64,000 bases of DNA from Halalkalibacter urbisdiaboli (GTDB taxonomy: Bacteria > Bacillota > Bacilli > Bacillales > Bacillaceae_D): assembly GCF_002156385.1 (NCBI RefSeq), contig NZ_MVJM01000002.1, positions 62,001 to 126,000 of the forward strand. The letters are read 5' to 3'. The notes under the pieces are model-generated. The model was given only the letters and a program-made list of their open reading frames with translations. It was not told the origin of the DNA and searched no databases. Below are positions 1 through 64,000 of this stretch, piece after piece (the first letter of the stretch is position 1; each line of letters begins with the position of its first letter). Both the position numbers and the translations under genes were made by a program.

Positions 1-229
<229 letters not shown>

Positions 230-273
230 CTATGACGAACAAGGTTGTAAAATCTTATAGATTATCAACTTAT

Positions 274-302
274 ATTATATAAGATCGTTAAACACTTGTA
301 TA
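274..302 (-). promoter_or_regulatory. Predicted sigma-A promoter of spx
   Basis: On the minus strand there is a perfect -10 TATAAT (274-279) and a -35-like TATACA (297-302) separated by 17 bp. It lies about 75 bp upstream of the spx start. Since the yjbC promoter is now almost 6 kb away and the intervening genes are antisense, an independent spx promoter is expected. Prediction only. Confidence 0.5.
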
Positions 303-431
303 GACATATGAAAAAAATAATTGAACAAATATTAAACAACATACGACAATTTATATCTACTCTGTTATTTCCTTTAAACTTTACCCTAATAACTCTATCA
401 TAAACCTTTTTATCGAAAAAAAATACCTTTT

Positions 432-447
432 TAAACATAAATGTTTA
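432..447. promoter_or_regulatory. Perfect inverted repeat upstream of the RND efflux operon
   Basis: TAAACAT-AA-ATGTTTA is a perfect 7-bp-arm inverted repeat in the 385-bp gap between divergent spx and the efflux operon. A TATAAA box follows at 462-467. The size and symmetry suit a dimeric repressor such as those that control efflux pumps, but no regulator gene is adjacent. The rest of the gap is AT-rich with no coding signal. Confidence 0.3.
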
Positions 448-591
448 TTTAGTCACAACTTTATAAAATCCCCATTTTCCACTCATACTTGTCGCGTAAT
501 CGTCACACGTTAATAGATGTACCCAAATTTGAGAATCCTTACAAATGATGGACTCTACATAAAACAACATCAGTTTAACTAGGAGATGAAG

Positions 592-1803
592 ATGTTGAAG
601 ACACACGCTTTAGTCATTATCGTCCTTTTATTTACAGCCTGTTCAACAGAAGACATAACGAATGAACAAATCGATAAACAAATCACGCTCGTTGAGACGG
701 AAACGATTAAACAATCTCCTCTTCAGCAGAATATTGAATTGTCTTCCGGTCAAATCATCCCTCATACAAAAATTCCTTTGTTTACTTCACTCCCTCTTGA
801 AGTAACAGATGTTCATGTAAATGTGGGAGAAAAGGTTCAGCGGGGTGACATACTTTTAACACTTAATGACGAAAAAATAAGGTACCAAGTAAACCAAGCA
901 AGAGAGGCGGTAAATGAACTTGAAAAAGGTTTAAATGAGGCCATCCAATTTAATCAAACAATCAAGAATAATGTTACAGATATCAAAGCCCTCGAAGATG
1001 ATATAAGGCAGTCAATTGAACAATCACAAGCATTAGTACAATCGTTTTCTTCAGAGGAGGAAATCCCACTCCTAAATATTTTACAATCATCGTTAGAAGT
1101 ATCCATAAAACAAGCTGAACTGACACAGAAAGCAGGGTTTCTGAGCCAAGCAATTCCAATTAATACGTTTGAGATAGAAGCTCAATTAAAAAATGCAAAA
1201 GAAAATCTACGACAAGCAGAAGAAACTTTAGAAGCAACAAAATTAACAGCTCCAATTACTGGTGTTGTTGCTCAACTTGATGCTGTCCAAGGTCAAACAA
1301 TACTACCTAACCAACCTATTGTCCTAATTGCAGACTTAATGCAAATGAACGCAACCTTTTCTGTAAACAACTATCAAATGATGCAACTTCAACAAGGAAT
1401 GAAAGCTCAAATCAACGTACCAGGTTTAGCTGAACCAGTAACAGGTGAAATCAAAACGATTTCCCCATTAGTTAATCCTGAAACTAATTCTTTTGTCGTT
1501 CAAATTCCTCTCAATAATGAAGATTTAGTTTTAAAAGGTGGAATGCGTGTAACAGCTCAGGTCCATATAGAGGAAGTTAAGGACTCTCTCGTCATTCCTA
1601 CGGAAGCTTTGTTATTTGGGGAGGATGGACCCTATACCTTTGTTGTCAAAGGGACTCAAGTTAGACGGCAACCCGTAAAATTAGGTGTAAGAAATAACAA
1701 CCTCCATCAGGTCATTTCTGGTTTAAACAGTGGAGATCTCGTTGTTACGACTGGTAAACATCGTCTTGTCGAAGGTTCTGAAATAAAAATCCGAAGTGAG
1801 TGA
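592..1803 (+). CDS. RND efflux adaptor (membrane fusion) lipoprotein
   Basis: Adaptor subunit of a resistance-nodulation-division exporter, expected to be lipid-anchored outside the membrane and to contact the pump encoded next. It opens with a lipoprotein signal (LVIIVLLFTAC, Cys17 counted from this start). A biotinyl-lipoyl-like half (VTDVHVNVGEKVQRGDILL), a long alpha-helical hairpin (about residues 90-215), the second lipoyl half (LTAPITGVVAQLDAVQGQ) and beta-barrel/membrane-proximal domains follow, the usual HlyD/AcrA order. ATG at 586 touches the SD AGGAG, so the ATG at 592 (6-nt spacing) is preferred. The end overlaps the longest frame of the pump gene, so the two are coupled. Substrate cannot be read from sequence. 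Confidence 0.85.
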   Translation: MLKTHALVIIVLLFTACSTEDITNEQIDKQITLVETETIKQSPLQQNIELSSGQIIPHTKIPLFTSLPLEVTDVHVNVGEKVQRGDILLTLNDEKIRYQVNQAREAVNELEKGLNEAIQFNQTIKNNVTDIKALEDDIRQSIEQSQALVQSFSSEEEIPLLNILQSSLEVSIKQAELTQKAGFLSQAIPINTFEIEAQLKNAKENLRQAEETLEATKLTAPITGVVAQLDAVQGQTILPNQPIVLIADLMQMNATFSVNNYQMMQLQQGMKAQINVPGLAEPVTGEIKTISPLVNPETNSFVVQIPLNNEDLVLKGGMRVTAQVHIEEVKDSLVIPTEALLFGEDGPYTFVVKGTQVRRQPVKLGVRNNNLHQVISGLNSGDLVVTTGKHRLVEGSEIKIRSE

Positions 1804-1810
1804 GCACATT

Positions 1811-4800
1811 ATGAATGTAGTAAAATTATCAGTTTTACGTCCAGTAGCCATGTCCATGTTTATCCTATTATTACTCATATTAGGGATTGTCTCACTTCGT
1901 AATTTGCCCGTGGATCTCTTTCCAGAACTCACCTTTCCTGTTGTCGCTGTCACAGCCTCCTATGAGGGTGCGGGTCCAGAGGAAATTGAACAGCTCGTTA
2001 GTCGGCCATTAGAAGAGGTGTTGTCAAGTATACCTAATGTCGAATCTATTTCTTCTACATCTCGGACAGGTGGATCACTTATTTTAGTTTCCTTTAACTG
2101 GGGTACCGACATAGACTTTGCTACTTTAAACATGCGTGAAAGGATAGACCAAATTCGTGATGTGTTACCAACTGAGGTTGCTACGCCTCAAGTCTTACGT
2201 TTCGATCCTAGTCTTTTGCCGATCGTACGACTTGGAATTACTCAAACTGGTGTAGATTTAACAGAAATAAAAAAACTGATTGAATCTGAGATAAAGCCAA
2301 GGATAGACTCCATTGAGGGTGTAGCTGCTGTTCAAATTGAAGGTGGAGCCGAAAGAGAAATTCAACTAACTGTTGATCCAACTAGATTAGCTACTTATGG
2401 CCTAACATTAAATCAATTACAACAAATCGTAGCTAGTGAAAATATAAATGTACCTGGAGGTCAAATTACGGATGCCAACCAAACGCTACCTATTCGAATC
2501 ACCGGTGAGTTTACATCCATTTATGATTTAGAACAATTGCCAATTGCTACGAATGAAGGGCTTGTTTTATTGGAAGAGCTTGCCGATATACGTGAAGTTT
2601 CCACAACTCAACAAGAAAGCTATCTAAACGGAGAAGCGGCTATTGGTTTAGCTATTTTGAAAGCATCTGGTACAAATACAGTCACAGTTGCTAGAGGGAT
2701 TCATAAAGAAATAGAGGAATTAAAGCAACAACTCCCGGATGAAATTGATATTCGTTCAATTTTTGATCAAAGCCGCTTTATTGAACAATCAATTCGAGCT
2801 GTTGCTTGGAATATTCTCCTTGGAAGCATTCTTGCGTCCGTTGTGCTTTATTTATTTTTACGTAACATTCGAAGTACGCTTATTATTGGTTTATCTATTC
2901 CAATTTCAATTACAACAACTTTTTTGTTTATGTTCTTTTACGGAGAAACTCTTAATGTCCTGACGCTAGGAGGGTTGGCACTTGGTGTAGGGATGATGGT
3001 TGATAATGCCATCGTTATTTTAGAAAATGTTTATCGAAAGCGCCAACTTGGCCAGAAATTAAAGGAAGCTTCCATATCAGGAACAACAGAAATCGGTGGC
3101 GCTATAATTGCTTCTACTTTGACGACTGTCGTTGTCTTTCTTCCAATTGTTTTTGTAGAAGGTCTCGCCGCTCAATTATTTAAGCCATTAGCTATCACTG
3201 TATCCTTCTCTCTAATCGCTTCATTAATCACAGCTTTAATTATAGTCCCCCTTTTATCTTCTATATTTATGGAGGTGAGCAATGAAGCATCCGCTTTCCA
3301 AAGGGGCTTTGAACGTACAAGAAGCAGTTATAACCGTTTGTTAAAATTCTCATTAATGCGGCCAAAATCAGTTATTATTACAGCACTGCTATTCCTTTCA
3401 GCTGCTTTAGCATGTATTCCGTTACTTGGAACCGAATTTCTACCTGCACAAGATCAAAGTTTTGTGAGCATTGATGCAAGACTTCCCGTAGGAGCGTCTC
3501 TTGAAGAAACCTATAATATTTCCAAGGAAATTGACGAAAGAATTCGATCCATTCCAGAAGTCGACATCGCTTTTGTAACTGTGGGTGGAACTGATAATTT
3601 CACTGTAAGTGCAGGTTCGCAAACAGAAAGGGCAACATTCAACCTTTTACTAACAGATATCCGTGAACGGCAGCGTTCAGATTTAGAAGTTGCCGAAGAT
3701 GTAAGAAACCGACTTTTAGATATCCCGAATGTGTCAATAAAAGTTTCCGCTAGTGAGACAGGACTAACGGAGTCCCCCATTTCAATTACAATTAAGGGTC
3801 CAGATTTATTAACATTACAGCAACTGTCGAGCGAACTTATTGAGCTTATCTCGACAGTTGAAGGTGTTCGAGAGCCTTCATCTAACTATAATAACGGTAG
3901 TCCAGAAATAACCGTTTCAATTAATCGCCAGACTGCAGCCTCTTATGGCTTAAGTAGTGTTCAAATTGCTAATACAATAGGGAATGCGACAAAAGGTTTG
4001 ATTGCGACAAAATTAGCTCGAGATGGACAGGAATTTAATGTTCGATTAAAAGTTGAGGAGAGATATACCTCCTCTGTTGAGCAATTGGAACAACTTTTAA
4101 TTGAAACCCCATTAGGTGAAGAAATTCCATTAGCAACTGTCGCAGATGTCAAAAGAGGACAAGGTCCGAGTACAATTAGACGCTCTGATCGTTTACGTGA
4201 AGTAACGATTACAGCATCTTTACTAAATCGAGATTTAGGTAGCGTTATTTCTGACATTGAAACGAAAATCAAAGAAGATATTCAGCCTATCCTACCAAGT
4301 GGTTACCGTATTACCTTCGGTGGACAAAACGAACAAATGAACGATGCCTTTTATAAGCTTAGTGGTGCAATTGCTCTTGCAATTGTTCTTGTGTATATGG
4401 TAATGGCAGGGAGATTTGAATCTTTTTTTTACCCGTTTATTATTATGTTTTCAATTCCTGTTACTGCAATCGGTGTGATTTTAGGGTTATTATTAACTTC
4501 TCAACCATTAGGAGTTGGTTCACTTGTTGGCATCCTTATTTTAACAGGGATTGTCGTTAACAATGCTATTGTGCTTGTCGACTATATTAATACACTAAAA
4601 AAAGAAGGCTACGCGACTTATGATGCCATTATTGAAGCAGGCCCTACAAGGTTACGTCCAATATTAATGACAGCCTTAACTACGATTCTCGGGCTCATTC
4701 CATTGACACTAGGTTTTGGAGAAGGGACAGAGATCCAACAACCAATGGCGATTGTTATCGTATTTGGATTAGCGGTCTCAACCTTTATCACCTTAATATT

Positions 4801-4864
4801 AATACCAGTTATCTATTTCTGTGCGGATAAACGTAAGAGCAGAAAGACTGTAACCTTGCCCTAA
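1811..4864 (+). CDS. RND family efflux pump (AcrB/SwrC-like)
   Basis: Proton-driven inner-membrane transporter of about 1,017 residues, the normal length for the AcrB/HAE family. The N-terminal transmembrane helix follows VVKLSVLRPVAMSMFILLLL. The conserved LFPELTFPVV and YEGAGPEEIEQLVSRPLEE motifs of the porter domain, the TM4 proton-relay segment LGGLALGVGMMVDNAIVILE with its Asp pair, and the second-half repeat GILILTGIVVNNAIVLVDY are visible. The frame is open from a GTG at 1796, but the ATG at 1811 has the better SD (GTGAG) and family N-terminus. B. subtilis SwrC/YerP is the nearest named relative, but it has no adaptor partner, unlike this operon. Likely exports amphiphiles or drugs (inference). 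Confidence 0.9.
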   Translation: MNVVKLSVLRPVAMSMFILLLLILGIVSLRNLPVDLFPELTFPVVAVTASYEGAGPEEIEQLVSRPLEEVLSSIPNVESISSTSRTGGSLILVSFNWGTDIDFATLNMRERIDQIRDVLPTEVATPQVLRFDPSLLPIVRLGITQTGVDLTEIKKLIESEIKPRIDSIEGVAAVQIEGGAEREIQLTVDPTRLATYGLTLNQLQQIVASENINVPGGQITDANQTLPIRITGEFTSIYDLEQLPIATNEGLVLLEELADIREVSTTQQESYLNGEAAIGLAILKASGTNTVTVARGIHKEIEELKQQLPDEIDIRSIFDQSRFIEQSIRAVAWNILLGSILASVVLYLFLRNIRSTLIIGLSIPISITTTFLFMFFYGETLNVLTLGGLALGVGMMVDNAIVILENVYRKRQLGQKLKEASISGTTEIGGAIIASTLTTVVVFLPIVFVEGLAAQLFKPLAITVSFSLIASLITALIIVPLLSSIFMEVSNEASAFQRGFERTRSSYNRLLKFSLMRPKSVIITALLFLSAALACIPLLGTEFLPAQDQSFVSIDARLPVGASLEETYNISKEIDERIRSIPEVDIAFVTVGGTDNFTVSAGSQTERATFNLLLTDIRERQRSDLEVAEDVRNRLLDIPNVSIKVSASETGLTESPISITIKGPDLLTLQQLSSELIELISTVEGVREPSSNYNNGSPEITVSINRQTAASYGLSSVQIANTIGNATKGLIATKLARDGQEFNVRLKVEERYTSSVEQLEQLLIETPLGEEIPLATVADVKRGQGPSTIRRSDRLREVTITASLLNRDLGSVISDIETKIKEDIQPILPSGYRITFGGQNEQMNDAFYKLSGAIALAIVLVYMVMAGRFESFFYPFIIMFSIPVTAIGVILGLLLTSQPLGVGSLVGILILTGIVVNNAIVLVDYINTLKKEGYATYDAIIEAGPTRLRPILMTALTTILGLIPLTLGFGEGTEIQQPMAIVIVFGLAVSTFITLILIPVIYFCADKRKSRKTVTLP

Positions 4865-4875
4865 AAATAAAAAAA

Positions 4876-4911
4876 GGTTGTTCCAAAGAGTTTTAACCTT
4901 TTGGAACAACC
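4876..4911 (+). terminator. Hairpin terminator after the RND operon
   Basis: GGTTGTTCCAAA (4876-4887) pairs perfectly with TTTGGAACAACC (4900-4911) twelve bases after the pump stop codon. The same arms recur at 62169-62209, so this hairpin is itself repeated in the window. Confidence 0.7.
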
Positions 4912-4983
4912 CGAAATAATGTTAGAAGCCTAACGATGAATTGGTTTCTCATCCCTTAGATTTTTTTTAAGATAACCCTTAAC

Positions 4984-5139
4984 GAGGCCACTGAAAAAAC
5001 CTTGAAAGTCACGCTAGGAAGCAGCAATGGCTCCGCACGTTGCACGCCTGCTACAGGCTTTTTTAAAAGATGGCAACAGCTCCGCACATTGCTTAGAGGG
5101 CATTGAAAAAGGGAAAAGCACCCTTTTTCAGTGCCCTCC
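4984..5139 (+). repeat. Structured intergenic repeat, copy A (subfamily 2)
   Basis: Runs from GAGGCCACTGAAAAA to TTTTTCAGTGCCCTC. It carries the shared core with two GCTCCGCAC boxes (CAATGGCTCCGCACGTTGC and a second box near 5080), a shortened internal hairpin (GCCTG-cta-CAGGC) and a 17-bp terminal hairpin at 5097-5137 (AGGGCATTGAAAAAGGG with CCCTTTTTCAGTGCCCT, one G-T wobble). It sits between the convergent RND operon and the small gene/yjbC. Confidence 0.8.
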
Positions 5140-5141
5140 CC

Positions 5142-5282
5142 TTAACCCGTTGTTCTTCTTGATGATTGAGGTAATGGACTTCGTTTCGATTTCTCTTTCC
5201 AATTCTTCACGTTTTTCTTTAAGAAATCCTTTAACATCTCACGCTTTTTCTTTTTTTGTTCTTGCTTTTTCTTCATTTTCAT
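5142..5282 (-). CDS. Small lysine-rich protein downstream of yjbC
   Basis: A 46-residue frame beginning MKMKKKQEQKKKKREMLKDF and ending SSRRTTG, very basic, with no membrane segment. The SD GGTGGTG stands 7 nt before the ATG and the frame starts 40 bp after the yjbC stop on the same strand, so it could be cotranscribed. I do not recognise the family. Lysine-rich low-complexity DNA can stay open by chance; the SD and the position are the only supports. Confidence 0.4.
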   Translation of the reverse strand: MKMKKKQEQKKKKREMLKDFLKKNVKNWKEKSKRSPLPQSSRRTTG

Positions 5283-5321
5283 ATGGAAACACCACCTTTA
5301 TTCATTGGCGTTCCGGAGGAC

Positions 5322-5885
5322 TTATAGACTTGACTGTTCTTTCTCTTCGTCATAAGTTAGCACTTGGTCTACCGCTTCATATGAGGCACCATAAAGTTCT
5401 TCGTCCTTATACGTATGAATATTTTCATACGTATGCTTCATTTTTTCATAAATGCTATGCTCGGACTCATCACTTGGTGACCAGTATAATATTTCTAAGA
5501 CGTTAATTTCGTTCGTTGCAAGAGAGCGTCGTCGGTAGCCAATTGATTCTGCGTGTTTAAAGCCCTCACGGTTATAAAAATTTAAACGTTTTTGTGTGTC
5601 TGTATCTTCGTAATCAATAGGTTCAACTTCCAAAATAATCGGTTTCCCTTTTGCTTTTAATTGATTGAGCAACTTTCTCCCTAATCCCTGTCCACGGGCC
5701 TCCTTCGAAACAAACAAATAATCGACAAAAATGAAATCATCTGTTTCTACGTACATCATAACATGATTTTGTCCTTCATCCTTATGGTAAATGTCTGCTT
5801 TTTCTTTAAGAAGCAGATCCATATGCTCTTTCGATTTCATTTCTTCTATCGGAAAATATTGATTTAATTTTTCGTACCAATTCAA
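5322..5885 (-). CDS. yjbC: YjbC, GNAT-type N-acetyltransferase
   Basis: A 187-residue GNAT-fold protein whose sequence NWYEKLNQYFPIEEMKSKEH matches B. subtilis YjbC from the first residue. The acetyl-CoA pyrophosphate loop reads EARGQGLGRKLL (about residues 65-76). The longest frame begins at GTG 5900, but that codon lies within the SD GGAGGT; the correct start is the TTG at 5885, seven bases after it, which gives the family N-terminus MNWYEKL. In B. subtilis it forms an operon with spx; here spx is 5 kb away behind an antisense operon. Its acyl acceptor is not known to me. Confidence 0.9.
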   Translation of the reverse strand: MNWYEKLNQYFPIEEMKSKEHMDLLLKEKADIYHKDEGQNHVMMYVETDDFIFVDYLFVSKEARGQGLGRKLLNQLKAKGKPIILEVEPIDYEDTDTQKRLNFYNREGFKHAESIGYRRRSLATNEINVLEILYWSPSDESEHSIYEKMKHTYENIHTYKDEELYGASYEAVDQVLTYDEEKEQSSL

Positions 5886-5917
5886 TGTTATGACCTCCAC
5901 ACATTGTAGTTACTATT

Positions 5918-5954
5918 ATTATATGCTTGATGTGATAAAGGTTAAACTTTATCA
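5918..5954 (-). promoter_or_regulatory. yjbC promoter with overlapping inverted repeat
   Basis: Minus-strand -10 TATAAT (5918-5923) and -35 TTTAAC (5941-5946) are 17 bp apart. A perfect inverted repeat TGATAAAG-N6-CTTTATCA (5933-5954) covers the -35, the position expected for a repressor operator. It does not match any operator I know; PerR and YodB act on the B. subtilis yjbC-spx region. Confidence 0.5.
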
Positions 5955-6060
5955 TTTCCGTAAATAAAGGTAAGAACATCCTTTTATCATACTTACCTAA
6001 GGTTATGTAACGGACACTTAAAATCTCATCCAAATACTTAAGGATGCTAATAAAAAAGCG

Positions 6061-6140
6061 TGCACAGCAATGGCTCCGTTCGCAACGCATTGCATAAAGG
6101 CTGTGCCAAAAGGTTAAAAAACAACCTTTTGGCACAGCCT
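6061..6140 (+). repeat. Structured intergenic repeat, copy E (subfamily 1, internally deleted)
   Basis: Keeps the GCACAGCAATGGCTCCG start and the terminal hairpin AGGCTGTGCCAAAAGGTT (6098-6115) / AACCTTTTGGCACAGCCT (6123-6140), a perfect 18-bp stem. It lacks the internal hairpin seen in copies F and G. It begins only 3 nt beyond the stop codon of the following minus-strand gene and should serve as its terminator. Confidence 0.8.
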
Positions 6141-6143
6141 CTT

Positions 6144-7337
6144 CTATGGTTTATAATTAACACCTTCTGTATACCTGTTCGAAGCATTCCATAGTAAAAA
6201 TTCTTGAATTCCGTGTTCATGTAAGGCACGAATCTGTGCCTCCACTTCCTCTTTACCATATTTTTTGTAATTGCCCTTCCCTAACCAGCTAGCTGTAAAA
6301 TCTTGTATCCATGGTCTAGAGGTTGGTCGATTTTCCAATTTATCTAGCACTTTGTTTTCTACCTTAGCGTATTCACTTGTTAATTCATATGGATAGAGGT
6401 CAGGCTTATCAATACCAAAATAAGGTGTCCAGTGACTAGGATAAATCATTGAAGATATAACATCGACATTCTCTGAAATTTTCGAGAAGTTTTGACCAAT
6501 CCCTGGTGCTTCTTCAATCGTCGCAGAATAACCAAAAATGTCAACTGAAACATCAACATCAAATGAAGATAGTTCTTCTTTCGCATAAGCAACAAAATCA
6601 GTAACAGCCTGAACACGACGTTTAACTTTGTTATCTCCGTCTGTATATTCGCCTAACTGATAATCGAGCTGTTCATCACGGCGTTCAAAGCCTTCAGGAA
6701 ATCGTACATAATCAAATTGAATTTCTTTAAATCCCATTTTTGCTGCTTCCTTTGCAATGTCCACATTGTATTCCCATACTTCTTTTACAAAAGGGTTTAC
6801 AAAGGATTCACCTCGACCATTTTTCCATACTTGGCCATTTTCGGTAAAGGATAATTCGGGACGCTCATTGGCTAATTGTGTATCTTTAAATACAACGACC
6901 CGAGCGATAGGATAGATGTTATTTTTTTCTAATGTTTTTAACAACTTTTCAGTATCTCCGATATATTTTTTTGAGATACCAAAAAATGGTGAATCCTCTT
7001 CCGGACGATACGTTAAATGACCAAAATCATCTTTAATGTCAATGACCATTGCATTTAGTTCGGAATGATTAACAAGCTCAAGTAAGCTGTTAAATCGTTC
7101 CCCTCCCGCCGAATTACCAGTTACATATACACCGCGAACTCCATCTTCTGGATATGAAAAATGATATCCAGAATCAAATGTAAAGCGTGCCATTTGATCT
7201 GGTAAAGAAAGCAGAGTGCGATTCATGGATTTAGTTTGATGGTTTTTCACAGATACTTGTTCGTTTGCATGAATCACTAAAGGTGAAACCACTGCTATTA
7301 CCATAATCATGAGCACAAAAACCACTTTTTTCCCCAT
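6144..7337 (-). CDS. Secreted putative glycoside hydrolase (GH-like, DUF4015 family)
   Basis: A 397-residue exported protein with an N-terminal signal segment (VVFVLMIMVIAVVSPLVIHA) followed by a TIM-barrel-type domain. GVYVTGNSAGG, LNAMVIDIKDDFG, GFKEIQFDYVRFPEG and QEFLLWNASNRY are the characteristic blocks of the putative glycoside hydrolase family often labelled DUF4015. The acidic residues at the strand ends (DIKDD, DYVRFPEG) would be the catalytic candidates. No substrate is established to my knowledge. It is monocistronic: a repeat-derived hairpin terminates it and a small DNA-binding protein gene lies just upstream. Confidence 0.8.
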   Translation of the reverse strand: MGKKVVFVLMIMVIAVVSPLVIHANEQVSVKNHQTKSMNRTLLSLPDQMARFTFDSGYHFSYPEDGVRGVYVTGNSAGGERFNSLLELVNHSELNAMVIDIKDDFGHLTYRPEEDSPFFGISKKYIGDTEKLLKTLEKNNIYPIARVVVFKDTQLANERPELSFTENGQVWKNGRGESFVNPFVKEVWEYNVDIAKEAAKMGFKEIQFDYVRFPEGFERRDEQLDYQLGEYTDGDNKVKRRVQAVTDFVAYAKEELSSFDVDVSVDIFGYSATIEEAPGIGQNFSKISENVDVISSMIYPSHWTPYFGIDKPDLYPYELTSEYAKVENKVLDKLENRPTSRPWIQDFTASWLGKGNYKKYGKEEVEAQIRALHEHGIQEFLLWNASNRYTEGVNYKP

Positions 7338-7389
7338 ATTTACTCACAGCCTTTTCTCTGGTTTTGTGTCCTCACTGTTAGTGTATGTA

Positions 7390-7620
7390 CTAGTCCTCAT
7401 CTTTAGCATCCCAATCTTCAGGAAGTGGTTCCTCAAGTTCCATTAGCAATTGTTTCCTTTTAATATCTAACTGTTCTTTATGCCAGCTAAATTGTTCTTT
7501 ATTTAATAAAAATTGTTTCCCATCGAAAACAGCTTTAATGTGTCCAAGTTGAATTTGTTCAACTATATAATCTTCCGTAACACCTAAATATGTGGCTAGC
7601 TCTTGTATACTTACATACAT
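7390..7620 (-). CDS. Small excisionase-like helix-turn-helix protein
   Basis: A 76-residue protein with an N-terminal winged helix of the excisionase/MerR-like type (VSIQELATYLGVTEDYIVEQ, then GHIKAVFDGKQFLLN). An acidic tail ends DWDAKDED. The longest frame begins at 7668, but SD GGGAGGT (7627-7633) fixes the ATG at 7620. It lies 52 bp upstream of the glycoside hydrolase-like gene on the same strand. Such small proteins bind DNA or pair with another factor; the target is unknown and no integrase is nearby, so a phage link is not supported. Confidence 0.75.
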   Translation of the reverse strand: MYVSIQELATYLGVTEDYIVEQIQLGHIKAVFDGKQFLLNKEQFSWHKEQLDIKRKQLLMELEEPLPEDWDAKDED

Positions 7621-7741
7621 AAGACTACCTCCCATCAAATTATAACGGTTTATGACGAAACTTGTCATTAAAAATCAGAAATGACCTAAGCAATGACTTA
7701 CCTGTTCAAATCGACAAAGAGTAGAGATTTGTAATTCAGAC

Positions 7742-7782
7742 AAAAAAATAGGTGTCTAAAGGTTATACTCCTTTAAACACCC
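7742..7782 (-). terminator. Terminator of the hemolysin III-like gene
   Basis: GGTGTCTAAAGG (7751-7762) pairs with CCTTTAAACACC (7770-7781) with one mismatch. On the minus strand the stem is followed by a run of T residues, immediately past the trhA stop codon. Confidence 0.75.
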
Positions 7783-7787
7783 TTTCT

Positions 7788-8438
7788 TTAGGCAGAGATC
7801 GGAAGGATATGCATAAAGATTAAAAAGAAGTGAAGAACACTCCCTGCAAGAACAAAAACATGCCAAACAGCATGGTGAAATTTAAAGCCACGCCACACAT
7901 AAAAGATTGTACCTAATGTGTAACATAGGCCTCCGGCAATTAATAAACCGATTCCCGCCACTGATAATGCTTCCATCATTGGCTTTATAGCAAAAATTGC
8001 CAACCACCCCATGAGTATATAAAACAAAGTTGACATGAATAAAAATCGTTTAACAAAATATGCTTTAAAAACAATTCCTATAGTTGCCAAACCCCAAACA
8101 ATTCCAAATAGAGTCCAGCCTAATTTACCTTGAACAACAATAAACATGATAGGTGTATACGTTCCTGCAATAAACAAGTAAATGGACGCATGATCAAAAA
8201 TTTCAAATAAATTTTTGATTCTTCCCTTTGGCAAGCTATGAAGCATAGTTGATGAAAAGTAAAGCAAAAGCATCGTAACCCCATATATGGTGAAACTAAC
8301 AATGTGCCAAGCTGTTCCATGCAAACTGGAGAACACGATTAATAAAACTAAAGCAGCTAAGCTTAATAAGATCCCAACTCCATGAGTGATAGCATTGGCA
8401 ATCTCTTCTGATTTTGAAAAAGTATGTGTTGTACCCAT
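7788..8438 (-). CDS. trhA: PAQR/hemolysin III family membrane protein TrhA
   Basis: A 216-residue protein with seven predicted membrane helices, the standard architecture of the hemolysin III/PAQR family (B. subtilis YplQ). The family motifs NAITHGVGILLSLAAL near the N-terminus, SSTMLHSLPKG, FDHASIYLFIAGTYTPI and FHHAVWHVFVLAGSVLHFF near the C-terminus supply the conserved His/Asp residues that form the metal site in this family. Two adjacent ATG codons occur; the second is 6 nt from the SD AAAGGAG and is preferred. Proposed family role is membrane-fluidity homeostasis rather than haemolysis. Confidence 0.9.
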   Translation of the reverse strand: MGTTHTFSKSEEIANAITHGVGILLSLAALVLLIVFSSLHGTAWHIVSFTIYGVTMLLLYFSSTMLHSLPKGRIKNLFEIFDHASIYLFIAGTYTPIMFIVVQGKLGWTLFGIVWGLATIGIVFKAYFVKRFLFMSTLFYILMGWLAIFAIKPMMEALSVAGIGLLIAGGLCYTLGTIFYVWRGFKFHHAVWHVFVLAGSVLHFFLIFMHILPISA

Positions 8439-8547
8439 CATCCGCTCCTTTCAGCTTACTATTCATTATATCAGAAATGAATGGATTTAACCGCTTGATA
8501 AGAAAAGTTTTATAGCACGAACATGTAATTTTTCCAAACGATGACAG

Positions 8548-8576
8548 TTGCATCGGACAAACACCATTTATATAAT
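8548..8576 (+). promoter_or_regulatory. Sigma-A promoter of the HD-domain gene
   Basis: -35 TTGCAT (8548-8553), 17-bp spacer, perfect -10 TATAAT (8571-8576), about 40 bp upstream of the GTG start of the HD-domain protein. Confidence 0.65.
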
Positions 8577-8614
8577 AGTAAAAATACATTCTACACTAAA
8601 GGAGGTCGGGCAAT

Positions 8615-9157
8615 GTGAGATATGTAACGCTGTCTCAACTATTTGAGCATCCTATTACACAAAAATATGTTAAACGTTCTGGAATGGCACACGCAATTGC
8701 CTGCGCCTACCATGCGTTTCGTTTAGCGAAGCAATTTCAAGTAAACCCAGACCATGCGACTAAAGCGGCCTTTCTTCATGATATTGGGCATTACACATGG
8801 TATCGTAACGGGCAATGGGATTATGATTTATATAAGGAAAATGATATCCATGCTATAAAGGGAGCCGAACGGGCACATAAGCTTCTAATACGATTAGGCG
8901 AGCATCCCCGAGCTGCAAAAGCGATTGCTCTTGCAATATTATTACACACCGATTCGTACTTGCCAAAAGGACATCTCCATTTAGATCCTCTACAGAGAGT
9001 TGTTGCTTTAGCAGACGAAGCTGATGAAGAGCCAAGCGGAGATCATCACTATCGGCAAATATCTGATGCCCGAGCACGTAAAATGCTTGTTGCTCTCGAC
9101 CGAAAAGTTGAAGATGCTTTACTTTCTTGGGAGAGTATTGATGAACAAAGTGGTTAA
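8615..9157 (+). CDS. HD-domain phosphohydrolase-like protein
   Basis: A 180-residue single-domain HD protein. The metal-binding series is visible: His in SGMAHAIACAYHA, the HD pair in AAFLHDIGHYTWY (about residue 53) and ILLHTDSYLPKG followed by VALADEADEEP. It starts at GTG after a strong SD (AGGAGGT). HD proteins of this size hydrolyse nucleotides or similar phosphoesters; the substrate cannot be assigned. The next gene, a cation exchanger, is 126 bp downstream with no clear terminator between, so they may be cotranscribed. Confidence 0.85.
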   Translation: MRYVTLSQLFEHPITQKYVKRSGMAHAIACAYHAFRLAKQFQVNPDHATKAAFLHDIGHYTWYRNGQWDYDLYKENDIHAIKGAERAHKLLIRLGEHPRAAKAIALAILLHTDSYLPKGHLHLDPLQRVVALADEADEEPSGDHHYRQISDARARKMLVALDRKVEDALLSWESIDEQSG

Positions 9158-9283
9158 AGGTAATGAAAGACTTAGTGATTATATATACAAAAATTACACC
9201 GACCTTTTTATGAGAGTTTTGTTCGTTTTAGGGCACACTTTCATATAAGGTCTTTTGTTTTTTTAAAAGGAGGTCATAGGCAA

Positions 9284-10276
9284 ATGGTATTTATTTTGTT
9301 TATATTAGCTGCTATTGTCACCGTTTTTGCAGCAATTAAACTCTCTACATATGCGGATACAATCGGAGAAAAAACTTCTTTAGGTGGAATGATTGTTGGC
9401 ACGATATTCTTAGCAGGTGCTACCTCTCTTCCAGAGGTTACTACAACTGTTTCAGCTATCGTCCTAGACACACCAGACATTGCCATTGGAAATGTGTTCG
9501 GAAGCAATATGTTTAATCTTTTAATCATCGCTTGTTTTGATTTATATTTTCGAAAGAACCAAATTTTCCAATCTGCAGAAAAAACTCATTTTTACACAGC
9601 TAGCCATGGTCTGTTGCTAATCATCGTCGCTTTATTAGCCTTAACGATTCGTGTTGACTATTCTATCCTTGGTATTGGTATTGATATTTGGTTATTGCTT
9701 GGAATATATGCATTCGGAATGTGGGTGATTTCAACCGTTTCGAAAAAGCAATCTGAGAATCAATCCGATTCAAACTCGAATGAAAATGTACCTGACGTTT
9801 CAGCCATCCCGTTAAAACGGGCGATTATAGGCTTCATTATTGCGGCTATTTTCATTATGGGAGCAGGAACATTATTAACCGTTACTGGGGACGAAATTGC
9901 TGTTGTTACTGGACTTGGCGCTAGTTTTGTCGGCAGCTTTTTAATAGCTTTAACAACATCCTTACCCGAAGCAATCTCCGTTCTAGTTGCTTTACGACTC
10001 GGGAATAATAATTTGGCACTTGGCTCAATCCTTGGAAGCAATCTCTTCAATATTCTTATCCTTGGTTTAGCTGACATTCTTTATCGACAAGGTCCGATTT
10101 TATTAGCTGTATCAACAGTCCACCAAATAACAGCCTCTGCAGTTGGTATTCTTTCAGTTGTTGTGCTTTACTCACTGATTAGAAACCCACAACAAAATGC
10201 TATAAGATACGCCTTACCTTCAGCAGCCCTCGTTTTCCTCTATTTTATATCCTCTTATTTAATATTCATTCAATAG
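9284..10276 (+). CDS. Sodium/calcium-type cation exchanger (CaCA family)
   Basis: A 330-residue membrane protein with two homologous halves of about five helices each. The two alpha repeats that form the ion path are clear: GTIFLAGATSLPEVTTTVSA with IAIGNVFGSNMFN in the first half, and FLIALTTSLPEAISVLVALR with LALGSILGSNLFN in the second, each with the essential Glu. A polar linker (about residues 150-170, rich in Ser, Asn and Gln) joins the halves. The SD AGGAGGT stands 9 nt before the ATG. Exchange of Na+ or H+ for Ca2+ is inferred from family; it is related to E. coli YrbG. The frame ends before repeat copy F. Confidence 0.9.
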   Translation: MVFILFILAAIVTVFAAIKLSTYADTIGEKTSLGGMIVGTIFLAGATSLPEVTTTVSAIVLDTPDIAIGNVFGSNMFNLLIIACFDLYFRKNQIFQSAEKTHFYTASHGLLLIIVALLALTIRVDYSILGIGIDIWLLLGIYAFGMWVISTVSKKQSENQSDSNSNENVPDVSAIPLKRAIIGFIIAAIFIMGAGTLLTVTGDEIAVVTGLGASFVGSFLIALTTSLPEAISVLVALRLGNNNLALGSILGSNLFNILILGLADILYRQGPILLAVSTVHQITASAVGILSVVVLYSLIRNPQQNAIRYALPSAALVFLYFISSYLIFIQ

Positions 10277-10318
10277 CAAAACGTTCTACTTAAAAGGGGT
10301 GGCTCAAAGGCATAAAGC

Positions 10319-10459
10319 GGGCACAGCAATGGCTTCGTCCACTACGCGCCTTACGATGAGAACCCCACTCATCGTAAGGCTTCTAAAAGATGTAGCGACT
10401 ACGCTCATTGCATGAAGGCTGTGCCAAAAGATTAAAAAACAACCTTTTGGCACAGCCTC
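10319..10459 (+). repeat. Structured intergenic repeat, copy F (subfamily 1, full length)
   Basis: Full-length copy with internal hairpin GCCTTACGATGAG (10348-10360) / CTCATCGTAAGGC (10368-10380) and terminal hairpin 10416-10433 / 10441-10458 (one mismatch). It differs from copy G at only about five positions over 140 bp although 29 kb away. It lies between the convergent exchanger and thioredoxin genes. Confidence 0.85.
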
Positions 10460-10464
10460 TTCAA

Positions 10465-11019
10465 TTATCGAAATATAACTAAATCTTCCATCATGTCATA
10501 CGTTAGCCCGCCATTAATTCTTTGCACGATGATCCCATCTTCATCAATAACAATGGTTGTCGGGATACCGATGATTTGGTATTGCTTTAACAGCTCTCCG
10601 TTTTCATCTAATAACACATCAAAAGGAGCTCTAAAATGATTTAGGAAAGGTTGGATCTCCTTTTTACTTTTCTCCTGGCTTGTCATATTAATCGCAAGAA
10701 ATACCCCACCTTGCTTTTTAATCCGCTTTTCCATCTCGACAATGATCGGCATTTCTTCCTGACATGGTGGACACCATGTTGCAAAAAAATTAATAACGAC
10801 TGGCTTTCCTTCAAAATCTGAAAGCGCCACTGTATCCCCTCGTAACGTTTGTAACTTAAAGGGAACTGCTTCATTGCCTACTTGGACTCCTGATTGTACA
10901 GAAGCTGCTACCGCTTCCTCCACTTGTTCAAATACACTTTTCGATTGACTATACATAAAGCCAACACCACATAAAAGGACGATTAACACACTACGATAAA
11001 ATGCTTGACGACTTTTCAT
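10465..11019 (-). CDS. Membrane-anchored thioredoxin-like (ResA/TlpA family) protein
   Basis: A 184-residue thiol-disulfide oxidoreductase. An N-terminal signal-anchor (SVLIVLLCGVGFMY) is followed by a linker and a thioredoxin fold of the TlpA/ResA type: VINFFATWCPPCQEEMPI carries the CPPC active site, and IIGIPTTIVID carries the cis-Pro loop. The active site should face outside the membrane and reduce apo-cytochrome c or other extracytoplasmic disulfides. ResA itself lies in a cytochrome-maturation operon, but here the gene stands alone, so I call the family and not the orthologue. Confidence 0.85.
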   Translation of the reverse strand: MKSRQAFYRSVLIVLLCGVGFMYSQSKSVFEQVEEAVAASVQSGVQVGNEAVPFKLQTLRGDTVALSDFEGKPVVINFFATWCPPCQEEMPIIVEMEKRIKKQGGVFLAINMTSQEKSKKEIQPFLNHFRAPFDVLLDENGELLKQYQIIGIPTTIVIDEDGIIVQRINGGLTYDMMEDLVIFR

Positions 11020-11103
11020 CCTTCATTCCTCTCTTCGTTCAAGATGTTATAATGTAACGTATGTCCAAACAAGCAAAATCATGCGAAATGAGGGAAAAGT
11101 AAT

Positions 11104-11289
11104 ATGTCCAAATTACAAATTTTACAGCTTGCTGCCGTGATAGCACTTGGCATTTACGTTGTGATTATGTATCAGAGAGGAGACGGTGTGAATTGGTTGT
11201 TTTACATCATTGCTGCAATAAACCTAATTTTATGGTTTTTAAGACAAATTGAGCGAAGAAAAACAAACTCTAATTCAATCGAGAATTAA
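11104..11289 (+). CDS. Small two-helix membrane protein
   Basis: A 61-residue protein with two predicted membrane helices (LQLAAVIALGIYVVIMY and WLFYIIAAINLILWFL) joined by a short charged loop, and a basic C-terminal tail. A GAGGG SD lies 9 nt upstream of the ATG. No family is recognised. It is divergent from the thioredoxin-like gene. Confidence 0.7.
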   Translation: MSKLQILQLAAVIALGIYVVIMYQRGDGVNWLFYIIAAINLILWFLRQIERRKTNSNSIEN

Positions 11290-11356
11290 TATTTTTTGCA
11301 TGAACTTTACAAAAGTCGTACATATTAGTTATACGCTAACAGTAAAGGTGATGCTC

Positions 11357-11494
11357 ATGAATCAAAAATTCCATAAGATGAAAGATTTCCTTTATTATTT
11401 TCTCGATTTGTTTTTCGAGCTTGAATATGAACATATCGAACAGCCTTCTCTTAGGAAATCGATCAGTTCCAAGAAAATATTAAACAAAACGTAG
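11357..11494 (+). CDS. Hypothetical 45-residue protein
   Basis: Frame starting MNQKFHKMKDFLYYFLDLFF and ending with a basic SISSKKILNKT tail. The SD AAAGGTG is correctly placed 6 nt before the ATG, which is the main support. The first half is aromatic and hydrophobic enough for a membrane-associated helix. The frame stays open upstream into the preceding gene but the internal ATG has the SD. Unknown function. Confidence 0.5.
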   Translation: MNQKFHKMKDFLYYFLDLFFELEYEHIEQPSLRKSISSKKILNKT

Positions 11495-11531
11495 CTACCG
11501 GTTGTTAGGGGTAATTGTATCAAAATTGCCC

Positions 11532-12410
11532 CTAAGACAGGATATAACAACCTTGTCTCTGTATTGAAATTTGAGCGGGAGTCTTCCCAATCATCTCCCC
11601 ATCTCCATGAATGAACAATGGCTCGTCACTATCAACTTTAATAGAATCAACTTGATGATACTCAACTCCGTCTTTCGCTACATGGCTTCCATTAAATACA
11701 CGAGGAAACAACAACAGCAACTTTAATTTTGAAAGTCCGTGGACGATACATACATCTAATTTCCCATCCTCACTTGAAGCCTCTGGGCAGATTTTCATGC
11801 CTCCACCATAGTAAGGATGATTTGCAACCGCTATTAACCAAACATTTTCCACTACTTTTTGATTTTCGTTTAATGTTACTTTCAACGTTGACGGTTTATA
11901 CGAATGAAGGACTTTAAGTACACTTAACACATATGATAAACGTCCAAACCACCTTTTTAACTTCATTTCATTTGTAACTTTAGCGACCATGCCATCAAAG
12001 CCTAATCCTATGACAGTTAAACAGTATCTATTTCCAATTTTCATTAAATCGCTCCATTGTTTTTCACTTGTTAATAAGGACTCTAATTCCTTTCTTACAT
12101 TTTTACTTATACCTCTTGAACGAGCAAAATCATTTCCAGAACCAGTTGGTATGACTTTAAAAGGGAGTGACGTACCTGCTAAATGATTGACCACTTCATG
12201 GAGAGTACCATCCCCTCCAAGTACAACTACAGCCTTAATGTTTTCTAAGGTATTTTTTATTTGCTCAATAAAAATGGATACATCGTCTTTCTTATGACTT
12301 ATAACAACCTGATAGGCAATATCTTGTTCTTGAAGGATCATTTCAATCATTGTCCATTTCTTTAATGCTTTTCCATTTCCGGAATACGGGTTCACGATAA
12401 AACCGTACAT
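11532..12410 (-). CDS. Diacylglycerol kinase-like lipid kinase (YegS/BmrU/YtlR type)
   Basis: A 292-residue lipid kinase of the DAGK catalytic-domain superfamily. The N-terminus FIVNPYSGNGKALKKW, nucleotide-binding VVVLGGDGTLHEVVNHLAG (about residues 65-83), IPTGSGNDFARS and the C-terminal half with VDSDEPLFIHGDGE are the expected blocks. The frame extends to 12443, but SD GAGAGGAAGG supports the ATG at 12410, which gives the family N-terminus MYGFIVNP. Among B. subtilis paralogues it resembles YtlR more than the essential DgkB, but I would not fix the substrate. Confidence 0.85.
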   Translation of the reverse strand: MYGFIVNPYSGNGKALKKWTMIEMILQEQDIAYQVVISHKKDDVSIFIEQIKNTLENIKAVVVLGGDGTLHEVVNHLAGTSLPFKVIPTGSGNDFARSRGISKNVRKELESLLTSEKQWSDLMKIGNRYCLTVIGLGFDGMVAKVTNEMKLKRWFGRLSYVLSVLKVLHSYKPSTLKVTLNENQKVVENVWLIAVANHPYYGGGMKICPEASSEDGKLDVCIVHGLSKLKLLLLFPRVFNGSHVAKDGVEYHQVDSIKVDSDEPLFIHGDGEMIGKTPAQISIQRQGCYILS

Positions 12411-12470
12411 CGCAACCTTCCTCTCTATTTCAGTAGCAACCATTTTTCCCTACCTAAAAAAACTTATACT

Positions 12471-12574
12471 AGTGAGCACTAAAAAAGGTGCTTTTCCCTT
12501 TGATGTGACCCCCTAAGCAATGTGCGGAGCCGTTGTTGCTTCCTTGAATGACTTTGAAGGGGTTTTTCATTGGC
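12471..12574 (-). repeat. Structured intergenic repeat, copy D (subfamily 2, partial)
   Basis: Read on the minus strand it has the ATGAAAAACCCCTTCAAAGT start, one CGGCTCCGCACATTGCTTAG box and a decayed terminal hairpin ending in TTTTTTTAGTGCTC. The internal hairpin and one core box are missing. Unusually it lies in a divergent intergenic region, between the lipid kinase and the alcohol dehydrogenase starts. Confidence 0.7.
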
Positions 12575-12679
12575 TTCTTATACCTTCTATTTGGGAAAAA
12601 GTGAATATTTTCCACGATTATGAGTAAATTACAAATAAACCAAAACCAATTTCCCTCAATGCTACTTCTGGAGGTGTTT

Positions 12680-13918
12680 ATGAAGGCTCTACAATTTGAC
12701 TTTGATATTCCGAAATACATCTTTACAAAAGCTCTTGGTCGTTGGTTTCCTACCCTTCATTGGGATTCAACATTCTCTTGCCTAAGGTGGCAGGAGACAG
12801 ATGAACCAACATTACCAAATGAACATTGGGCTAAGGTCAAAGTAAAGTATGGGGGGATATGTGGAAGTGACATGAATTTATTATTTTTACACGATAGTCC
12901 AGCCACATCTCCTTTTGTTTCTTTCCCATTTACAATTGGCCATGAAGCGGTCGGACAAATCGCTGAACTGGGACAACAAGTAGAAGGGCTACAAGAAGGA
13001 CAAAGGGTTGTCGTCAACCCCATTTTATCTTGTGAAACAAGAGGAATGGATCCCTGCCCCGCCTGTCAGCGAGGAGACGAAAGTCTTTGTCATCATAAAA
13101 CAAAAGGAACCATTGAGCCTGGTTTATTAATCGGAGCCTGTCATAATACAAGCGGTAGCTGGAGCCCCTACCTTGTAGCTCATAAAAGCCAGCTTCTTCC
13201 CCTTCCTGATGAAATAAATGATTTAAATGGTGTATTAATCGAACCTTTTAGTTGTGCATTACATGCCGTACTGCGAAATCCACCAAATAAAGGGGAGCAA
13301 GTATTAGTGATCGGTGCCGGAGTAATAGGTTTATGTGTCGTTGCAGCTTTAAAAGCACTTAACTTTGATTGTTCCATTACCGTTTTAGCAAAGCATTCCT
13401 TTCAAGGTGACATGGCTAAACAATTAGGGGCCGAACATATCGTTTATTTAAAGGATTCATACGTTGAAAAACTCGCTGCACAATTACAAGCCGACTGCTT
13501 AAAGCCACTTTTTGGACAAGAAGTTATTCAAGGTGGAGCCCAAACTGTATATGAATGTGTCGGAAAAAAACAAAGCATTCACGATGCTCTTCGTTTTGCA
13601 GAAAGTGGTGGGACCGTAATTTTACTAGGTTTAGCCAGTATAATAAAAAACGTTGATTGGACATACGTTTGGTTAAATGAGTTAACAGTTAAAGGTTGCT
13701 TCGCTTATAGCTCAAATGAATTTGAAGGAAAGAAAATGAATACCCTTCAAATTGCCGTGGAGTTAATGAGAAGAGGGGAAGTTGATCTCTCTCCATTAAT
13801 TAGTCATCGATTTCCTCTCCAGCAATATAAACAAGCATTTCAAACTGTAACGAAAAAAGGAAAAGCAAATGTCATGAAAGTTGTATTCGAACACGATCAA
13901 ACATCTATTGGAGGCTAA
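12680..13918 (+). CDS. Zinc-dependent medium-chain alcohol dehydrogenase
   Basis: A 412-residue MDR-superfamily dehydrogenase. Catalytic zinc ligands lie in YGGICGSDMN and TIGHEAVGQI; a structural-zinc loop is present but spread out (CETRGMDPCPACQRGDESLC, about residues 119-138); the Rossmann motif is VLVIGAGVIGLCVV. It oxidises or reduces an alcohol/aldehyde with NAD(P). The start is fixed at 12680 by SD TGGAGGTG; a longer frame upstream has none. Its last codons contain the SD of the next gene, so the pair is translationally coupled. N-terminal residues 1-50 are longer than in typical members. Substrate unknown; the aldolase partner suggests sugar or sugar-acid chemistry (inference). Confidence 0.85.
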   Translation: MKALQFDFDIPKYIFTKALGRWFPTLHWDSTFSCLRWQETDEPTLPNEHWAKVKVKYGGICGSDMNLLFLHDSPATSPFVSFPFTIGHEAVGQIAELGQQVEGLQEGQRVVVNPILSCETRGMDPCPACQRGDESLCHHKTKGTIEPGLLIGACHNTSGSWSPYLVAHKSQLLPLPDEINDLNGVLIEPFSCALHAVLRNPPNKGEQVLVIGAGVIGLCVVAALKALNFDCSITVLAKHSFQGDMAKQLGAEHIVYLKDSYVEKLAAQLQADCLKPLFGQEVIQGGAQTVYECVGKKQSIHDALRFAESGGTVILLGLASIIKNVDWTYVWLNELTVKGCFAYSSNEFEGKKMNTLQIAVELMRRGEVDLSPLISHRFPLQQYKQAFQTVTKKGKANVMKVVFEHDQTSIGG

Positions 13919-13922
13919 CCAA

Positions 13923-15014
13923 ATGAGAAACTTCACCTTAGGTTCACAACCATCTAGTCCATATTTACAATGGTTTTCAAAGAAATTAATCTCGACTTTT
14001 TCTGAACACGGTTTTTGTTATAAGGACGAAGCTGTTGACCCCCTTCAGCTCGTATTTCATTTTATTACTGAAGATGATATTAAGCCTTTTCGCCGAAAAG
14101 CCCAAGCTACATTTGTTGTCTCTATATTAGAAAGTCATGGAAAGCCGTATGACTTATTTACCGAGGTTTATCCATTTTTAATCCGCTCACTCGCTAATCA
14201 TTTCATTTATGTAAACCATCAATCAGGTAAAACCACATTACATTTTTTAACCCCTGAACAAGGTTGTTATTCCATTGAATATCGTGAAGGTGATGATGTT
14301 GAACTATTTTTCACAAAAGTTTATAAACGTCTTCAACCATTAACCTGCTCACAGCTCGTTATAGATAATCACTATTCAGAAGATCTACCTGCTGATTTGT
14401 GGGCTGGAGATCGAATTACACGCTCTCTAAGTACCTCCGGAAAAAAATTAGATGAGTTGAATCTATTACCTGCTCCTTTTCCTCTTGAGCATTATTTAAG
14501 TAAAAGGGATTTACGTCATCTACAAAAGCTCTATGGATTAGGTGGGTTAAGCTATGGAAACTTAAGTGCTCGTTGTGATGATGAGCATTTCTGGATGAGT
14601 GCAAGTGGCATTGATAAATCAAACATGACAGAGATTGGCCGTGATATGCTTTATATTAAAGGGTACAATGAGGAGAATAACCATATTGAAGTAAGCATCC
14701 CACCGAATATTCAACCTAAGAGAGCGTCTGTCGATGCCATTGAACATTGGATGATTTATAAAGAGCATCCTAAAGTCGGAGCAATTGTCCATATTCACGC
14801 TTGGATGGATGGGATCGAAGCTACCGAGATTAATTACCCATGTGGAACAATCGAACTGGCTGAAACAGTTGCTTCCCTCGTTCGCCAGGCAGAAAAGCCA
14901 GAAGAAGCTGTGATTGGTCTTAAAAACCATGGTCTTACGATAACAGGAACTTCATTAGAAAACATATTCGATCGTATTGAAGGAAAAATACAAAATCAAG
15001 TTCCAATGTCTTAA
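13923..15014 (+). CDS. Two-domain protein with C-terminal class II aldolase/adducin domain
   Basis: A 363-residue protein. The C-terminal half (about residues 190-360) is a class II aldolase/adducin domain: LGGLSYGNLSARCDDEHFWM, AIVHIHAWMDGIE with the zinc-type His-x-His, AETVASLVRQ and VIGLKNHGLTITG. Residues 1-185 form a separate domain I do not recognise (FVVSILESHGKPYDLFTEVY, FIYVNHQSGKTTLHFL), with no membrane segment. The SD lies inside the last codons of the dehydrogenase gene, and a bidirectional terminator follows. A retro-aldol or dehydratase step upstream of the dehydrogenase reaction is plausible but unproven. Confidence 0.75.
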   Translation: MRNFTLGSQPSSPYLQWFSKKLISTFSEHGFCYKDEAVDPLQLVFHFITEDDIKPFRRKAQATFVVSILESHGKPYDLFTEVYPFLIRSLANHFIYVNHQSGKTTLHFLTPEQGCYSIEYREGDDVELFFTKVYKRLQPLTCSQLVIDNHYSEDLPADLWAGDRITRSLSTSGKKLDELNLLPAPFPLEHYLSKRDLRHLQKLYGLGGLSYGNLSARCDDEHFWMSASGIDKSNMTEIGRDMLYIKGYNEENNHIEVSIPPNIQPKRASVDAIEHWMIYKEHPKVGAIVHIHAWMDGIEATEINYPCGTIELAETVASLVRQAEKPEEAVIGLKNHGLTITGTSLENIFDRIEGKIQNQVPMS

Positions 15015-15036
15015 ATGAACTGTAACAAAATCAAAT

Positions 15037-15073
15037 GGGTTGCCCCATAGGCCAAAACGCCTTTGGACAACCC
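15037..15073. terminator. Bidirectional terminator between aldolase and glycosyltransferase genes
   Basis: GGGTTG(cc)CC-TAGGC pairs with GCCT-GG-CAACCC around an AAAACG loop, with T-rich flanks. It sits in the 68-bp gap between convergent genes. The GGGTTG...CAACCC arms resemble the 4876 and 62169 hairpins. Confidence 0.7.
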
Positions 15074-15082
15074 TTCTTTTTG

Positions 15083-16210
15083 TTATTCTGTTTTCTCTTT
15101 TTTATATTTAGCCATTTCAAGATGATGAATGACATCACTAATTTTTTTCGCAGCATCAGGCTTTTTTAATTTTTTTGCATTTGAGACCATTGTTTGATAA
15201 TAATGTTTATCAACGAGTACTCGGTCTAAAACAGGTGCCATTTCTTCTGCAAATTCTACTTTTACCGCTGTACCAAACTCCTCTAACAACTCTGCATTCT
15301 GCTCCTCATGGCCTGGCACAGGGTCATAAATAATAATAGGTGTTTCACATGCAAGTGCCTCGGACATTGTTAAGCCTCCTGGTTTCGAAATAATGACATC
15401 ACTTGCTCGTAAATAGCTTGTGAATTTTTCCGTAAAAGGAATCACTTCAATGGAATGTTTACTTTTTACTTTTGTAATTTTTTGTGCGACTCTTTGATTC
15501 ATACCTGTCATACACAAAACTTGAAGCGGTTGGTTTAGTTGTTCCATATAGTGAAGAATTTCGACATACCGACTTAGTCCGAGCCCACCACCAGTAATGA
15601 GCAAGGTTTTCTTATGCGGATCTAATTGGAGAGCCTCTCTAATTTCTGAACGAGGGATCGTTACATCCGGTACAGTCTTGATAGGAATCCCCGTACAATA
15701 GCATTGAGCCACCGGTATATTATATTTTTTTGCAAATGATTCAATATGAGGAGACGCAGTAAAATAACCATCAATTTCAGGTCGAATATATGCTGGATGT
15801 AATCCCAAATCTGTTATAACAGTGTAAAGTGGAATGTTAAGCTGTTTCTTTTGTTTTAATTTTGATAAGAATGCCGTAACAAATGGATGAGTTGATATCA
15901 TCACTGTTGTGTTTTGTTTTTTAATTATCGCCTCAAGGCGTTCACAAAAGAAGGAACCTACATGATCCATAATTAAATACCATGAGTATTCCCCACCATA
16001 TCGATATAATCGTCCCCAAATTTTTGGGGCTAATCGTAGTATCGTTAAATACATCTCTAAAAACATTTTATGCAATAATGGATGAATCGATTGAAATGTA
16101 TCGATCACACTAACAGATGCACCTTGCTTTTCAAATTGCTCTTTAAGTGCTTTCGACGCTTCGTTATGACCATTTCCAATCGACGCCGAAAATATTGTGA
16201 TGTGATTCAT
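15083..16210 (-). CDS. MGDG synthase/UgtP-like glycosyltransferase (GT28)
   Basis: A 375-residue glycosyltransferase with the GT-B fold. The N-terminal acceptor half has the MGDG-synthase signature FSASIGNGHNEASKALKEQF. The C-terminal UDP-sugar half has LLITGGGLGLSRYVEI, DVIISKPGGLTMSEALACE and YDPVPGHEEQNAELL, the usual GT28 donor site. Members transfer glucose or galactose to diacylglycerol at the membrane, building glycolipids and the lipoteichoic acid anchor. The N-terminal half diverges from B. subtilis UgtP, so another family member (for example YkoN-type) is possible. SD GAGAGG stands 7 nt before the ATG. Confidence 0.8.
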   Translation of the reverse strand: MNHITIFSASIGNGHNEASKALKEQFEKQGASVSVIDTFQSIHPLLHKMFLEMYLTILRLAPKIWGRLYRYGGEYSWYLIMDHVGSFFCERLEAIIKKQNTTVMISTHPFVTAFLSKLKQKKQLNIPLYTVITDLGLHPAYIRPEIDGYFTASPHIESFAKKYNIPVAQCYCTGIPIKTVPDVTIPRSEIREALQLDPHKKTLLITGGGLGLSRYVEILHYMEQLNQPLQVLCMTGMNQRVAQKITKVKSKHSIEVIPFTEKFTSYLRASDVIISKPGGLTMSEALACETPIIIYDPVPGHEEQNAELLEEFGTAVKVEFAEEMAPVLDRVLVDKHYYQTMVSNAKKLKKPDAAKKISDVIHHLEMAKYKKEKTE

Positions 16211-16444
16211 GACCGAACCTCTCTTTCCTTGCCTGTATTGATGGAAATTCTTAAGAAAAAAGAGTGCTTAGTTAAAGATGAGCAAAATGTATTTATAGTA
16301 ATAGTTTTCACTTTTTTTGAATGAACATTCATAAGGAATGCATCTTAATTGAAACAGCCTATTTCCATATCAGTTTAAAAACACCATATCTGTGCTAGGT
16401 TTTTTCTAAACGATCTGATATGATTTTATTTAGTAGCGATGTAA

Positions 16445-17464
<1,020 letters not shown>

Positions 17465-17507
17465 AAAAGCAAAATAGCCGTCAATAAAGCATTTTGATTG
17501 CAATCAA

Positions 17508-17540
17508 AAAACGGGAGACTACCGCCTCCCGTTTTCTTTT
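17508..17540. terminator. Terminator between trpS and a small minus-strand gene
   Basis: CGGGAG (17512-17517) pairs with CTCCCG (17526-17531), extended by four A-T pairs and followed by CTTTTTG. The A-run on the other side makes it bidirectional. Confidence 0.85.
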
Positions 17541-17544
17541 TGTT

Positions 17545-17658
17545 TTAATAGCCGTTATTCTTTTTCCATATCTTCCCGACAAAAAAAGAAAGACCTAAGG
17601 TACCTACAAGAATCACAATTGCAAGAACCTGCATCACGCCATATGCAAAACTATCCAT
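17545..17658 (-). CDS. Single-helix small membrane protein (37 residues)
   Basis: Frame MDSFAYGVMQ, then VLAIVILVGTLGLSFFVGKI, then WKKNNGY. One membrane helix is followed by a basic end, N-terminus outside or periplasm-facing by the positive-inside rule. An excellent SD (GGAGGAG) precedes the ATG by 5 nt, and a terminator follows at once. I do not recognise the family. It is too short for most gene finders but the SD-start-stop-terminator arrangement is convincing. Confidence 0.7.
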   Translation of the reverse strand: MDSFAYGVMQVLAIVILVGTLGLSFFVGKIWKKNNGY

Positions 17659-17890
17659 TTTTCTCCTCCTCACTCTGCCCTTTCACTATTTATTATAGGA
17701 GAGAACGAAAGGGTTGTAAATGAGTGAATAAAAACGTTCAAACGTTCCTCACAGAGCATGTCCAATCAAAGATATATCATAGGCTCCAAACCTTGTTCCC
17801 TTAGTCACAATTACTTATGTTATAAAGTATGAAGCCATGACTGTATTTTTGGACAGCTAAACTCCACTATATGTTACCCAATTTTTACGT

Positions 17891-18637
17891 TTACTTAACA
17901 CTTTCTCCTTGTTCTAATTCCCAAAGCTTTTCAAGAAAGCTTTGCCCCTTTACCATGGCCTCACAAAGTTGATAATGTCGGCTTGTCCAACCTTCTTTAA
18001 CTGATTGAAATAAGTATCGCCAAGCTTCATCACGTTCCATATGTTGTATGTTCTGGTAATCATGAGGGGCCCATTCCGTACACCAGTAGCGAACTTCAGC
18101 CTCATGTCCAGATGTATAGAGTTGATCAAGAGCCATGTAAAGTAATTGTTTGAGTTGACGTTCCTTTCTAGTTAATCCTAGCATATCCTCTGGACTCGGT
18201 GATAGGATATGATACCCCTTCATGTCTACTTTATCCTCTAAATCAAATCGTTCAAATTCGTGTTGCACTAAAAGCTCGTACACCATTCTCTCTTGTCTTG
18301 GTGTTAACCGACTTTTACGAATCGGCGTTTTATAACCCATTGTGTCAACAGCTATAATTCGACTTCCATCTGTGGCGATAAAACAATAATCAAGCTGTAT
18401 ACGAGACATATTTTTCCTTAAAAAGCTTTGATTATGGACCGCGTCCAAAAGGCGATCCGGTAACTCTGCAATATCATTTTCAATATAATTGAACAAATCC
18501 GTACTCACTTTTACAAGGATTGCTTGATCCAGTATTTCAATTCGGTCATCTGGCCGCCACTCAAAAAAACTACAAACATTGTATCCATTTTCTTCACCTT
18601 CAAACCAATTGACCCAAACATCCCTAATGTGGACCAT
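17891..18637 (-). CDS. yjbA: YjbA family protein
   Basis: A 248-residue soluble protein that matches B. subtilis YjbA along its length: [16 protein letters not shown] near the N-terminus, [16 protein letters not shown] in the middle, and the near-invariant [19 protein letters not shown] (about residues 155-175), then [19 protein letters not shown] stands 6 nt upstream of ATG. It neighbours trpS as in B. subtilis. Function is not established; no membrane segment or catalytic motif is evident. Confidence 0.9.
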
Positions 18638-18732
18638 ACTTTGTCCCCCTTACTGTGAATTGAATTGTATCAACAGTATAGGCAAGGCGTAGGAAGTTTA
18701 TTCCACGATTCACTAAAACATTCCATACAGTC

Positions 18733-18954
18733 CTACTCTTTTCTCTTTCTCCCAGTATTCCCTTTCCATGTTAAAGATCCGAAAATCAAAACCATACCAA
18801 TGATAAATAGATAGAATTCAATTCTTGTCACAATAAACTCTATATAGGCTATAAACTGATAACCTGTCGTTAATAAATTTAAATAGGCAAGCAAACTTAT
18901 TCCTCCGACTACCGCTAAACAAAAGCCGACTAGTAAGAAAAATAATCTAATCAT
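18733..18954 (-). CDS. Small membrane protein between yjaZ and yjbA
   Basis: A 73-residue protein with two predicted helices (LFFLLVGFCLAVVGGISLL and FYLFIIGMVLIFGSLTW) and a basic tail GNTGRKRKE. The longest frame begins at 18969; the ATG at 18954 follows SD GGAAGGG with better spacing. It lies on the same strand 33 bp after yjaZ and may be cotranscribed. No known family. Confidence 0.7.
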   Translation of the reverse strand: MIRLFFLLVGFCLAVVGGISLLAYLNLLTTGYQFIAYIEFIVTRIEFYLFIIGMVLIFGSLTWKGNTGRKRKE

Positions 18955-18987
18955 AAAAATCCCTTCCAAAGTGCAACCTACCGTTAA

Positions 18988-19839
18988 TTAATTCCATTTA
19001 GATCCCTCCATTGTAGTAGCGTACATTTTCAATATTTCAGATGAGGAACGTCCTAACCATTCTTTTGTAGTAGCTGGATATTTTGTATTAATCGTTTGCA
19101 CTACTAAATATCCCCAATAATAACCAAGCCACTTTGGAATTCCTAGTGTTGAAGCTCCATATAAATAGAGGTAATGATTGTCGCGTCCTTTTAAAAATAG
19201 ATGTGGTTTTAACCAACGTTCAAACCAAGTATCCTGCCAGGTGTCATCATAATAAGAAGTCCAACCTGCTAAGGCATGTTTTCCAACTTCTTCGTTGACT
19301 GCAAGTTCCGCAAGACCCTCCATAAGCATAGACTCTACTAATGGTATTGTTTCTTCGGTTTCTTCTGTATTAGATAAGCGGCAAGCATGATGATACTCGT
19401 GTGTAACTAATGCACGTACATCATCTTCTTTAATTAATCCATCAATAAACAATATAATAAGCTTGGGGAGAGTCAGTCCCATTTTTTTACCTAAATCAAC
19501 CGTAATGATAGGATGTTTAGCTTCAACTGGGAAGAGGTATATTGGAATATCGGGCCCACCCCATTTTTTTTTCAACCTTTCAAATTGGTCTTGAACAATA
19601 TACCACCAATTCTTGTTGAAAAATGTTTCCAGTGTAGATTCGATGTTAGTATCTGCAGAAAACAAACCTAAGTGATTTAAGTAATGGTGAAAACCTTGAA
19701 TATCTTCGGTTTGAAATCGTTCAGCTAGAGGATAAATAATTGTTTGTTGTTGTAATTTATACTTTTCGATTCCATTACGTTTCGCTAACCATTGCTTCAA
19801 ATATAGTGTAAGCCACTTATCTGTACGAACGACTCCCAT
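18988..19839 (-). CDS. yjaZ: YjaZ, predicted zinc metalloprotease (DUF2268)
   Basis: A 283-residue DUF2268 protein. The gluzincin motif is LVTHEYHHACRL (HExxH, about residues 148-159), followed by SMLMEGLAELAVNEEVG, whose Glu is the likely third metal ligand. No signal peptide is seen, so it is probably cytoplasmic. The frame extends upstream to 19917, but SD AGGAGG is 7 nt from the ATG at 19839. Its position between fabF-side genes and yjbA matches B. subtilis yjaZ, though there the app and opp operons lie close by. Protease activity is inferred from motif only. Confidence 0.85.
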   Translation of the reverse strand: MGVVRTDKWLTLYLKQWLAKRNGIEKYKLQQQTIIYPLAERFQTEDIQGFHHYLNHLGLFSADTNIESTLETFFNKNWWYIVQDQFERLKKKWGGPDIPIYLFPVEAKHPIITVDLGKKMGLTLPKLIILFIDGLIKEDDVRALVTHEYHHACRLSNTEETEETIPLVESMLMEGLAELAVNEEVGKHALAGWTSYYDDTWQDTWFERWLKPHLFLKGRDNHYLYLYGASTLGIPKWLGYYWGYLVVQTINTKYPATTKEWLGRSSSEILKMYATTMEGSKWN

Positions 19840-19934
19840 TTTCATTCCTCCTATCCTTATAGATAGTCTATGTGAAATATAAAAAGAATGACCCGTCACT
19901 TGACTGAAATTAAACAAAAATTATAGAGAGGTAT

Positions 19935-20035
19935 ATCACAGCGGTATGTTTCAAGCAATGTGCGGCCGCCTGTTTTAAAGCTCTCTACAAGTGGGGTTCT
20001 TCTAGAGTAGCGTGCAGCGTGTGGAGCCATGGTCT
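19935..20035 (-). repeat. Decayed structured repeat, copy H (subfamily 2)
   Basis: AAGCAATGTGCGGccgCC ... AGTGGGGTTCTTCTAGAGTAG ... GTGTGGAGCCATGG lines up with the minus-strand core of copy B (AAGCAATGTGCGGAGCCGTT and following) but with many substitutions. The internal hairpin arms no longer pair well. Old, eroding copy. Confidence 0.5.
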
Positions 20036-20081
20036 TCTTTCACTAATACACCGTTATTAAGTGCATTATCATTTTCACAAT

Positions 20082-20107
20082 AAAAAAAAGCGGCGGGCCG
20101 CTTTTTT
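20082..20107. terminator. Bidirectional terminator after topB
   Basis: AAAAAAAGCGG and CCGCTTTTTT form a stem around a CGGG tetraloop immediately past the topoisomerase stop codon. Confidence 0.9.
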
Positions 20108-20115
20108 ACGATATT

Positions 20116-22269
20116 TCAATTAAAATCTAATTTCCAACTAAAATAATCATTGTTTGGATTTTTTTCATAACGGAGTTTAGCATTAAATTTTGTCCCTTTT
20201 TTACTCGTTAACCCTTTTACTGGAGCCACTCCATTCGATAACAGTGATTTCACCATCGTTTTCGTAGGTTTTTTCTTCATCGTTGCCAGAAACTTATCAT
20301 TTTTCCAGATGACAAATTTACAGCCTTTTTTCCAACCACTGCAGCCAAAGCCTTTCTGTCCTTCAATTACAGCTTGACCACAAAGAGGGCATTTTCCTAA
20401 AACCTCATTGGCGTTCTTCCTTTTCGAGACTTCGTGGATGGTCACATCTCTCTCCCTAATTATCGTTGCTACCGCATTTGTTGTGAACTCAAATATCACT
20501 TGTAAAAACGACTCTTTTGTTACTTTCTTTTTTTCAATGTCTGATAACGTTTTTTCTAGTCGTCCGGTAAACTCCAAATCGAATAACTCTTTAATTGGGA
20601 ACGTCTCAACGAAGCGTTTCCCTAAATTAGTACATATCAAGTTCTTATTTTCGCTTTTAATATACCCAACGTCTGTTAATTTCTTAATCGTTTCTGCACG
20701 AGTAGCTGGTGTACCTATACTAAAACCACTTAATATCGCTGATAAGATTTCTTCACTTTCTTCACCTTCATCTTTACCTTTACCACATGTCTCCATTATT
20801 CTTAATAACGTTTTCTCCGTATGAAGCTTTGGAGGTTTAGTCACATGCGACTGAACTGTTTGGTCAACCGTCCTTACCTCTTCCCCTACATTTACGAAAG
20901 GAAGCAGGGTATCCTTTGATTGTATCTTTTCAACGAGCTTCCAGCCATCAACAAGCTGCACTTTTCCTTTCGAATGAAAGACGCCTTTCATAGGTTGAGT
21001 TTGAACCTTTGTTATAAGCTTTGTTTCCTCATACTGCGCTAAAGGCATAAACTGCATAATAAAACGGTTCTTTATCGCAGTATAGACTAACTCCTCGTCT
21101 TTCGTTAATGCCTTTGGAATGACATAGGTTGGAATAATTGCACTATGGCTTTCAACCTTTGCTGAATTAAAGACACGTTTAGATTTTATAAATTTAATTT
21201 CATTTTCATAGAGTAATCCTTTTTTTATAACATCAAGTACTTTCGCAGCTCGGCCAACAAGCGTTTCCTCTAACACGACACTAGCAGTACGTGGATAGGT
21301 TATCGCCTTTTTTTCATATAACGACTGCGCCACTTTTAAGACTTTGGCGGACGTCCACCCCCGATATTTGCTTGTCATATATCCTTGTAAATTGGTTAAA
21401 TTAAATAAATATGGCGGATACTCACGTTTACGCTCCACTGATTTATCTATAATCGTTGCTGGTTGATTCTGTATGGCCCTGGCAAGCTCCTGTAACAGCT
21501 CTTTATTTTTGAAGGAATCCTTTTCTTCTACATAAACTCCCTCGTACTCCTCACCTTCTATTGTTGTGAATTTTGCAGTCAATTTATAGTACGGCTCAGC
21601 AACAAATTGCTCAATTTCAGTTTCACGATCATAGATAATCTTTAATGTAGGTAATAACACACGACCAACATTCAATACAGAGCCTGTCCCTTTCTGATAC
21701 TTTAAAGTTGTGACAGACGTTAAATTAATCCCAATAACCCAATCAGCCCACTGCCTACTTATACCAGCATCTTGTAGAGGCTTTAACTCTGTATTAAGTT
21801 TTACATTTGTTAAACCATTCCGTACTTCATCAGGTGTCCATTCATTTAACAATAACCGGTATACTGGCAAGGAAGATTTAAGCGAGGCTAAAATCGTATC
21901 ACTAATAATTTGACCCTCTCGATCGTAATCACATGCAGAAATAATCATCGTTACGTCTGGCCGATTAACTTGTTGGTGGATAATTTTCAATTGCTTTTTT
22001 GCTCCAAGATCTTCCTTCTCTCGGTTACGAGGGTTACTTTTTACTTTATATTTAAAGTTTGAAGGAATAAAAGGAAAGTTAGCCATATTCCATTTGGCCA
22101 TTTTTTTATCATAATCCTTTGCATCGTATAGCTGGAGTAAATGTCCAAATGCCCATGTAATGATATAGCCATTCCCTTCAAAGTAACCGTCTTTCTTTGT
22201 TTTTATATTTAATGCATCTGCGATATTTTTTGCGACAGATGGTTTTTCGGCTAGTATCACTTTACTCAA
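20116..22269 (-). CDS. topB: Divergent type IA DNA topoisomerase (topoisomerase III)
   Basis: A 717-residue type IA topoisomerase. It has the Toprim start SKVILAEKPSVAKNIADAL, the metal-binding ACDYDREGQ (acidic D-x-D-x-E kept), WADWVIGINLTSVTTLKYQ, the active-site Tyr in AITYPRTAS (about residue 325) and a C-terminal Cys4 ribbon CPLCGQAVIEGQKGFGCSGW. Several family-invariant positions are changed: PRTDS is PRTAS, GRVQTPTL is GRVLLPTL, DREGE is DREGQ. The start is taken as TTG 22269, 8 nt after SD AGGAGG, giving the family N-terminus MSKVILAEKP. It is probably a second, non-housekeeping topoisomerase. Confidence 0.85.
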   Translation of the reverse strand: MSKVILAEKPSVAKNIADALNIKTKKDGYFEGNGYIITWAFGHLLQLYDAKDYDKKMAKWNMANFPFIPSNFKYKVKSNPRNREKEDLGAKKQLKIIHQQVNRPDVTMIISACDYDREGQIISDTILASLKSSLPVYRLLLNEWTPDEVRNGLTNVKLNTELKPLQDAGISRQWADWVIGINLTSVTTLKYQKGTGSVLNVGRVLLPTLKIIYDRETEIEQFVAEPYYKLTAKFTTIEGEEYEGVYVEEKDSFKNKELLQELARAIQNQPATIIDKSVERKREYPPYLFNLTNLQGYMTSKYRGWTSAKVLKVAQSLYEKKAITYPRTASVVLEETLVGRAAKVLDVIKKGLLYENEIKFIKSKRVFNSAKVESHSAIIPTYVIPKALTKDEELVYTAIKNRFIMQFMPLAQYEETKLITKVQTQPMKGVFHSKGKVQLVDGWKLVEKIQSKDTLLPFVNVGEEVRTVDQTVQSHVTKPPKLHTEKTLLRIMETCGKGKDEGEESEEILSAILSGFSIGTPATRAETIKKLTDVGYIKSENKNLICTNLGKRFVETFPIKELFDLEFTGRLEKTLSDIEKKKVTKESFLQVIFEFTTNAVATIIRERDVTIHEVSKRKNANEVLGKCPLCGQAVIEGQKGFGCSGWKKGCKFVIWKNDKFLATMKKKPTKTMVKSLLSNGVAPVKGLTSKKGTKFNAKLRYEKNPNNDYFSWKLDFN

Positions 22270-22420
22270 ATTCATATCCTCCTTGCTTACACATAACAAC
22301 ATTGTAGCAAAGATTCACGTTTATACTCACTATTTTTTCATTTCTGTGATATGCTAGACCTGCAAATTATATATGAAGGCAACCATAAATTGAGAGCGCA
22401 TTTGCTAAAGGAGAGCAACT

Positions 22421-23365
22421 ATGAAAACGTTACATTCTAGACCATCTGCTTACACTCATTTTAGCCGTTCTGAATGGGCAGCTTTATCTGCGTCAACAGT
22501 AACGCTATCTGATTATGAGCGCAAACATCTCCCTAGTTTAAATGAAACCATTTCAGAAGATGAAGTTTCAGATATCTATTTACCACTTTCACAGCTTTTA
22601 TATATGCATATGACGAACTCCATGAATTTACATAATGATTTGAATTCCTTTTTACGAAAGGAAACAAAAAAAGTCCCTTTCGTTATTGGAATCGCCGGAA
22701 GTGTTTCCGTTGGTAAAAGTACGACAGCTAGATTAATTCAAGCACTTGCTACACGTTGGCCTAACCGTCCAAAAGTAGACTTAATTACAACAGATGGCTT
22801 CCTCTATCCGAATGCAACACTCGAATCGAAAGGGTTAATGAAACGAAAAGGCTTTCCAGAAAGCTATGACATAACGAAGCTGATTCAATTTTTAAGTGAT
22901 GTTAAGTCCGGTTCTCCTTATGTCGAAGCACCTGTCTATTCTCATCTAACCTATGATGTTTTACAGGATCAAGTTCAGGTTGTTTCTGAGCCTGATGTCG
23001 TCATTGTTGAAGGAATTAATGTCCTACAAGTAAATAAAAAGAAACGTGAAATTCCTCATCTATTCGTCTCAGATTTTTTTGACTTTTCAATCTATGTTGA
23101 TGCTGAGGAATCAGATATCATTCAATGGTATATCGAACGCTTTAAGCTTTTACGTAATACCGCATTTCAACGTCCTGAATCTTATTTTCATCAATATCGG
23201 CATTTAACCGACAGAGAAGCAACTGCAATCGCCACCGAGATTTGGACAAACATTAATGGGATCAATTTAGAAAAAAACATTCGACCTACACGACACCGTG
23301 CTGATTTAATACTAACAAAGGCTGCAGGGCATAGAGTAACGCAAATTTCATTAAAAAAACGGTAA
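22421..23365 (+). CDS. coaA: Type I pantothenate kinase
   Basis: A 314-residue enzyme catalysing the first step of coenzyme A synthesis, phosphorylation of pantothenate by ATP. It has the P-loop [18 protein letters not shown] (about residue 95), the [12 protein letters not shown] segment, [10 protein letters not shown], and [20 protein letters not shown] plus YFHQYRHL of the pantothenate site. Length matches E. coli CoaA (316). SD AAAGGAG stands 7 nt from ATG, and a terminator follows directly. It is divergent from topB and appears monocistronic. Confidence 0.96.
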
Positions 23366-23382
23366 AAGTCCTAAAATAAAAA

Positions 23383-23425
23383 AAATGCCCTTTTAAGAGG
23401 TTTTACGCTCACTAAGGGCATTTTT
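23383..23425. terminator. Terminator shared by coaA and the anchored GH43 gene
   Basis: TGCCCTT and AAGGGCA form a stem flanked by A-run and T-run, in the 69-bp gap between convergent genes, so it can work in both directions. Confidence 0.85.
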
Positions 23426-23434
23426 ATCATGAAA

Positions 23435-24895
23435 CTATTTAGCTACCTTCTTCCCCCAGACCGCTTCTCCAAACTGCTCAGAATAGCCTGTAAAGATAAT
23501 CGTCTCAGTCCAATTTTCCCAGTCCCATGCAGGAGCAACGACTACAGTGTCTACCCAATAATCATTAGGTGCATCATCAGGAGCATACCAATATAGCTTT
23601 AATGTGTTTTCTCCGGTTAATTCCCAGTAATCTTGGCTAGTCTCTTCGTTTAGTTTTCCGTTTGATAAAAGAGACAGTTGTTGCGACTGTAAAACATTAT
23701 CATTTAAACGATCGAGAACAATATTTTCCCACTCTCCTATCACTGCTTTTTTACTCATTTTTTGTTCCACTTCACCCGCATATCGCTGTGGTGAAACTGC
23801 TGGCCACCCATCTTCGGTCCAATATAATTTTCTTACATGTAAATGAGACCAATACGGATCATTTCCTGCCCTTGCATTATGAATGAAGTAATAGTCATCT
23901 CCATCACGTAATAAACCATTATGTCCTGTCCCCTGCCATCCACTGTCATTCTCAAAAGCATAGGAACCAACAATTTTTGTACCAACATCTGGAGAACCAG
24001 TAACACTCTCTATATCTACAAGGTCATTCTCATTATAATCAAGATAAGGTCCAGTAATTTCCTTTGATCTTCCAACTCTCACATTATAAGTATCTTCAAG
24101 CCAACCATATGATACAGTCAAATAAAAATAATCGGTATCTGAGTGATACATAATCGCTGGTCCTTCTAATGCTTGGTGGTCCTGTCTCCCCTTATTCGCA
24201 ACCTGTGTTCCTTGGTTTCCAGGCTCCTTTAACTTTCCTGTCTCTTTATTTAATTCGGTAATATAGATTCCACCAGCATAGGAACCAAACACCATCCATG
24301 GCTCTCCCTCTCTATCAAAGATAATTCCCGGATCAATTGCATTTACTTGATATTCATCACCATTTTTAGTCTTGAATACCTCACCTTTGTTCTCCCAAGG
24401 GCCTTCTATTGATTGACTCGTTGCTAGTCCAATATATGAGTTTTTTGTACCGAATTCTGAAACAGAATAGTATAAATAAAAGGTTCCATTCATTTCAACA
24501 ACATCAGGTGCCCAAAATATGGAGGCGCCATTTGTCCACTCCTTTACGTCTTCTGGGACAGCATCAAACACTCGTCCGACAAATTCCCAATTAACTAAAT
24601 CCGGTGATTTCCGTACCATTATTCCAGGTTTAGGCTCACCAGCTACCATATAGTCAGTTGAGAAAACATAATACATCCCATCAACTTTAATGATTTCTCC
24701 ATCATGTGTGTTGTTTGTCGTCCATTTAGCTTCATTATGCATAATCGCTGCATCGACTTTCGAAATCGGTTCTTCAGCCGGAGGCTCTGGCATGGTAATA
24801 CTAACATCTTCTTTCACTAAAAAGTAATATAAAGCTAGTCCTATAAAGAGGCTAAGGAACAATAAGCTAGTTATTATATAAGCTCTGTTTTTCAT
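23435..24895 (-). CDS. Membrane-anchored GH43 arabinanase
   Basis: A 486-residue GH43 enzyme anchored by one N-terminal helix (AYIITSLLFLSLFIGLALYY), with the catalytic domain outside. Five-bladed propeller motifs: NTHDGEIIKVDGMYYVFST (general base Asp), NAIDPGIIFD (pKa-modulating Asp), LEGPAIMYH (general acid Glu) and GTGHNGLLRD (metal His). A C-terminal beta domain (about residues 390-486) is typical of endo-1,5-alpha-L-arabinanases of the AbnB/Abn2 type. It is similar over its whole length to the cytoplasmic enzyme at 29391-30728. It probably trims arabinan outside the cell before uptake. SD AAAAGGAG stands 5 nt from ATG. Confidence 0.85.
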   Translation of the reverse strand: MKNRAYIITSLLFLSLFIGLALYYFLVKEDVSITMPEPPAEEPISKVDAAIMHNEAKWTTNNTHDGEIIKVDGMYYVFSTDYMVAGEPKPGIMVRKSPDLVNWEFVGRVFDAVPEDVKEWTNGASIFWAPDVVEMNGTFYLYYSVSEFGTKNSYIGLATSQSIEGPWENKGEVFKTKNGDEYQVNAIDPGIIFDREGEPWMVFGSYAGGIYITELNKETGKLKEPGNQGTQVANKGRQDHQALEGPAIMYHSDTDYFYLTVSYGWLEDTYNVRVGRSKEITGPYLDYNENDLVDIESVTGSPDVGTKIVGSYAFENDSGWQGTGHNGLLRDGDDYYFIHNARAGNDPYWSHLHVRKLYWTEDGWPAVSPQRYAGEVEQKMSKKAVIGEWENIVLDRLNDNVLQSQQLSLLSNGKLNEETSQDYWELTGENTLKLYWYAPDDAPNDYWVDTVVVAPAWDWENWTETIIFTGYSEQFGEAVWGKKVAK

Positions 24896-24968
24896 GGCGT
24901 TCTCCTTTTCACTACATTTAACAATTTAGGATGTTTACCTTTCATCACGTTTCTCTATTAAAAAGAAA

Positions 24969-24999
24969 GAGAATGCCAGAATTCAAACCTGACACCCTC
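24969..24999 (-). terminator. Terminator between two GH43 genes
   Basis: On the minus strand GAGGGTGTCAG pairs with CTGGCATTCTC (allowing wobble) and is followed by TTTCTTTTT. It ends the ABC-GH43 unit before the anchored GH43 gene, which may therefore have separate or read-through expression. Confidence 0.6.
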
Positions 25000-25029
25000 T
25001 TCTTCTAAAACAGTTCGTTTACTTTATCG

Positions 25030-26007
25030 TTACTTCGTATCTGCAACTGGCTTTGTATCAGGAACTGGTTCACCGAAAACTGGGAAACCATCTTCATCCC
25101 AAGTTATGACTTGAGCACGTGTGTGACGATTTGGATCGTATAGTGGATCCCCTTCAATCTCTTTATAATTTCTAGCATGATAGATCATTACATCCTGTAA
25201 CCCATCTTCAGAAACTGTAAAACTATTGTGTCCAGGACCATATTGACCTGTTTTCTCACTTGTTTGGAATACAGGTTCCGGATGCTTTGTCCATGAGTTA
25301 GAATCTAGAAGATCACTCGTTTCTGAAGCATAAAGAAGTCCCATGCAGTAGTTATGATTCGTCGCACTTGCTGAAAAAGCGATAAAAATTCTACCTTGCT
25401 TTTTGATAACAGCTGGACCTTCATTAACAAGAAACCCTATTTTTTCCCACTCATATTCTGGAGTCGTAATCATTACAGGTTCACCCGTAATCGTCCATGG
25501 ATTTATCATTTTTGCAATATACAGATTTGAATTCCCGACAATATCAGGATCTTTTTGCGGCCACACTAAATAGCGAGTACCTTCATGTTCAAATGTTGTA
25601 GCATCAAGTGCAAATGACTCCCATTTTGTTTTAATCTGGCCCTTTTCAATCCATTCACCTTCAAGTGGATTTTCAGCTTCGTTTTCTAACACGAACATAC
25701 GGTGGTCAAACAATCCTTCGTTTGTTTCAGCTGTTTTTGCTGCTGCAAAATAAATGTACCATTTTCCGTCAATATAATGAATTTCCGGTGCCCAAATATT
25801 TGCGCTCATTGGGCCTCTGTCGTATTTCCACCAAACCGTTTTGGGTTCAGCTTCACCTAAGCCTTGGATCGTTTCAGATCTACGTAGTTCAATTCGATCG
25901 TATTCTGGAACAGAAGCTGTAAAATAGTAATAGCCATCTGTATGTTTATACACCCAAGGATCGGCACGCTGCTCAATCACCGGATTACTATAATTATACT
26001 TGTCCAT
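25030..26007 (-). CDS. Cytoplasmic GH43 alpha-L-arabinofuranosidase-like enzyme
   Basis: A 325-residue GH43 protein without signal peptide. Motifs: NPVIEQRADPWVYKHTDGYY (base Asp), SFALDATTFEHEGTRYLVW (modulator Asp), FLVNEGPAVIKKQG (acid Glu) and GPGHNSFTVSEDG (His). The compact single-propeller form and HARNYKEIEGDPLYDPNRHT near the C-terminus fit exo-acting arabinofuranosidases (Abf-type subfamily) rather than endo-arabinanases. It would release arabinose from imported oligosaccharides. Last gene of the ABC transporter unit, 95 bp after the permease with a small hairpin between. Confidence 0.82.
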   Translation of the reverse strand: MDKYNYSNPVIEQRADPWVYKHTDGYYYFTASVPEYDRIELRRSETIQGLGEAEPKTVWWKYDRGPMSANIWAPEIHYIDGKWYIYFAAAKTAETNEGLFDHRMFVLENEAENPLEGEWIEKGQIKTKWESFALDATTFEHEGTRYLVWPQKDPDIVGNSNLYIAKMINPWTITGEPVMITTPEYEWEKIGFLVNEGPAVIKKQGRIFIAFSASATNHNYCMGLLYASETSDLLDSNSWTKHPEPVFQTSEKTGQYGPGHNSFTVSEDGLQDVMIYHARNYKEIEGDPLYDPNRHTRAQVITWDEDGFPVFGEPVPDTKPVADTK

Positions 26008-26060
26008 CTTTAAATCCCTCCAACTAACATTTTTATTACCTCAAAAATATATTAAAAGCT

Positions 26061-26095
26061 CTCCATATTATTCTCAGATCCAAGAGCATATGGAG
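26061..26095 (-). terminator. Intercistronic hairpin between permease and GH43 gene
   Basis: CTCCATAT (26061-26068) pairs with ATATGGAG (26088-26095). The loop is long and the T-tract poor, so it may trim expression or stabilise mRNA rather than stop transcription. Confidence 0.4.
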
Positions 26096-26102
26096 TATTC
26101 TA

Positions 26103-26987
26103 TTAACCTTTTATTCCAGTAACAGCCACAGACTCAATAATCTGTCTTTGGAAAATAAGGAATACGATAATAATCGGTAACATCGCTACAACAGATGCTG
26201 CCATGATTAAAGGAAAATCATTTTGAATCGCATAATACGCATTAAAGTTCGCAATCATTAATTGAATCGTCATTTTTTCTGGACTGAATAAATAAATTAG
26301 TGGACCTAAATAATCATTCCACACAGCCATAAACCATAAAATAACTTGTGCAGCAATTGCAGGTTTGATAATCGGTAAAATAATTCTCCAATACGTTCCA
26401 AACATTGAGCTACCATCAATCGTCGCCGCTTCAATTAATTCATTTGAGATTCCATTCAAATACTGTCGTAGAAAAAATAACATAAATACATTCCCAAGCA
26501 TTTGCGGCACAACTAATGGAAGTAACGTATCAATCCACTCTAATTGAGAGAAAACCAAAAATTGTGGAATCATGATAACTGGGAAAGGAATCATCATCGT
26601 AGCTAGTAATCCAAGAAAAATTTTCTCTTTATGAGGAAACTGCATCTTCGCAAATGCAAAAGCCCCTAGGCTTGTTGCAAACGTTCCGAAGAGAATGATC
26701 GGAACCGCCATGTATAAACTGTTTAAAAAGCCTAAATGAAGAGGTGCCTTTTCCCAAATTTCTACATACTTTGTCCAAACAAACGGGTCAGGAATCCACT
26801 TTGGCGGCATTATTAACGTATCTCGATTATTTTTTAATGACGTTGAGATCATCCAAATTAATGGAGCAATCATAAAGATTGCGCCGGTTGTAAGAAATAA
26901 ATGGGCTAATGCATTTTTAAGCTTCTTACCCGTACTAGATTTCATCGTTGAAACATTTGATTTTTCATCTATTTTTACCTGTGTCAT
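26103..26987 (-). CDS. Carbohydrate ABC transporter permease (AraQ-like)
   Basis: A 294-residue CUT1-family inner-membrane permease with six helices and the cytoplasmic EAA loop LIEAATIDGSSMFGTYWRII that docks on the ATPase. The C-terminus IESVAVTGIKG is typical of the second permease in these operons. It works with the adjacent permease and binding protein to import arabino-oligosaccharides (inferred from the three GH43 neighbours). No ATP-binding subunit is encoded here; a shared MsmX-like ATPase elsewhere is expected. SD is in the AAGGGGGG stretch just upstream. Confidence 0.88.
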   Translation of the reverse strand: MTQVKIDEKSNVSTMKSSTGKKLKNALAHLFLTTGAIFMIAPLIWMISTSLKNNRDTLIMPPKWIPDPFVWTKYVEIWEKAPLHLGFLNSLYMAVPIILFGTFATSLGAFAFAKMQFPHKEKIFLGLLATMMIPFPVIMIPQFLVFSQLEWIDTLLPLVVPQMLGNVFMLFFLRQYLNGISNELIEAATIDGSSMFGTYWRIILPIIKPAIAAQVILWFMAVWNDYLGPLIYLFSPEKMTIQLMIANFNAYYAIQNDFPLIMAASVVAMLPIIIVFLIFQRQIIESVAVTGIKG

Positions 26988-27004
26988 CTTTTACCCCCCT
27001 TATT

Positions 27005-27880
27005 TTATTCATGTACCCATCTGTTCGACAATTTAAATTGAATGTACGTGACAATAAACATAATAATTCCTAATACCCATGCTAATGCACTAGCATAGCC
27101 CATTTCGTAATAAACAAAGGCTTTTTGCCATAAGTAGAACACGACAGAGGCAGCAGCATAATTAGGACCACCGTCCGGCAACATAATCTGAATCTCTACA
27201 AAGATTTGTAATGTGTTAATGATCCCTGTAATGATTAAGAAAAATGTAATCGGCGTCAACAAAGGTAATGTGACAAACCGGAACTTATGGAGAAAGTTTG
27301 CTCCATCTATTTCTGCTGCTTCATATAACTGTTTCGGAACGTTTTGCAAAGCAGCTAAATAAAAGATAATCGTAATCCCGATTCCCTTCCATATTCCCAT
27401 GATAATAATCGCTGGTTTAACAAAAGCTTCATTTCGAATCCAACTCGGTCCTTCAATACCGAATAACCCTAAAAAGTAGTTCATTAAACCGTAATCTGTG
27501 TTATAAATCCATTGCCATAAAATCGTTACCGCAACTAAAGAGGAGATCGCTGGTAAATAATAAATAACACGATAAGTGGCTGTTCCTTTAATACCTTGAT
27601 TCATCCATATAGCAATAATTAATGAAAGAAATAGACCTATTGGAACGCCTAGTAAATATACAGCAGTGTTCCAAAGGGACTTCCAAAACTTAGCGTCAGA
27701 GAATATCGTAATATAGTTACTAAGACCAACAAATGTAGCTGGTTGGAGAATATTCCATTCTGTCAAACTAATATAAATCGAATAAATCATCGGCCCAGAT
27801 GTAAATACTACGAACTGAATCAATAACGGTAAAATAAATAAATATGCAAGCATACTTTGTCTTTTTTTCAGAGCATTCAC
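27005..27880 (-). CDS. Carbohydrate ABC transporter permease (AraP-like)
   Basis: A 291-residue CUT1 permease with six helices. N-terminal block: LAYLFILPLLIQFVVFTSGP; EAA loop: QLYEAAEIDGANFLHKFRFV; PDGGPNYAAASVVFYLWQKA near the C-terminal helix. It ends 17 bp before the AraQ-like permease and the two should form a heterodimer. Preceded by a hairpin separating it from the binding-protein gene, a usual way to make the binding protein in excess. Confidence 0.88.
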   Translation of the reverse strand: MNALKKRQSMLAYLFILPLLIQFVVFTSGPMIYSIYISLTEWNILQPATFVGLSNYITIFSDAKFWKSLWNTAVYLLGVPIGLFLSLIIAIWMNQGIKGTATYRVIYYLPAISSLVAVTILWQWIYNTDYGLMNYFLGLFGIEGPSWIRNEAFVKPAIIIMGIWKGIGITIIFYLAALQNVPKQLYEAAEIDGANFLHKFRFVTLPLLTPITFFLIITGIINTLQIFVEIQIMLPDGGPNYAAASVVFYLWQKAFVYYEMGYASALAWVLGIIMFIVTYIQFKLSNRWVHE

Positions 27881-27910
27881 CTTTTCATCACCTCACAAGT
27901 AAAATGAATA

Positions 27911-27948
27911 GAGAGGGTAGAAACGCTTTTACGCTTCATACCCTTCTC
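27911..27948 (-). other. Intercistronic stem-loop between binding protein and permease genes
   Basis: Minus strand: GAGaAGGGTA and TACCCTCTC arms, extended by GCG/CGC around a TAAAA loop. No good T-tract follows, so it is more likely an mRNA-stabilising or partial-termination element lowering permease levels relative to the binding protein. Confidence 0.5.
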
Positions 27949-27955
27949 AAATCAA

Positions 27956-29335
27956 TTATTGACTAGCTTTTGCTTTGTTCGCTTTTTCAATAGAATTGTC
28001 TAGCAATCTTTGAAGCTCAGGTTTTACTTCATGTACATATTCTTCAGCTGTTTTTCTACCTTCATAAACATCAACTACTGTTTGAGCGAAATAGTCAAAC
28101 CACTCTCTATCATACGTTAACTCATGTGGTAAAGGCTGTGACTGATGTTTGATAACATTTAAGAAAACTTCTTTGCTTTCAGGTTTAAAATCTGCCTCTA
28201 AATACTCTGTTTCAGCCATATCTACTAAGTTAGGAACTTGTGCACCACGGTTCATAAGATTACGTTGCGCATCCTCATCAACTGTTAAGTAAGCGGCTAA
28301 ATCAAACGCTTCTTGAGGATGTTTAGTTGTTGCAGAAACAGCAAATCCTAAAGAACCTAACCATGTACGTGACTCACCAGTATTAGGACTTGCAGGCCAA
28401 GGCATTAAGTCATAGTCAAAGTCTAACTCCCAGAATGCTGCTTGATCCCAAGGTCCCATCGGGAACATTGCCGTTGTACCGTTTAACCATCTTTGGTAAC
28501 TGTTTGTTGATTGCTCTTGTTCTTGAGAAGGTACGACGTTGTGTACTAAACGTAAATCAGCAACATATTGTAATGCTTCGATAAATTCAGGCTCATCAAT
28601 AATAATTTCAGTTGCATCTTCATTTAACCAATGACCGCCATTAGAGTATACTGCTGGCTCTAACCACCAGAAACCTGCACCAAACTGCTCAATTTCTTTG
28701 TTGTTGAATCCAGCATCATTTGGTGTATTACCAGCATTATCAACTGTCAACTGCTTTGCTACTTCAGTAAATTCATCCCACGTGTAAGGGTCTGTACTAC
28801 TTGGATATTCAAGTCCAGCAGCATCAAACAAGTCTTTGTTATACGCATACGCAAACGGACCTACATCTTTTGGAAGAGCATAAATACGCTCATCAACCGT
28901 ATATCTTGAAATTCCACTTTCCCACATATTATCTAAATCTAATACAGATGATTCATTAGCTAAATCTGTAATATCAAGAACTCTTCCTGTATCAACATAG
29001 AAATTTGTATCTCCAGCACCTAAATAGAAGATATCAGGTGTTCTGTTACCTGCCATTAATGTTTGAAGTCTGGTACTGTAATCATCACCAGGTGTTACAA
29101 CAAAATCAACTTCGACATGAGGATTTTCAGCTTCGAAATCTGCAATAATTGTTTTATAGATTTCTTCCTCATGTGGCTGTGCCCAAATATTCACTGATAA
29201 CTTAACTTTTTCTGGTGAATCTGAATCTGAACCGGACTCAGAGCCATTTGAGTTATTATTTGATGAACAACCCATTAAAGAAATACTGATAACTAACAAC
29301 AATACTAAACTTGTAAACCACTTTTTCTTTGTCAT
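27956..29335 (-). CDS. Sugar-binding lipoprotein of ABC transporter (AraN-like)
   Basis: A 459-residue extracellular solute-binding protein of family 1 type. Lipoprotein signal: WFTSLVLLLVISISLMGC (lipid-modified Cys23), then a Ser/Asn/Gly-rich linker. The mature domain starts KVKLSVNIWAQPHEEEIYKT, with LQTLMAGNRTPDIFYLGAGD, YALPKDVGPFAYAYNKDLFD and WLGSLGFAVSATTKHPQEAF typical of CUT1 receptors. The length and the GH43 context suggest arabinan-derived oligosaccharides as ligand. Second gene of the operon, 55 bp after the first GH43 gene. Confidence 0.88.
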   Translation of the reverse strand: MTKKKWFTSLVLLLVISISLMGCSSNNNSNGSESGSDSDSPEKVKLSVNIWAQPHEEEIYKTIIADFEAENPHVEVDFVVTPGDDYSTRLQTLMAGNRTPDIFYLGAGDTNFYVDTGRVLDITDLANESSVLDLDNMWESGISRYTVDERIYALPKDVGPFAYAYNKDLFDAAGLEYPSSTDPYTWDEFTEVAKQLTVDNAGNTPNDAGFNNKEIEQFGAGFWWLEPAVYSNGGHWLNEDATEIIIDEPEFIEALQYVADLRLVHNVVPSQEQEQSTNSYQRWLNGTTAMFPMGPWDQAAFWELDFDYDLMPWPASPNTGESRTWLGSLGFAVSATTKHPQEAFDLAAYLTVDEDAQRNLMNRGAQVPNLVDMAETEYLEADFKPESKEVFLNVIKHQSQPLPHELTYDREWFDYFAQTVVDVYEGRKTAEEYVHEVKPELQRLLDNSIEKANKAKASQ

Positions 29336-29390
29336 TGTTTAAACACTCCCTTTTCTACATCGTAAATGTTTTTATAATAGAGAAATAATC

Positions 29391-30728
29391 TCATATTAAC
29401 TTTTTTCCAATTAAACAAGTACCCGTACTATCCATCCCAGTAAAGACGATTGTTTTCTGCTCATTCTTCCAATCCCAAGCCTCTAAAAACTTTAACTCGA
29501 TCGTTTCGCCTGTCTCCGTTTCTGAAAGGTGAACGGTTATATCTCCTGTTTTCTCCCATTGATAAGTTTTATCAAGCATGTTAAGTTTTGAATCTTCATA
29601 GATTTCGATAATGAAAGAATGGTTCATCCCATCCTTTTCTCTTATAAACTTAACCGTATCCCATTTTCCAATCATTTCACTTTTATCAATTTTCTTAATT
29701 TCTTCCCCTGCATAACGTTGAGGTGAAATAAGCGGCCATCCAGTTTCAGTCCATAACATTTGGCGAATCTGCATACAAAACAAATCTTTCTTATCAGGAA
29801 TTCTTGCATGGTGACAAATATAGTATTGGCCCTCGTCTTCTAAAATGGAGTTGTGCCCCGGTGCCATCCAACCGTCACCGTCCTGAAATTGATACCCAGC
29901 CAATAATTTCGTACCGATTTCATCAGAAGGTCTATATTGATCATCGCTCAAGTCTTTTCCGTTGTAATCTAAAAATGGTCCGGTAATTTCTTTTGAGCGC
30001 CCAACACGAACATTGTAATTAGAGAATAAAGAGTCATACGATACGAATAAATAATAGTAATCGTATTCAGGGTGATAAATCATATAAGGTCCTTCTACCG
30101 CCCCTTCTTTCGTTTCATTCTCTCGTTTCGCAATACAAATCCCCTCATCATTCGGTTCGGCTAATTTCCCTGTCGTTTTATCTAGCTTTACAGCATAGAT
30201 TCCTCCAAAAAAAGAACCGTAAATCATATATGGCGTGCCGTTTTTATCGGTAATTAAATTTGGATCAATTCCATTTGGTTTATTTTTCTTTGATGTTTTC
30301 AACACTTCTCCTCGGTCATGCCAAGGGCCATTGATAGAAGAACTAGTTGCGACACCAATAAATGACTGATTGGTACCAAATTGCGAGGCGCAATAATATA
30401 GAAAGTAAGTACCATTCCACTTCACCACTTCTGGCGCCCAAAGGCCTTTTGCTTGTGTCCATTCGAAAGCATCTTTCGGAACACCTTCTAAGGCATGTCC
30501 AACCCATTCCCAATCGATTAAATTCGATGACTTACGAATTTGAGCACCAGCTCCTATTTTACAATTCGTTGAACTTGTTTTTGTATCTGTTGAGAACACA
30601 TAATAAGTATCACCGTCTTTAAAAATAGATGGATCATGAGCATTATAAATGGACCATTCTTGTGGGTTGTCATTTAGTGCACGTTCCACTTCACTTAAAT
30701 AATTAGGAGGCTTAACCGGCCCTCTCAT
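29391..30728 (-). CDS. Cytoplasmic GH43 arabinanase-type enzyme, first gene of the operon
   Basis: A 445-residue GH43 enzyme without signal peptide. Motifs: YNAHDPSIFKDGDTYYVFST (base Asp), NGIDPNLITDKNGTPYMIYG (modulator Asp), AVEGPYMIYHPEYDYYYLF (acid Glu) and APGHNSILEDEGQYY (His). A C-terminal beta domain matches that of the membrane-anchored paralogue, so the two arose by duplication and now act on either side of the membrane. It probably shortens imported arabino-oligosaccharides. SD is in AAGGAGGGGAATTA before the ATG. Confidence 0.85.
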   Translation of the reverse strand: MRGPVKPPNYLSEVERALNDNPQEWSIYNAHDPSIFKDGDTYYVFSTDTKTSSTNCKIGAGAQIRKSSNLIDWEWVGHALEGVPKDAFEWTQAKGLWAPEVVKWNGTYFLYYCASQFGTNQSFIGVATSSSINGPWHDRGEVLKTSKKNKPNGIDPNLITDKNGTPYMIYGSFFGGIYAVKLDKTTGKLAEPNDEGICIAKRENETKEGAVEGPYMIYHPEYDYYYLFVSYDSLFSNYNVRVGRSKEITGPFLDYNGKDLSDDQYRPSDEIGTKLLAGYQFQDGDGWMAPGHNSILEDEGQYYICHHARIPDKKDLFCMQIRQMLWTETGWPLISPQRYAGEEIKKIDKSEMIGKWDTVKFIREKDGMNHSFIIEIYEDSKLNMLDKTYQWEKTGDITVHLSETETGETIELKFLEAWDWKNEQKTIVFTGMDSTGTCLIGKKLI

Positions 30729-30780
30729 TTAATTCCCCTCCTTAAACAAAATGATGTAAAATTTATAATTCAGCTACTTG

Positions 30781-30802
30781 ATTAACTAATTTGTTAACTG
30801 AA
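30781..30802 (-). promoter_or_regulatory. Tandem AGTTAA-type repeat downstream of the arabinan promoter
   Basis: On the minus strand AGTTAAC and AGTTAAT recur 11 bp apart (about one helical turn), just downstream of the predicted transcription start. They could be an operator, but they do not match the AraR box. No regulator gene is in the locus. Confidence 0.25.
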
Positions 30803-30810
30803 TTACATTT

Positions 30811-30840
30811 ATTATAAATTTTTATTGTATGCGCTGTCAA
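30811..30840 (-). promoter_or_regulatory. Sigma-A promoter with overlapping cre (CcpA) site
   Basis: Minus strand: -35 TTGACA (30835-30840), 18-bp spacer, -10 TATAAT (30811-30816), both perfect. TGACAGCGCATACA (30826-30839) fits the cre consensus TGWNANCGNTNWCA with one mismatch and overlaps the -35, a repressing position. It drives the GH43-ABC-GH43 operon, so glucose repression is expected. Confidence 0.75.
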
Positions 30841-31091
30841 CGATTTTATCGATCTTTTAATTTTATTATGAAAATAATTTCTCTGTTATCTCATCCCATC
30901 CCAAATATAAAAAGTACTAATATAGCACTAAATACAAGGATAACACTCCTTCTCATAATGATGATTAGGATCAAATAAACTTTATTGTAATATTATGTAA
31001 TAGAGATAACAGAAAATATATAGCTGTTTTTTTAATGAAAGTAATATTATAATACAATTAACATTTAAGTTAATTAGTAAGGGGGAGTATG

Positions 31092-32822
31092 ATGAGAATA
31101 GTTAGTATTCGGTGGAAAAATATGAAGCTTGGTTGGAAGTATGGTTTAGCATTTTTATTAACATTAATGCTGTTTGTCACCTCTACGACCTATATTGTCT
31201 TTCAACTGCAATTTACCGAAGATGAAATCGAAAGCCTAAATAAAAATGCAGATCGTTCAATTATTCTTTCTGATTTAATTTTTCTTTATCAACAAAAACT
31301 GACTCATATCTACAGCTATTTGCAAACAACAGATATAGATGGTCGCCAGGAGCTTATTCGCTTCAAGTATTATGAAGAAGGAAATGAAAAGATTGATGAT
31401 TTGCTGTCGGAAATTGAATCATCCTTGTCTTCCACAGAAATGAAAGATTTATATCAACTAGTGATCACGAATGCCGAAAACTTAAATGATGTTTACTATA
31501 ATGACATTGCATCAGATAAATGGGTCGGCAACCCTACTTATAAAGATCAAGCAAAAGATAAAGCCGATCGATTGAATTTTAATATTAATTTTGCCCTTAG
31601 TGAATTAAAGCTCCTACTAGACAGTGAGAGACACTCGTCAAAACAAGAAGCATCAGATCAAATATCGAATACAAAGCTCCTGTTAATTTATTCAATTTTG
31701 TTTTCATTAATAGTGGGGACAAGTATTTTATTCATTATAAATAAGTTAATAAATAAAGATTTAAAGAAAATTCTCTTGTTTAGTGAAAAAATGACACAAG
31801 GAAATATCTCAGTTGAAGATATAAATTTGCGAGGGAAAGATGAATTTGGACAAATTGGTATAGCTTTAAACAAATTGAAAGCGAGTCTTCATTCTATTAT
31901 TAATAATCTTTCAGATGTTACTCGGAGTGTCAGTACTCAAAGTGACGTTTTAGAGCGTTCGTCTAATTTACTTAGTTCTGAAAGCCTACATATTACTCAA
32001 TTTACAAAACAGCTCTTGTCTGTTTCAGAGAAACAATCATCTGCTACATTAGATATTGCGGATAACACAACAACTTTTATGAAAGAGCTTACTATGATTG
32101 AAACTTCGGGTACAGAAATTGCGCAATCTGCAGAAAAAATGCTTACATTATCGACAGCTGGTAATGATATGATGAATTCCTCCGTAAGTAAAATGACGAA
32201 TATTCATTCTACACTTACAGATGCACGAAGCAAGATTACTTACCTGAATGATAAATCAAAAGAAGTAAACATAATTGTAGAAGTAATCAAGAGTATCTCA
32301 GAAAAAACAAATCTATTAGCATTAAATGCTTCAATTGAAGCTGCAAGAGCAGGAGATATAGGAAAGGGATTTGCAGTTGTTGCACAGGAAATTAGAAAGC
32401 TATCGCAAGAGGTAGAAACATCGATTTCTAAAATTACCGATATCACACTAAACATTCAAAGTGAAACGGGTGTCGTTAATTCAGCCTTATTAGAAGCCTT
32501 TAAAGAAACTGAAGAAGGCATTTCCATTATTAAAGAAACTGGTCATAATTTTAATGAAATTCAAAAAAATATTATTTCTACCGTGAAAGAAATCAGAGAA
32601 ATATCAAGCAAAATATCGACGATGTCAGACGGAAGTAAACAAATTGAAGAAACACTTATACACTTCACTGCTAGTACTGAGGAAACAACTTCAAATATGG
32701 AAGTCGTAAATCAATCTGTTGATAAACAAAATCAATCGATCACGGAGATTGAACAAAATACTAAGGCGTTAAATTCAGCTAGTGAGAAATTAAATCATTT
32801 AATTAAGCAGTTCCAAATATAA
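31092..32822 (+). CDS. Methyl-accepting chemotaxis protein
   Basis: A 576-residue transmembrane chemoreceptor. TM1 ([20 protein letters not shown]), an extracytoplasmic helical sensor of about 155 residues (31-195), TM2 ([20 protein letters not shown]), a HAMP linker (about 215-270) and a long signalling coiled coil with the hairpin tip [20 protein letters not shown]. It has no C-terminal CheR tether. SD GGGGGAG is better spaced for the second of two adjacent ATGs (31092). It is divergent from the arabinan operon with a shared 360-bp gap, so sensing of plant-polysaccharide products is possible but not shown. The gap also holds TATAAT at 31048. Confidence 0.9.
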
Positions 32823-32833
32823 ATACCCCCTTT

Positions 32834-33032
32834 GAGGGCACTGAAAAAGATAAAAACCCAAGGGCACTGAAAAACTACTTCTTGTAACTCAAAGAAGAAG
32901 TAATGGCTCCACACGTTGGGCGCCCTGCTATGAGAAAACCACTCATAGCAGGGCTTTCAAAACCAGGCAACGGCTCCACACATTACTTAAAGGGTACTGA
33001 AAAAGGGAAACCCATCCTTTTTCAGTACCCTC
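32834..33032 (+). repeat. Structured intergenic repeat, copy C (subfamily 2, full length)
   Basis: Starts with GAGGGCACTGAAAAA (and an extra direct copy of GGGCACTGAAAAA at about 32849). Internal hairpin CCCTGCTATGAG (32923-32934) / CTCATAGCAGGG (32942-32953); terminal hairpin AGGGTACTGAAAAAGG / CCTTTTTCAGTACCCT (32991-33031), where a change of GCACT to GTACT is matched on the other arm. It fills much of the 439-bp gap between the chemoreceptor and the SleB-like gene; the remainder shows nothing clear. Confidence 0.85.
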
Positions 33033-33261
33033 ACAAAATAGAGTTTTTTTTATTTACAAACCAATTCCCCGCTCACCTCATACATAACAGCGTTCCCGCC
33101 TACTTTTTTGAGATTTATACACAGTCTTGTTACATAAATGTAAAATAGACTCTTCAACCGCAACATGAAGGGATCCATCCTCTCACTGGAAAATTCTTTA
33201 TAAAGATCATTTGTGCTCCTTCTGGTAGTTTAGTAGATATCAACTAGTTTAGGAGGCTAAC

Positions 33262-33855
33262 ATGAAACAAACATTAATGATTTTTTCACTACTTTTAACC
33301 TTTGCCTTTTTTGGGGCTACCGAACAAGTAAAAGCGAATACAACTACCCATGTTGTGAAGCAGGGAGATACATTTTATAAATTAAGTAATCAATATAATC
33401 AACCAATCGCTGCAATTAAGCGTATAAATAATCGCACATCGAATGCTATATATGTTGGAGAGAGATTAACCATTCCGGCTGCTGTTTCAAATGCAGAAAA
33501 GGACTTGTTAGCAAGACTAGTTCACGCCGAGGCAAAAGGCGAACCTTATGCTGGTAAAGTTGCTGTAGCTACGGTCGTCTTAAACCGAGTCGATAGCAAG
33601 CTATTCCCTAACAGTGTAAAAGGGGTTATTAACGAAGTGAGTCCATCTGGACATTATGCCTTTACGCCAATTAAAAACGGTGCAATTAACAATCCAGCTA
33701 ATGCAGAAGCACACAGAGCTGTAAAAGAAGCGTTAAATTACCGCGGATTAGGTAGCGGTTCACTATACTTCTATAATCCTAGAACCTCAACTAGCAAGTG
33801 GGTTGCAAGTCGCCCTCAAACAGTCATTATTGGAAACCATGTTTTTGCTAGATAG
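33262..33855 (+). CDS. LysM plus SleB/CwlJ-type cell wall hydrolase
   Basis: A 197-residue exported protein. Signal peptide (LMIFSLLLTFAFFGATEQVKA), one LysM peptidoglycan-binding repeat (HVVKQGDTFYKLSNQYNQ to GERLTIPA, about residues 30-73) and a Hydrolase_2 domain with the SleB/CwlJ hallmark LLARLVHAEAKGEPYAGKVA, whose Glu is the presumed catalytic residue, then ATVVLNRVDS and GSLYFYNP. Such enzymes are amidases or lytic transglycosylases that open cortex or wall peptidoglycan; the closest type is B. subtilis YkvT/SleB. SD AGGAGG stands 6 nt from ATG. Confidence 0.9.
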   Translation: MKQTLMIFSLLLTFAFFGATEQVKANTTTHVVKQGDTFYKLSNQYNQPIAAIKRINNRTSNAIYVGERLTIPAAVSNAEKDLLARLVHAEAKGEPYAGKVAVATVVLNRVDSKLFPNSVKGVINEVSPSGHYAFTPIKNGAINNPANAEAHRAVKEALNYRGLGSGSLYFYNPRTSTSKWVASRPQTVIIGNHVFAR

Positions 33856-33890
33856 GTTGAGACTTTAGGATTAATTGAAGCAAATTATTT

Positions 33891-33928
33891 AGGGATGAAT
33901 ATCGGGGACTCTCCCCTATTCATCCCTT
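33891..33928. terminator. Bidirectional terminator
   Basis: AGGGATGAATA(tc)GGGGA pairs with TCCCCTATTCATCCCT around a CTC loop, between the convergent cell-wall hydrolase and acetyltransferase genes. Confidence 0.8.
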
Positions 33929-33931
33929 TAT

Positions 33932-34426
33932 TTATACAAACAAAACAAAATGCTCTTCATCAATGTATTCTCCATTCACTTTAAGGGCTCGTTCTTCTTT
34001 TGCAAATGTTTTAAACCCTAATGACTCGTACTTTCTTTTTGCACGTATGTTTTCCTTTGCTACAACTAGCTGAATCTGCTCAATCCCTTCAAGCTTTGCA
34101 AATTCTATTGCTTTATGTAATAATGAGTTCCCGACACCTATTCTTCTACATTCAGGTACTACATAGAAGCTTGTAAATGATGCTTTATGCTTCATTTTCG
34201 CTAAATGTGATTGGACGATGCCAAGGATCCCAATTAATTGATTTCTTTCCGAAAAGGCTCCTACATAACCGATACTTTTACTAAGTAAGCTAGTAAAATA
34301 AGCTATCGACTCGTTTTTCTCTTCATGATAGCTAGCAGCAAATGCCTTGGGAAGCTCATGTAATGCTTGAAGCCGCAAACGTCGAAACATCTCCACATCT
34401 TTGACTGTCAACAATCGAATTTCCAT
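33932..34426 (-). CDS. GNAT family N-acetyltransferase
   Basis: A 164-residue single-domain acetyltransferase. The acetyl-CoA loop is VVPECRRIGVGNSLLHKAIE (about residues 87-106), followed by IEQIQLVVAKENIRAKRKYE and LGFKTFAKEERALKVNGEY, the standard C-terminal GNAT strands. A strong SD in AAGGGGGGGAACG precedes the ATG. Acceptor substrate unknown. It is divergent from the next gene with about 125 bp between. Confidence 0.88.
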   Translation of the reverse strand: MEIRLLTVKDVEMFRRLRLQALHELPKAFAASYHEEKNESIAYFTSLLSKSIGYVGAFSERNQLIGILGIVQSHLAKMKHKASFTSFYVVPECRRIGVGNSLLHKAIEFAKLEGIEQIQLVVAKENIRAKRKYESLGFKTFAKEERALKVNGEYIDEEHFVLFV

Positions 34427-34490
34427 CGTTCCCCCCCTTCTACTGGCTATACTTTATTCTTCCATTTTCAAAAAAAATCATGCTTCTCTT

Positions 34491-34519
34491 TCGCCATTCT
34501 TGCGATTCCTGTATATAAT
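34491..34519 (+). promoter_or_regulatory. Sigma-A promoter upstream of the 219-residue unknown protein
   Basis: -35 TCGCCA (34491-34496), 17-bp spacer, -10 TATAAT (34514-34519), about 25 bp before the start codon. Confidence 0.5.
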
Positions 34520-34550
34520 GAGGAAAAGAGCGTAGAGGCGGTGTTGAAAA

Positions 34551-35210
34551 ATGAACCGTTTAAACCGAATGAGAAGGGTAACCTCCCTTCGAAGCAATCG
34601 CATTCGAACCGATTATGTTAATCGAATGGCCCAATCTCAAAACGTCGAAAAAATTGAACGTGTCGCTCGAATTACAGAAACAAAAACACCACTTCGTCAG
34701 CCTTCCGAGAATTATCTGCTATCCTACGACCATTTTTATAAGCAACGACAAGAACTAAAGTTAGAATTTAAAAGATTTTATTATCACGAACAAGCTTTTT
34801 TCAATGCAATCAAAACTCTAGATAAGGGTGATACCCACATTCTTTCTCATACGGATCAATTAATTGATAAATACAATAATGCTTTGTTAGCTGTTATTGA
34901 TTTTGATAAGATAGCTGGAACAGATCATTCCTCAGCTATTCGAGCCGTTTTTCAATCTTTTTCAGAAGCTTTTTCAAAAATTGGTGTCTTTGAAACCGAA
35001 GAAGGTCTTCTTAATTTGGATCCTCGTAGATTTATTGCCTTTTTGAAGGAATCAGAAGACTCAGTCCGGACCTTTATTACTACCTTTAAAAGAATGGTCC
35101 TTAAAGAGTATCGGTCATTTTTCGCCATACGCCTACCGGTTCAAAAAGGGAATCCTTATGAGCAACCGATATTTTCGATAAAAGGTCTTATTGTTGAAGA
35201 TATAGGTTAA
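34551..35210 (+). CDS. Hypothetical protein, 219 residues
   Basis: Not recognised. An Arg/Asn-rich N-terminus (MNRLNRMRRVTSLRSNRIRT) precedes a largely helical soluble body (about residues 55-190, with HEQAFFNAIKTLDKGD and SFSEAFSKIGVFETEEGLL). There is no signal peptide or membrane helix. The SD is weak (a GAGG about 12 nt upstream), so the start could be one of the following Met codons. Next gene is 72 bp downstream on the same strand without a terminator, so cotranscription with the DHH-CBS-nucleotidyltransferase fusion is likely. Confidence 0.7.
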   Translation: MNRLNRMRRVTSLRSNRIRTDYVNRMAQSQNVEKIERVARITETKTPLRQPSENYLLSYDHFYKQRQELKLEFKRFYYHEQAFFNAIKTLDKGDTHILSHTDQLIDKYNNALLAVIDFDKIAGTDHSSAIRAVFQSFSEAFSKIGVFETEEGLLNLDPRRFIAFLKESEDSVRTFITTFKRMVLKEYRSFFAIRLPVQKGNPYEQPIFSIKGLIVEDIG

Positions 35211-35282
35211 CATAATACTTCTACTACTAAGACATTATAAATGAGTTAATTTAAATAATTTTTAACGTTTGGAGAGTTTTTC

Positions 35283-37835
35283 ATGCGCTATGTTTTATCT
35301 CATGTAAATATCGACTTTGATGGTTTTGCTTCATTATATGCAGCTACCTTGCTATATCCAAAATCTATAATGGTCATGCCAGATACTCAGCACCCTACGG
35401 TGAGACAATACCTCTCGATTTATCGTGATCATTTTACCTATATATCAATAAAGGATATTAATTGGGAGAACGTAGAGGAGCTTATCCTAGTTGATGTTGC
35501 AAATCCTAAACGAGTTGGACTACCTAGCTCGTTACCTGAACATATTCACATATCCGTTTATGATCATCATCCACCTGATGAAAATAATATTAAAGCCAAC
35601 AAACAACAAATTGAGCAAGTTGGAGCAACCATTACGTTACTGCTTGAACAATTAATAAGCCAAGGTTACGCCCCGACAGAAATTGAAGCTACACTGTTTG
35701 GATTAGGCCTATATACCGATACAGGGTCGTTTGCATTCAGCCATACAACATCTCGTGATTTAGAAGTAGCTAGTTTTTTATTAAAGAATGGGATGAACCT
35801 TGAGCTTGTTAATCGCTTTTCCGAACAGCTTCTCCTTAATCAAGAACAGCAAATTCTTCAAAGCCTGCTCCGAAATATAGAAACATTTAAAATGGATGGT
35901 CAAGTCATTGGACTAACACGTTTTGAACAAGTAACGTACTTAGGTGGCCTCGCTTCACTTACGCATAAAGCTATAGATGCTGCAAATGTTGATGGCCTTG
36001 TTTCAATTGTAAAAATGGGTCAACATGTTTACGTTATTGCAAGATCCCAATCTGAACGTGTCAATGTTCGAACACTTATTACACAATTAGGTGGAAATGG
36101 ACATGAGAAGGCCGCGTCCGCAACAATAAAAAAAAGTGAAATCGCACCTGTCTACACTAAAGTCAAAGCTCTTTTACAAACTATGATTCGCTCAGCAATC
36201 ACAGCTCAGCTCTTTATGGTTTCCCCCGTGAAGACCGTTTCAACACAATTAACCATTAATGAGGTTGCTGAAAAAATGTTTCAGTATGGTCATACCGGAT
36301 TCCCTGTTGTTGATGAGCATGAGAAAGTTGTCGGAATCATTTCGCGCCGAGATATTGATAAAGCCTCACATCATCAACTTGGTCATGCACCTGTTAAAGC
36401 TTTTATGACAGAAAAGCCGATTACACTGTCACCCTCTGCAACATTAGAAGAAATTCAGGAAACGATGATTCAATACAATATTGGCCGTGTACCTATTGTT
36501 TCAGAAGAACAGCTCGTTGGTATTATTTCACGTACAGATGTTATTGAGATCCTTCATAATAAAAACCATCGCAACTCTTTAATTAATTCAGCTATAACCG
36601 TACAAAAACATAACGTTAGCGAACACTTAATACAGCAATTAGACAAGAACCTGTTTCATTTACTTAAACAAATTGGACAAGAGGCAGATATAAAAAACGT
36701 TCAAGCGTTCCTAGTTGGAGGTATTGTTAGAGATTTATTACTCGAACGAACAAATGAAGATATCGATCTCGTAATTGAAGGAGATGGGATTGCTTTTGCC
36801 CATCATTTACATCAAAAATATGGCGGAAGTTTAAAGGAACATGATACTTTTGGAACGGCTTCGTGGACGACGAACTCGGGGGAAAAACTTGACATTGTAT
36901 CATGTAGAACCGAATACTACGCGCTTCCAGCATCGCTTCCAACTGTAAAGCTTTCTAACCTGAAGGAGGATTTAGCAAGACGTGACTTTACGATTAATGC
37001 GATGGCGATAAAGCTAAATACAACATCCTTTGGTGTATTAGTTGATCTTTATCAAGGTATGGAGGACTTAGTGAAACGTGAAATTCGAATCCTTCATAAT
37101 TTAAGTTTTATTGAAGATCCTACACGAATTTTTCGAGCAGCTAGATTTGCGGCACGGTTTCGTTATCATTTAGCCGCTCAAACGGAAAAGCTTGCACGTA
37201 GCTCAGTATCCTATTTAAGTAAGCTGTCGATTAACCGAATCATACATGAATTGGAATTAGTCTTCAAAGAATCATCTTTCATTCAAGCCGTGTATATATT
37301 GCAGGAACTAACCGTTTTTGAACATTTGCTAAAAACCAAGACCGAGAACATACAAATTATTCAGCTTGAACAAATCACAACAATACATAAGGCAGTTGAT
37401 TATTTTGATTGGTTTGCTTTTCTAACTAGCCTTATTTTTAAAGAGGATAATTGGAAACAAGAGCTAACAAAATATGCTATAAAATCGACTCATCAAACAT
37501 TTCTTGAGGAACTTGAAAGACTAGTAACGTATTTTAAAGAAACGGAAGCGAAGAACATCACCTTTGGAAGCTTTCATCAAAATATGAAGCAAGTCTCCTA
37601 CCGAGCACTTCTATTTTTTTCGAACTTTACAGAGGCAACGTGCTTTATTCGGAATTATCTTGAGCGAAGAAAAGATGTAAAGCCCTTTTTAAACGGACAT
37701 GACTTAAAACAATTTGGCATTCCACAAGGTCCAATTTATTCAACTTGTTTGCTCGAATTAGAGTGTTTGATGCTAGATGATAAAATTACTTCGTTTGAGG
37801 AAGCAAAAGAATGGGCAATTCAAAAGTACCTGTAG
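35283..37835 (+). CDS. DHH phosphoesterase-CBS-CBS-tRNA nucleotidyltransferase fusion
   Basis: An 850-residue multidomain protein. N-terminal DHH phosphoesterase (VLSHVNIDFDGFASLYAATL, then VYDHHPPDENN, residues 1-150), DHHA1-type domain (LITQLGGNGHEKAASATIK, about 265-285), two CBS domains (about 310-430) and a class II poly(A) polymerase/CCA-adding head (FLVGGIVRDLLLERTNEDID, then LARRDFTINAMAIKL, about 465-590) with its RNA-binding body to the end. In bacteria with this fusion, tRNA 3'-end CCA synthesis is often split between CC- and A-adding enzymes, as reported for B. halodurans. Which activity this one has, and what the DHH part cleaves, cannot be told from sequence. Confidence 0.88.
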   Translation: MRYVLSHVNIDFDGFASLYAATLLYPKSIMVMPDTQHPTVRQYLSIYRDHFTYISIKDINWENVEELILVDVANPKRVGLPSSLPEHIHISVYDHHPPDENNIKANKQQIEQVGATITLLLEQLISQGYAPTEIEATLFGLGLYTDTGSFAFSHTTSRDLEVASFLLKNGMNLELVNRFSEQLLLNQEQQILQSLLRNIETFKMDGQVIGLTRFEQVTYLGGLASLTHKAIDAANVDGLVSIVKMGQHVYVIARSQSERVNVRTLITQLGGNGHEKAASATIKKSEIAPVYTKVKALLQTMIRSAITAQLFMVSPVKTVSTQLTINEVAEKMFQYGHTGFPVVDEHEKVVGIISRRDIDKASHHQLGHAPVKAFMTEKPITLSPSATLEEIQETMIQYNIGRVPIVSEEQLVGIISRTDVIEILHNKNHRNSLINSAITVQKHNVSEHLIQQLDKNLFHLLKQIGQEADIKNVQAFLVGGIVRDLLLERTNEDIDLVIEGDGIAFAHHLHQKYGGSLKEHDTFGTASWTTNSGEKLDIVSCRTEYYALPASLPTVKLSNLKEDLARRDFTINAMAIKLNTTSFGVLVDLYQGMEDLVKREIRILHNLSFIEDPTRIFRAARFAARFRYHLAAQTEKLARSSVSYLSKLSINRIIHELELVFKESSFIQAVYILQELTVFEHLLKTKTENIQIIQLEQITTIHKAVDYFDWFAFLTSLIFKEDNWKQELTKYAIKSTHQTFLEELERLVTYFKETEAKNITFGSFHQNMKQVSYRALLFFSNFTEATCFIRNYLERRKDVKPFLNGHDLKQFGIPQGPIYSTCLLELECLMLDDKITSFEEAKEWAIQKYL

Positions 37836-37924
37836 CATCCTCCTTCCTATTACCATTTTTACTAACATGATTCCGCTAGGTCATGGGATACTAAGAACCA
37901 AGAAAAAAGCGTCGGACAATAACG

Positions 37925-38062
37925 AGAGCATTGAAGCAATGTGCGGAGCCGTTGCCATCTTTTTAAAAGCCTGCTATGAGTGGGTTTCTCATAGCAGGCG
38001 AGCAACGTGCGGAGCCATTGCTGCTTCCTAGCGTGACTTTCAAGGGGTTTTTCAGTGCCCTC
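37925..38062 (-). repeat. Structured intergenic repeat, copy B (subfamily 2)
   Basis: On the minus strand: GAGGGCACTGAAAAACCCC, AAAGTCACGCTAGGAAGCAG (identical to copy A), both GCTCCGCAC core boxes and a perfect internal hairpin GCCTGCTATGAG / CTCATAGCAGGC around GAAACCCA. The terminal hairpin side is missing or diverged. It occupies most of the 328-bp gap after the nucleotidyltransferase fusion. Confidence 0.85.
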
Positions 38063-38124
38063 ACAATAATAGTCTTTTTCTCCTTTAACTATTCAAATTT
38101 TTTCTCAGCAATTGTCGGTTTTTC

Positions 38125-38133
38125 TGTTATAAT
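38125..38133 (+). promoter_or_regulatory. Extended -10 promoter of the LCP gene
   Basis: TGTTATAAT is a perfect extended -10 (TGnTATAAT) about 30 bp before the start codon; no strong -35 is seen at 17 bp. Confidence 0.5.
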
Positions 38134-38163
38134 ATAGGGTGTTATGTAGAAGGAGGAAGGAAA

Positions 38164-39207
38164 TTGGATACCCGAATGAACCGTAAACGAAAACAATCAA
38201 AAGCACCTAAGAAAAAGAGACGTAAGCTTTTTCTTATGTTTTTAGCTACATTCTCTGTGCTTTTTCTCGTATCAGCAACGTATGCAATGATCCAATACGA
38301 AACCGGTCGTTCCACTGCTGATAACCAAATTTCAAATGAAATTGTAGAATCAACCAATTTAAATAGTGATAACGAATTTATTGCTAATGAACCCGAAAAT
38401 AATGAACCGATAAATGTTCTATTTATCGGAGTTGATACAGATGAAGGCCAAAAAGCAAGAACGGATACAATCATGATTGCACAGTATGATCCGAACCAAG
38501 GTGATGCCAAAATTGCTTCGATTATGCGTGATACCTATGTTGAAATCCCTGGTTATTCTAATAATAAAATAAATGCATCTTTCTTTTTGGGTGGTCCGGA
38601 GCTTCTCCGTCAAACAATCGAAGAGAACTTTGATATGGATATTCATTACTATGCAATGGTTAATTTCGACGGATTTGTTAAAGTAGTTGATACGATTGCT
38701 CCTGATGGCCTTGCAATTGATATAAAAAAACGAATGTATTACCAAGATAATGCTGCAGATATGTTAATTGACTTCAAACCTGGGCTACAAGCGTTAGATG
38801 GTAAAGAGGCTCTTAAATATGTACGCTTTCGAAACGATGGTTATAATGATTATGGCCGTGTAGAACGTCAGCAGGAAGTACTGACATTATTAAAAGACGA
38901 ATTATTAACTGTTTCCGGCATTGCAAGGGTTCCTCGTTTAATTGGATCGGTCGAGCCTTACATTGATACAAATATAAAGACAAGTAAAATGCTAAGTATA
39001 GGAAGAGATTTTATTTTAAATCCGGTTAAAGAGGTTGAAACCTTACGAATTCCGGTAGATGGTGGGTTTACCGAAAGACGATACAGTGTTGGAGACGTTT
39101 TGGAATTGGATTTCGAAAAAAACCGCGAAGCCCTACACAGCTTTTTTAGTTCGTCAAACCAATCAGTAGCTACCGAGCAACCGAGCGATCTAGAAGAGGA
39201 CTCATGA
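38164..39207 (+). CDS. LytR-CpsA-Psr family wall polymer ligase
   Basis: A 347-residue LCP-family phosphotransferase that attaches teichoic acid-like polymers to peptidoglycan outside the membrane. A basic N-terminus (KRKQSKAPKKKRR) and one helix (LFLMFLATFSVLFLVSATYAM) precede the LCP domain: NEPINVLFIGVDTDEGQKAR, RTDTIMIAQYDP, SIMRDTYVEIPGY, KYVRFRNDGYNDYGRVERQQ (the Arg residues bind the polyprenyl phosphate). TTG start with SD AGGAGG 7 nt upstream. B. subtilis has several paralogues (TagT/U/V), so no symbol is given. Confidence 0.92.
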   Translation: MDTRMNRKRKQSKAPKKKRRKLFLMFLATFSVLFLVSATYAMIQYETGRSTADNQISNEIVESTNLNSDNEFIANEPENNEPINVLFIGVDTDEGQKARTDTIMIAQYDPNQGDAKIASIMRDTYVEIPGYSNNKINASFFLGGPELLRQTIEENFDMDIHYYAMVNFDGFVKVVDTIAPDGLAIDIKKRMYYQDNAADMLIDFKPGLQALDGKEALKYVRFRNDGYNDYGRVERQQEVLTLLKDELLTVSGIARVPRLIGSVEPYIDTNIKTSKMLSIGRDFILNPVKEVETLRIPVDGGFTERRYSVGDVLELDFEKNREALHSFFSSSNQSVATEQPSDLEEDS

Positions 39208-39273
39208 ACCTTTGCAAAAGTTTTGAAATAGGAACGTAGCCTGATACTAATGTTAAAGAACGCGTTGTCTCTG

Positions 39274-39414
39274 CGTGCACAGCAATGGCTTCGTCCGCTA
39301 CGCGCCTTACGATGAGAACCCCACTCATCGTAAGGCTTTTAAAAGATGTAGCGACTACGCTCATTGCATAAAGGCTGTGCCAAAAGGTTAAAAAACAACT
39401 TTTTGGCACAGCCT
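39274..39414 (+). repeat. Structured intergenic repeat, copy G (subfamily 1, full length)
   Basis: Nearly identical to copy F. Internal hairpin GCCTTACGATGAG (39304-39316) / CTCATCGTAAGGC (39324-39336); terminal hairpin AGGCTGTGCCAAAAGGTT (39372-39389) / AACTTTTTGGCACAGCCT (39397-39414, one G-T wobble). It lies between the convergent LCP and fabF genes and presumably terminates both. Confidence 0.85.
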
Positions 39415-39430
39415 CTTCTTTGTTTATATA

Positions 39431-40669
39431 TTAGCTAAACTGTTTGAATACTAATGTTGCATTATGACCGCCAAAGCCGAGTGAATTACTCATTGCAGCA
39501 CGAACCTGCTGCTTTCTTGCTTCATTTGGTACATAATCTAAATCACAATCTGGATCTGGCGTTTCATAATTAATGGTTGGAGGAATGATACTATCCACGA
39601 TCGCTTTAACTGAGAAAATCGCTTCTACTGCTCCGGCAGCACCTAGTAAATGACCCGTCATTGATTTTGTTGAACTAACCGCTAGCTTATATGCATGGTC
39701 TCCAAAAACAGTCTTAGCTGCCATTGTTTCAAACTTATCGTTATAAGGTGTACTTGTACCATGAGCATTTAAGTAATCGATGTCCTCAGGTTTAAGACCA
39801 GCATCTTCAATTGCCTGACGCATTGCCCGTGCACCACCTTCACCTTCTGGCGCAGGCGCAGTAACATGGTGCGCATCTCCAGTTGCACCGTATCCTACGA
39901 TTTCGGCATAAATCTTTGCACCACGTTTTTGAGCTGATTCAAGGCTTTCTAAAATAAGAATACCTGCACCCTCACCCATTATAAATCCATCCCGATTTGC
40001 ATCAAAAGGTCGAGAAGCAGTTGACGGATCCTCACTCAAAGTGACTGCCTTTGCTGAGCAAAAACCTGCAACAGCCATATTCGTGATTGGGGCTTCAGCA
40101 CCACCAGTAATCATTACATCTGCATCGCCTCGTTGAATGACCTTAAACGCATCACCTATTGAGTTCGTCCCAGAAGCACATGCTGTAACAGAACAAGAAT
40201 TGATCCCTTTTGCTCCTGTCATAATTGATACTTGTCCTGAAGCCATATCTGGAATTAACATTGGAACAAAGAACGGGCTTACACGACGATGTCCTTTTTC
40301 TAAAAAGTTATGAAATTGCTGCTCATACGTCTCCATACCACCAATTCCAGACCCAATCCATACACCAATACGTGGAGCAATCTCCTCGGTAATTTCTAAA
40401 TTTGCATCTTTTATAGCCATTAGAGCAGAAGCCACAGCAAATTGAGTAAAACGGTCCATTTTACGTGCTTCTTTTTTATCCATAAACTGTCCTGGATCGA
40501 AGTCATGAATTTCAGCTGAAACCTTCATTGGAAAATTTTCAGCTGGTACTCGTTTTAATAAACCAACTCCTGATTTTCCTGCAATCGCATTTTCCCAAGT
40601 TGTAGCAACATCAAGTCCTAATGGTGTTACCATTCCAAGTCCTGTTACGACGACACGTCTTTTTTCCAT
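39431..40669 (-). CDS. fabF: Beta-ketoacyl-ACP synthase II
   Basis: A 412-residue condensing enzyme that elongates acyl-ACP with malonyl-ACP. Active-site Cys in [16 protein letters not shown] (about residue 165), His pair in [13 protein letters not shown] and [20 protein letters not shown], and the C-terminal [14 protein letters not shown]. Length is that of B. subtilis FabF (413). It follows fabH by 44 bp with SD AAAGGAGAG, so the two form an operon under the FapR-controlled promoter upstream of fabH. Ends at repeat copy G. Confidence 0.97.
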
Positions 40670-40713
40670 GAATGCTCTCTCCTTTTCAATAGTGCTATCT
40701 CAATTCTGTTTAA

Positions 40714-41652
40714 TTATCGTCCCCAGACCATGGCGACCGACCCCCACACTAAGCCAGCTCCAAATCCGACTAAAACGAGGACGTCACCATCTTTAATTTT
40801 TCCGGCATGTATTTCATCAACCATGGCCATTGGAATCGAAGCTGATGACGTATTCCCATATTTATGAACAGTTTTTGACATCTTTTCAATCGGTAAATCA
40901 AGGCGCTCACGAGCTGCCTCCATAATCCGAATGTTCGCTTGGTGTGGAACAAGAAAGTCAACATCCTCCTTCATTAAGCCAGCTTTTTCTAACACACGTA
41001 ATGAAGAATCGCCCATTTGCCTAACAGCAAACTTAAACACTTCACGACCATTCATCTCAAGGTAAGGACCCTTTTGATTAATATGCATTGCTCCGGCCCC
41101 ATCAGCCCCTAACTCAAAAGCAAGAATTCCCTTACCTTCCGAGACAGGACCAAGTACAGCAGCTCCGGCTCCATCCCCAAAAAGTACTGCTGTATTTCGA
41201 TCATTCATGTCTGTTACTTTCGATAATTTCTCGACACCAATAACCAATACATATTTATATGCGCCCGTTTCAATAAATTGTTGAGCTGTTGCCATTCCAT
41301 AAATAAACCCAGCGCAGGCTGCGCTAATATCCATTGCCGCGGCCTTCTTTGCTCCAAGCCTTTCCTGAATTAGTGTAGATACCGTAGGAAAAGGCATATC
41401 TGGTGTGACGGTAGCAACTAAAATTAAATCAAGTTCCTCAGCTGAGACTTCCGCATGTTCCAATGCCTGTTTTGCTGACTCGTAAGCCATATCTGAGCTC
41501 TCGATATCATCAGAGGCAAAGCGTCTCTCCTCTATTCCTGTTCTTGTTCGAATCCATTCATCAGACGTATCTATTCTTTTTTCAAAATCAATGTTTGTCA
41601 CGACCTGGTCAGCAATATAGCTTCCCATACCGTATATTCCCGCTTTCGTCAT
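40714..41652 (-). CDS. fabH: Beta-ketoacyl-ACP synthase III
   Basis: A 312-residue initiation condensing enzyme joining acyl-CoA and malonyl-ACP. It has Cys in [20 protein letters not shown] (about residue 112), His in [15 protein letters not shown], and Asn in [14 protein letters not shown], the full catalytic triad. The frame opens earlier at 41676, but SD AAAGGGG is 7 nt from the ATG at 41652, which gives the usual N-terminus. The position corresponds to fabHA of B. subtilis, upstream of fabF. Transcription should be repressed by FapR (site at 41699-41715). Confidence 0.97.
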
Positions 41653-41698
41653 GTGTTTTCCCCTTTCACTCTCCACTAGAGTTATTTACGGGTTATTC

Positions 41699-41743
41699 TT
41701 AGTACCTGATACTAATTTTATAATAGTTTGCCTTTTCTGTCTA
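41699..41743 (-). promoter_or_regulatory. fabH promoter with FapR operator
   Basis: TTAGTACCTGATACTAA (41699-41715) is the known FapR inverted-repeat operator. On the minus strand it directly follows -10 TAAAAT (41715-41720), with -35 TAGACA (41738-41743) 17 bp upstream. Bound FapR would block the start region; malonyl-CoA would relieve it, as in B. subtilis. Confidence 0.9.
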
Positions 41744-41835
41744 GATGATAAACAGAATCAGGCAAGTGCCTCCACACCTATGTGATTCTTACACCATAAA
41801 CTAAAGAGAACCTATATTAAAGGAGGTATAAAAAG

Positions 41836-42177
41836 ATGTCCGAAGAGAAACAGCAACAGCCACAACCCGATTTTTTTACCGATCTTATGTTTGGTTCCCA
41901 GGCTCGGCAAAGAGCAGTGTCCGATTCCGGGCAAGGACAAACCGAACCATCATCCAGACCTGACGAGGTAGCATCAACGACCGGGGAAAAACCGAATGAG
42001 ACAGAACAAACCCAAGTCATTCCAGACAAACAAGTAGAACAGCTATTAATGCTTGTTCAAACGCTTGGCCCAACGATTGAAAAGCTTGCCCCATTAGCCG
42101 GTGTCATCCAAACCTTTTTCAAAAATTTCAGTAAAAAGGGGGAAACTGAAACGAAAAAAGGAGCCAATAAATCATGA
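41836..42177 (+). CDS. Hypothetical acidic/polar protein, 113 residues
   Basis: Begins MSEEKQQQPQPDFFTDLMFG, followed by a disordered Ser/Gln/Glu/Pro-rich segment (about residues 20-65). A more ordered C-terminal part (VEQLLMLVQTLGPTIEKLA, VIQTFFKNFSKKG) is probably amphipathic helix. SD AAAGGAGG stands well before the ATG. Its stop codon lies inside a perfect palindrome. Not recognised; similar short proteins with a low-complexity head occur in Bacillus, but I cannot name the family. Confidence 0.75.
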   Translation: MSEEKQQQPQPDFFTDLMFGSQARQRAVSDSGQGQTEPSSRPDEVASTTGEKPNETEQTQVIPDKQVEQLLMLVQTLGPTIEKLAPLAGVIQTFFKNFSKKGETETKKGANKS

Positions 42178-42186
42178 TTTATTGGC
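42163..42186. terminator. Perfect palindrome overlapping a stop codon
   Basis: GCCAATAAATCA and its exact complement abut to make a 24-bp palindrome that contains the TGA of the plus-strand gene (42175-42177). On the minus strand TCCTTTTTTC follows, so it terminates the minus-strand gene at 42211; in the plus direction the T-tract is poor. Confidence 0.7.
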
Positions 42187-42210
42187 TTCCCTGTTCCTAC
42201 CATTACAGCA

Positions 42211-42537
42211 TTACTGATTTTCCTTTTGGCCAAGCTCTTCCATTAAATCAAAAAAGAGTTTGTCCATTTCATTCAGTAGTTCTTGTTCTTCATCTGTATT
42301 TGGCTTCATCTGCTTCGTTTGTTCATAGGTAGAAAGAAAGCCTTCAATATCACCTGTCCGAATTTGAGCAATACTATAATAAACAAAAAGACGAATTTGA
42401 TTCGCTCCACTTTGCTTCATTAATGTTACAAAGGGGGATAGCTTTTCAATAGCTTCATGATCTTTCTTCTGCTTCACTAGCTGAAATCCTTCTTTCATTT
42501 CTAGTGCAAATGCTTTTAATTTTTCCTGTTTGCTCAT
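42211..42537 (-). CDS. Hypothetical helical protein, 108 residues
   Basis: Starts MSKQEKLKAFALEMKEGFQL and ends DLMEELGQKENQ. The pattern of helices (FQLVKQKKDHEAIEKLSPFV, LFVYYSIAQIRTGDIEGFLS) resembles tetratricopeptide-like packing, soluble. An ATG-proximal SD (AGAGGAGAG) supports 42537 over the frame start at 42558. It lies downstream of comZ, beyond a terminator. The B. subtilis gene at this place (yjzB) is shorter, and I cannot claim homology. Confidence 0.75.
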   Translation of the reverse strand: MSKQEKLKAFALEMKEGFQLVKQKKDHEAIEKLSPFVTLMKQSGANQIRLFVYYSIAQIRTGDIEGFLSTYEQTKQMKPNTDEEQELLNEMDKLFFDLMEELGQKENQ

Positions 42538-42604
42538 GCCTACTCGCTCTCCTCTCATGTACTCCTTTGGCTAGAGGTGATTTACAATATAATATTCATA
42601 GTAG

Positions 42605-42641
42605 AAAAAAGACTCAGTCCGGTCAATCCGGCGAGTCTTTT
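42605..42641. terminator. Terminator downstream of comZ
   Basis: AAAAGACTC pairs with GAGTCTTTT with an inner CCGG/CCGG stem; A- and T-rich ends allow action in both directions. Confidence 0.85.
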
Positions 42642-42648
42642 CGATTGT

Positions 42649-42837
42649 TTATTCCTTTGAGGTTACCTCTTGTTTTCCAAGCTCATAGGCTTCAGACATC
42701 ACGTTTAACAACAACTCTAGCATCGGCTGCAAATCTTCCATGTTAAGTTCAATTCCCTTATCGTCAAGAAATTTCTTCCCTTCCGGTAAATGCTTCATTG
42801 CAATCTGCATAAATTTCATATTCATCTCTGGATTCAT
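42649..42837 (-). CDS. comZ: ComZ, competence regulator
   Basis: A 62-residue protein matching B. subtilis ComZ (LQIAMKYLPEAK type N-terminus): here MKFMQIAMKHLPEGKKFLDD, then IELNMEDLQPMLELLLNVMS and EAYELGKQ. In B. subtilis ComZ lowers expression of the comG operon and is cotranscribed with med. SD AGAGGTGA precedes the ATG. It follows med by 72 bp on the same strand, the conserved arrangement, and is ended by a terminator. Confidence 0.92.
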   Translation of the reverse strand: MNPEMNMKFMQIAMKHLPEGKKFLDDKGIELNMEDLQPMLELLLNVMSEAYELGKQEVTSKE

Positions 42838-42909
42838 TGTAAATCACCTCTTGTCATATCTCTCTCAATAAAGATACTATGTCCGAAGTTTGAACGCAAG
42901 TAAAGGCAT

Positions 42910-43872
42910 TTATTCCTTAGGCAGTTCCCCTGTTTCAATATAGTAAAGCACAGCATCTTCAATTTCATGTTTTATCGGTTCAGGAACTTTTGAACTAAAC
43001 GTCCCAAGCGATATTACACCATCTTGGAAATCATAGATTTGGTTTCCGGCCTCAAGTTTCCCCTCTAAATATTGTTCAGCTACGAGTTCATAAAGATGAT
43101 CAACATGTTGTACTGTACTTGTTAACACGGTCTTCTCTCCTAAATCAGATTGGTTTCCAACATATCCAATCGCATAGAGACCGTCATTTTTTGCTTCTTC
43201 AATTATTTTGATCGTATAACCATCACCCGTCGGATAAAAAACATCCACATCATCCGCTTTCATCTTTTTAAAAAGTCCTAAAGCCTTTTCTACATTCGAC
43301 CATTCATTGACGTAATCAATGTGAACGTTAGAGTCGGCATTTCCATATGCAGCACCCTCTTGAAAACCCTTTACTTCAGGCTGCCAGGAATAAGCTGCAA
43401 TTACACCTATTTCTCCACTATTACTCATCTTTGCTGCAACCATCCCCGCAAAGAACCCCATTGCATAGCTTGAAAAATGTATACTTGTAACGTTGTTTCC
43501 GGTGACGTCACCATTAAAGCTAACAAAATGAATATCTGGATATTCATCTGCTATTTCCGAAAAAAAGTCAGCAAAAATCCGACCATGTCCAAATATAAGT
43601 GAAATGTTATCTTCAGAGAATTCCTTCACAGCTCTCTTTACTTGATCTAATGTATCGACATCTTCTTTAAAAAACACATCCACACCTAAATTACTATGTA
43701 TATTTAGTAAGCCTTGATAGCCTTTACTATTCCAGCCCCGGTCATCTATCGTCTCTTCTAATAAAAGACCGACACCTGTAACAGTAGAAGGTGTAGTTGT
43801 CATCACTGGTTTACATCCTGCAACAAACATTACCATAAGCAGCAAGATAACTTGTATTCGATGAATCTGCAT
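42910..43872 (-). CDS. med: Med, positive regulator of comK (BMP-family lipoprotein)
   Basis: A 320-residue lipoprotein of the basic membrane protein (BMP/PnrA-like) receptor family. Signal with lipobox FVAGC (VILLLMVMFVAGCKPVMT); the ligand-binding body has ETIDDRGWNSKGYQGL, IHFSSYAMGFFAGMVAAKMS, GEIGVIAAYSWQPEVKGFQE and YAIGYVGNQSDLGEKTVLTS. Adjacent comZ identifies it as Med, whose loss lowers comK expression in B. subtilis. The frame starts earlier (43893), but SD AGGGAGAG points to the ATG at 43872. Divergent from prfC. Confidence 0.9.
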   Translation of the reverse strand: MQIHRIQVILLLMVMFVAGCKPVMTTTPSTVTGVGLLLEETIDDRGWNSKGYQGLLNIHSNLGVDVFFKEDVDTLDQVKRAVKEFSEDNISLIFGHGRIFADFFSEIADEYPDIHFVSFNGDVTGNNVTSIHFSSYAMGFFAGMVAAKMSNSGEIGVIAAYSWQPEVKGFQEGAAYGNADSNVHIDYVNEWSNVEKALGLFKKMKADDVDVFYPTGDGYTIKIIEEAKNDGLYAIGYVGNQSDLGEKTVLTSTVQHVDHLYELVAEQYLEGKLEAGNQIYDFQDGVISLGTFSSKVPEPIKHEIEDAVLYYIETGELPKE

Positions 43873-44066
43873 GTTGACACTCTCCCTATTCATTCCATCC
43901 TTCTAGTATATCGTATAAATGGCTATTTTTCTTGATTTTTAATGTCCTACTATTCGTTATATCTATTCTAAACTCCTTGTTCCTTGAACAAAATAATGAT
44001 TTTGTTACCAATTTTTAATCTTTCCTTTCATGAATCAAAAGGAAAAGATGATCCTAACTTATAACC

Positions 44067-44076
44067 TTGTTATAAT
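44067..44076 (+). promoter_or_regulatory. Extended -10 promoter of prfC
   Basis: TTGTTATAAT contains TGnTATAAT about 35 bp before the start codon; the -35 region is weak. Confidence 0.5.
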
Positions 44077-44111
44077 GAGTTGTACTCTATTTGTAGAAAC
44101 GAGGAACAAGA

Positions 44112-45704
44112 ATGACTTATGAACAAGCCGTAAAGTCTCGTCGTACGTTTGCAATTATTTCGCATCCGGATGCCGGGAAAACAACATTAACAGAAAAACT
44201 TCTTCTTTTTGGTGGAGCTATCCGAGAAGCGGGGACTGTCAAAGGAAGAAAGAATAGTAAGCATGCCATGAGTGACTGGATGGAAATTGAAAAGCAGCGT
44301 GGAATTTCGGTTACAAGTTCCGTTCTTGAATTTTTATATGATGGATACCATGTAAACATTCTCGATACTCCTGGACATGAAGATTTTAGTGAAGATACGT
44401 ATCGAACCTTAACCGCAGCCGACTCAGCTGCCATGTTAATTGATGCTGCAAAAGGGGTCGAAGCTCAGACGAAAAAGCTCTTTAAAGTTTGTAAAATGAG
44501 AGGAATCCCGATTTTTACTTTTATGAACAAGCTTGATCGTCAAGGGAGAGATCCTTTCGAATTAATGGAGGAGTTAGAGGATTTATTAGGTATTCGTTCT
44601 TATCCAATGGGCTGGCCAATTGGAATGGGGCAATCCTTTTCAGGCGTTTATGATCGACATGAGAAGAAGCTTGAACTCTATAATCCGAAAAACCCTAAAG
44701 CGATTGATGTCATTCAACTAACGGGGCCAGATGATCCAAAATTAGATGAAGCAATCGGAGATTCAGCTCTTGTCGCTCAATTTCGAGAAGAGTTAGAGCT
44801 ACTTGATGTAGCAGGCGATCCATTTGATGCATCATTAATCGCTAAGGGAGAGTTGACACCTATCTTTTTCGGAAGTGCCATTTCTAGCTTTGGTGTTCAA
44901 ACCTTTCTAGAGCACTTCTTAAAGCTCTCACCTTCTCCAACTCCACGCGAGAGTACAGGAGGATTGATTGACCCTTTAAACCATCAATCGTTTTCGGGCT
45001 TTATTTTCAAGATTCAAGCAAACATGAATCCAGCTCACCGAGATCGTATTGCTTTTCTACGAATTACCTCTGGAAAATTCGAACGAGGGATGGCTGTTAA
45101 ACATGTTCGTTTAGGTAAACAATTAAAACTTGCTCAACCAACACAGTTTCTAGCCCAAAGTCGAAGCATCGTCGATGAAGCTTATGCTGGTGACATTATC
45201 GGCTTATTCGATCCAGGTAATCTACGAATTGGCGATACACTTGTAGAAGGCTCTGGGTTTGAGTTCGATGAAATGCCGCACTTTTCACCTGAGCATTTTA
45301 GTGCGATTACAGTTAAAGAGGCATTAAAACATAAATCGTTTGAGAAGGGCTTACAGCAGCTAACGGAGGAAGGGGCTATTCAGCTGTTTAAAACGTATAA
45401 TCGTTTCACAGAGCAACAAATTGTGGGTGTTGTCGGTGTTCTACAGTTTGAAGTATTAGAATATCGCTTAAAGCATGAATATCATGTCGATATCCAGCTT
45501 GAACGTTTATCCTTCTCATTTGCTCGTTGGGTTGATGGGCCTGAAGACGAACTTGAAACGTTTAAGCGTGTCCAGCGAAACTTAGTTACAGACCGTGATG
45601 GAAGACTTGTCGTCCTTTTTGAAAATGAGTTTCAAATGCGGACAGCAACCGATAAATATCCTGATTTACAGTTCTACGAAAACTCGTTTTATCGAAAGAA
45701 ATAA
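44112..45704 (+). CDS. prfC: Peptide chain release factor 3
   Basis: A 530-residue translational GTPase that removes RF1/RF2 from the ribosome after peptide release. G1 SHPDAGKTTLTEKLLLFGGA, DWMEIEKQRGISVTSS (switch I), NILDTPGHEDFSEDTYRTLT (G3) and TFMNKLDRQGRDP (G4) in order, then EF-Tu-like domain II and the RF3 C-terminal domain (VVGVLQFEVLEYRLKHEY). SD GAGGAAC precedes the ATG. B. subtilis 168 is understood to lack RF3, so this gene is an addition within the med/yjaV synteny block. A strong terminator follows. Confidence 0.96.
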   Translation: MTYEQAVKSRRTFAIISHPDAGKTTLTEKLLLFGGAIREAGTVKGRKNSKHAMSDWMEIEKQRGISVTSSVLEFLYDGYHVNILDTPGHEDFSEDTYRTLTAADSAAMLIDAAKGVEAQTKKLFKVCKMRGIPIFTFMNKLDRQGRDPFELMEELEDLLGIRSYPMGWPIGMGQSFSGVYDRHEKKLELYNPKNPKAIDVIQLTGPDDPKLDEAIGDSALVAQFREELELLDVAGDPFDASLIAKGELTPIFFGSAISSFGVQTFLEHFLKLSPSPTPRESTGGLIDPLNHQSFSGFIFKIQANMNPAHRDRIAFLRITSGKFERGMAVKHVRLGKQLKLAQPTQFLAQSRSIVDEAYAGDIIGLFDPGNLRIGDTLVEGSGFEFDEMPHFSPEHFSAITVKEALKHKSFEKGLQQLTEEGAIQLFKTYNRFTEQQIVGVVGVLQFEVLEYRLKHEYHVDIQLERLSFSFARWVDGPEDELETFKRVQRNLVTDRDGRLVVLFENEFQMRTATDKYPDLQFYENSFYRKK

Positions 45705-45710
45705 ACAGCA

Positions 45711-45758
45711 ACAAGGGTGTCTTAGAAGGTTATCACTAACCTCGTAAGACACCCTTGT
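45711..45758. terminator. Terminator between prfC and yycC
   Basis: ACAAGGGTGTCTTA pairs with TAAGACACCCTTGT; inside, AGGTTA-tcac-TAACCT forms a second stem. It serves both convergent genes. Confidence 0.9.
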
Positions 45759-45761
45759 CTT

Positions 45762-45908
45762 TTATCCTTCATTGTTCTCTTGTTTCTCAAGCTCAGCTAG
45801 CTTTGCTAACAAAATATGCTGCGGCATATGCATGATTTGCTCAATCGGTACGTTTAAAGATTTCGATAACTTTTGCGCAGTTTCAGCAGATATTTGAAGT
45901 GGTCGCAT
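45762..45908 (-). CDS. yycC: YycC family small protein
   Basis: A 48-residue protein, MRPLQISAETAQKLSKSLNV then PIEQIMHMPQHILLAKLAEL, matching the YycC family of bacilli along its length. It has no known function. SD GGGAGGAG stands 7 nt from the ATG. It ends inside the prfC terminator region. In B. subtilis yycC lies elsewhere, so its location here reflects rearrangement. Confidence 0.85.
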   Translation of the reverse strand: MRPLQISAETAQKLSKSLNVPIEQIMHMPQHILLAKLAELEKQENNEG

Positions 45909-45967
45909 TATATATCTCCTCCCTTTTTACCTCATTGTACCTAATTAATATGGAGAATCCAATTTCT

Positions 45968-47089
45968 TTATCTTAAAGTTCCTGTCGAGATGATTCTCGT
46001 TTCTACATGAGCTGTAATTTCTGCATTTTTAAATGCTGCAGTCCATTTCTCTTTAGACCACCCTGCCGCATTCTTGATTCGGAAATGCTCCCCAACTGCG
46101 ATCGGATCTATACCTAATTCCTGGGCTTTCTTCATCAGATTTATCATATCCTCTTCTAGCCGCTCACTTATTTTTTCTTGAAGTTCTTCGCGTTTCACAC
46201 TTGTATCTAATGTTCTTTGTCCATCGTAATCAACAATCGAGCCTCTTACATATAGATGTAAAAATATTTTTGGATTATTCAAATCACCATTGACCTTTGC
46301 ATGGTAACGAGTCCCTACAAATTTTAGAATCGCCAATTCTTCATCCTTTTGCGATTCTTTCTCTCCCGGAATTTGAATAGAGATATCAGGAAGTTTACGC
46401 CGTTTCCTCATCGCTTCAAGTAATTTCGCTTCATCAGGCTCAATCGTATCGATCATTTTATCCTTTTTAAACAGTGCCACCTTAGATATTTTTAATGAAT
46501 CATTATTTACAAATTCTAAGTATGGTGCAAGTGGATCGGACACTTCATCCGTTTTTCGGTAGATAAAGTGATGCAACGTTGTGAAGGGGCTAAAAGCTGT
46601 CACCTCTCTAGGTGTTAATAATTCATTTAAGTACACATTAATCTCAGGCTTATCTTTATAATTAGCAGATAAAATTTCCTCTACATTTCCTTTTACAATC
46701 GCAATGTAAACATTTGTGCCTATTTGCGGATCACGATAAATATTCTCGAGTACTTTCCACAGCCCCATCTTCCTTGAATATTCTTCACTAAATAGTAAGA
46801 CACGTAATTGAGATGTCGTTAAAATTTTATCCGATAAGGTAGAGACATCCATAATCGATTGATGTGGTAATTTCACCACCGTTGAATATTGCTGAACCTT
46901 CTCTTCAGCGTCTTTCTGTGGCTGTGGCAATGTCACGGTTACTTTCGTATTCTCCTCATCAACATAATCAAACCCCATGACACCAACCATCCCTAAATCC
47001 TCCAAATGAGGGCGCTCTGTATTTGGATTCGTACATCCTACTAAAGTAAAAATAACAGAGATAATCCAGACATAGTAAACCCTATTCAT
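45968..47089 (-). CDS. gerAC: Spore germination receptor C subunit (GerAC-like lipoprotein)
   Basis: A 373-residue lipoprotein subunit of a nutrient germinant receptor in the spore inner membrane. Signal and lipobox VIFTLVGCTNPN, then MVGVMGFDYVDEENTKVTV and the Ger(x)C C-terminal domain with LEEDMINLMKKAQELGIDPI and the final AAGWSKEKWTAAFKNAEI block. The start at 47089 (SD AAAGGGGG) overlaps the end of the B-subunit gene by 8 bp. It is the third gene of an A-B-C operon; ligand not predictable. The symbol denotes the family; the paralogue (gerA, gerB, gerK type) is not determined. Confidence 0.88.
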   Translation of the reverse strand: MNRVYYVWIISVIFTLVGCTNPNTERPHLEDLGMVGVMGFDYVDEENTKVTVTLPQPQKDAEEKVQQYSTVVKLPHQSIMDVSTLSDKILTTSQLRVLLFSEEYSRKMGLWKVLENIYRDPQIGTNVYIAIVKGNVEEILSANYKDKPEINVYLNELLTPREVTAFSPFTTLHHFIYRKTDEVSDPLAPYLEFVNNDSLKISKVALFKKDKMIDTIEPDEAKLLEAMRKRRKLPDISIQIPGEKESQKDEELAILKFVGTRYHAKVNGDLNNPKIFLHLYVRGSIVDYDGQRTLDTSVKREELQEKISERLEEDMINLMKKAQELGIDPIAVGEHFRIKNAAGWSKEKWTAAFKNAEITAHVETRIISTGTLR

Positions 47090-48176
47090 GAGAACCCCCT
47101 TTGCGATGTCTAACAGCATGAACAGCTAAAAGAAAAAGTGGCAAGACCAGCAATCCATACCCATAATAAACACTCCACTCATCAAAAAGTTTTAAATGGA
47201 AATGAATTGGGATTGGACCAAAAATCAAAAGCCATGAAAGGAAAGCGACTACGATTAAGTGCCATGTTCGGTTTTTATGTTTAGATAAAAGAGCATCCAT
47301 GCCCCTTTTCGCAACCCATAAATACGCTGAACCTGTTGATAAAATTAAATAGACCCATAATGATGTTCCAAAGTTTTCAATCCGTTCAACAAACGGTAAT
47401 TGAACGGCCTGAAAAAGATTAAGAATCGGATATTTTAAATTTTGTAGCTGCCACGGTGAAAAATAAACGACACAAGCAATACAAACAATGACATAGATTA
47501 GTACCACAATCCAAATACCAATGGTTGTATGAAGATATGCTTTCCGTTTGTTGATTATATAAGGGTAGTAAAACAAAATTAGGCCATAGCCAAACATCGA
47601 ACGTGCACCATCATGCAACGCTAGGACCCAGCTTTCACCACTCACCTCAAAGGTAGGGATAACATGCAGCCACTGACCAGACTGGAACGCCCATTTTGTA
47701 TAATAGATCATCCACATCGTAAAAAAGAAACCAATGATACAAAAACGCGCAACTGATTTTATCCCACCAAGTACAATGCTAATTAATACTCCGTATAAAA
47801 GAATTGACGGTTCTAATAACGTAAATTGCGGTAAAGTGAATGTCTGAACAAGGCGTAAATACGCTTGCGTGATACTCGCTACTTGTACAACTCCATATAG
47901 AAGAAGAATCGCATTCACGATTTTTCCAAAAAATTTCCCTAAGAGTTTTTCGGTTATTCTAAACAATGAATCTTCTGGGTAGCGTTTGCATAGTAAAACT
48001 ACTGGGATCAAGGTAATATTCGCCAAAATTCCAAGACATATCGGAACAAGCCATTGATTATAGCCCACATGGCTAAGATCTTTAGGTAATGTAAACAAAC
48101 CCACGCCAACCATAATGTTTTGTGCTAAGAAGATCACATGATATTTATTTAACTTTTTCATCTTCCCTGTATCCAT
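47082..48176 (-). CDS. gerAB: Spore germination receptor B subunit (GerAB-like permease)
   Basis: A 364-residue integral membrane protein of the APC-like spore permease family, ten predicted helices. NKYHVIFLAQNIMVGVGLFT at the N-terminus and GGIKSVARFCIIGFFFTMWM in the middle fit the family, and this subunit is thought to bind the germinant. An alternative ATG lies 5 codons inside. It starts 6 bp after the A-subunit gene and overlaps the C-subunit gene, so the three are coupled. Confidence 0.9.
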   Translation of the reverse strand: MDTGKMKKLNKYHVIFLAQNIMVGVGLFTLPKDLSHVGYNQWLVPICLGILANITLIPVVLLCKRYPEDSLFRITEKLLGKFFGKIVNAILLLYGVVQVASITQAYLRLVQTFTLPQFTLLEPSILLYGVLISIVLGGIKSVARFCIIGFFFTMWMIYYTKWAFQSGQWLHVIPTFEVSGESWVLALHDGARSMFGYGLILFYYPYIINKRKAYLHTTIGIWIVVLIYVIVCIACVVYFSPWQLQNLKYPILNLFQAVQLPFVERIENFGTSLWVYLILSTGSAYLWVAKRGMDALLSKHKNRTWHLIVVAFLSWLLIFGPIPIHFHLKLFDEWSVYYGYGLLVLPLFLLAVHAVRHRKGGSHE

Positions 48177-48182
48177 TTACAA

Positions 48183-49688
48183 CTACTCCTCATCCAAAGG
48201 CCGAATCAAGTCCTTTTTCGCTCTGGAGATTCCAGGTCTTTTAGCAAAGAATTGAATTGGAGCTCTTAAAACACTATTTAATAGGTCACTCCACTTTCTC
48301 GGAATAATTGGAGACATAAATGGCGAGCCCAGGGAAGTCAAATTAGAAAGATGATTGAACATCCAAGCTAATACGATCATTTGCCCAAACATGCCTAACA
48401 TCCCAGCTGCTAAAATATATGAATAACGAATAAACCGAATCGCGTTACTCATTAAGAAATTAGGCGGAATAAACGAAAGCAATGCAGTTACAGCAACGAG
48501 GACAATTAAGATATTACTGGCTAGCCCTGCTTCAACGGCAGCCGTACCAATAACAATACCGCCAACAATACCAATTGTTTGACCGATTTTTGTAGGCATT
48601 CGCGCACCGGCCTCCCGCAGGACTTCAATGACAAGCTCAATAATTAACACTTCAATCATTGGGGGAAACGGCACCTGCGAACGTGATTCAGCTAATATCG
48701 TTAGTAAATGCGGTGGCAGCATTTCCGGATGAAAGCTTAGTATAGAAACATACGTTGATGTTAAAAAGATAGAAATAAAAAAACCAGCTAGACGTAATGT
48801 TCGAAGCATAGTTGTTGTCGTCCAACGATTGTAATAGTCCTCTGGTGAGAAAAATAATTCTAGAAATGTAACTGGAAGTATCGCCGCTTCCGGGCTACCA
48901 TTGACTATAAATAAAACTTTTCCATTTAATAATTCAAAAACCGCATTATCAGGACGAACAGTCATCCCGAATTGCGGAAATGGAGAAAACGGCTTGTCCT
49001 CTAACATTTGTTTTAAAACAGGTAACCCAATAAACCCATGAAATTCAATATTTTCAATTCGTCTAATCACGCGCCGGACATTTTCATCGTTTGCGATATT
49101 TTCCATATATAAAATCGCAACATCATTCTTTGTCTCAGTTCCGAGAAGCATCGATTTCGTTTTTAATTGTGGAGAGCGAATTCTTCGCTTAATAAGCGAC
49201 AAGTTAGTATCTAGACTCTCTACGAATGAGTCTTGTGGACCAACAACCGTTGTTTCATTTTCCGGTGGCGTTATGGATCTAGCGGGTGCACTAAATGTAT
49301 CTATTTCAATATAAACTTCATCGTCTTCAAATAGCAGGACGGTATACCCACTTACTACGTCGTGAATGAGTTTCGGTAGTTGATCCTTTTCTAGCACCTC
49401 ATAATTTTTAAAAATGTCCTCTGGATCCGCTGTACTCGTATCCTCTAACGGCTGTAAAACGATTTCCTGTAATGTTGTTGATGTAACAAGTGTACTTAAA
49501 TAAATGATTGTAATTTTTTTATCTTCAATTGTTATTTCTTTAAATACAAAATCATCAATGTTAGCTAAGCTTTTTTTGATTTCCTCTTTCGTAATGGTTT
49601 GTTTCATCTTCGGATTGGCAAGGTTGGTATCATCCGGTTGCCTATCTGTTGTGCGTTTAACAAGCTGTTTATACTTATTCCAAAACAT
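48183..49688 (-). CDS. gerAA: Spore germination receptor A subunit (GerAA-like)
   Basis: A 501-residue GerA-family protein: a soluble N-terminal part (about 1-280, including TSTTLQEIVLQPLEDTSTAD and IENIEFHGFIGLPVLKQML) and a C-terminal membrane part with about five helices (RLAGFFISIFLTSTYVSILS, REAGARMPTKIGQTIGIVGG). ARMPTKIGQTIGIVGG is a family hallmark. SD GAGGTG precedes the ATG. First gene of the operon. A block inserted between yjaV and med relative to B. subtilis. Confidence 0.92.
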   Translation of the reverse strand: MFWNKYKQLVKRTTDRQPDDTNLANPKMKQTITKEEIKKSLANIDDFVFKEITIEDKKITIIYLSTLVTSTTLQEIVLQPLEDTSTADPEDIFKNYEVLEKDQLPKLIHDVVSGYTVLLFEDDEVYIEIDTFSAPARSITPPENETTVVGPQDSFVESLDTNLSLIKRRIRSPQLKTKSMLLGTETKNDVAILYMENIANDENVRRVIRRIENIEFHGFIGLPVLKQMLEDKPFSPFPQFGMTVRPDNAVFELLNGKVLFIVNGSPEAAILPVTFLELFFSPEDYYNRWTTTTMLRTLRLAGFFISIFLTSTYVSILSFHPEMLPPHLLTILAESRSQVPFPPMIEVLIIELVIEVLREAGARMPTKIGQTIGIVGGIVIGTAAVEAGLASNILIVLVAVTALLSFIPPNFLMSNAIRFIRYSYILAAGMLGMFGQMIVLAWMFNHLSNLTSLGSPFMSPIIPRKWSDLLNSVLRAPIQFFAKRPGISRAKKDLIRPLDEE

Positions 49689-49752
49689 TCCACCACACCT
49701 CGCACAAATCTCTTATGTAAAAGAGTTCCCGATCAAAACTGGATTATGTACC

Positions 49753-49785
49753 AAAAAAAAGTCTGCATTGAATTTCATGCAGACT
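49753..49785 (-). terminator. Terminator upstream of the ger operon
   Basis: On the minus strand GTCTGCAT pairs with ATGCAGAC and is followed by eight T residues. It ends the unit of the small membrane protein and epimerase genes before the ger operon. Confidence 0.85.
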
Positions 49786-49807
49786 CGTCTAATAGATCGT
49801 ATTACCT

Positions 49808-49987
49808 TTACCCCTTATCCTTTCTACCTCTACGGCGGTAAACTATTTCAACTGTTATTCCGGCGATAATTGCCAAAATGACACTTGTACCCTCTTCGAA
49901 TCCCAACCCTGCAAAACAGAGAAGATAAATCAAAAAAGTAACTAGCGCAAAAATGAATACTCCAATAATCGTTTGACGAACTTCCAC
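49808..49987 (-). CDS. Small two-helix membrane protein
   Basis: About 59 residues from a GTG start (MEVRQTIIGVFIFALVTFLI onward) with two helices and a basic tail VYRRRGRKDKG. An alternative ATG at 50029 would add 14 basic residues and overlap the end of the epimerase gene by 25 bp; SD AGAGGA favours an internal GTG, but the start is uncertain. Coupled to the epimerase gene upstream. Unknown function. Confidence 0.65.
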   Translation of the reverse strand: MEVRQTIIGVFIFALVTFLIYLLCFAGLGFEEGTSVILAIIAGITVEIVYRRRGRKDKG

Positions 49988-50004
49988 CTTTTCACGTCCT
50001 CTTT

Positions 50005-50901
50005 TCACAGTCCTTGCTGTTTTTGCCATTGTGTCATATGTTGGCGCTGTTTAGCAAGACCTTCATCAATGGTTGTTTTCGTCTTAAACCCTAAAACCGA
50101 AGCTGCTTTTTCGGTAGAAAGAGTAGCAGCAGGCTCTCTTTTTTCAAACTTATGACATCCTAGTTTATTAACAGCCTTGAACCAAGCTTCAGAATCACCT
50201 GAGGCAATTTGAATAATCTCATTTTTCTTATCTGTTGTTGCAGCTAGGATAAAAGCATCAACCACATCTTCAACATAGACTAAATCAAGTGTCGTTCGAT
50301 CATACGTGATTAACTCCTTCTCAACACCCTCCATGATCCTTTGATACGTCATATCATCTCGTTGCCAGGGACCATACACTGTTGGTAAGCGAAGTATCAT
50401 ATAGGGGACTTTCTTGTTGTTCTTTTCCTTTATAATTGATTCACTGGCTAGCTTCGTAATCCCATAGGGAGACGTTGGATTGGTCGGTGTTCGTTCAGAA
50501 ATCAAACCAGGCCGAGCACCATAGACTTCGATGGTCGAGGCATAGATAAATCTCGTTTTAGCATGGCATGCGTTTAATAATGTCTGAGTCACCTTAACAT
50601 TCTGTTCAATCACTTCAGCAAGACGCGTCCACTTGCTATCGTATTTTGTTTTCGCAGCTAAATGAAACACCACGTCTACGTCGCTCAACATTGCATGTAA
50701 ATTATCAACGTCTTCTATTTTCTTATTAATTAATTGAAAGAGCGCATTTCTCCCTATTCTTAGATGCATTTCTTCTTGCTGTTCACGACGTTCACTAGGC
50801 ATTTCATCTATAGCGATTACTTCAATTCCTTCTTCAAGGAGTCGTTTACAAAGGTGAAATCCAATAAACCCCATACCACCAGTGACAACAACTTTTTTCA
50901 T
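50005..50901 (-). CDS. NAD-dependent epimerase/dehydratase (yjaV position)
   Basis: A 298-residue extended SDR protein. Rossmann motif VVVTGGMGFIGFHLCKRLLE, FHLAAKTKYD, the catalytic Ser/Tyr-x3-Lys in IYASTIEVYG and TSPYGITKLASESI, and LRLPTVYGPWQRDDMTYQRI typical of nucleotide-sugar epimerases and dehydratases. Between the yjaU-like gene and the med region it occupies the place of B. subtilis yjaV; I recall that as an SDR-like protein but do not assign the symbol. Substrate unknown. SD GAGGAGAATGTAG lies upstream. Confidence 0.82.
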   Translation of the reverse strand: MKKVVVTGGMGFIGFHLCKRLLEEGIEVIAIDEMPSERREQQEEMHLRIGRNALFQLINKKIEDVDNLHAMLSDVDVVFHLAAKTKYDSKWTRLAEVIEQNVKVTQTLLNACHAKTRFIYASTIEVYGARPGLISERTPTNPTSPYGITKLASESIIKEKNNKKVPYMILRLPTVYGPWQRDDMTYQRIMEGVEKELITYDRTTLDLVYVEDVVDAFILAATTDKKNEIIQIASGDSEAWFKAVNKLGCHKFEKREPAATLSTEKAASVLGFKTKTTIDEGLAKQRQHMTQWQKQQGL

Positions 50902-50914
50902 CTACATTCTCCTC

Positions 50915-51661
50915 TCATAAAATCTTTTCATTTTTTTCAAAAAAGGAGCACGCCGGCTGGATAAACGTGGAGAATGTTTTTCCTCGTCCGTAAAGACTTA
51001 ATTGAATTAAAGGAGCTTTCCCCTTATACTTCTGCTCAAATGATTTACTGTGTGTCTCAAATGGGAATTGCTTATCATGCATATCATGCATAATCCGAAT
51101 CGGTGGACTATCAGCACGAAACTCATAGGCAAACATTTGATCAAACCAGTTTGAATTAAGCTCATTTTCTTTTACTTGATAAGCTTCCTCAAGTTCTTTT
51201 AAAAAACGTTTATAGAATAACTTATTCTGCTTTTCTTGGTAATAGTACGCTTGTGGATAAATGCACGGATTGATGAAAAAGGAAGAACGAATGATTTCTG
51301 CTCTTCTTTTTAATAAATCAAATGCTACAAGTGCCCCAGTACCTTCAGCCACTAGGTGAACTCGTTTATTTAATATCTCTCGCTTTTGCAAATAGTAATA
51401 AAGTAATTCAGCTAATCGACATGCTTTCTCATTCCCCCAATGTCGTCCAAATAGATTTGAGGTAAGCACTGTATAACCTTTTTCTAATAAAGAGAGCAAG
51501 AACATTCTCCTTTCAGGATGTTGCTCCCAAATACTTGTACGCTCTTCAACAGGTTGTTCATGATCGTTTAGTAATAGTATGGCAAAACCATTTGGACGCT
51601 CTGGGAGATACGTAACGCTCCACTGTTTGTCAATACAAACGTACCTAGCTTGTTCTAACAT
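50915..51661 (-). CDS. Alpha/beta-hydrolase-fold protein lacking the nucleophile (yjaU-like)
   Basis: A 248-residue protein with an alpha/beta-hydrolase layout: WSVTYLPERPNGFAILLLND, EKGYTVLTSNLFGRHWG, and the nucleophile-elbow region VHLVAEGTGALVAFDLLK (about residues 105-122). There the usual G-x-S-x-G reads A-E-G-T-G, so the catalytic Ser is replaced by Gly. It is therefore probably inactive as a hydrolase, or uses another residue. Place next to yjzC and argF corresponds to B. subtilis yjaU. The ATG at 51661 follows SD GGGAGTGGA; a TTG five codons earlier is less likely. Confidence 0.7.
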   Translation of the reverse strand: MLEQARYVCIDKQWSVTYLPERPNGFAILLLNDHEQPVEERTSIWEQHPERRMFLLSLLEKGYTVLTSNLFGRHWGNEKACRLAELLYYYLQKREILNKRVHLVAEGTGALVAFDLLKRRAEIIRSSFFINPCIYPQAYYYQEKQNKLFYKRFLKELEEAYQVKENELNSNWFDQMFAYEFRADSPPIRIMHDMHDKQFPFETHSKSFEQKYKGKAPLIQLSLYGRGKTFSTFIQPACSFFEKNEKIL

Positions 51662-51765
51662 ATCTTCCACTCCCAATGTTTGCTTATCTTCTCTGTTAAT
51701 ACGGTATGCAAAACTTAGTGAGAAGGGAAGCGGGCAGTTCTACCTTTTACCGTGTAAGTAAAAAC

Positions 51766-51803
51766 AAAAAAATCCCCAAAAAGGCTTTTCACCTATTTGG
51801 GAA
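51766..51803 (-). terminator. Terminator of yjzC
   Basis: Minus strand: TTCCCAAATAGG and CCTTTTTGGGGA form a stem followed by TTTTTTTG, about 25 bp past the yjzC stop. Confidence 0.8.
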
Positions 51804-51827
51804 TTCCGCTAGTTATTTCTATTATCT

Positions 51828-52013
51828 TTAATGTCTCCGCTTTGGTCTTGGAGCCCATTTCCGGTTATGGTTTTGTGTATCTGGAAAAACATCACCGGCA
51901 CTAAGCTTGACTGATTTTGGATTTTGAACCATATCACCTGTTTCACCGATTTCTACATAAATGCCATTATTCGGTGCCTTTTGACCAGGTTCAAATTGAT
52001 GACTTTGTCCCAT
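51828..52013 (-). CDS. yjzC: YjzC family protein
   Basis: A 61-residue soluble protein matching B. subtilis YjzC: MGQSHQFEPGQKAPNNGIYV, EIGETGDMVQNPKSVKLSAG, DVFPDTQNHNRKW and a basic tail PRPKRRH. Function unknown; conserved in spore-forming bacilli. SD GAAGGAGGGA precedes the ATG. It follows argF by 57 bp as in B. subtilis. Confidence 0.92.
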   Translation of the reverse strand: MGQSHQFEPGQKAPNNGIYVEIGETGDMVQNPKSVKLSAGDVFPDTQNHNRKWAPRPKRRH

Positions 52014-52069
52014 CTTGTCATCCCTCCTTCAAGCTTAGGATAACCGATTCTGTCGTAAACATGAAAGAT

Positions 52070-53023
52070 TTATACGTTAGCCATCAATGCAACTAAGACA
52101 GCCTTTTGTGCATGTAGACGGTTTTCTGCTTGGTCGTAAATAAACGAATGCTTACCATCAATAACTTCTGCTGTAACCTCTTCACCACGATGTGCTGGAA
52201 GACAGTGTAGGAATATAAAGTCATCTTTTGCAAGTGCAGCTAACTCTTCATTTACTTGATAAGGAGCTAATGCTGCTTCACGTGTCGATTGTTCTGCTTC
52301 ATAACCCATGCTAGCCCAAACATCTGTATAAATAACATCCGCATCTCTTACCGCAGCCTTTGGATCTGTCGTAACTGAAATATGAGCCCCTGTTTCTTTT
52401 GCAGCTTCTTTAGCACGAGCCAAAATCGTTTCATCTACACCATAGCCTTCAGGTGTTGCAACAACAACATCCATTCCAACCTTTGCTCCAGCAGCCAATA
52501 ATGAATGAGCAACATTGTTTCCATCACCAACATAGACCATTTTTAAACCACGAAATGATTTCTTTTGCTCCTTAATCGTTAATAAATCAGCTAGCGCTTG
52601 ACAAGGATGGTACGCGTCCGTTAAAGCGTTAATAACAGGGACTGATGAATATTCAGCTAGTTCCTCAACTTTTTCATGGGAATTCGTACGAATCATAATG
52701 CCATCAACATAACGGGATAATACATTTGCTGTATCTTTGATCGGTTCGCCTCTACCGATTTGAAGATCACGAGGACTTAAAAATAATGCATGTCCGCCTA
52801 ATTGTGTCATACCAACTTCAAACGAAACTCGTGTCCGTGTTGACGCATTTTCGAAGATCATTCCAAGTGATTTACCTGCTAATAATTGTGGACACTCGCC
52901 TTTTTTCTGCGCTTCTTTCAATGTTAATGCATTTTCTAACAATTGTTCGACTTCTGTTGATGTATAGTCAAGTAATGTTAGTAAATGACGACCAGTCAAT
53001 CCTATTTTAGTGATCGATACCAT
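52070..53023 (-). CDS. argF: Ornithine carbamoyltransferase
   Basis: A 317-residue enzyme that converts ornithine and carbamoyl phosphate to citrulline. Carbamoyl-phosphate site FENASTRTRVSFEVGMTQLG (S-T-R-T-R), HPCQALADLLTIKE, the ornithine-side DVWASMGYEAE and the HCLPAHRGEEVTAEV loop with the catalytic Cys. Last gene of the arg-car cluster; it follows carB by 58 bp, so carbamoyl phosphate is made and used by the same operon. Confidence 0.97.
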   Translation of the reverse strand: MVSITKIGLTGRHLLTLLDYTSTEVEQLLENALTLKEAQKKGECPQLLAGKSLGMIFENASTRTRVSFEVGMTQLGGHALFLSPRDLQIGRGEPIKDTANVLSRYVDGIMIRTNSHEKVEELAEYSSVPVINALTDAYHPCQALADLLTIKEQKKSFRGLKMVYVGDGNNVAHSLLAAGAKVGMDVVVATPEGYGVDETILARAKEAAKETGAHISVTTDPKAAVRDADVIYTDVWASMGYEAEQSTREAALAPYQVNEELAALAKDDFIFLHCLPAHRGEEVTAEVIDGKHSFIYDQAENRLHAQKAVLVALMANV

Positions 53024-53081
53024 GTTTATGCCACATCCTTTTTATTCGAGTCCTCAAAAGTCCCCTTTGAGGACTCGCTTT

Positions 53082-56000
53082 TTAATAAGTCTCTACTTTA
53101 GTTGAGACTATCCATTCTTGAAGTGAGTTCAATGTCCGTTTCGCCGGGTCACTATTTCGACCTTTTAACATTGCGTCAAGAGTAGAGAGCTCTGTAACAA
53201 CGGTTAAACGTTGCATCAAGGCTTTCTGACGCTTTTCTTTACCAGTCTTAAAGCCTGGCTTTGGTAAACTAATGACGGCAACTGGCTTTTCAGATTGTAG
53301 CCATTCATCAAAATTCTCTGAAATTAACGTGAACCCATGAGTCTCTAGTGTCTTTGCATAAGAAGCAAATGCCTCTTTATGAGTAGGATCCACTTCAACG
53401 AAAATCGTTCCTGTCTCACGATACAGGGCTGGCTTTTGACCTTGAGACCAAGCAAACGCTTTGTAAAAACCTTCTGCTAAGTCATGACTAATACTAATTA
53501 ACTCACCAGTTGATTTCATTTCTGCTTCTAGTAATGGATCTAATCCCGCAAGTTTTTGATGCGAGAAAACTGGTGCTTTAACAGTATAGAATGATGATTC
53601 TTTTGCAAAACCTGGAACAAGTCCGATCGACTCCATTGATGTACCTAATAACAATTGAACAGTATAATCGATAATCGGTTGATTCGTCACTTTACTGAAG
53701 ATTGGAACTGTCCGTGATGCACGAGGGTTAATTTCAATAACAAAAAGCTCACCTTCATGTAAAACGAATTGAATATTAAAGACGCCACGGAAATCCATTC
53801 CTTTTGCGATACGCTCTGTATACTCAAGGACAAGATCCTTCACCTGTTGACTCAATGAAAACGGCGGGGTAACAGCCATACTATCGCCTGAGTGAACACC
53901 AGCCTTTTCAATGTGTTCAAACAAACCAGCAATAAATACGTTCTCACCATCTGTTAAAGCATCAACCTCAAGCTCTGTTCCCGGATAATACGCATCAATT
54001 AATAATGGGAACGCAACCTCATGCTCTTTATCGTTTAAATATTCAACAAGTTCCTCTTTCGATGAGAAAATCATCATTCCTTGCCCACCAATTACATAAG
54101 ATGGACGAATCAAAATCGGAAAGCCAATTTCTTCGGCCTTTTCAACGGCATTTCCTTCATTCAAAGCTGTCACTCCTGGAATATGAGGGACATTTACGTT
54201 TTGCATAAAATCGTAAAAGCGGCCGCGGTCTTCTAGTTGGTCAATCGTATCTTGATTAGTTCCATACAATGTTACACCGGCTTTTTCTAATCCCTCTACT
54301 AATGAAATAGCCGTTTGACCACCTAATTGAACGATAACCCCTTCGACTTGCTCTAATTCAACAACGTTAAGAACGTCCTCCACTGTTAATGGCTCAAAAT
54401 AAAGACGGTCTGCTGTCGCATAATCGGTACTAACCGTTTCAGGATTATTATTCATGATAATCGCTTCATAGCCTAAACGGTGCAAACTATGAGCACCATG
54501 CACAGAGCAGTAATCAAATTCAATTCCTTGACCGATACGAATAGGGCCTGAACCGACAATTAAAATCTTTTTCTTGCCACTCGTCGGGTCAACATCATTT
54601 TCCCCAGCCCAACTAGAATAATAGTAGGCAGTTGAAGCAGTAAATTCACCTGCACACGTATCAACCATCTTATACGAAGGCAAAATCCCAAATGCTTTAC
54701 GCTTTTTACGAACATCCGCCTCTTTAACGTTCCAAGTTGATGCAAGCCAATTATCCGCAAATCCATATTTCTTTAGTTGATAAAAAGTCTCTTTCGAAAT
54801 CGTCGAAAGCTCTTCTTCTTTCGCTACATTTTCTAAGTTTACTAGTTTTTCGAATGAAGACAGGAAGAAATCATTAATCTTCGTTTCTTCGTGAATGTCT
54901 TGACGATTGTAGCCTCGACGAAGTAATTCAATGATCGCAAAGAAACGACGATCCTCAGCCTTTTTAACAATTTTCCATAGCTCCTCATCCGTCCATGAAA
55001 TGAGAGAAGTAAGGACTAGTCCGTCGGTTTTTAATTCTAAGGAACGGACAGCCTTTTGTAACCCGGCTTCTAGGTTCCGTTCAATCGCCATGACTTCACC
55101 AGTTGCCTTCATTTGTGTTCCAAGCTTCCGATCAGCATGCACGAATTTATCAAAAGGCCAACGAGGGAACTTTACAACAACATAGTCAAGGGCTGGTTCA
55201 AAGCTTGCATACGTGTGACCTGTTACCGGATTTAATAGTTCGTGTAAGTGATAGCCAAGACTTAATTTCGCAGCCATACGAGCAATTGGATAGCCCGTTG
55301 CTTTTGAAGCAAGTGCAGATGAACGACTAACCCGTGGATTTACTTCAATTAAGTAATATTGTTTACTATATGGGTCAAGCGCGAATTGAATATTACAACC
55401 ACCGACAATTCCAAGTGCACGAATAATTTTTACTGAGACAGAACGTAGCATTTGATATTCAACATCGGTTAATGTTTGTGATGGCGCAACAACAATGGAA
55501 TCCCCTGTATGAACACCTACTGGATCAATATTTTCCATATTACAAACGGTAATACATGTGTCATTGCTATCACGCATCACTTCATATTCCACTTCTTTAT
55601 AGCCTGCAATGCTTTTCTCAATTAAACATTGGTTGATTGGACTAAGCTCAAGGCCACCTTTAATAATTGGAAGCAGCTCCTGCTCACTTTCTGCAATTCC
55701 GCCACCTGCTCCACCTAGCGTATAAGCCGGTCGAACAATAATCGGATAGCCAACCTCATTTGCAAACAAAACAGCCTGTTCTATCGAGTTCACGATTTCA
55801 CTTTCTGGCACGGGCTCGTTTAATTCACTCATGAGCGCACGAAACAGCTCACGATCCTCGCCTTTTTTGATTGATTCGATTGGAGTACCAAGAAGTTCAA
55901 CACCTAGCCGTTCTAAAACTCCCTCATCATGTAGAGCAAGAGCTAAATTTAAGCCAGTTTGACCACCAAGCGTCGCAAGGATTCCATCAGGTTTTTCTTT

Positions 56001-56237
56001 CTTGATGACTTTCTCGATGCTTTCAACAGTTAACGGTTCAAAATAAACGACATCTGCACACGCCTCGTCGGTCATAACGGTTGCCGGGTTATTATTCACA
56101 AGAATGACCTTAACCCCTTCTTCCCGAAGCGCTAAACAAGCCTGTGTTCCCGCATAGTCAAATTCGGCCGCTTGCCCGATAACGATTGGTCCTGAACCAA
56201 TAACGAGCACTGTTGAAATTTTTTCATTCTTAGGCAT
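53082..56237 (-). CDS. carB: Carbamoyl-phosphate synthase, large subunit (arginine-type)
   Basis: A 1,051-residue synthetase with two homologous ATP-grasp halves. First half: VLVIGSGPIVIGQAAEFDYA, VRPAYTLGGAGGGIAESEQE, IEVNPRVSRSSALASKATGY; second half: ILIVGSGPIRIGQGIEFDYC, IRPSYVIGGQGMMIFSSKEE, VIEINPRASRTVPIFSKVTN; then a regulatory MGS-like end. Clustering with arg genes marks it as the arginine-specific enzyme, distinct from a pyrimidine-operon copy expected elsewhere. Its start overlaps the carA stop by 8 bp. Confidence 0.97.
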   Translation of the reverse strand: MPKNEKISTVLVIGSGPIVIGQAAEFDYAGTQACLALREEGVKVILVNNNPATVMTDEACADVVYFEPLTVESIEKVIKKEKPDGILATLGGQTGLNLALALHDEGVLERLGVELLGTPIESIKKGEDRELFRALMSELNEPVPESEIVNSIEQAVLFANEVGYPIIVRPAYTLGGAGGGIAESEQELLPIIKGGLELSPINQCLIEKSIAGYKEVEYEVMRDSNDTCITVCNMENIDPVGVHTGDSIVVAPSQTLTDVEYQMLRSVSVKIIRALGIVGGCNIQFALDPYSKQYYLIEVNPRVSRSSALASKATGYPIARMAAKLSLGYHLHELLNPVTGHTYASFEPALDYVVVKFPRWPFDKFVHADRKLGTQMKATGEVMAIERNLEAGLQKAVRSLELKTDGLVLTSLISWTDEELWKIVKKAEDRRFFAIIELLRRGYNRQDIHEETKINDFFLSSFEKLVNLENVAKEEELSTISKETFYQLKKYGFADNWLASTWNVKEADVRKKRKAFGILPSYKMVDTCAGEFTASTAYYYSSWAGENDVDPTSGKKKILIVGSGPIRIGQGIEFDYCSVHGAHSLHRLGYEAIIMNNNPETVSTDYATADRLYFEPLTVEDVLNVVELEQVEGVIVQLGGQTAISLVEGLEKAGVTLYGTNQDTIDQLEDRGRFYDFMQNVNVPHIPGVTALNEGNAVEKAEEIGFPILIRPSYVIGGQGMMIFSSKEELVEYLNDKEHEVAFPLLIDAYYPGTELEVDALTDGENVFIAGLFEHIEKAGVHSGDSMAVTPPFSLSQQVKDLVLEYTERIAKGMDFRGVFNIQFVLHEGELFVIEINPRASRTVPIFSKVTNQPIIDYTVQLLLGTSMESIGLVPGFAKESSFYTVKAPVFSHQKLAGLDPLLEAEMKSTGELISISHDLAEGFYKAFAWSQGQKPALYRETGTIFVEVDPTHKEAFASYAKTLETHGFTLISENFDEWLQSEKPVAVISLPKPGFKTGKEKRQKALMQRLTVVTELSTLDAMLKGRNSDPAKRTLNSLQEWIVSTKVETY

Positions 56238-57306
56238 ATGCTTTTTCTCCTTTATTGCTTAACATTTCGACAAATAGCTTAAACATTTGTTCACTGTCAC
56301 TTGGCCCTGGGTGAGCCTCTGGATGGAATTGAATCGATAATATCGGATACGTCGTATGGTGAAGACCTTCGATTGAACCATCATTAATATTAAAAAAGCG
56401 CGCAGTGAATCCCGTTCCTTCAAGCGAATCTTCTTTCACCACATAACTGTGATTTTGAGACGTCATATAAACACGATTCGTCACGTTATCAATCACAGGC
56501 TGGTTGGCACCACGATGCCCAAAACGAAGCTTCTCGGTATCTGCACCAAATGCTAATGCAAGAAGCTGATGTCCTAAGCAAATTCCTAAAGTCGGATACG
56601 CCGTTGCAAGCTGCTTCACAGTTGGTAAGACCTGCTCAAGCTGCTTAGGATTTCCTGGTCCATTAGAAAGTAATATTCCATTTGGTTCAAGTTTTTCAAT
56701 TTCAGCAAACGATGAATTATGAGGAACTACGGTTACTTTACAGCCCTCATTTACAAGAGAATCGACAATCGATTTCTTATAGCCGAAATCAACAAGAACA
56801 ACGTGGTGATCACCCTTTCCAAACTCTTCTACCTTCTTAACAGATACGGCAGAAACAACTTCCTGCTCTCCAAGTGGTGTCGTTGCATTAAAATCTACCT
56901 GTTCTGGATTCTTTGTTAATATGGCACGCATATCTCCATGCTCTCGGATTCGTTTTACGATCGCTCTCGTATCAACTCCACTCAGTAATGGCAGGTCATT
57001 TGATTCACAGCAAGCCGCTAATGGAGAATGCGATTCATAATGATACCCTTCACCACTTAATTCACTGACGATAAGAGCTGATGCTTGTGGCTTGATACTC
57101 TCAAAATCACCTTCATTTATTCCATAGTTACCGATTAACGGATACGTAAAAACAACCATTTGTCCTTTAAATGATGGGTCACTTAACACCTCTTGATACC
57201 CTGTCATTCCTGTAAAAAAGACAATTTCCCCGTGAACCTCTTTACTATCTCCGCTTAACGTTCCTTCGAAGATCTCCCCTGTTTCTAGTACGACGTAGCC
57301 TTTCAT
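56230..57306 (-). CDS. carA: Carbamoyl-phosphate synthase, small (glutaminase) subunit
   Basis: A 358-residue glutamine amidotransferase that feeds ammonia to CarB. N-terminal domain GYVVLETGEIFEGTLSGDSK, VSELSGEGYHYES; class I glutaminase triad: Cys in LGICLGHQLLALAFGA, His-x-Glu in ILSIQFHPEAHPGPSDSE, with LLSNGPGNP as oxyanion strand. Two consecutive ATGs follow SD GGAGGG; the second (57306) has the better 6-nt spacing. Separated from argD by 138 bp containing two hairpins. Confidence 0.96.
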   Translation of the reverse strand: MKGYVVLETGEIFEGTLSGDSKEVHGEIVFFTGMTGYQEVLSDPSFKGQMVVFTYPLIGNYGINEGDFESIKPQASALIVSELSGEGYHYESHSPLAACCESNDLPLLSGVDTRAIVKRIREHGDMRAILTKNPEQVDFNATTPLGEQEVVSAVSVKKVEEFGKGDHHVVLVDFGYKKSIVDSLVNEGCKVTVVPHNSSFAEIEKLEPNGILLSNGPGNPKQLEQVLPTVKQLATAYPTLGICLGHQLLALAFGADTEKLRFGHRGANQPVIDNVTNRVYMTSQNHSYVVKEDSLEGTGFTARFFNINDGSIEGLHHTTYPILSIQFHPEAHPGPSDSEQMFKLFVEMLSNKGEKAYA

Positions 57307-57356
57307 CATATACCCTCCATCCAATGGCGAATCTTTATTCTATCTAAAGCATTTTT

Positions 57357-57399
57357 ATGCATTCAATGCATTTTTGAAACTCGTCTTTCAACGAGTTTC
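57357..57399. other. Two adjacent inverted repeats between argD and carA
   Basis: ATGCATTCAATGCAT (57357-57371, 6-bp arms) and GAAACTCGT-ctttca-ACGAGTTTC (57376-57399, perfect 9-bp stem). The T-rich stretch lies on the plus-strand side only, so it is not a normal terminator for the arg operon; it may be an mRNA-processing or regulatory element setting the carAB level. Confidence 0.5.
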
Positions 57400-57444
57400 T
57401 TTCTTCTTTTATCGTAATAAATTGGTAAAGGTTTAACCTTCTTT

Positions 57445-58614
57445 TTATTGTATTTGTGCCCCATTTATTACTAGCTTTTCAGCCATTACTTCTTTAATGA
57501 TATCCACTGCTTGTTGAAGCTGTTCCTTAGTTGCAATAAGAGGTGGAAGGATACGAATAACTTTTGGACCAGCCTGTAAAATAAGCAACCCTTTTTCGCG
57601 ACAAGCTTGAATCAGTGAAGCGACTTCTTCCTTGCATTCAATTCCGACCATTAATCCGAGTCCTCTAACTTCCTCAATAAGGTCGCAATCCTTGAGTGCT
57701 TCCTCTAGCTGGGTGAGGAATAGTTGCCCCTTCACTTTTACATCTTGCAAAAATGAATCTTGAAAAACCTCGTCAAGAACTGCTTTTGCTGCAGCCATCG
57801 CAAGTGGGTTCCCGCCGAATGTTGATCCATGACTTCCTGCTTCAAAGGAAGACTTCAAATGTGCCTTTCCAATAACGGCACCAACAGGGAATCCATTACC
57901 TAACCCTTTTGCTAACGTAATAATGTCTGGTGATAATTGATATTGCTCATGGGCAAAACGTGTACCAGTGCGTCCAATTCCTGTTTGAATTTCGTCAATT
58001 ATTAATAAACAATTCATTTCCTTACAAAGAGCTGCTAATGCATCTGCATACTCTTGATTCATTAAACGAACGCCACCCTCGCCTTGGACGACCTCTACAA
58101 AGACAGCTGCAGTTTCTTCTGTTACAGCTTCTTTTAACGCTGCACTATCATTTAAAGGTACATAAGTGAATTCTGAGAGTAGTGGACCGAAGCCTTGATG
58201 AATTTTATCCTGGCCTGTTGCTGACATACTGCCAAGTGTCCGACCGTGAAACGAATTTGTTAAGCTTACCATTTTATGTTTTCCCGTTGCTTTACGAGCA
58301 AGCTTAATCGCAGCCTCATTCGCCTCAGCTCCACTGTTACAGAAGAACACATAATCTCCTACACTTTGCTCGGTAAGCAGCTGTGCAACCTGCTCTTGAC
58401 CCTCTAAATGGAAAAGGTTTGAAGCGTGCCAAAGTGTATCTACCTGAGCTTTCAGTGCTTCATTTACTTTTGGATGGCAATGCCCTAAATTACAAACTGC
58501 AATTCCTGAGACGAAATCTAGGTATTGCTTGCCATGTTCATCTATCAAAAGGGCGCCTTCCCCCTTTAATGCTTTTACATCCCACTTGGCATACGTTGGA
58601 AATAATGCACTCAT
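57445..58614 (-). CDS. argD: Acetylornithine aminotransferase
   Basis: A 389-residue class III PLP-dependent transaminase converting N-acetylglutamate semialdehyde to N-acetylornithine. [75 protein letters not shown] (Asp for the pyridine N), [20 protein letters not shown] (Schiff-base Lys) and [20 protein letters not shown] are all present. The ATG at 58614 follows SD AAAGGAG; the frame runs upstream into argB. Confidence 0.96.
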
Positions 58615-58630
58615 CCTATTCACTCCTTTC

Positions 58631-59413
58631 TTATACCTTTGTTGCAACTGGTGCTTTCATGATTTTCGTGCCAACTAATTGACCATTTTCAGATAAAGAG
58701 CTTCCTTTTCCGTTCATAATTAATACAGATTGAAGCGTACCTGACAAGCTTTTAATAGCTCCCTTAACCTTTGGAATCATGCCACCATAAATTGTTCCGT
58801 CTTCAATATAGTTTTCAATCTCTACCGTTGTTACTTCATCGAGTCGAACGCCATCCTTTAAGATTCCATCAACGTCTGTGACAAAGACTAATTCTTGAGC
58901 CCCAAGTGCAAACGCAATCCAAGCAGCAGCACTATCCGCGTTAACATTAAAATGCGTTCCTTCGTTATTCACACCAACTGGAGCAATAACCGGAATATAG
59001 GTCTGAGAAATTAGTGAATGTAATAATGCCTCATTAATCTTCACAGGTTCACCAACAAAGCCTAGCTTTGCTTCATCAACGGCTTTTACCTCGATTAACT
59101 TCCCATCACAGCCAGATAAACCAATCGCCTGACCGCCTACCTTTTGTATACTTGTGACAAGCTGCTTATTTACTTTCCCACAAAGGACCATCTCGACTGT
59201 ATTTAAGACATCTGTTGTCGTTTTACGTAAGCCATCAACAAAAACAGACTTAATGTTTAGTTGTTGTAATAACTGATTAATGTCAGGACCGCCACCATGG
59301 ACAAGAATTGGGTGCTTGCCAGATTTCTTTAGATCAACAATGCTTTGAAAAAAAGAATCAGAAAGCTCTGCTATTGTACTTCCGCCACACTTTATGACTA
59401 CAATTTCACTCAT
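58631..59413 (-). CDS. argB: N-acetylglutamate kinase
   Basis: A 260-residue amino acid kinase phosphorylating N-acetylglutamate. [18 protein letters not shown] (phosphate-binding Gly-rich start), [59 protein letters not shown] and [12 protein letters not shown] are standard. Length matches the short, usually arginine-insensitive type. Lies between argJ and argD with small gaps. Confidence 0.96.
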
Positions 59414-59442
59414 TTTGTTCCCCTCTCTCCATTCTCTTTAGA

Positions 59443-60675
59443 TCACGTACGGTATCCTGCATTAATCCGAACATAGTCGTACGTCAAGTCACATCCCCAT
59501 GCTTTACCGAAGCCTTCTCCAACGTGAAGGTCTACTGAAATAAGAACATGCTCTTCTTTCATATAATTCGTCGCTTCCTCCTCAGAAAAAGGAAGAGGAC
59601 GGCTATTTTCTAATGTTTGAACTGGACCAATCGCAATATCAATTGTATCTGGGTTAATGTCACAGCCACTATAACCAATGGCACAAATGATTCGTCCCCA
59701 ATTCGCATCTGTACCAAATACGGCTGATTTGACAAGGTCTGAGCCAACAATTTTTTTCGCAATCATACCTGCCTGCTCGTCGTTTTTTGCTCCATTTACT
59801 TGTACTTCAATTAATTTCGTTGCACCTTCTCCGTCACGCGCTATTTGTTTTGCTAAAGACTCACATGTTAGCGTTAAAGCTTCATAAAAACGTGACCAAT
59901 CTGGATGCTTAGGGGTTAATGACTCATGCTCTGCTAATCCAGAGGCCATCACAACAACCATATCATTCGTAGAAGTATCCCCATCAACGGTGATACGGTT
60001 AAATGTTTTATTCGTAATTGACGAAAGGGCTTCTTGTAATACGTTTGGTTCAATGACCGCATCAGTCGTCACAAATGAAAGCATCGTTCCCATATTCGGA
60101 TGAATCATTCCCGATCCTTTAGCTACCCCTGCAACCGAGACACTCTTACCATTTATCTCAACAGTATGACATACACGCTTTTGTGTTGTATCTGTTGTCA
60201 AAATTGCTTCATTGAACGCCGTAGCGCCTTCAATCGTTTTTTCGGGCTTGAGCATATCAATACCAGCACGGATTTTATCCATCTGAAGAAATTCACCAAT
60301 GACCCCAGTAGACGTTACAGCCACATAATGATCCGGAACATTAAAATGCTTCGCACTTAAATGTCTCATTTCATATGCATCTGCCATTCCTTGTTCTCCA
60401 GTACATGCATTGGCATTCCCACTATTAACAACAACCGCTTGAACCTTACCTTCTTTCTGAATGCTTTCCTGTGTTACCTTTAATGGAGCTGCTTGTATTT
60501 GATTTCTAGTATAAACAGCAGCTGCACTTGCCGGTACGTCACAAATAATGGCTCCAAGGTCTAATCGTTTTCGTTTTACACCTGTATATACACCTATGGC
60601 AGAAAACCCTTTTGGTGTCGTAATGCTGCCATCCTCAATTTCTACTACTTGGTTTTCTTCACTTACTATCTTCAC
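59443..60675 (-). CDS. argJ: Bifunctional glutamate N-acetyltransferase / ornithine acetyltransferase
   Basis: A 410-residue ArgJ of the self-cleaving Ntn-like fold. The autoproteolysis site and new N-terminal Thr are in AKGSGMIHPNMGTMLSF (cleavage before the Thr of GTML, about residue 197). VVVNSGNANACTGEQG in the alpha part and FGTDANWGRIICAIGYSG plus the C-terminal VRINAGYRT in the beta part confirm the family. No argA gene is present in the cluster, consistent with the cyclic acetyl-transfer route. Confidence 0.96.
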   Translation of the reverse strand: MKIVSEENQVVEIEDGSITTPKGFSAIGVYTGVKRKRLDLGAIICDVPASAAAVYTRNQIQAAPLKVTQESIQKEGKVQAVVVNSGNANACTGEQGMADAYEMRHLSAKHFNVPDHYVAVTSTGVIGEFLQMDKIRAGIDMLKPEKTIEGATAFNEAILTTDTTQKRVCHTVEINGKSVSVAGVAKGSGMIHPNMGTMLSFVTTDAVIEPNVLQEALSSITNKTFNRITVDGDTSTNDMVVVMASGLAEHESLTPKHPDWSRFYEALTLTCESLAKQIARDGEGATKLIEVQVNGAKNDEQAGMIAKKIVGSDLVKSAVFGTDANWGRIICAIGYSGCDINPDTIDIAIGPVQTLENSRPLPFSEEEATNYMKEEHVLISVDLHVGEGFGKAWGCDLTYDYVRINAGYRT

Positions 60676-60691
60676 TAAAAGACACCTCTCT

Positions 60692-61729
60692 CTATGGATA
60701 CACAGGTGAAAAAGTTAGCCCTGCCTCTTCATTCAATCCATTCATAATGTTTAAATTTTGAATCGCTTGCCCTGCTGCCCCTTTTACAACATTATCAATG
60801 ACTGATACAACCGTAATCCGACCTGTACGCTCATCATAGGTCACACCAATGTCACAGTAGTTACTTCCGAACACTTCTTTTGTTGCTGGATATGCGCCTT
60901 CTGGTCGAATCCGCACAAACGTTTCATTCTGATAACTTTCCTTATATAAAGAACGAAGCTTTTCCTCTGTTAGTGGTTGTTTGGCTTTCGCATAAATCGT
61001 TGCCATTATCCCTCGTACCATTGGCACAAGATGGGGCTGGAACGTAATTGTCTCTATTGATGAATCCCATGATTGAAGCATTTGTTCAATTTCAGGAATA
61101 TGTTTGTGTTTATTAATTTGATAGATTTTGAAATTCTCATTCATTTCACTAAAATGAGTAATCGGTGTTGCACTTCTTCCAGCACCCGATGTTCCTGATT
61201 TCGCATCAACGATGATGGAGTCGACCTCAATAAGTTGTTCTCTTACGAGTGGTGCTAACCCTAGTAACGTCGCCGTTGGATAACAGCCAGGATTTGAAAT
61301 AATTTTAGCATTCTTGATTTCCGCCCGATTCCATTCACTTAATCCATATACAGCTTGATTAATAATCGATTGACTAGCTGCTGGTCGTTGATACCAGTTT
61401 TCATATACATCGCGATTTCCAAGTCGTAAATCTCCGGATAAATCAATAACTTGACAACCTGCTTTAGCAATGGTCTCTGACCACTCTGCTGATACCCCTG
61501 GTGGTGTAGCTAAAAAGACTGCATCAACCTGCTCACCTATTTTTGATGCATTAATCTCCTCAAGGCGCTGCTCATAAATGTTTGTTAAATGTGGATAAGA
61601 CTCATGAATATGCACACCTTGTTTTGAAGATGAATAAAGAATAACTTCATTCACCTCTGGATGTCCGTTTAGTAAGCGTAATAGCTCAGCTCCGCCGTAT
61701 CCAGTTGCCCCAACAATACCAATCTTCAT
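60692..61729 (-). CDS. argC: N-acetyl-gamma-glutamyl-phosphate reductase
   Basis: A 345-residue NADP-dependent reductase, first gene of the cluster. IGIVGATGYGGAELLRLLNG (dinucleotide-binding), VFLATPPGVSAEWSETIAKA, the catalytic Cys in ISNPGCYPTATLLGLAPL, IVDAKSGTSGAGRSA and the substrate loop FQPHLVPMVRGIMATIYAKA. Controlled by the ARG-box promoter immediately upstream. Confidence 0.97.
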   Translation of the reverse strand: MKIGIVGATGYGGAELLRLLNGHPEVNEVILYSSSKQGVHIHESYPHLTNIYEQRLEEINASKIGEQVDAVFLATPPGVSAEWSETIAKAGCQVIDLSGDLRLGNRDVYENWYQRPAASQSIINQAVYGLSEWNRAEIKNAKIISNPGCYPTATLLGLAPLVREQLIEVDSIIVDAKSGTSGAGRSATPITHFSEMNENFKIYQINKHKHIPEIEQMLQSWDSSIETITFQPHLVPMVRGIMATIYAKAKQPLTEEKLRSLYKESYQNETFVRIRPEGAYPATKEVFGSNYCDIGVTYDERTGRITVVSVIDNVVKGAAGQAIQNLNIMNGLNEEAGLTFSPVYP

Positions 61730-61777
61730 TACAATTCCTCTCCATTTCTTGCTCGCTCTAAATTGATCTTGGTTTTC

Positions 61778-61806
61778 ATTATAAAGATGAATAAAAATAA
61801 ATTCAA
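61778..61806 (-). promoter_or_regulatory. argC promoter with ARG box (ArgR/AhrC operator)
   Basis: Minus strand: -35 TTGAAT (61801-61806), 17-bp spacer, -10 TATAAT (61778-61783). The spacer and -35 hold TGAATTTATTTTTATTCA (61788-61805), an 18-bp imperfect palindrome with the TGAAT/ATTCA ends of ARG boxes. Arginine-bound ArgR/AhrC would repress the whole arg-car cluster here. The rest of the 516-bp gap to the next gene is AT-rich; a short open stretch near 61846-61983 has no start signal. Confidence 0.8.
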
Positions 61807-62168
61807 CTGTATTTTTATTTTATTTTTCTTATTTATATTATTTCTGAAATAAACCTTCCAGAAACGAGCTTTATCGACTGTTTCGAAAGCATTTACGATT
61901 ATGTAGCCTATTTATTCAAACAAGGACATTCACCCATTTATGCATCTCCCTGTTATCATAAGCGAAGCATTTGTCCGAAGTGAAAAAAAACTTTTTGCAA
62001 TAGCACAATGTTATATAGGCCACTAACTCATGACTAAAATAGGGTGAGAATATATTATTTGAATACACATTCATAAAAATGTATATGTATAGCTTTAACA
62101 ATTTCAGAAGCCGATGATGCTTCTAAAAATAAATGGATAAGGTTCGTAAACAATAGCATAAAAATAAA

Positions 62169-62209
62169 AGGTTGTTCCAAAGGTCAATTTTTCCCTGTTG
62201 GAACAACCT
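62169..62209. terminator. Terminator of the four-helix membrane protein gene
   Basis: AGGTTGTTCCAA (62169-62180) pairs with TTGGAACAACCT (62198-62209). The arms are the same as in the hairpin at 4876-4911, 57 kb away. Confidence 0.7.
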
Positions 62210-62245
62210 ACTATAAACTTCTGCATTCATATCTACCTGCTACTA

Positions 62246-62680
62246 TTAAGCTTCAAATGAATGATTGTGATTGTCCTCTTCGTACATTAAAAAGTGGTCG
62301 GCAACCGCGTAGATAAAACCTACAATCCCATATAGGATCATCGCCATTCCTACATTTAAATTGTATCCTTCAATAAACCAGTCCACATACATTGCATCGA
62401 AAATAAGTGTCCCCCCCCATGCAGCAAGTGTCGTAAACATGACTAGCTTAACAGCTAATATATTTAAAAACTTTTGGATGAAGAGAGTGAGAGGAAAGAA
62501 GGTAAGAAAAAACAGAAAAAAACCGAATAGTGCACCTAATCCGACAAGGAACAGACCAAAGTCAAGATGTTCACTTGTTGTGATTTTACTTCCTTCAATG
62601 ATTTCTAGTAGCCAAAGTGCTAGACCAAATAGAATCGTGAAAAGAATACAAAGCCATACGTAACGTTTAGCATAATCCAT
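62246..62680 (-). CDS. Four-helix membrane protein, unknown function
   Basis: A 144-residue protein with four predicted helices: YVWLCILFTILFGLALWLLE, FGLFLVGLGALFGFFLFFLT, LAVKLVMFTTLAAWGGTLIF, VGMAMILYGIVGFIYAVADH, and an acidic/His-rich tail EEDNHNHSFEA. SD AAAGGAGGAG precedes the ATG at 62680; the longer frame to 62710 has no signal. I do not recognise the family with certainty. Confidence 0.75.
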   Translation of the reverse strand: MDYAKRYVWLCILFTILFGLALWLLEIIEGSKITTSEHLDFGLFLVGLGALFGFFLFFLTFFPLTLFIQKFLNILAVKLVMFTTLAAWGGTLIFDAMYVDWFIEGYNLNVGMAMILYGIVGFIYAVADHFLMYEEDNHNHSFEA

Positions 62681-62813
62681 TTCGTTCTCCTCCTTTGTTA
62701 CTAAAACCATTATAGAATTCCTAATTACTTCTCACTTTACACTTCGATAGACTAGAAATAAAACCTCCTACAATTTCATAAGAGTGAGGTGGGCCACCTT
62801 TGGAATTACCCTT

Positions 62814-63225
62814 CTATTTTTTTTGCGCCTTCTCTTGTATCGCTATTAAAGTATAGTAATGTTTAACTGACAATATGTCCTTCATTCGTCTTTTCATTGC
62901 ATGATTAGTCATTCGATACCCAAGCTCACCAATTAAAATTAACTCGTTTTCCACAGTCAAACATCGTCTCTTTTCGAATTATCAATGCTTCACACCCTAC
63001 TATGTTCATTATTGCCAAACTAAAATACAGTTCATACATTAGGATGTTATGTCTCTATATCCACAGTGGAGGGCAGGACGTATAATCTTCTTCAAATGGC
63101 TTTATTACAGTTTATACATGTTCGTTTTCCAACCTTATAGTGCCGTTTTATCATTTCATTTTTTCGCTGTAACTCAGTCATAATCGTTTCTTGGTTATCG
63201 AGTATTTTTGCAAAAATTATGGATT
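62814..63225 (-). pseudogene. Probable remnant of a small zinc-ribbon gene
   Basis: In the 590-bp gap, three minus-strand stretches look coding but are in different frames. The first (63092 to about 63220) reads IFAKILDNQETIMTELQRKN ... RTCINCNKAI then stop; a one-base shift continues FEEDYTSCP, so Cys-x2-Cys and Cys-Pro could form a zinc ribbon. The last (62814 to about 62965) reads NELILIGELGYRMTNHAMKR ... LIAIQEKAQKK. No intact gene can be built and no SD is clear. It may be one decayed gene or two short ones; weak evidence. Confidence 0.3.
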
Positions 63226-63241
63226 TGGGAGAACGAAAACA

Positions 63242-63267
63242 AAGAGCACAACATTAGCTGTGCTCTT
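63242..63267 (-). terminator. Terminator of the redoxin lipoprotein gene
   Basis: AAGAGCACA (63242-63250) pairs with TGTGCTCTT (63259-63267), followed on the minus strand by TTTGTTTT. It lies a few bases past the redoxin stop codon, which supports a gene that still ends there. Confidence 0.85.
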
Positions 63268-63273
63268 CATCGA

Positions 63274-63801
63274 TTATTCACTTAGTTCCTTTAGATGTTC
63301 ATGAATCTTTGAAGAGGTTTCCTCAATCTGTTCTCCCCAATGATCATTAATTTCATGATGAACATAATGCCCATTTTGATCTAGGATACTAAATCCTCGA
63401 TAAGACAGGTCATCATTTTTCATATTTACGTACTCAATTACCTCCAAGTTTGGATCAGATAATAAAGAGAATGTTAACCCTAATCCGTTCTTCAAAGCTT
63501 GACTATCGGAAGAAGATTCCTTACTTATCGCATAAATATCCGCATCTATATCATCAAATAATGCGAGATTCTCTTGCAGCTCAACTAGCTGCATTTGACA
63601 AAGTCCTCAGCCAACCTCCGTAAAATGAAATAACACCGTTGCCCGCTCCTTATTCGTTAGCGTAACCTCTTCACCTAAATCGTTTTGAAGTGTTAAGTCT
63701 CCCTCTGGTTCTTCGCTTGATGAACCACAACCGGATAAAACGAAAAGAACAGAACAGACACTCAACAAAAGAATGAATAGTTGCTTCTTCATCGTATACA
63801 T
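63274..63801 (-). CDS. Redoxin-domain lipoprotein with in-frame TGA at the active site; candidate selenoprotein
   Basis: Read through one TGA (63607-63609), this frame gives 175 residues. A lipoprotein signal (ILLLSVCSVLFVLSGC) and a Ser/Glu linker lead into a thioredoxin-fold domain: VTLTNKERATVLFHFTEVG-TGA-GLCQMQLVELQ. The TGA is codon 65 and stands where the first Cys of CxxC belongs, with Cys68 as the second. The downstream half (IDADIYAISKESSSDSQALK, SILDQNGHYVHHEINDHW) stays in frame to its terminator. The start has SD GGAGAGGTG and is 13 bp after a SCO1-like gene. Either Sec is inserted (U-G-L-C, SECIS at 63575-63593) or this is a recent nonsense mutation; the first is favoured. Confidence 0.65.
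63575..63593 (-). promoter_or_regulatory. Candidate bacterial SECIS hairpin
   Basis: Minus strand: TGCAGCT-AGTTG-AGCTGCA, a perfect 7-bp stem with a 5-nt loop starting 13 nt after the TGA. The loop begins 20 nt after the TGA and has G at its second position, matching the general bacterial SECIS model (small apical loop, G within the first two bases, correct distance). Confidence 0.55.
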
Positions 63802-63814
63802 TGTTTCACCTCTC

Positions 63815-64000
63815 CTATTGAACTGTTTGTTTTAGATCTTTAATAATCCCTTCCTGGTTTGATTGCAGTCCATCATACTTGCGGATAATCTTACCTCCAG
63901 GATCTACTAAAAAAAAGCTTGTCGGATGGACAAAATCATCCTCTTCTTCTATATATTGAACCGTTGTTTTAAATGTCTCCATTGCAAAAGTTGCAATTTC
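63815..64000 (-). CDS. SCO1/SenC family protein, C-terminal part only
   Basis: The last 61 codons of a thioredoxin-fold SCO1/SenC/PrrC protein; the rest lies beyond the window. Visible: FKTTVQYIEEEDDFVHPTSF, FLVDPGGKIIRKYDGLQSNQ and the end IIKDLKQTVQ. The conserved His of the copper site (here VHPTSFFLVD) is in place. Such proteins deliver copper or electrons to cytochrome oxidase CuA outside the membrane. Only 13 bp separate it from the redoxin lipoprotein start, so the two are cotranscribed. Confidence 0.75.
   Translation of the reverse strand, partial: EIATFAMETFKTTVQYIEEEDDFVHPTSFFLVDPGGKIIRKYDGLQSNQEGIIKDLKQTVQ

Follow-up and report, generated by a model that had tools for sequence, protein, structure and literature searches.

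Background

The selenoproteins of prokaryotes are sorted into 119 families in a 2026 review, and these include two groups of redoxins with a UxxC motif, namely the 'Prx-like thiol:disulfide oxidoreductases' of PF00578 and the 'redoxin family' of PF08534 (PMC13188914). Cys-containing homologues exist for 'nearly all selenoproteins' according to the same review, and are usual, not defining. Bacterial SECIS (bSECIS) elements are described there by a short set of rules: a stem of 4-16 bp, a loop of 3-9 nt with a G within its first two positions, a distance from UGA to loop of 16-37 nt, and a minimum free energy (MFE) of -7.5 kcal/mol or lower. Examples of Prx-like selenoproteins in an earlier survey belong to anaerobes, Geobacter and Syntrophomonas among them, and that survey counted three Bacillales selenoproteins already in 2006 (PMC1794560). 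Among redoxins associated with copper-site assembly, TlpA of Bradyrhizobium reduces ScoI and CoxB (COX II) (PMC6696091).

The predicted selenolipoprotein gene and its product

The window, that is the whole stretch of 64,000 nucleotides analysed here, contains near its end a minus-strand gene for a redoxin lipoprotein that is interrupted by an in-frame TGA (Table 1). The frame translates as MYTMKKQLFILLLSVCSVLFVLSGCGSSSEEP...FHFTEVG-U-GLCQMQLVELQEN...ELSE* and ends at a TAA (63274-63276). Here, an LSGC lipoprotein signal is followed by the redoxin domain, and the TGA is the only lesion. The residues after it are GLCQMQLVELQ, which places the TGA at the first position of UxxC (UGLC). The read-through protein matches PF00578 (AhpC-TSA) with 58.2 bits against a cut-off of 26, and the AlphaFold2 model of the domain (pLDDT 89) is of the Prx family. 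The initial annotation had described a UxxC redoxin lipoprotein beside SCO1, which is confirmed by Pfam domains and by the neighbouring loci; the coordinates, the single in-frame TGA, the Shine-Dalgarno sequence, the terminator and the lack of other lesions that it gave all hold on the sequence.

On comparative sequence evidence it is almost certain (probability about 95%) that the TGA is decoded as selenocysteine (Sec) and that the gene specifies a full-length selenolipoprotein, because the intact relatives all keep the codon and its hairpin and the gene-bearing genomes all have Sec machinery. Insertion of Sec had been proposed in the initial annotation, and the machinery, the conservation of codon and hairpin, and the co-occurrence described below support it.

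Table 1. Features of the selenolipoprotein locus (positions in the window)
Feature	Position	Strand	Remarks
Predicted selenolipoprotein CDS	63274..63801	-	175 aa with Sec65; PF00578/PF08534 redoxin; one TGA read through
TGA, almost certainly read as selenocysteine (U65 of UxxC)	63607..63609	-	30/30 aligned homologues; 71/72 order-wide matches
Cys68 (TGT), last residue of UxxC	63598..63600	-	Invariant in 30/30 homologues
SECIS hairpin, 7-bp stem (6 bp conserved), 5-nt loop AGUUG	63575..63593	-	Loop positions 2-3 invariant G-U
Lipobox LSGC, Cys25 the predicted lipidation residue	63727..63738	-	Cys in 30/30 homologues
Shine-Dalgarno sequence GGAGAGGTG	63807..63815	-	First G is the final base of the sco stop codon
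sco, 3′ part (SCO1/SenC lipoprotein, CPSVCP)	63815..64000	-	Runs beyond window end; caa3-type ctaG upstream, outside window
Intrinsic terminator, end of operon	63238..63271	-	2 terminator-like sites found versus 0.4 expected by chance in region

Conservation of the TGA codon

A protein search of 100 relatives returned 30 strong matches including the window protein, all with E <= 6e-30, the next match lying at E = 9e-8. The other strong homologues are 37-63% identical to the window protein. When these sequences are aligned, all 30 TGAs (from 30 genomes) fall in one column, and the invariant Cys68 and Gln69 follow. The relatives thus have TGA, not a Cys codon, at this position, with the hairpin kept and extra lesions absent. 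In an order-wide sample of 397 genomes, where matches were counted at E <= 1e-20 (n = 72), TGA is present in 71, and the remaining match is a fragment that begins 3′ of the site. No Cys form of the selenolipoprotein was found among these 397 genomes at that threshold, and the weak stop-free matches that were inspected are distant PrxQ/BCP-like proteins with TPxCTTxAC-type motifs.

Family members are present in other orders of the class in a class sample, and a phylum-wide sample yielded no family member outside the order. A distant lipoprotein from another Bacilli family (L077:1489-1995), which reads APG-U-TQCQGQLVQLQ and has the same hairpin, represents a deeper branch of the family. Two paralogues of the selenolipoprotein gene, both with TGA, occur in each of the genomes G344, G636 and G773.

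The SECIS hairpin

The hairpin, UGCAGCU-AGUUG-AGCUGCA, starts 13 nt 3′ of the TGA and folds as initially annotated. With its stem of 7 bp, its AGUUG loop and 20 nt from UGA to loop it agrees with the bSECIS rules, the 40 nt from the UGA fold at -10.9 kcal/mol, within the bSECIS limit, and the hairpin fits the bacterial SECIS model. Folded as a single sequence it is unexceptional against shuffles (z -0.4 to -1.2), so that alone it proves nothing and comparative evidence is needed.

The alignment is gap-free from the TGA, and a hairpin of the form ~GCARCU-nGUyn-AGYUGC is present in 29/29 distinct sequences, the six stem pairs being standard in 99.4% of cells. Stem pair 21/31 is AU in 17 sequences and GC in 12, with no mismatches; its 5′ side is a silent Gln third position and its 3′ side a silent Leu first position (TTG/CTG). 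This pair changed at least eight times on the protein tree, and the well-supported independent comparisons agree in direction in 5/5 cases, the sign test giving 0.06 because only five pairs qualify. For the Leu codons of the 3′ arm all 30 sequences use YTG, against 18% in the remainder of these genes. With a covariance model the hairpin was recovered in the same position in L069, L072, L073, L074 and L077, five further homologues outside the training set of the model. The conservation of the codon, of the hairpin register and of a covarying silent pair across 30 genomes, together with these out-of-sample matches, places the hairpin beyond chance.

As the sequence strongly supports, the hairpin (63593-63575) would recruit SelB carrying Sec-tRNA(Sec), the UGA upstream of it would be decoded as Sec, and translation would run on to the TAA. 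The SECIS model, when applied to the host genome, gave no convincing further selenoprotein, and two weak extra matches were without a matching UGA frame.

Selenocysteine machinery and co-occurrence

A search of the host genome (4.56 Mb, 12 contigs) for selA, selB, selD and selC found all four: selA (574 bits, with SelA confirmed by Pfam), selB (359 bits, with SelB winged-helix domains by Pfam), selD (414 bits), and a tRNA-Sec (59 bits, anticodon TCA), encoded on the opposite strand to selB and ~0.8 kb upstream of it. The genome is therefore equipped to decode Sec. Its selD gene also has an in-frame TGA, reading AG-U-GCKIGPED, and this TGA is followed, at a distance within the allowed range, by a stable hairpin whose loop is GUU. 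The FdhA homologues of this genome are free of in-frame TGA over the region matched and are thus not Sec enzymes. Downstream of selB (L025:4808-7258, C6) are an ORF resembling glycosyltransferases and genes for a binding protein (PF12974), a permease and an ATPase that make up a phosphonate-type ABC transporter, which is possibly a selenium oxyanion importer, or a mere neighbour.

Across the order, selA is present in 69/69 gene-bearing genomes versus 112/328 genomes without the gene (Fisher P = 5e-28, with shared ancestry ignored), and in the 100-genome set the figures are 30/30 and 20/70 (P = 3e-12, again with shared ancestry ignored). Within the host's own taxonomic family, gene and selA occur together in 19 genomes and are both lacking in 22. 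Two of the 19, G024 (C1:2509194-2510554) and G036 (C1:620554-621902), have selA in two pieces and both keep the UGA redoxin; the split probably reflects a frameshift (sequencing), an assembly break or a very recent loss. Overall, 181 of the 397 sampled genomes of the order carry selA. The suggestion in the initial annotation that Sec would be 'unusual for Bacillaceae' finds no support in this figure, nor in the 2006 count of Bacillales selenoproteins given in the survey cited above.

Other readings of the TGA

That a near-cognate tRNA inserts Trp, Cys or another ordinary amino acid at the UGA is very improbable. Low-level UGA readthrough does occur in Bacillus relatives, but it leaves unexplained the co-occurrence with selA, the covarying hairpin in the SECIS position and the failure to find a TGC or TGT form in the 397 genomes. 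Still less credible is a nonsense pseudogene or a sequencing error; a single in-frame stop viewed in isolation would have the same appearance, yet every intact homologue, in dozens of species, has the same TGA, and the co-occurrence with selA is perfect. Selection points the same way, in that the usable close pairs give dN/dS values below 1 both before and after the TGA, and the downstream values of ~0.04-0.23 indicate that the second half still works as coding sequence under purifying selection. Codon conservation, selection and a single redoxin domain effectively exclude a pseudogene, a sequencing error and a split gene. Hardly any weight attaches either to two separate products, the first half ending at the TGA and a second protein starting from the ATG at 63594 (12 nt after the TGA, with GAGG upstream), since that ATG is common to the window and one other homologue only (Met, as CQMQ, in 2/30, the others mostly having CQQQ and no start codon there) and the two halves jointly form one redoxin domain.

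Gene neighbourhood and function

In the window's locus sco ends 13 nt before the selenolipoprotein start codon, and ctaG is located upstream of sco. The homologues form two clades. Clade 1, to which the window belongs, has 21 loci, and ctaG-sco lies upstream in 20 of them, the exception having too little upstream contig sequence; a YtkA-like gene is inserted between sco and the redoxin gene in 2 of the 20. The second clade (9/30 sequences) is without the ctaG-sco neighbourhood, and at one of its loci a cupredoxin gene lies next to the redoxin gene. On the downstream side the window has an argC-argJ-argB-argD operon (57445-61729, minus strand), and L043 and L047 likewise have argC on this side of the redoxin gene. 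In the window, between the selenolipoprotein gene and argC, is an ORF for a 154-aa membrane-protein-like product without a Pfam match (62246-62710, minus strand).

After export the Sec-containing product would receive its lipid at Cys25 and be anchored to the membrane on its outer face. There its peroxiredoxin/thioredoxin-like domain would present Sec65 and Cys68 as a selenol/thiol pair, cycling through a selenenylsulfide. The cysteines of SCO and of the CuA site must be reduced before copper loading. Because the redoxin gene is the last of a ctaG-sco-redoxin unit, and by analogy with TlpA, the favoured function, held at roughly even odds, is the reduction of SCO and/or the CuA site by a selenol/thiol protein anchored in the membrane. 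The substrate in clade 1 would then be, with a similar half chance, the CxxxC of SCO, the cysteines of the CuA site in cytochrome oxidase subunit II, or both. Since the second clade has no ctaG-sco neighbourhood, copper-site reduction may not be the sole role of the family, and the substrate may differ there.

The main rival concerns function only and is the less probable of the two, namely an extracytoplasmic selenoperoxidase in which Sec65 would be peroxidatic and Cys68 resolving, guarding the membrane or the oxidase from peroxide. The best 50 PDB fold matches are all peroxiredoxins (PrxQ/AhpE/AhpC), the Sec takes the place that the peroxidatic Cys has in the alignment with PrxQ-type homologues, and R135 is invariant in 30/30 homologues, peroxiredoxins having a conserved active-site Arg. 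However, the peroxiredoxin active-site motif PxxxTxxC/U is incomplete in the 30 aligned homologues, where the Pro (-7) is not kept and the Thr (-3) is found in clade 2 only (the residues up to Sec are FHFTEVGU in clade 1 and FFFTTYTU in clade 2). The UxxC spacing is moreover that of thiol:disulfide oxidoreductases, and the close ctaG-sco linkage of clade 1 also argues against a peroxidase.

Should the product act as a reductant of SCO or CuA, selenium may be tied to copper-site assembly of respiratory oxidases. The hosts are oxidase-bearing, probably aerobic Gram-positive bacteria with an apparently Sec-only exported protein. As this protein and the Sec machinery coincide exactly in their distribution within one family, the question of why Sec is kept here becomes a testable one. 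Gene callers that read TGA as a stop only would split or truncate such genes.

Comparison with known systems

No published description or curated family for the selenolipoprotein was found in the literature or in NCBIfam release 20, and a contig scan with a single protein query returned two irrelevant loci only. A relative may already have been seen under a general name, because Bacillales selenoproteins were counted already in the 2006 survey. Two NCBIfam models share the redoxin fold with the window protein. One is NF040769 (SelL-related redox protein), against which it scores 21.7 bits with a cut-off of 120. The other is NF053656 (TUGYCR thioredoxin-fold (seleno)protein), a curated (seleno)protein family whose motif TUGYC is of the U-x-x type, and here the window protein scores 16.4 bits with a cut-off of 100. 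Being far below every cut-off of release 20, it was given no NCBIfam family name; the 30 members match mainly general peroxiredoxin/redoxin models.

The PrxQ/BCP and AhpE peroxiredoxins have the same fold, and the Sec of the window protein aligns with their peroxidatic Cys, whereas the window protein differs from them in its incomplete PxxxTxxC, its CxxC-type spacing, its lipoprotein nature and its Sec. TlpA of Bradyrhizobium resembles it as a membrane-anchored, extracytoplasmic, SCO-associated redoxin for which the same task is proposed. However, TlpA is thioredoxin-like, not Prx-like, with a CxxC active site, and the TlpA model was matched weakly and by 5/30 family members only. It is tentatively suggested that the selenolipoproteins form a Sec-only Bacilli lipoprotein family devoted to oxidase copper-site assembly, and a client that keeps the Sec machinery in the host's taxonomic family, where the gene is present in 19/19 selA genomes and in 0/22 selA-less ones. 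To our knowledge, no earlier selenoprotein of oxidase biogenesis has been described.

Unlike nearly all selenoproteins, the family lacks Cys homologues at E <= 1e-20 in the 397 genomes. The selenolipoprotein belongs to the known UxxC Prx-like selenoproteins, the assignment being by PF00578 and UxxC for the window protein and by description for the known ones. It shares with the Prx-like thiol:disulfide oxidoreductases (PF00578, UxxC/UxxU; PMC13188914 Table 1, PMC1794560) both PF00578 and a Sec that comes first in UxxC, and it differs from them in having no Cys form found, in being a lipoprotein of Bacilli and in its linkage to ctaG-sco.
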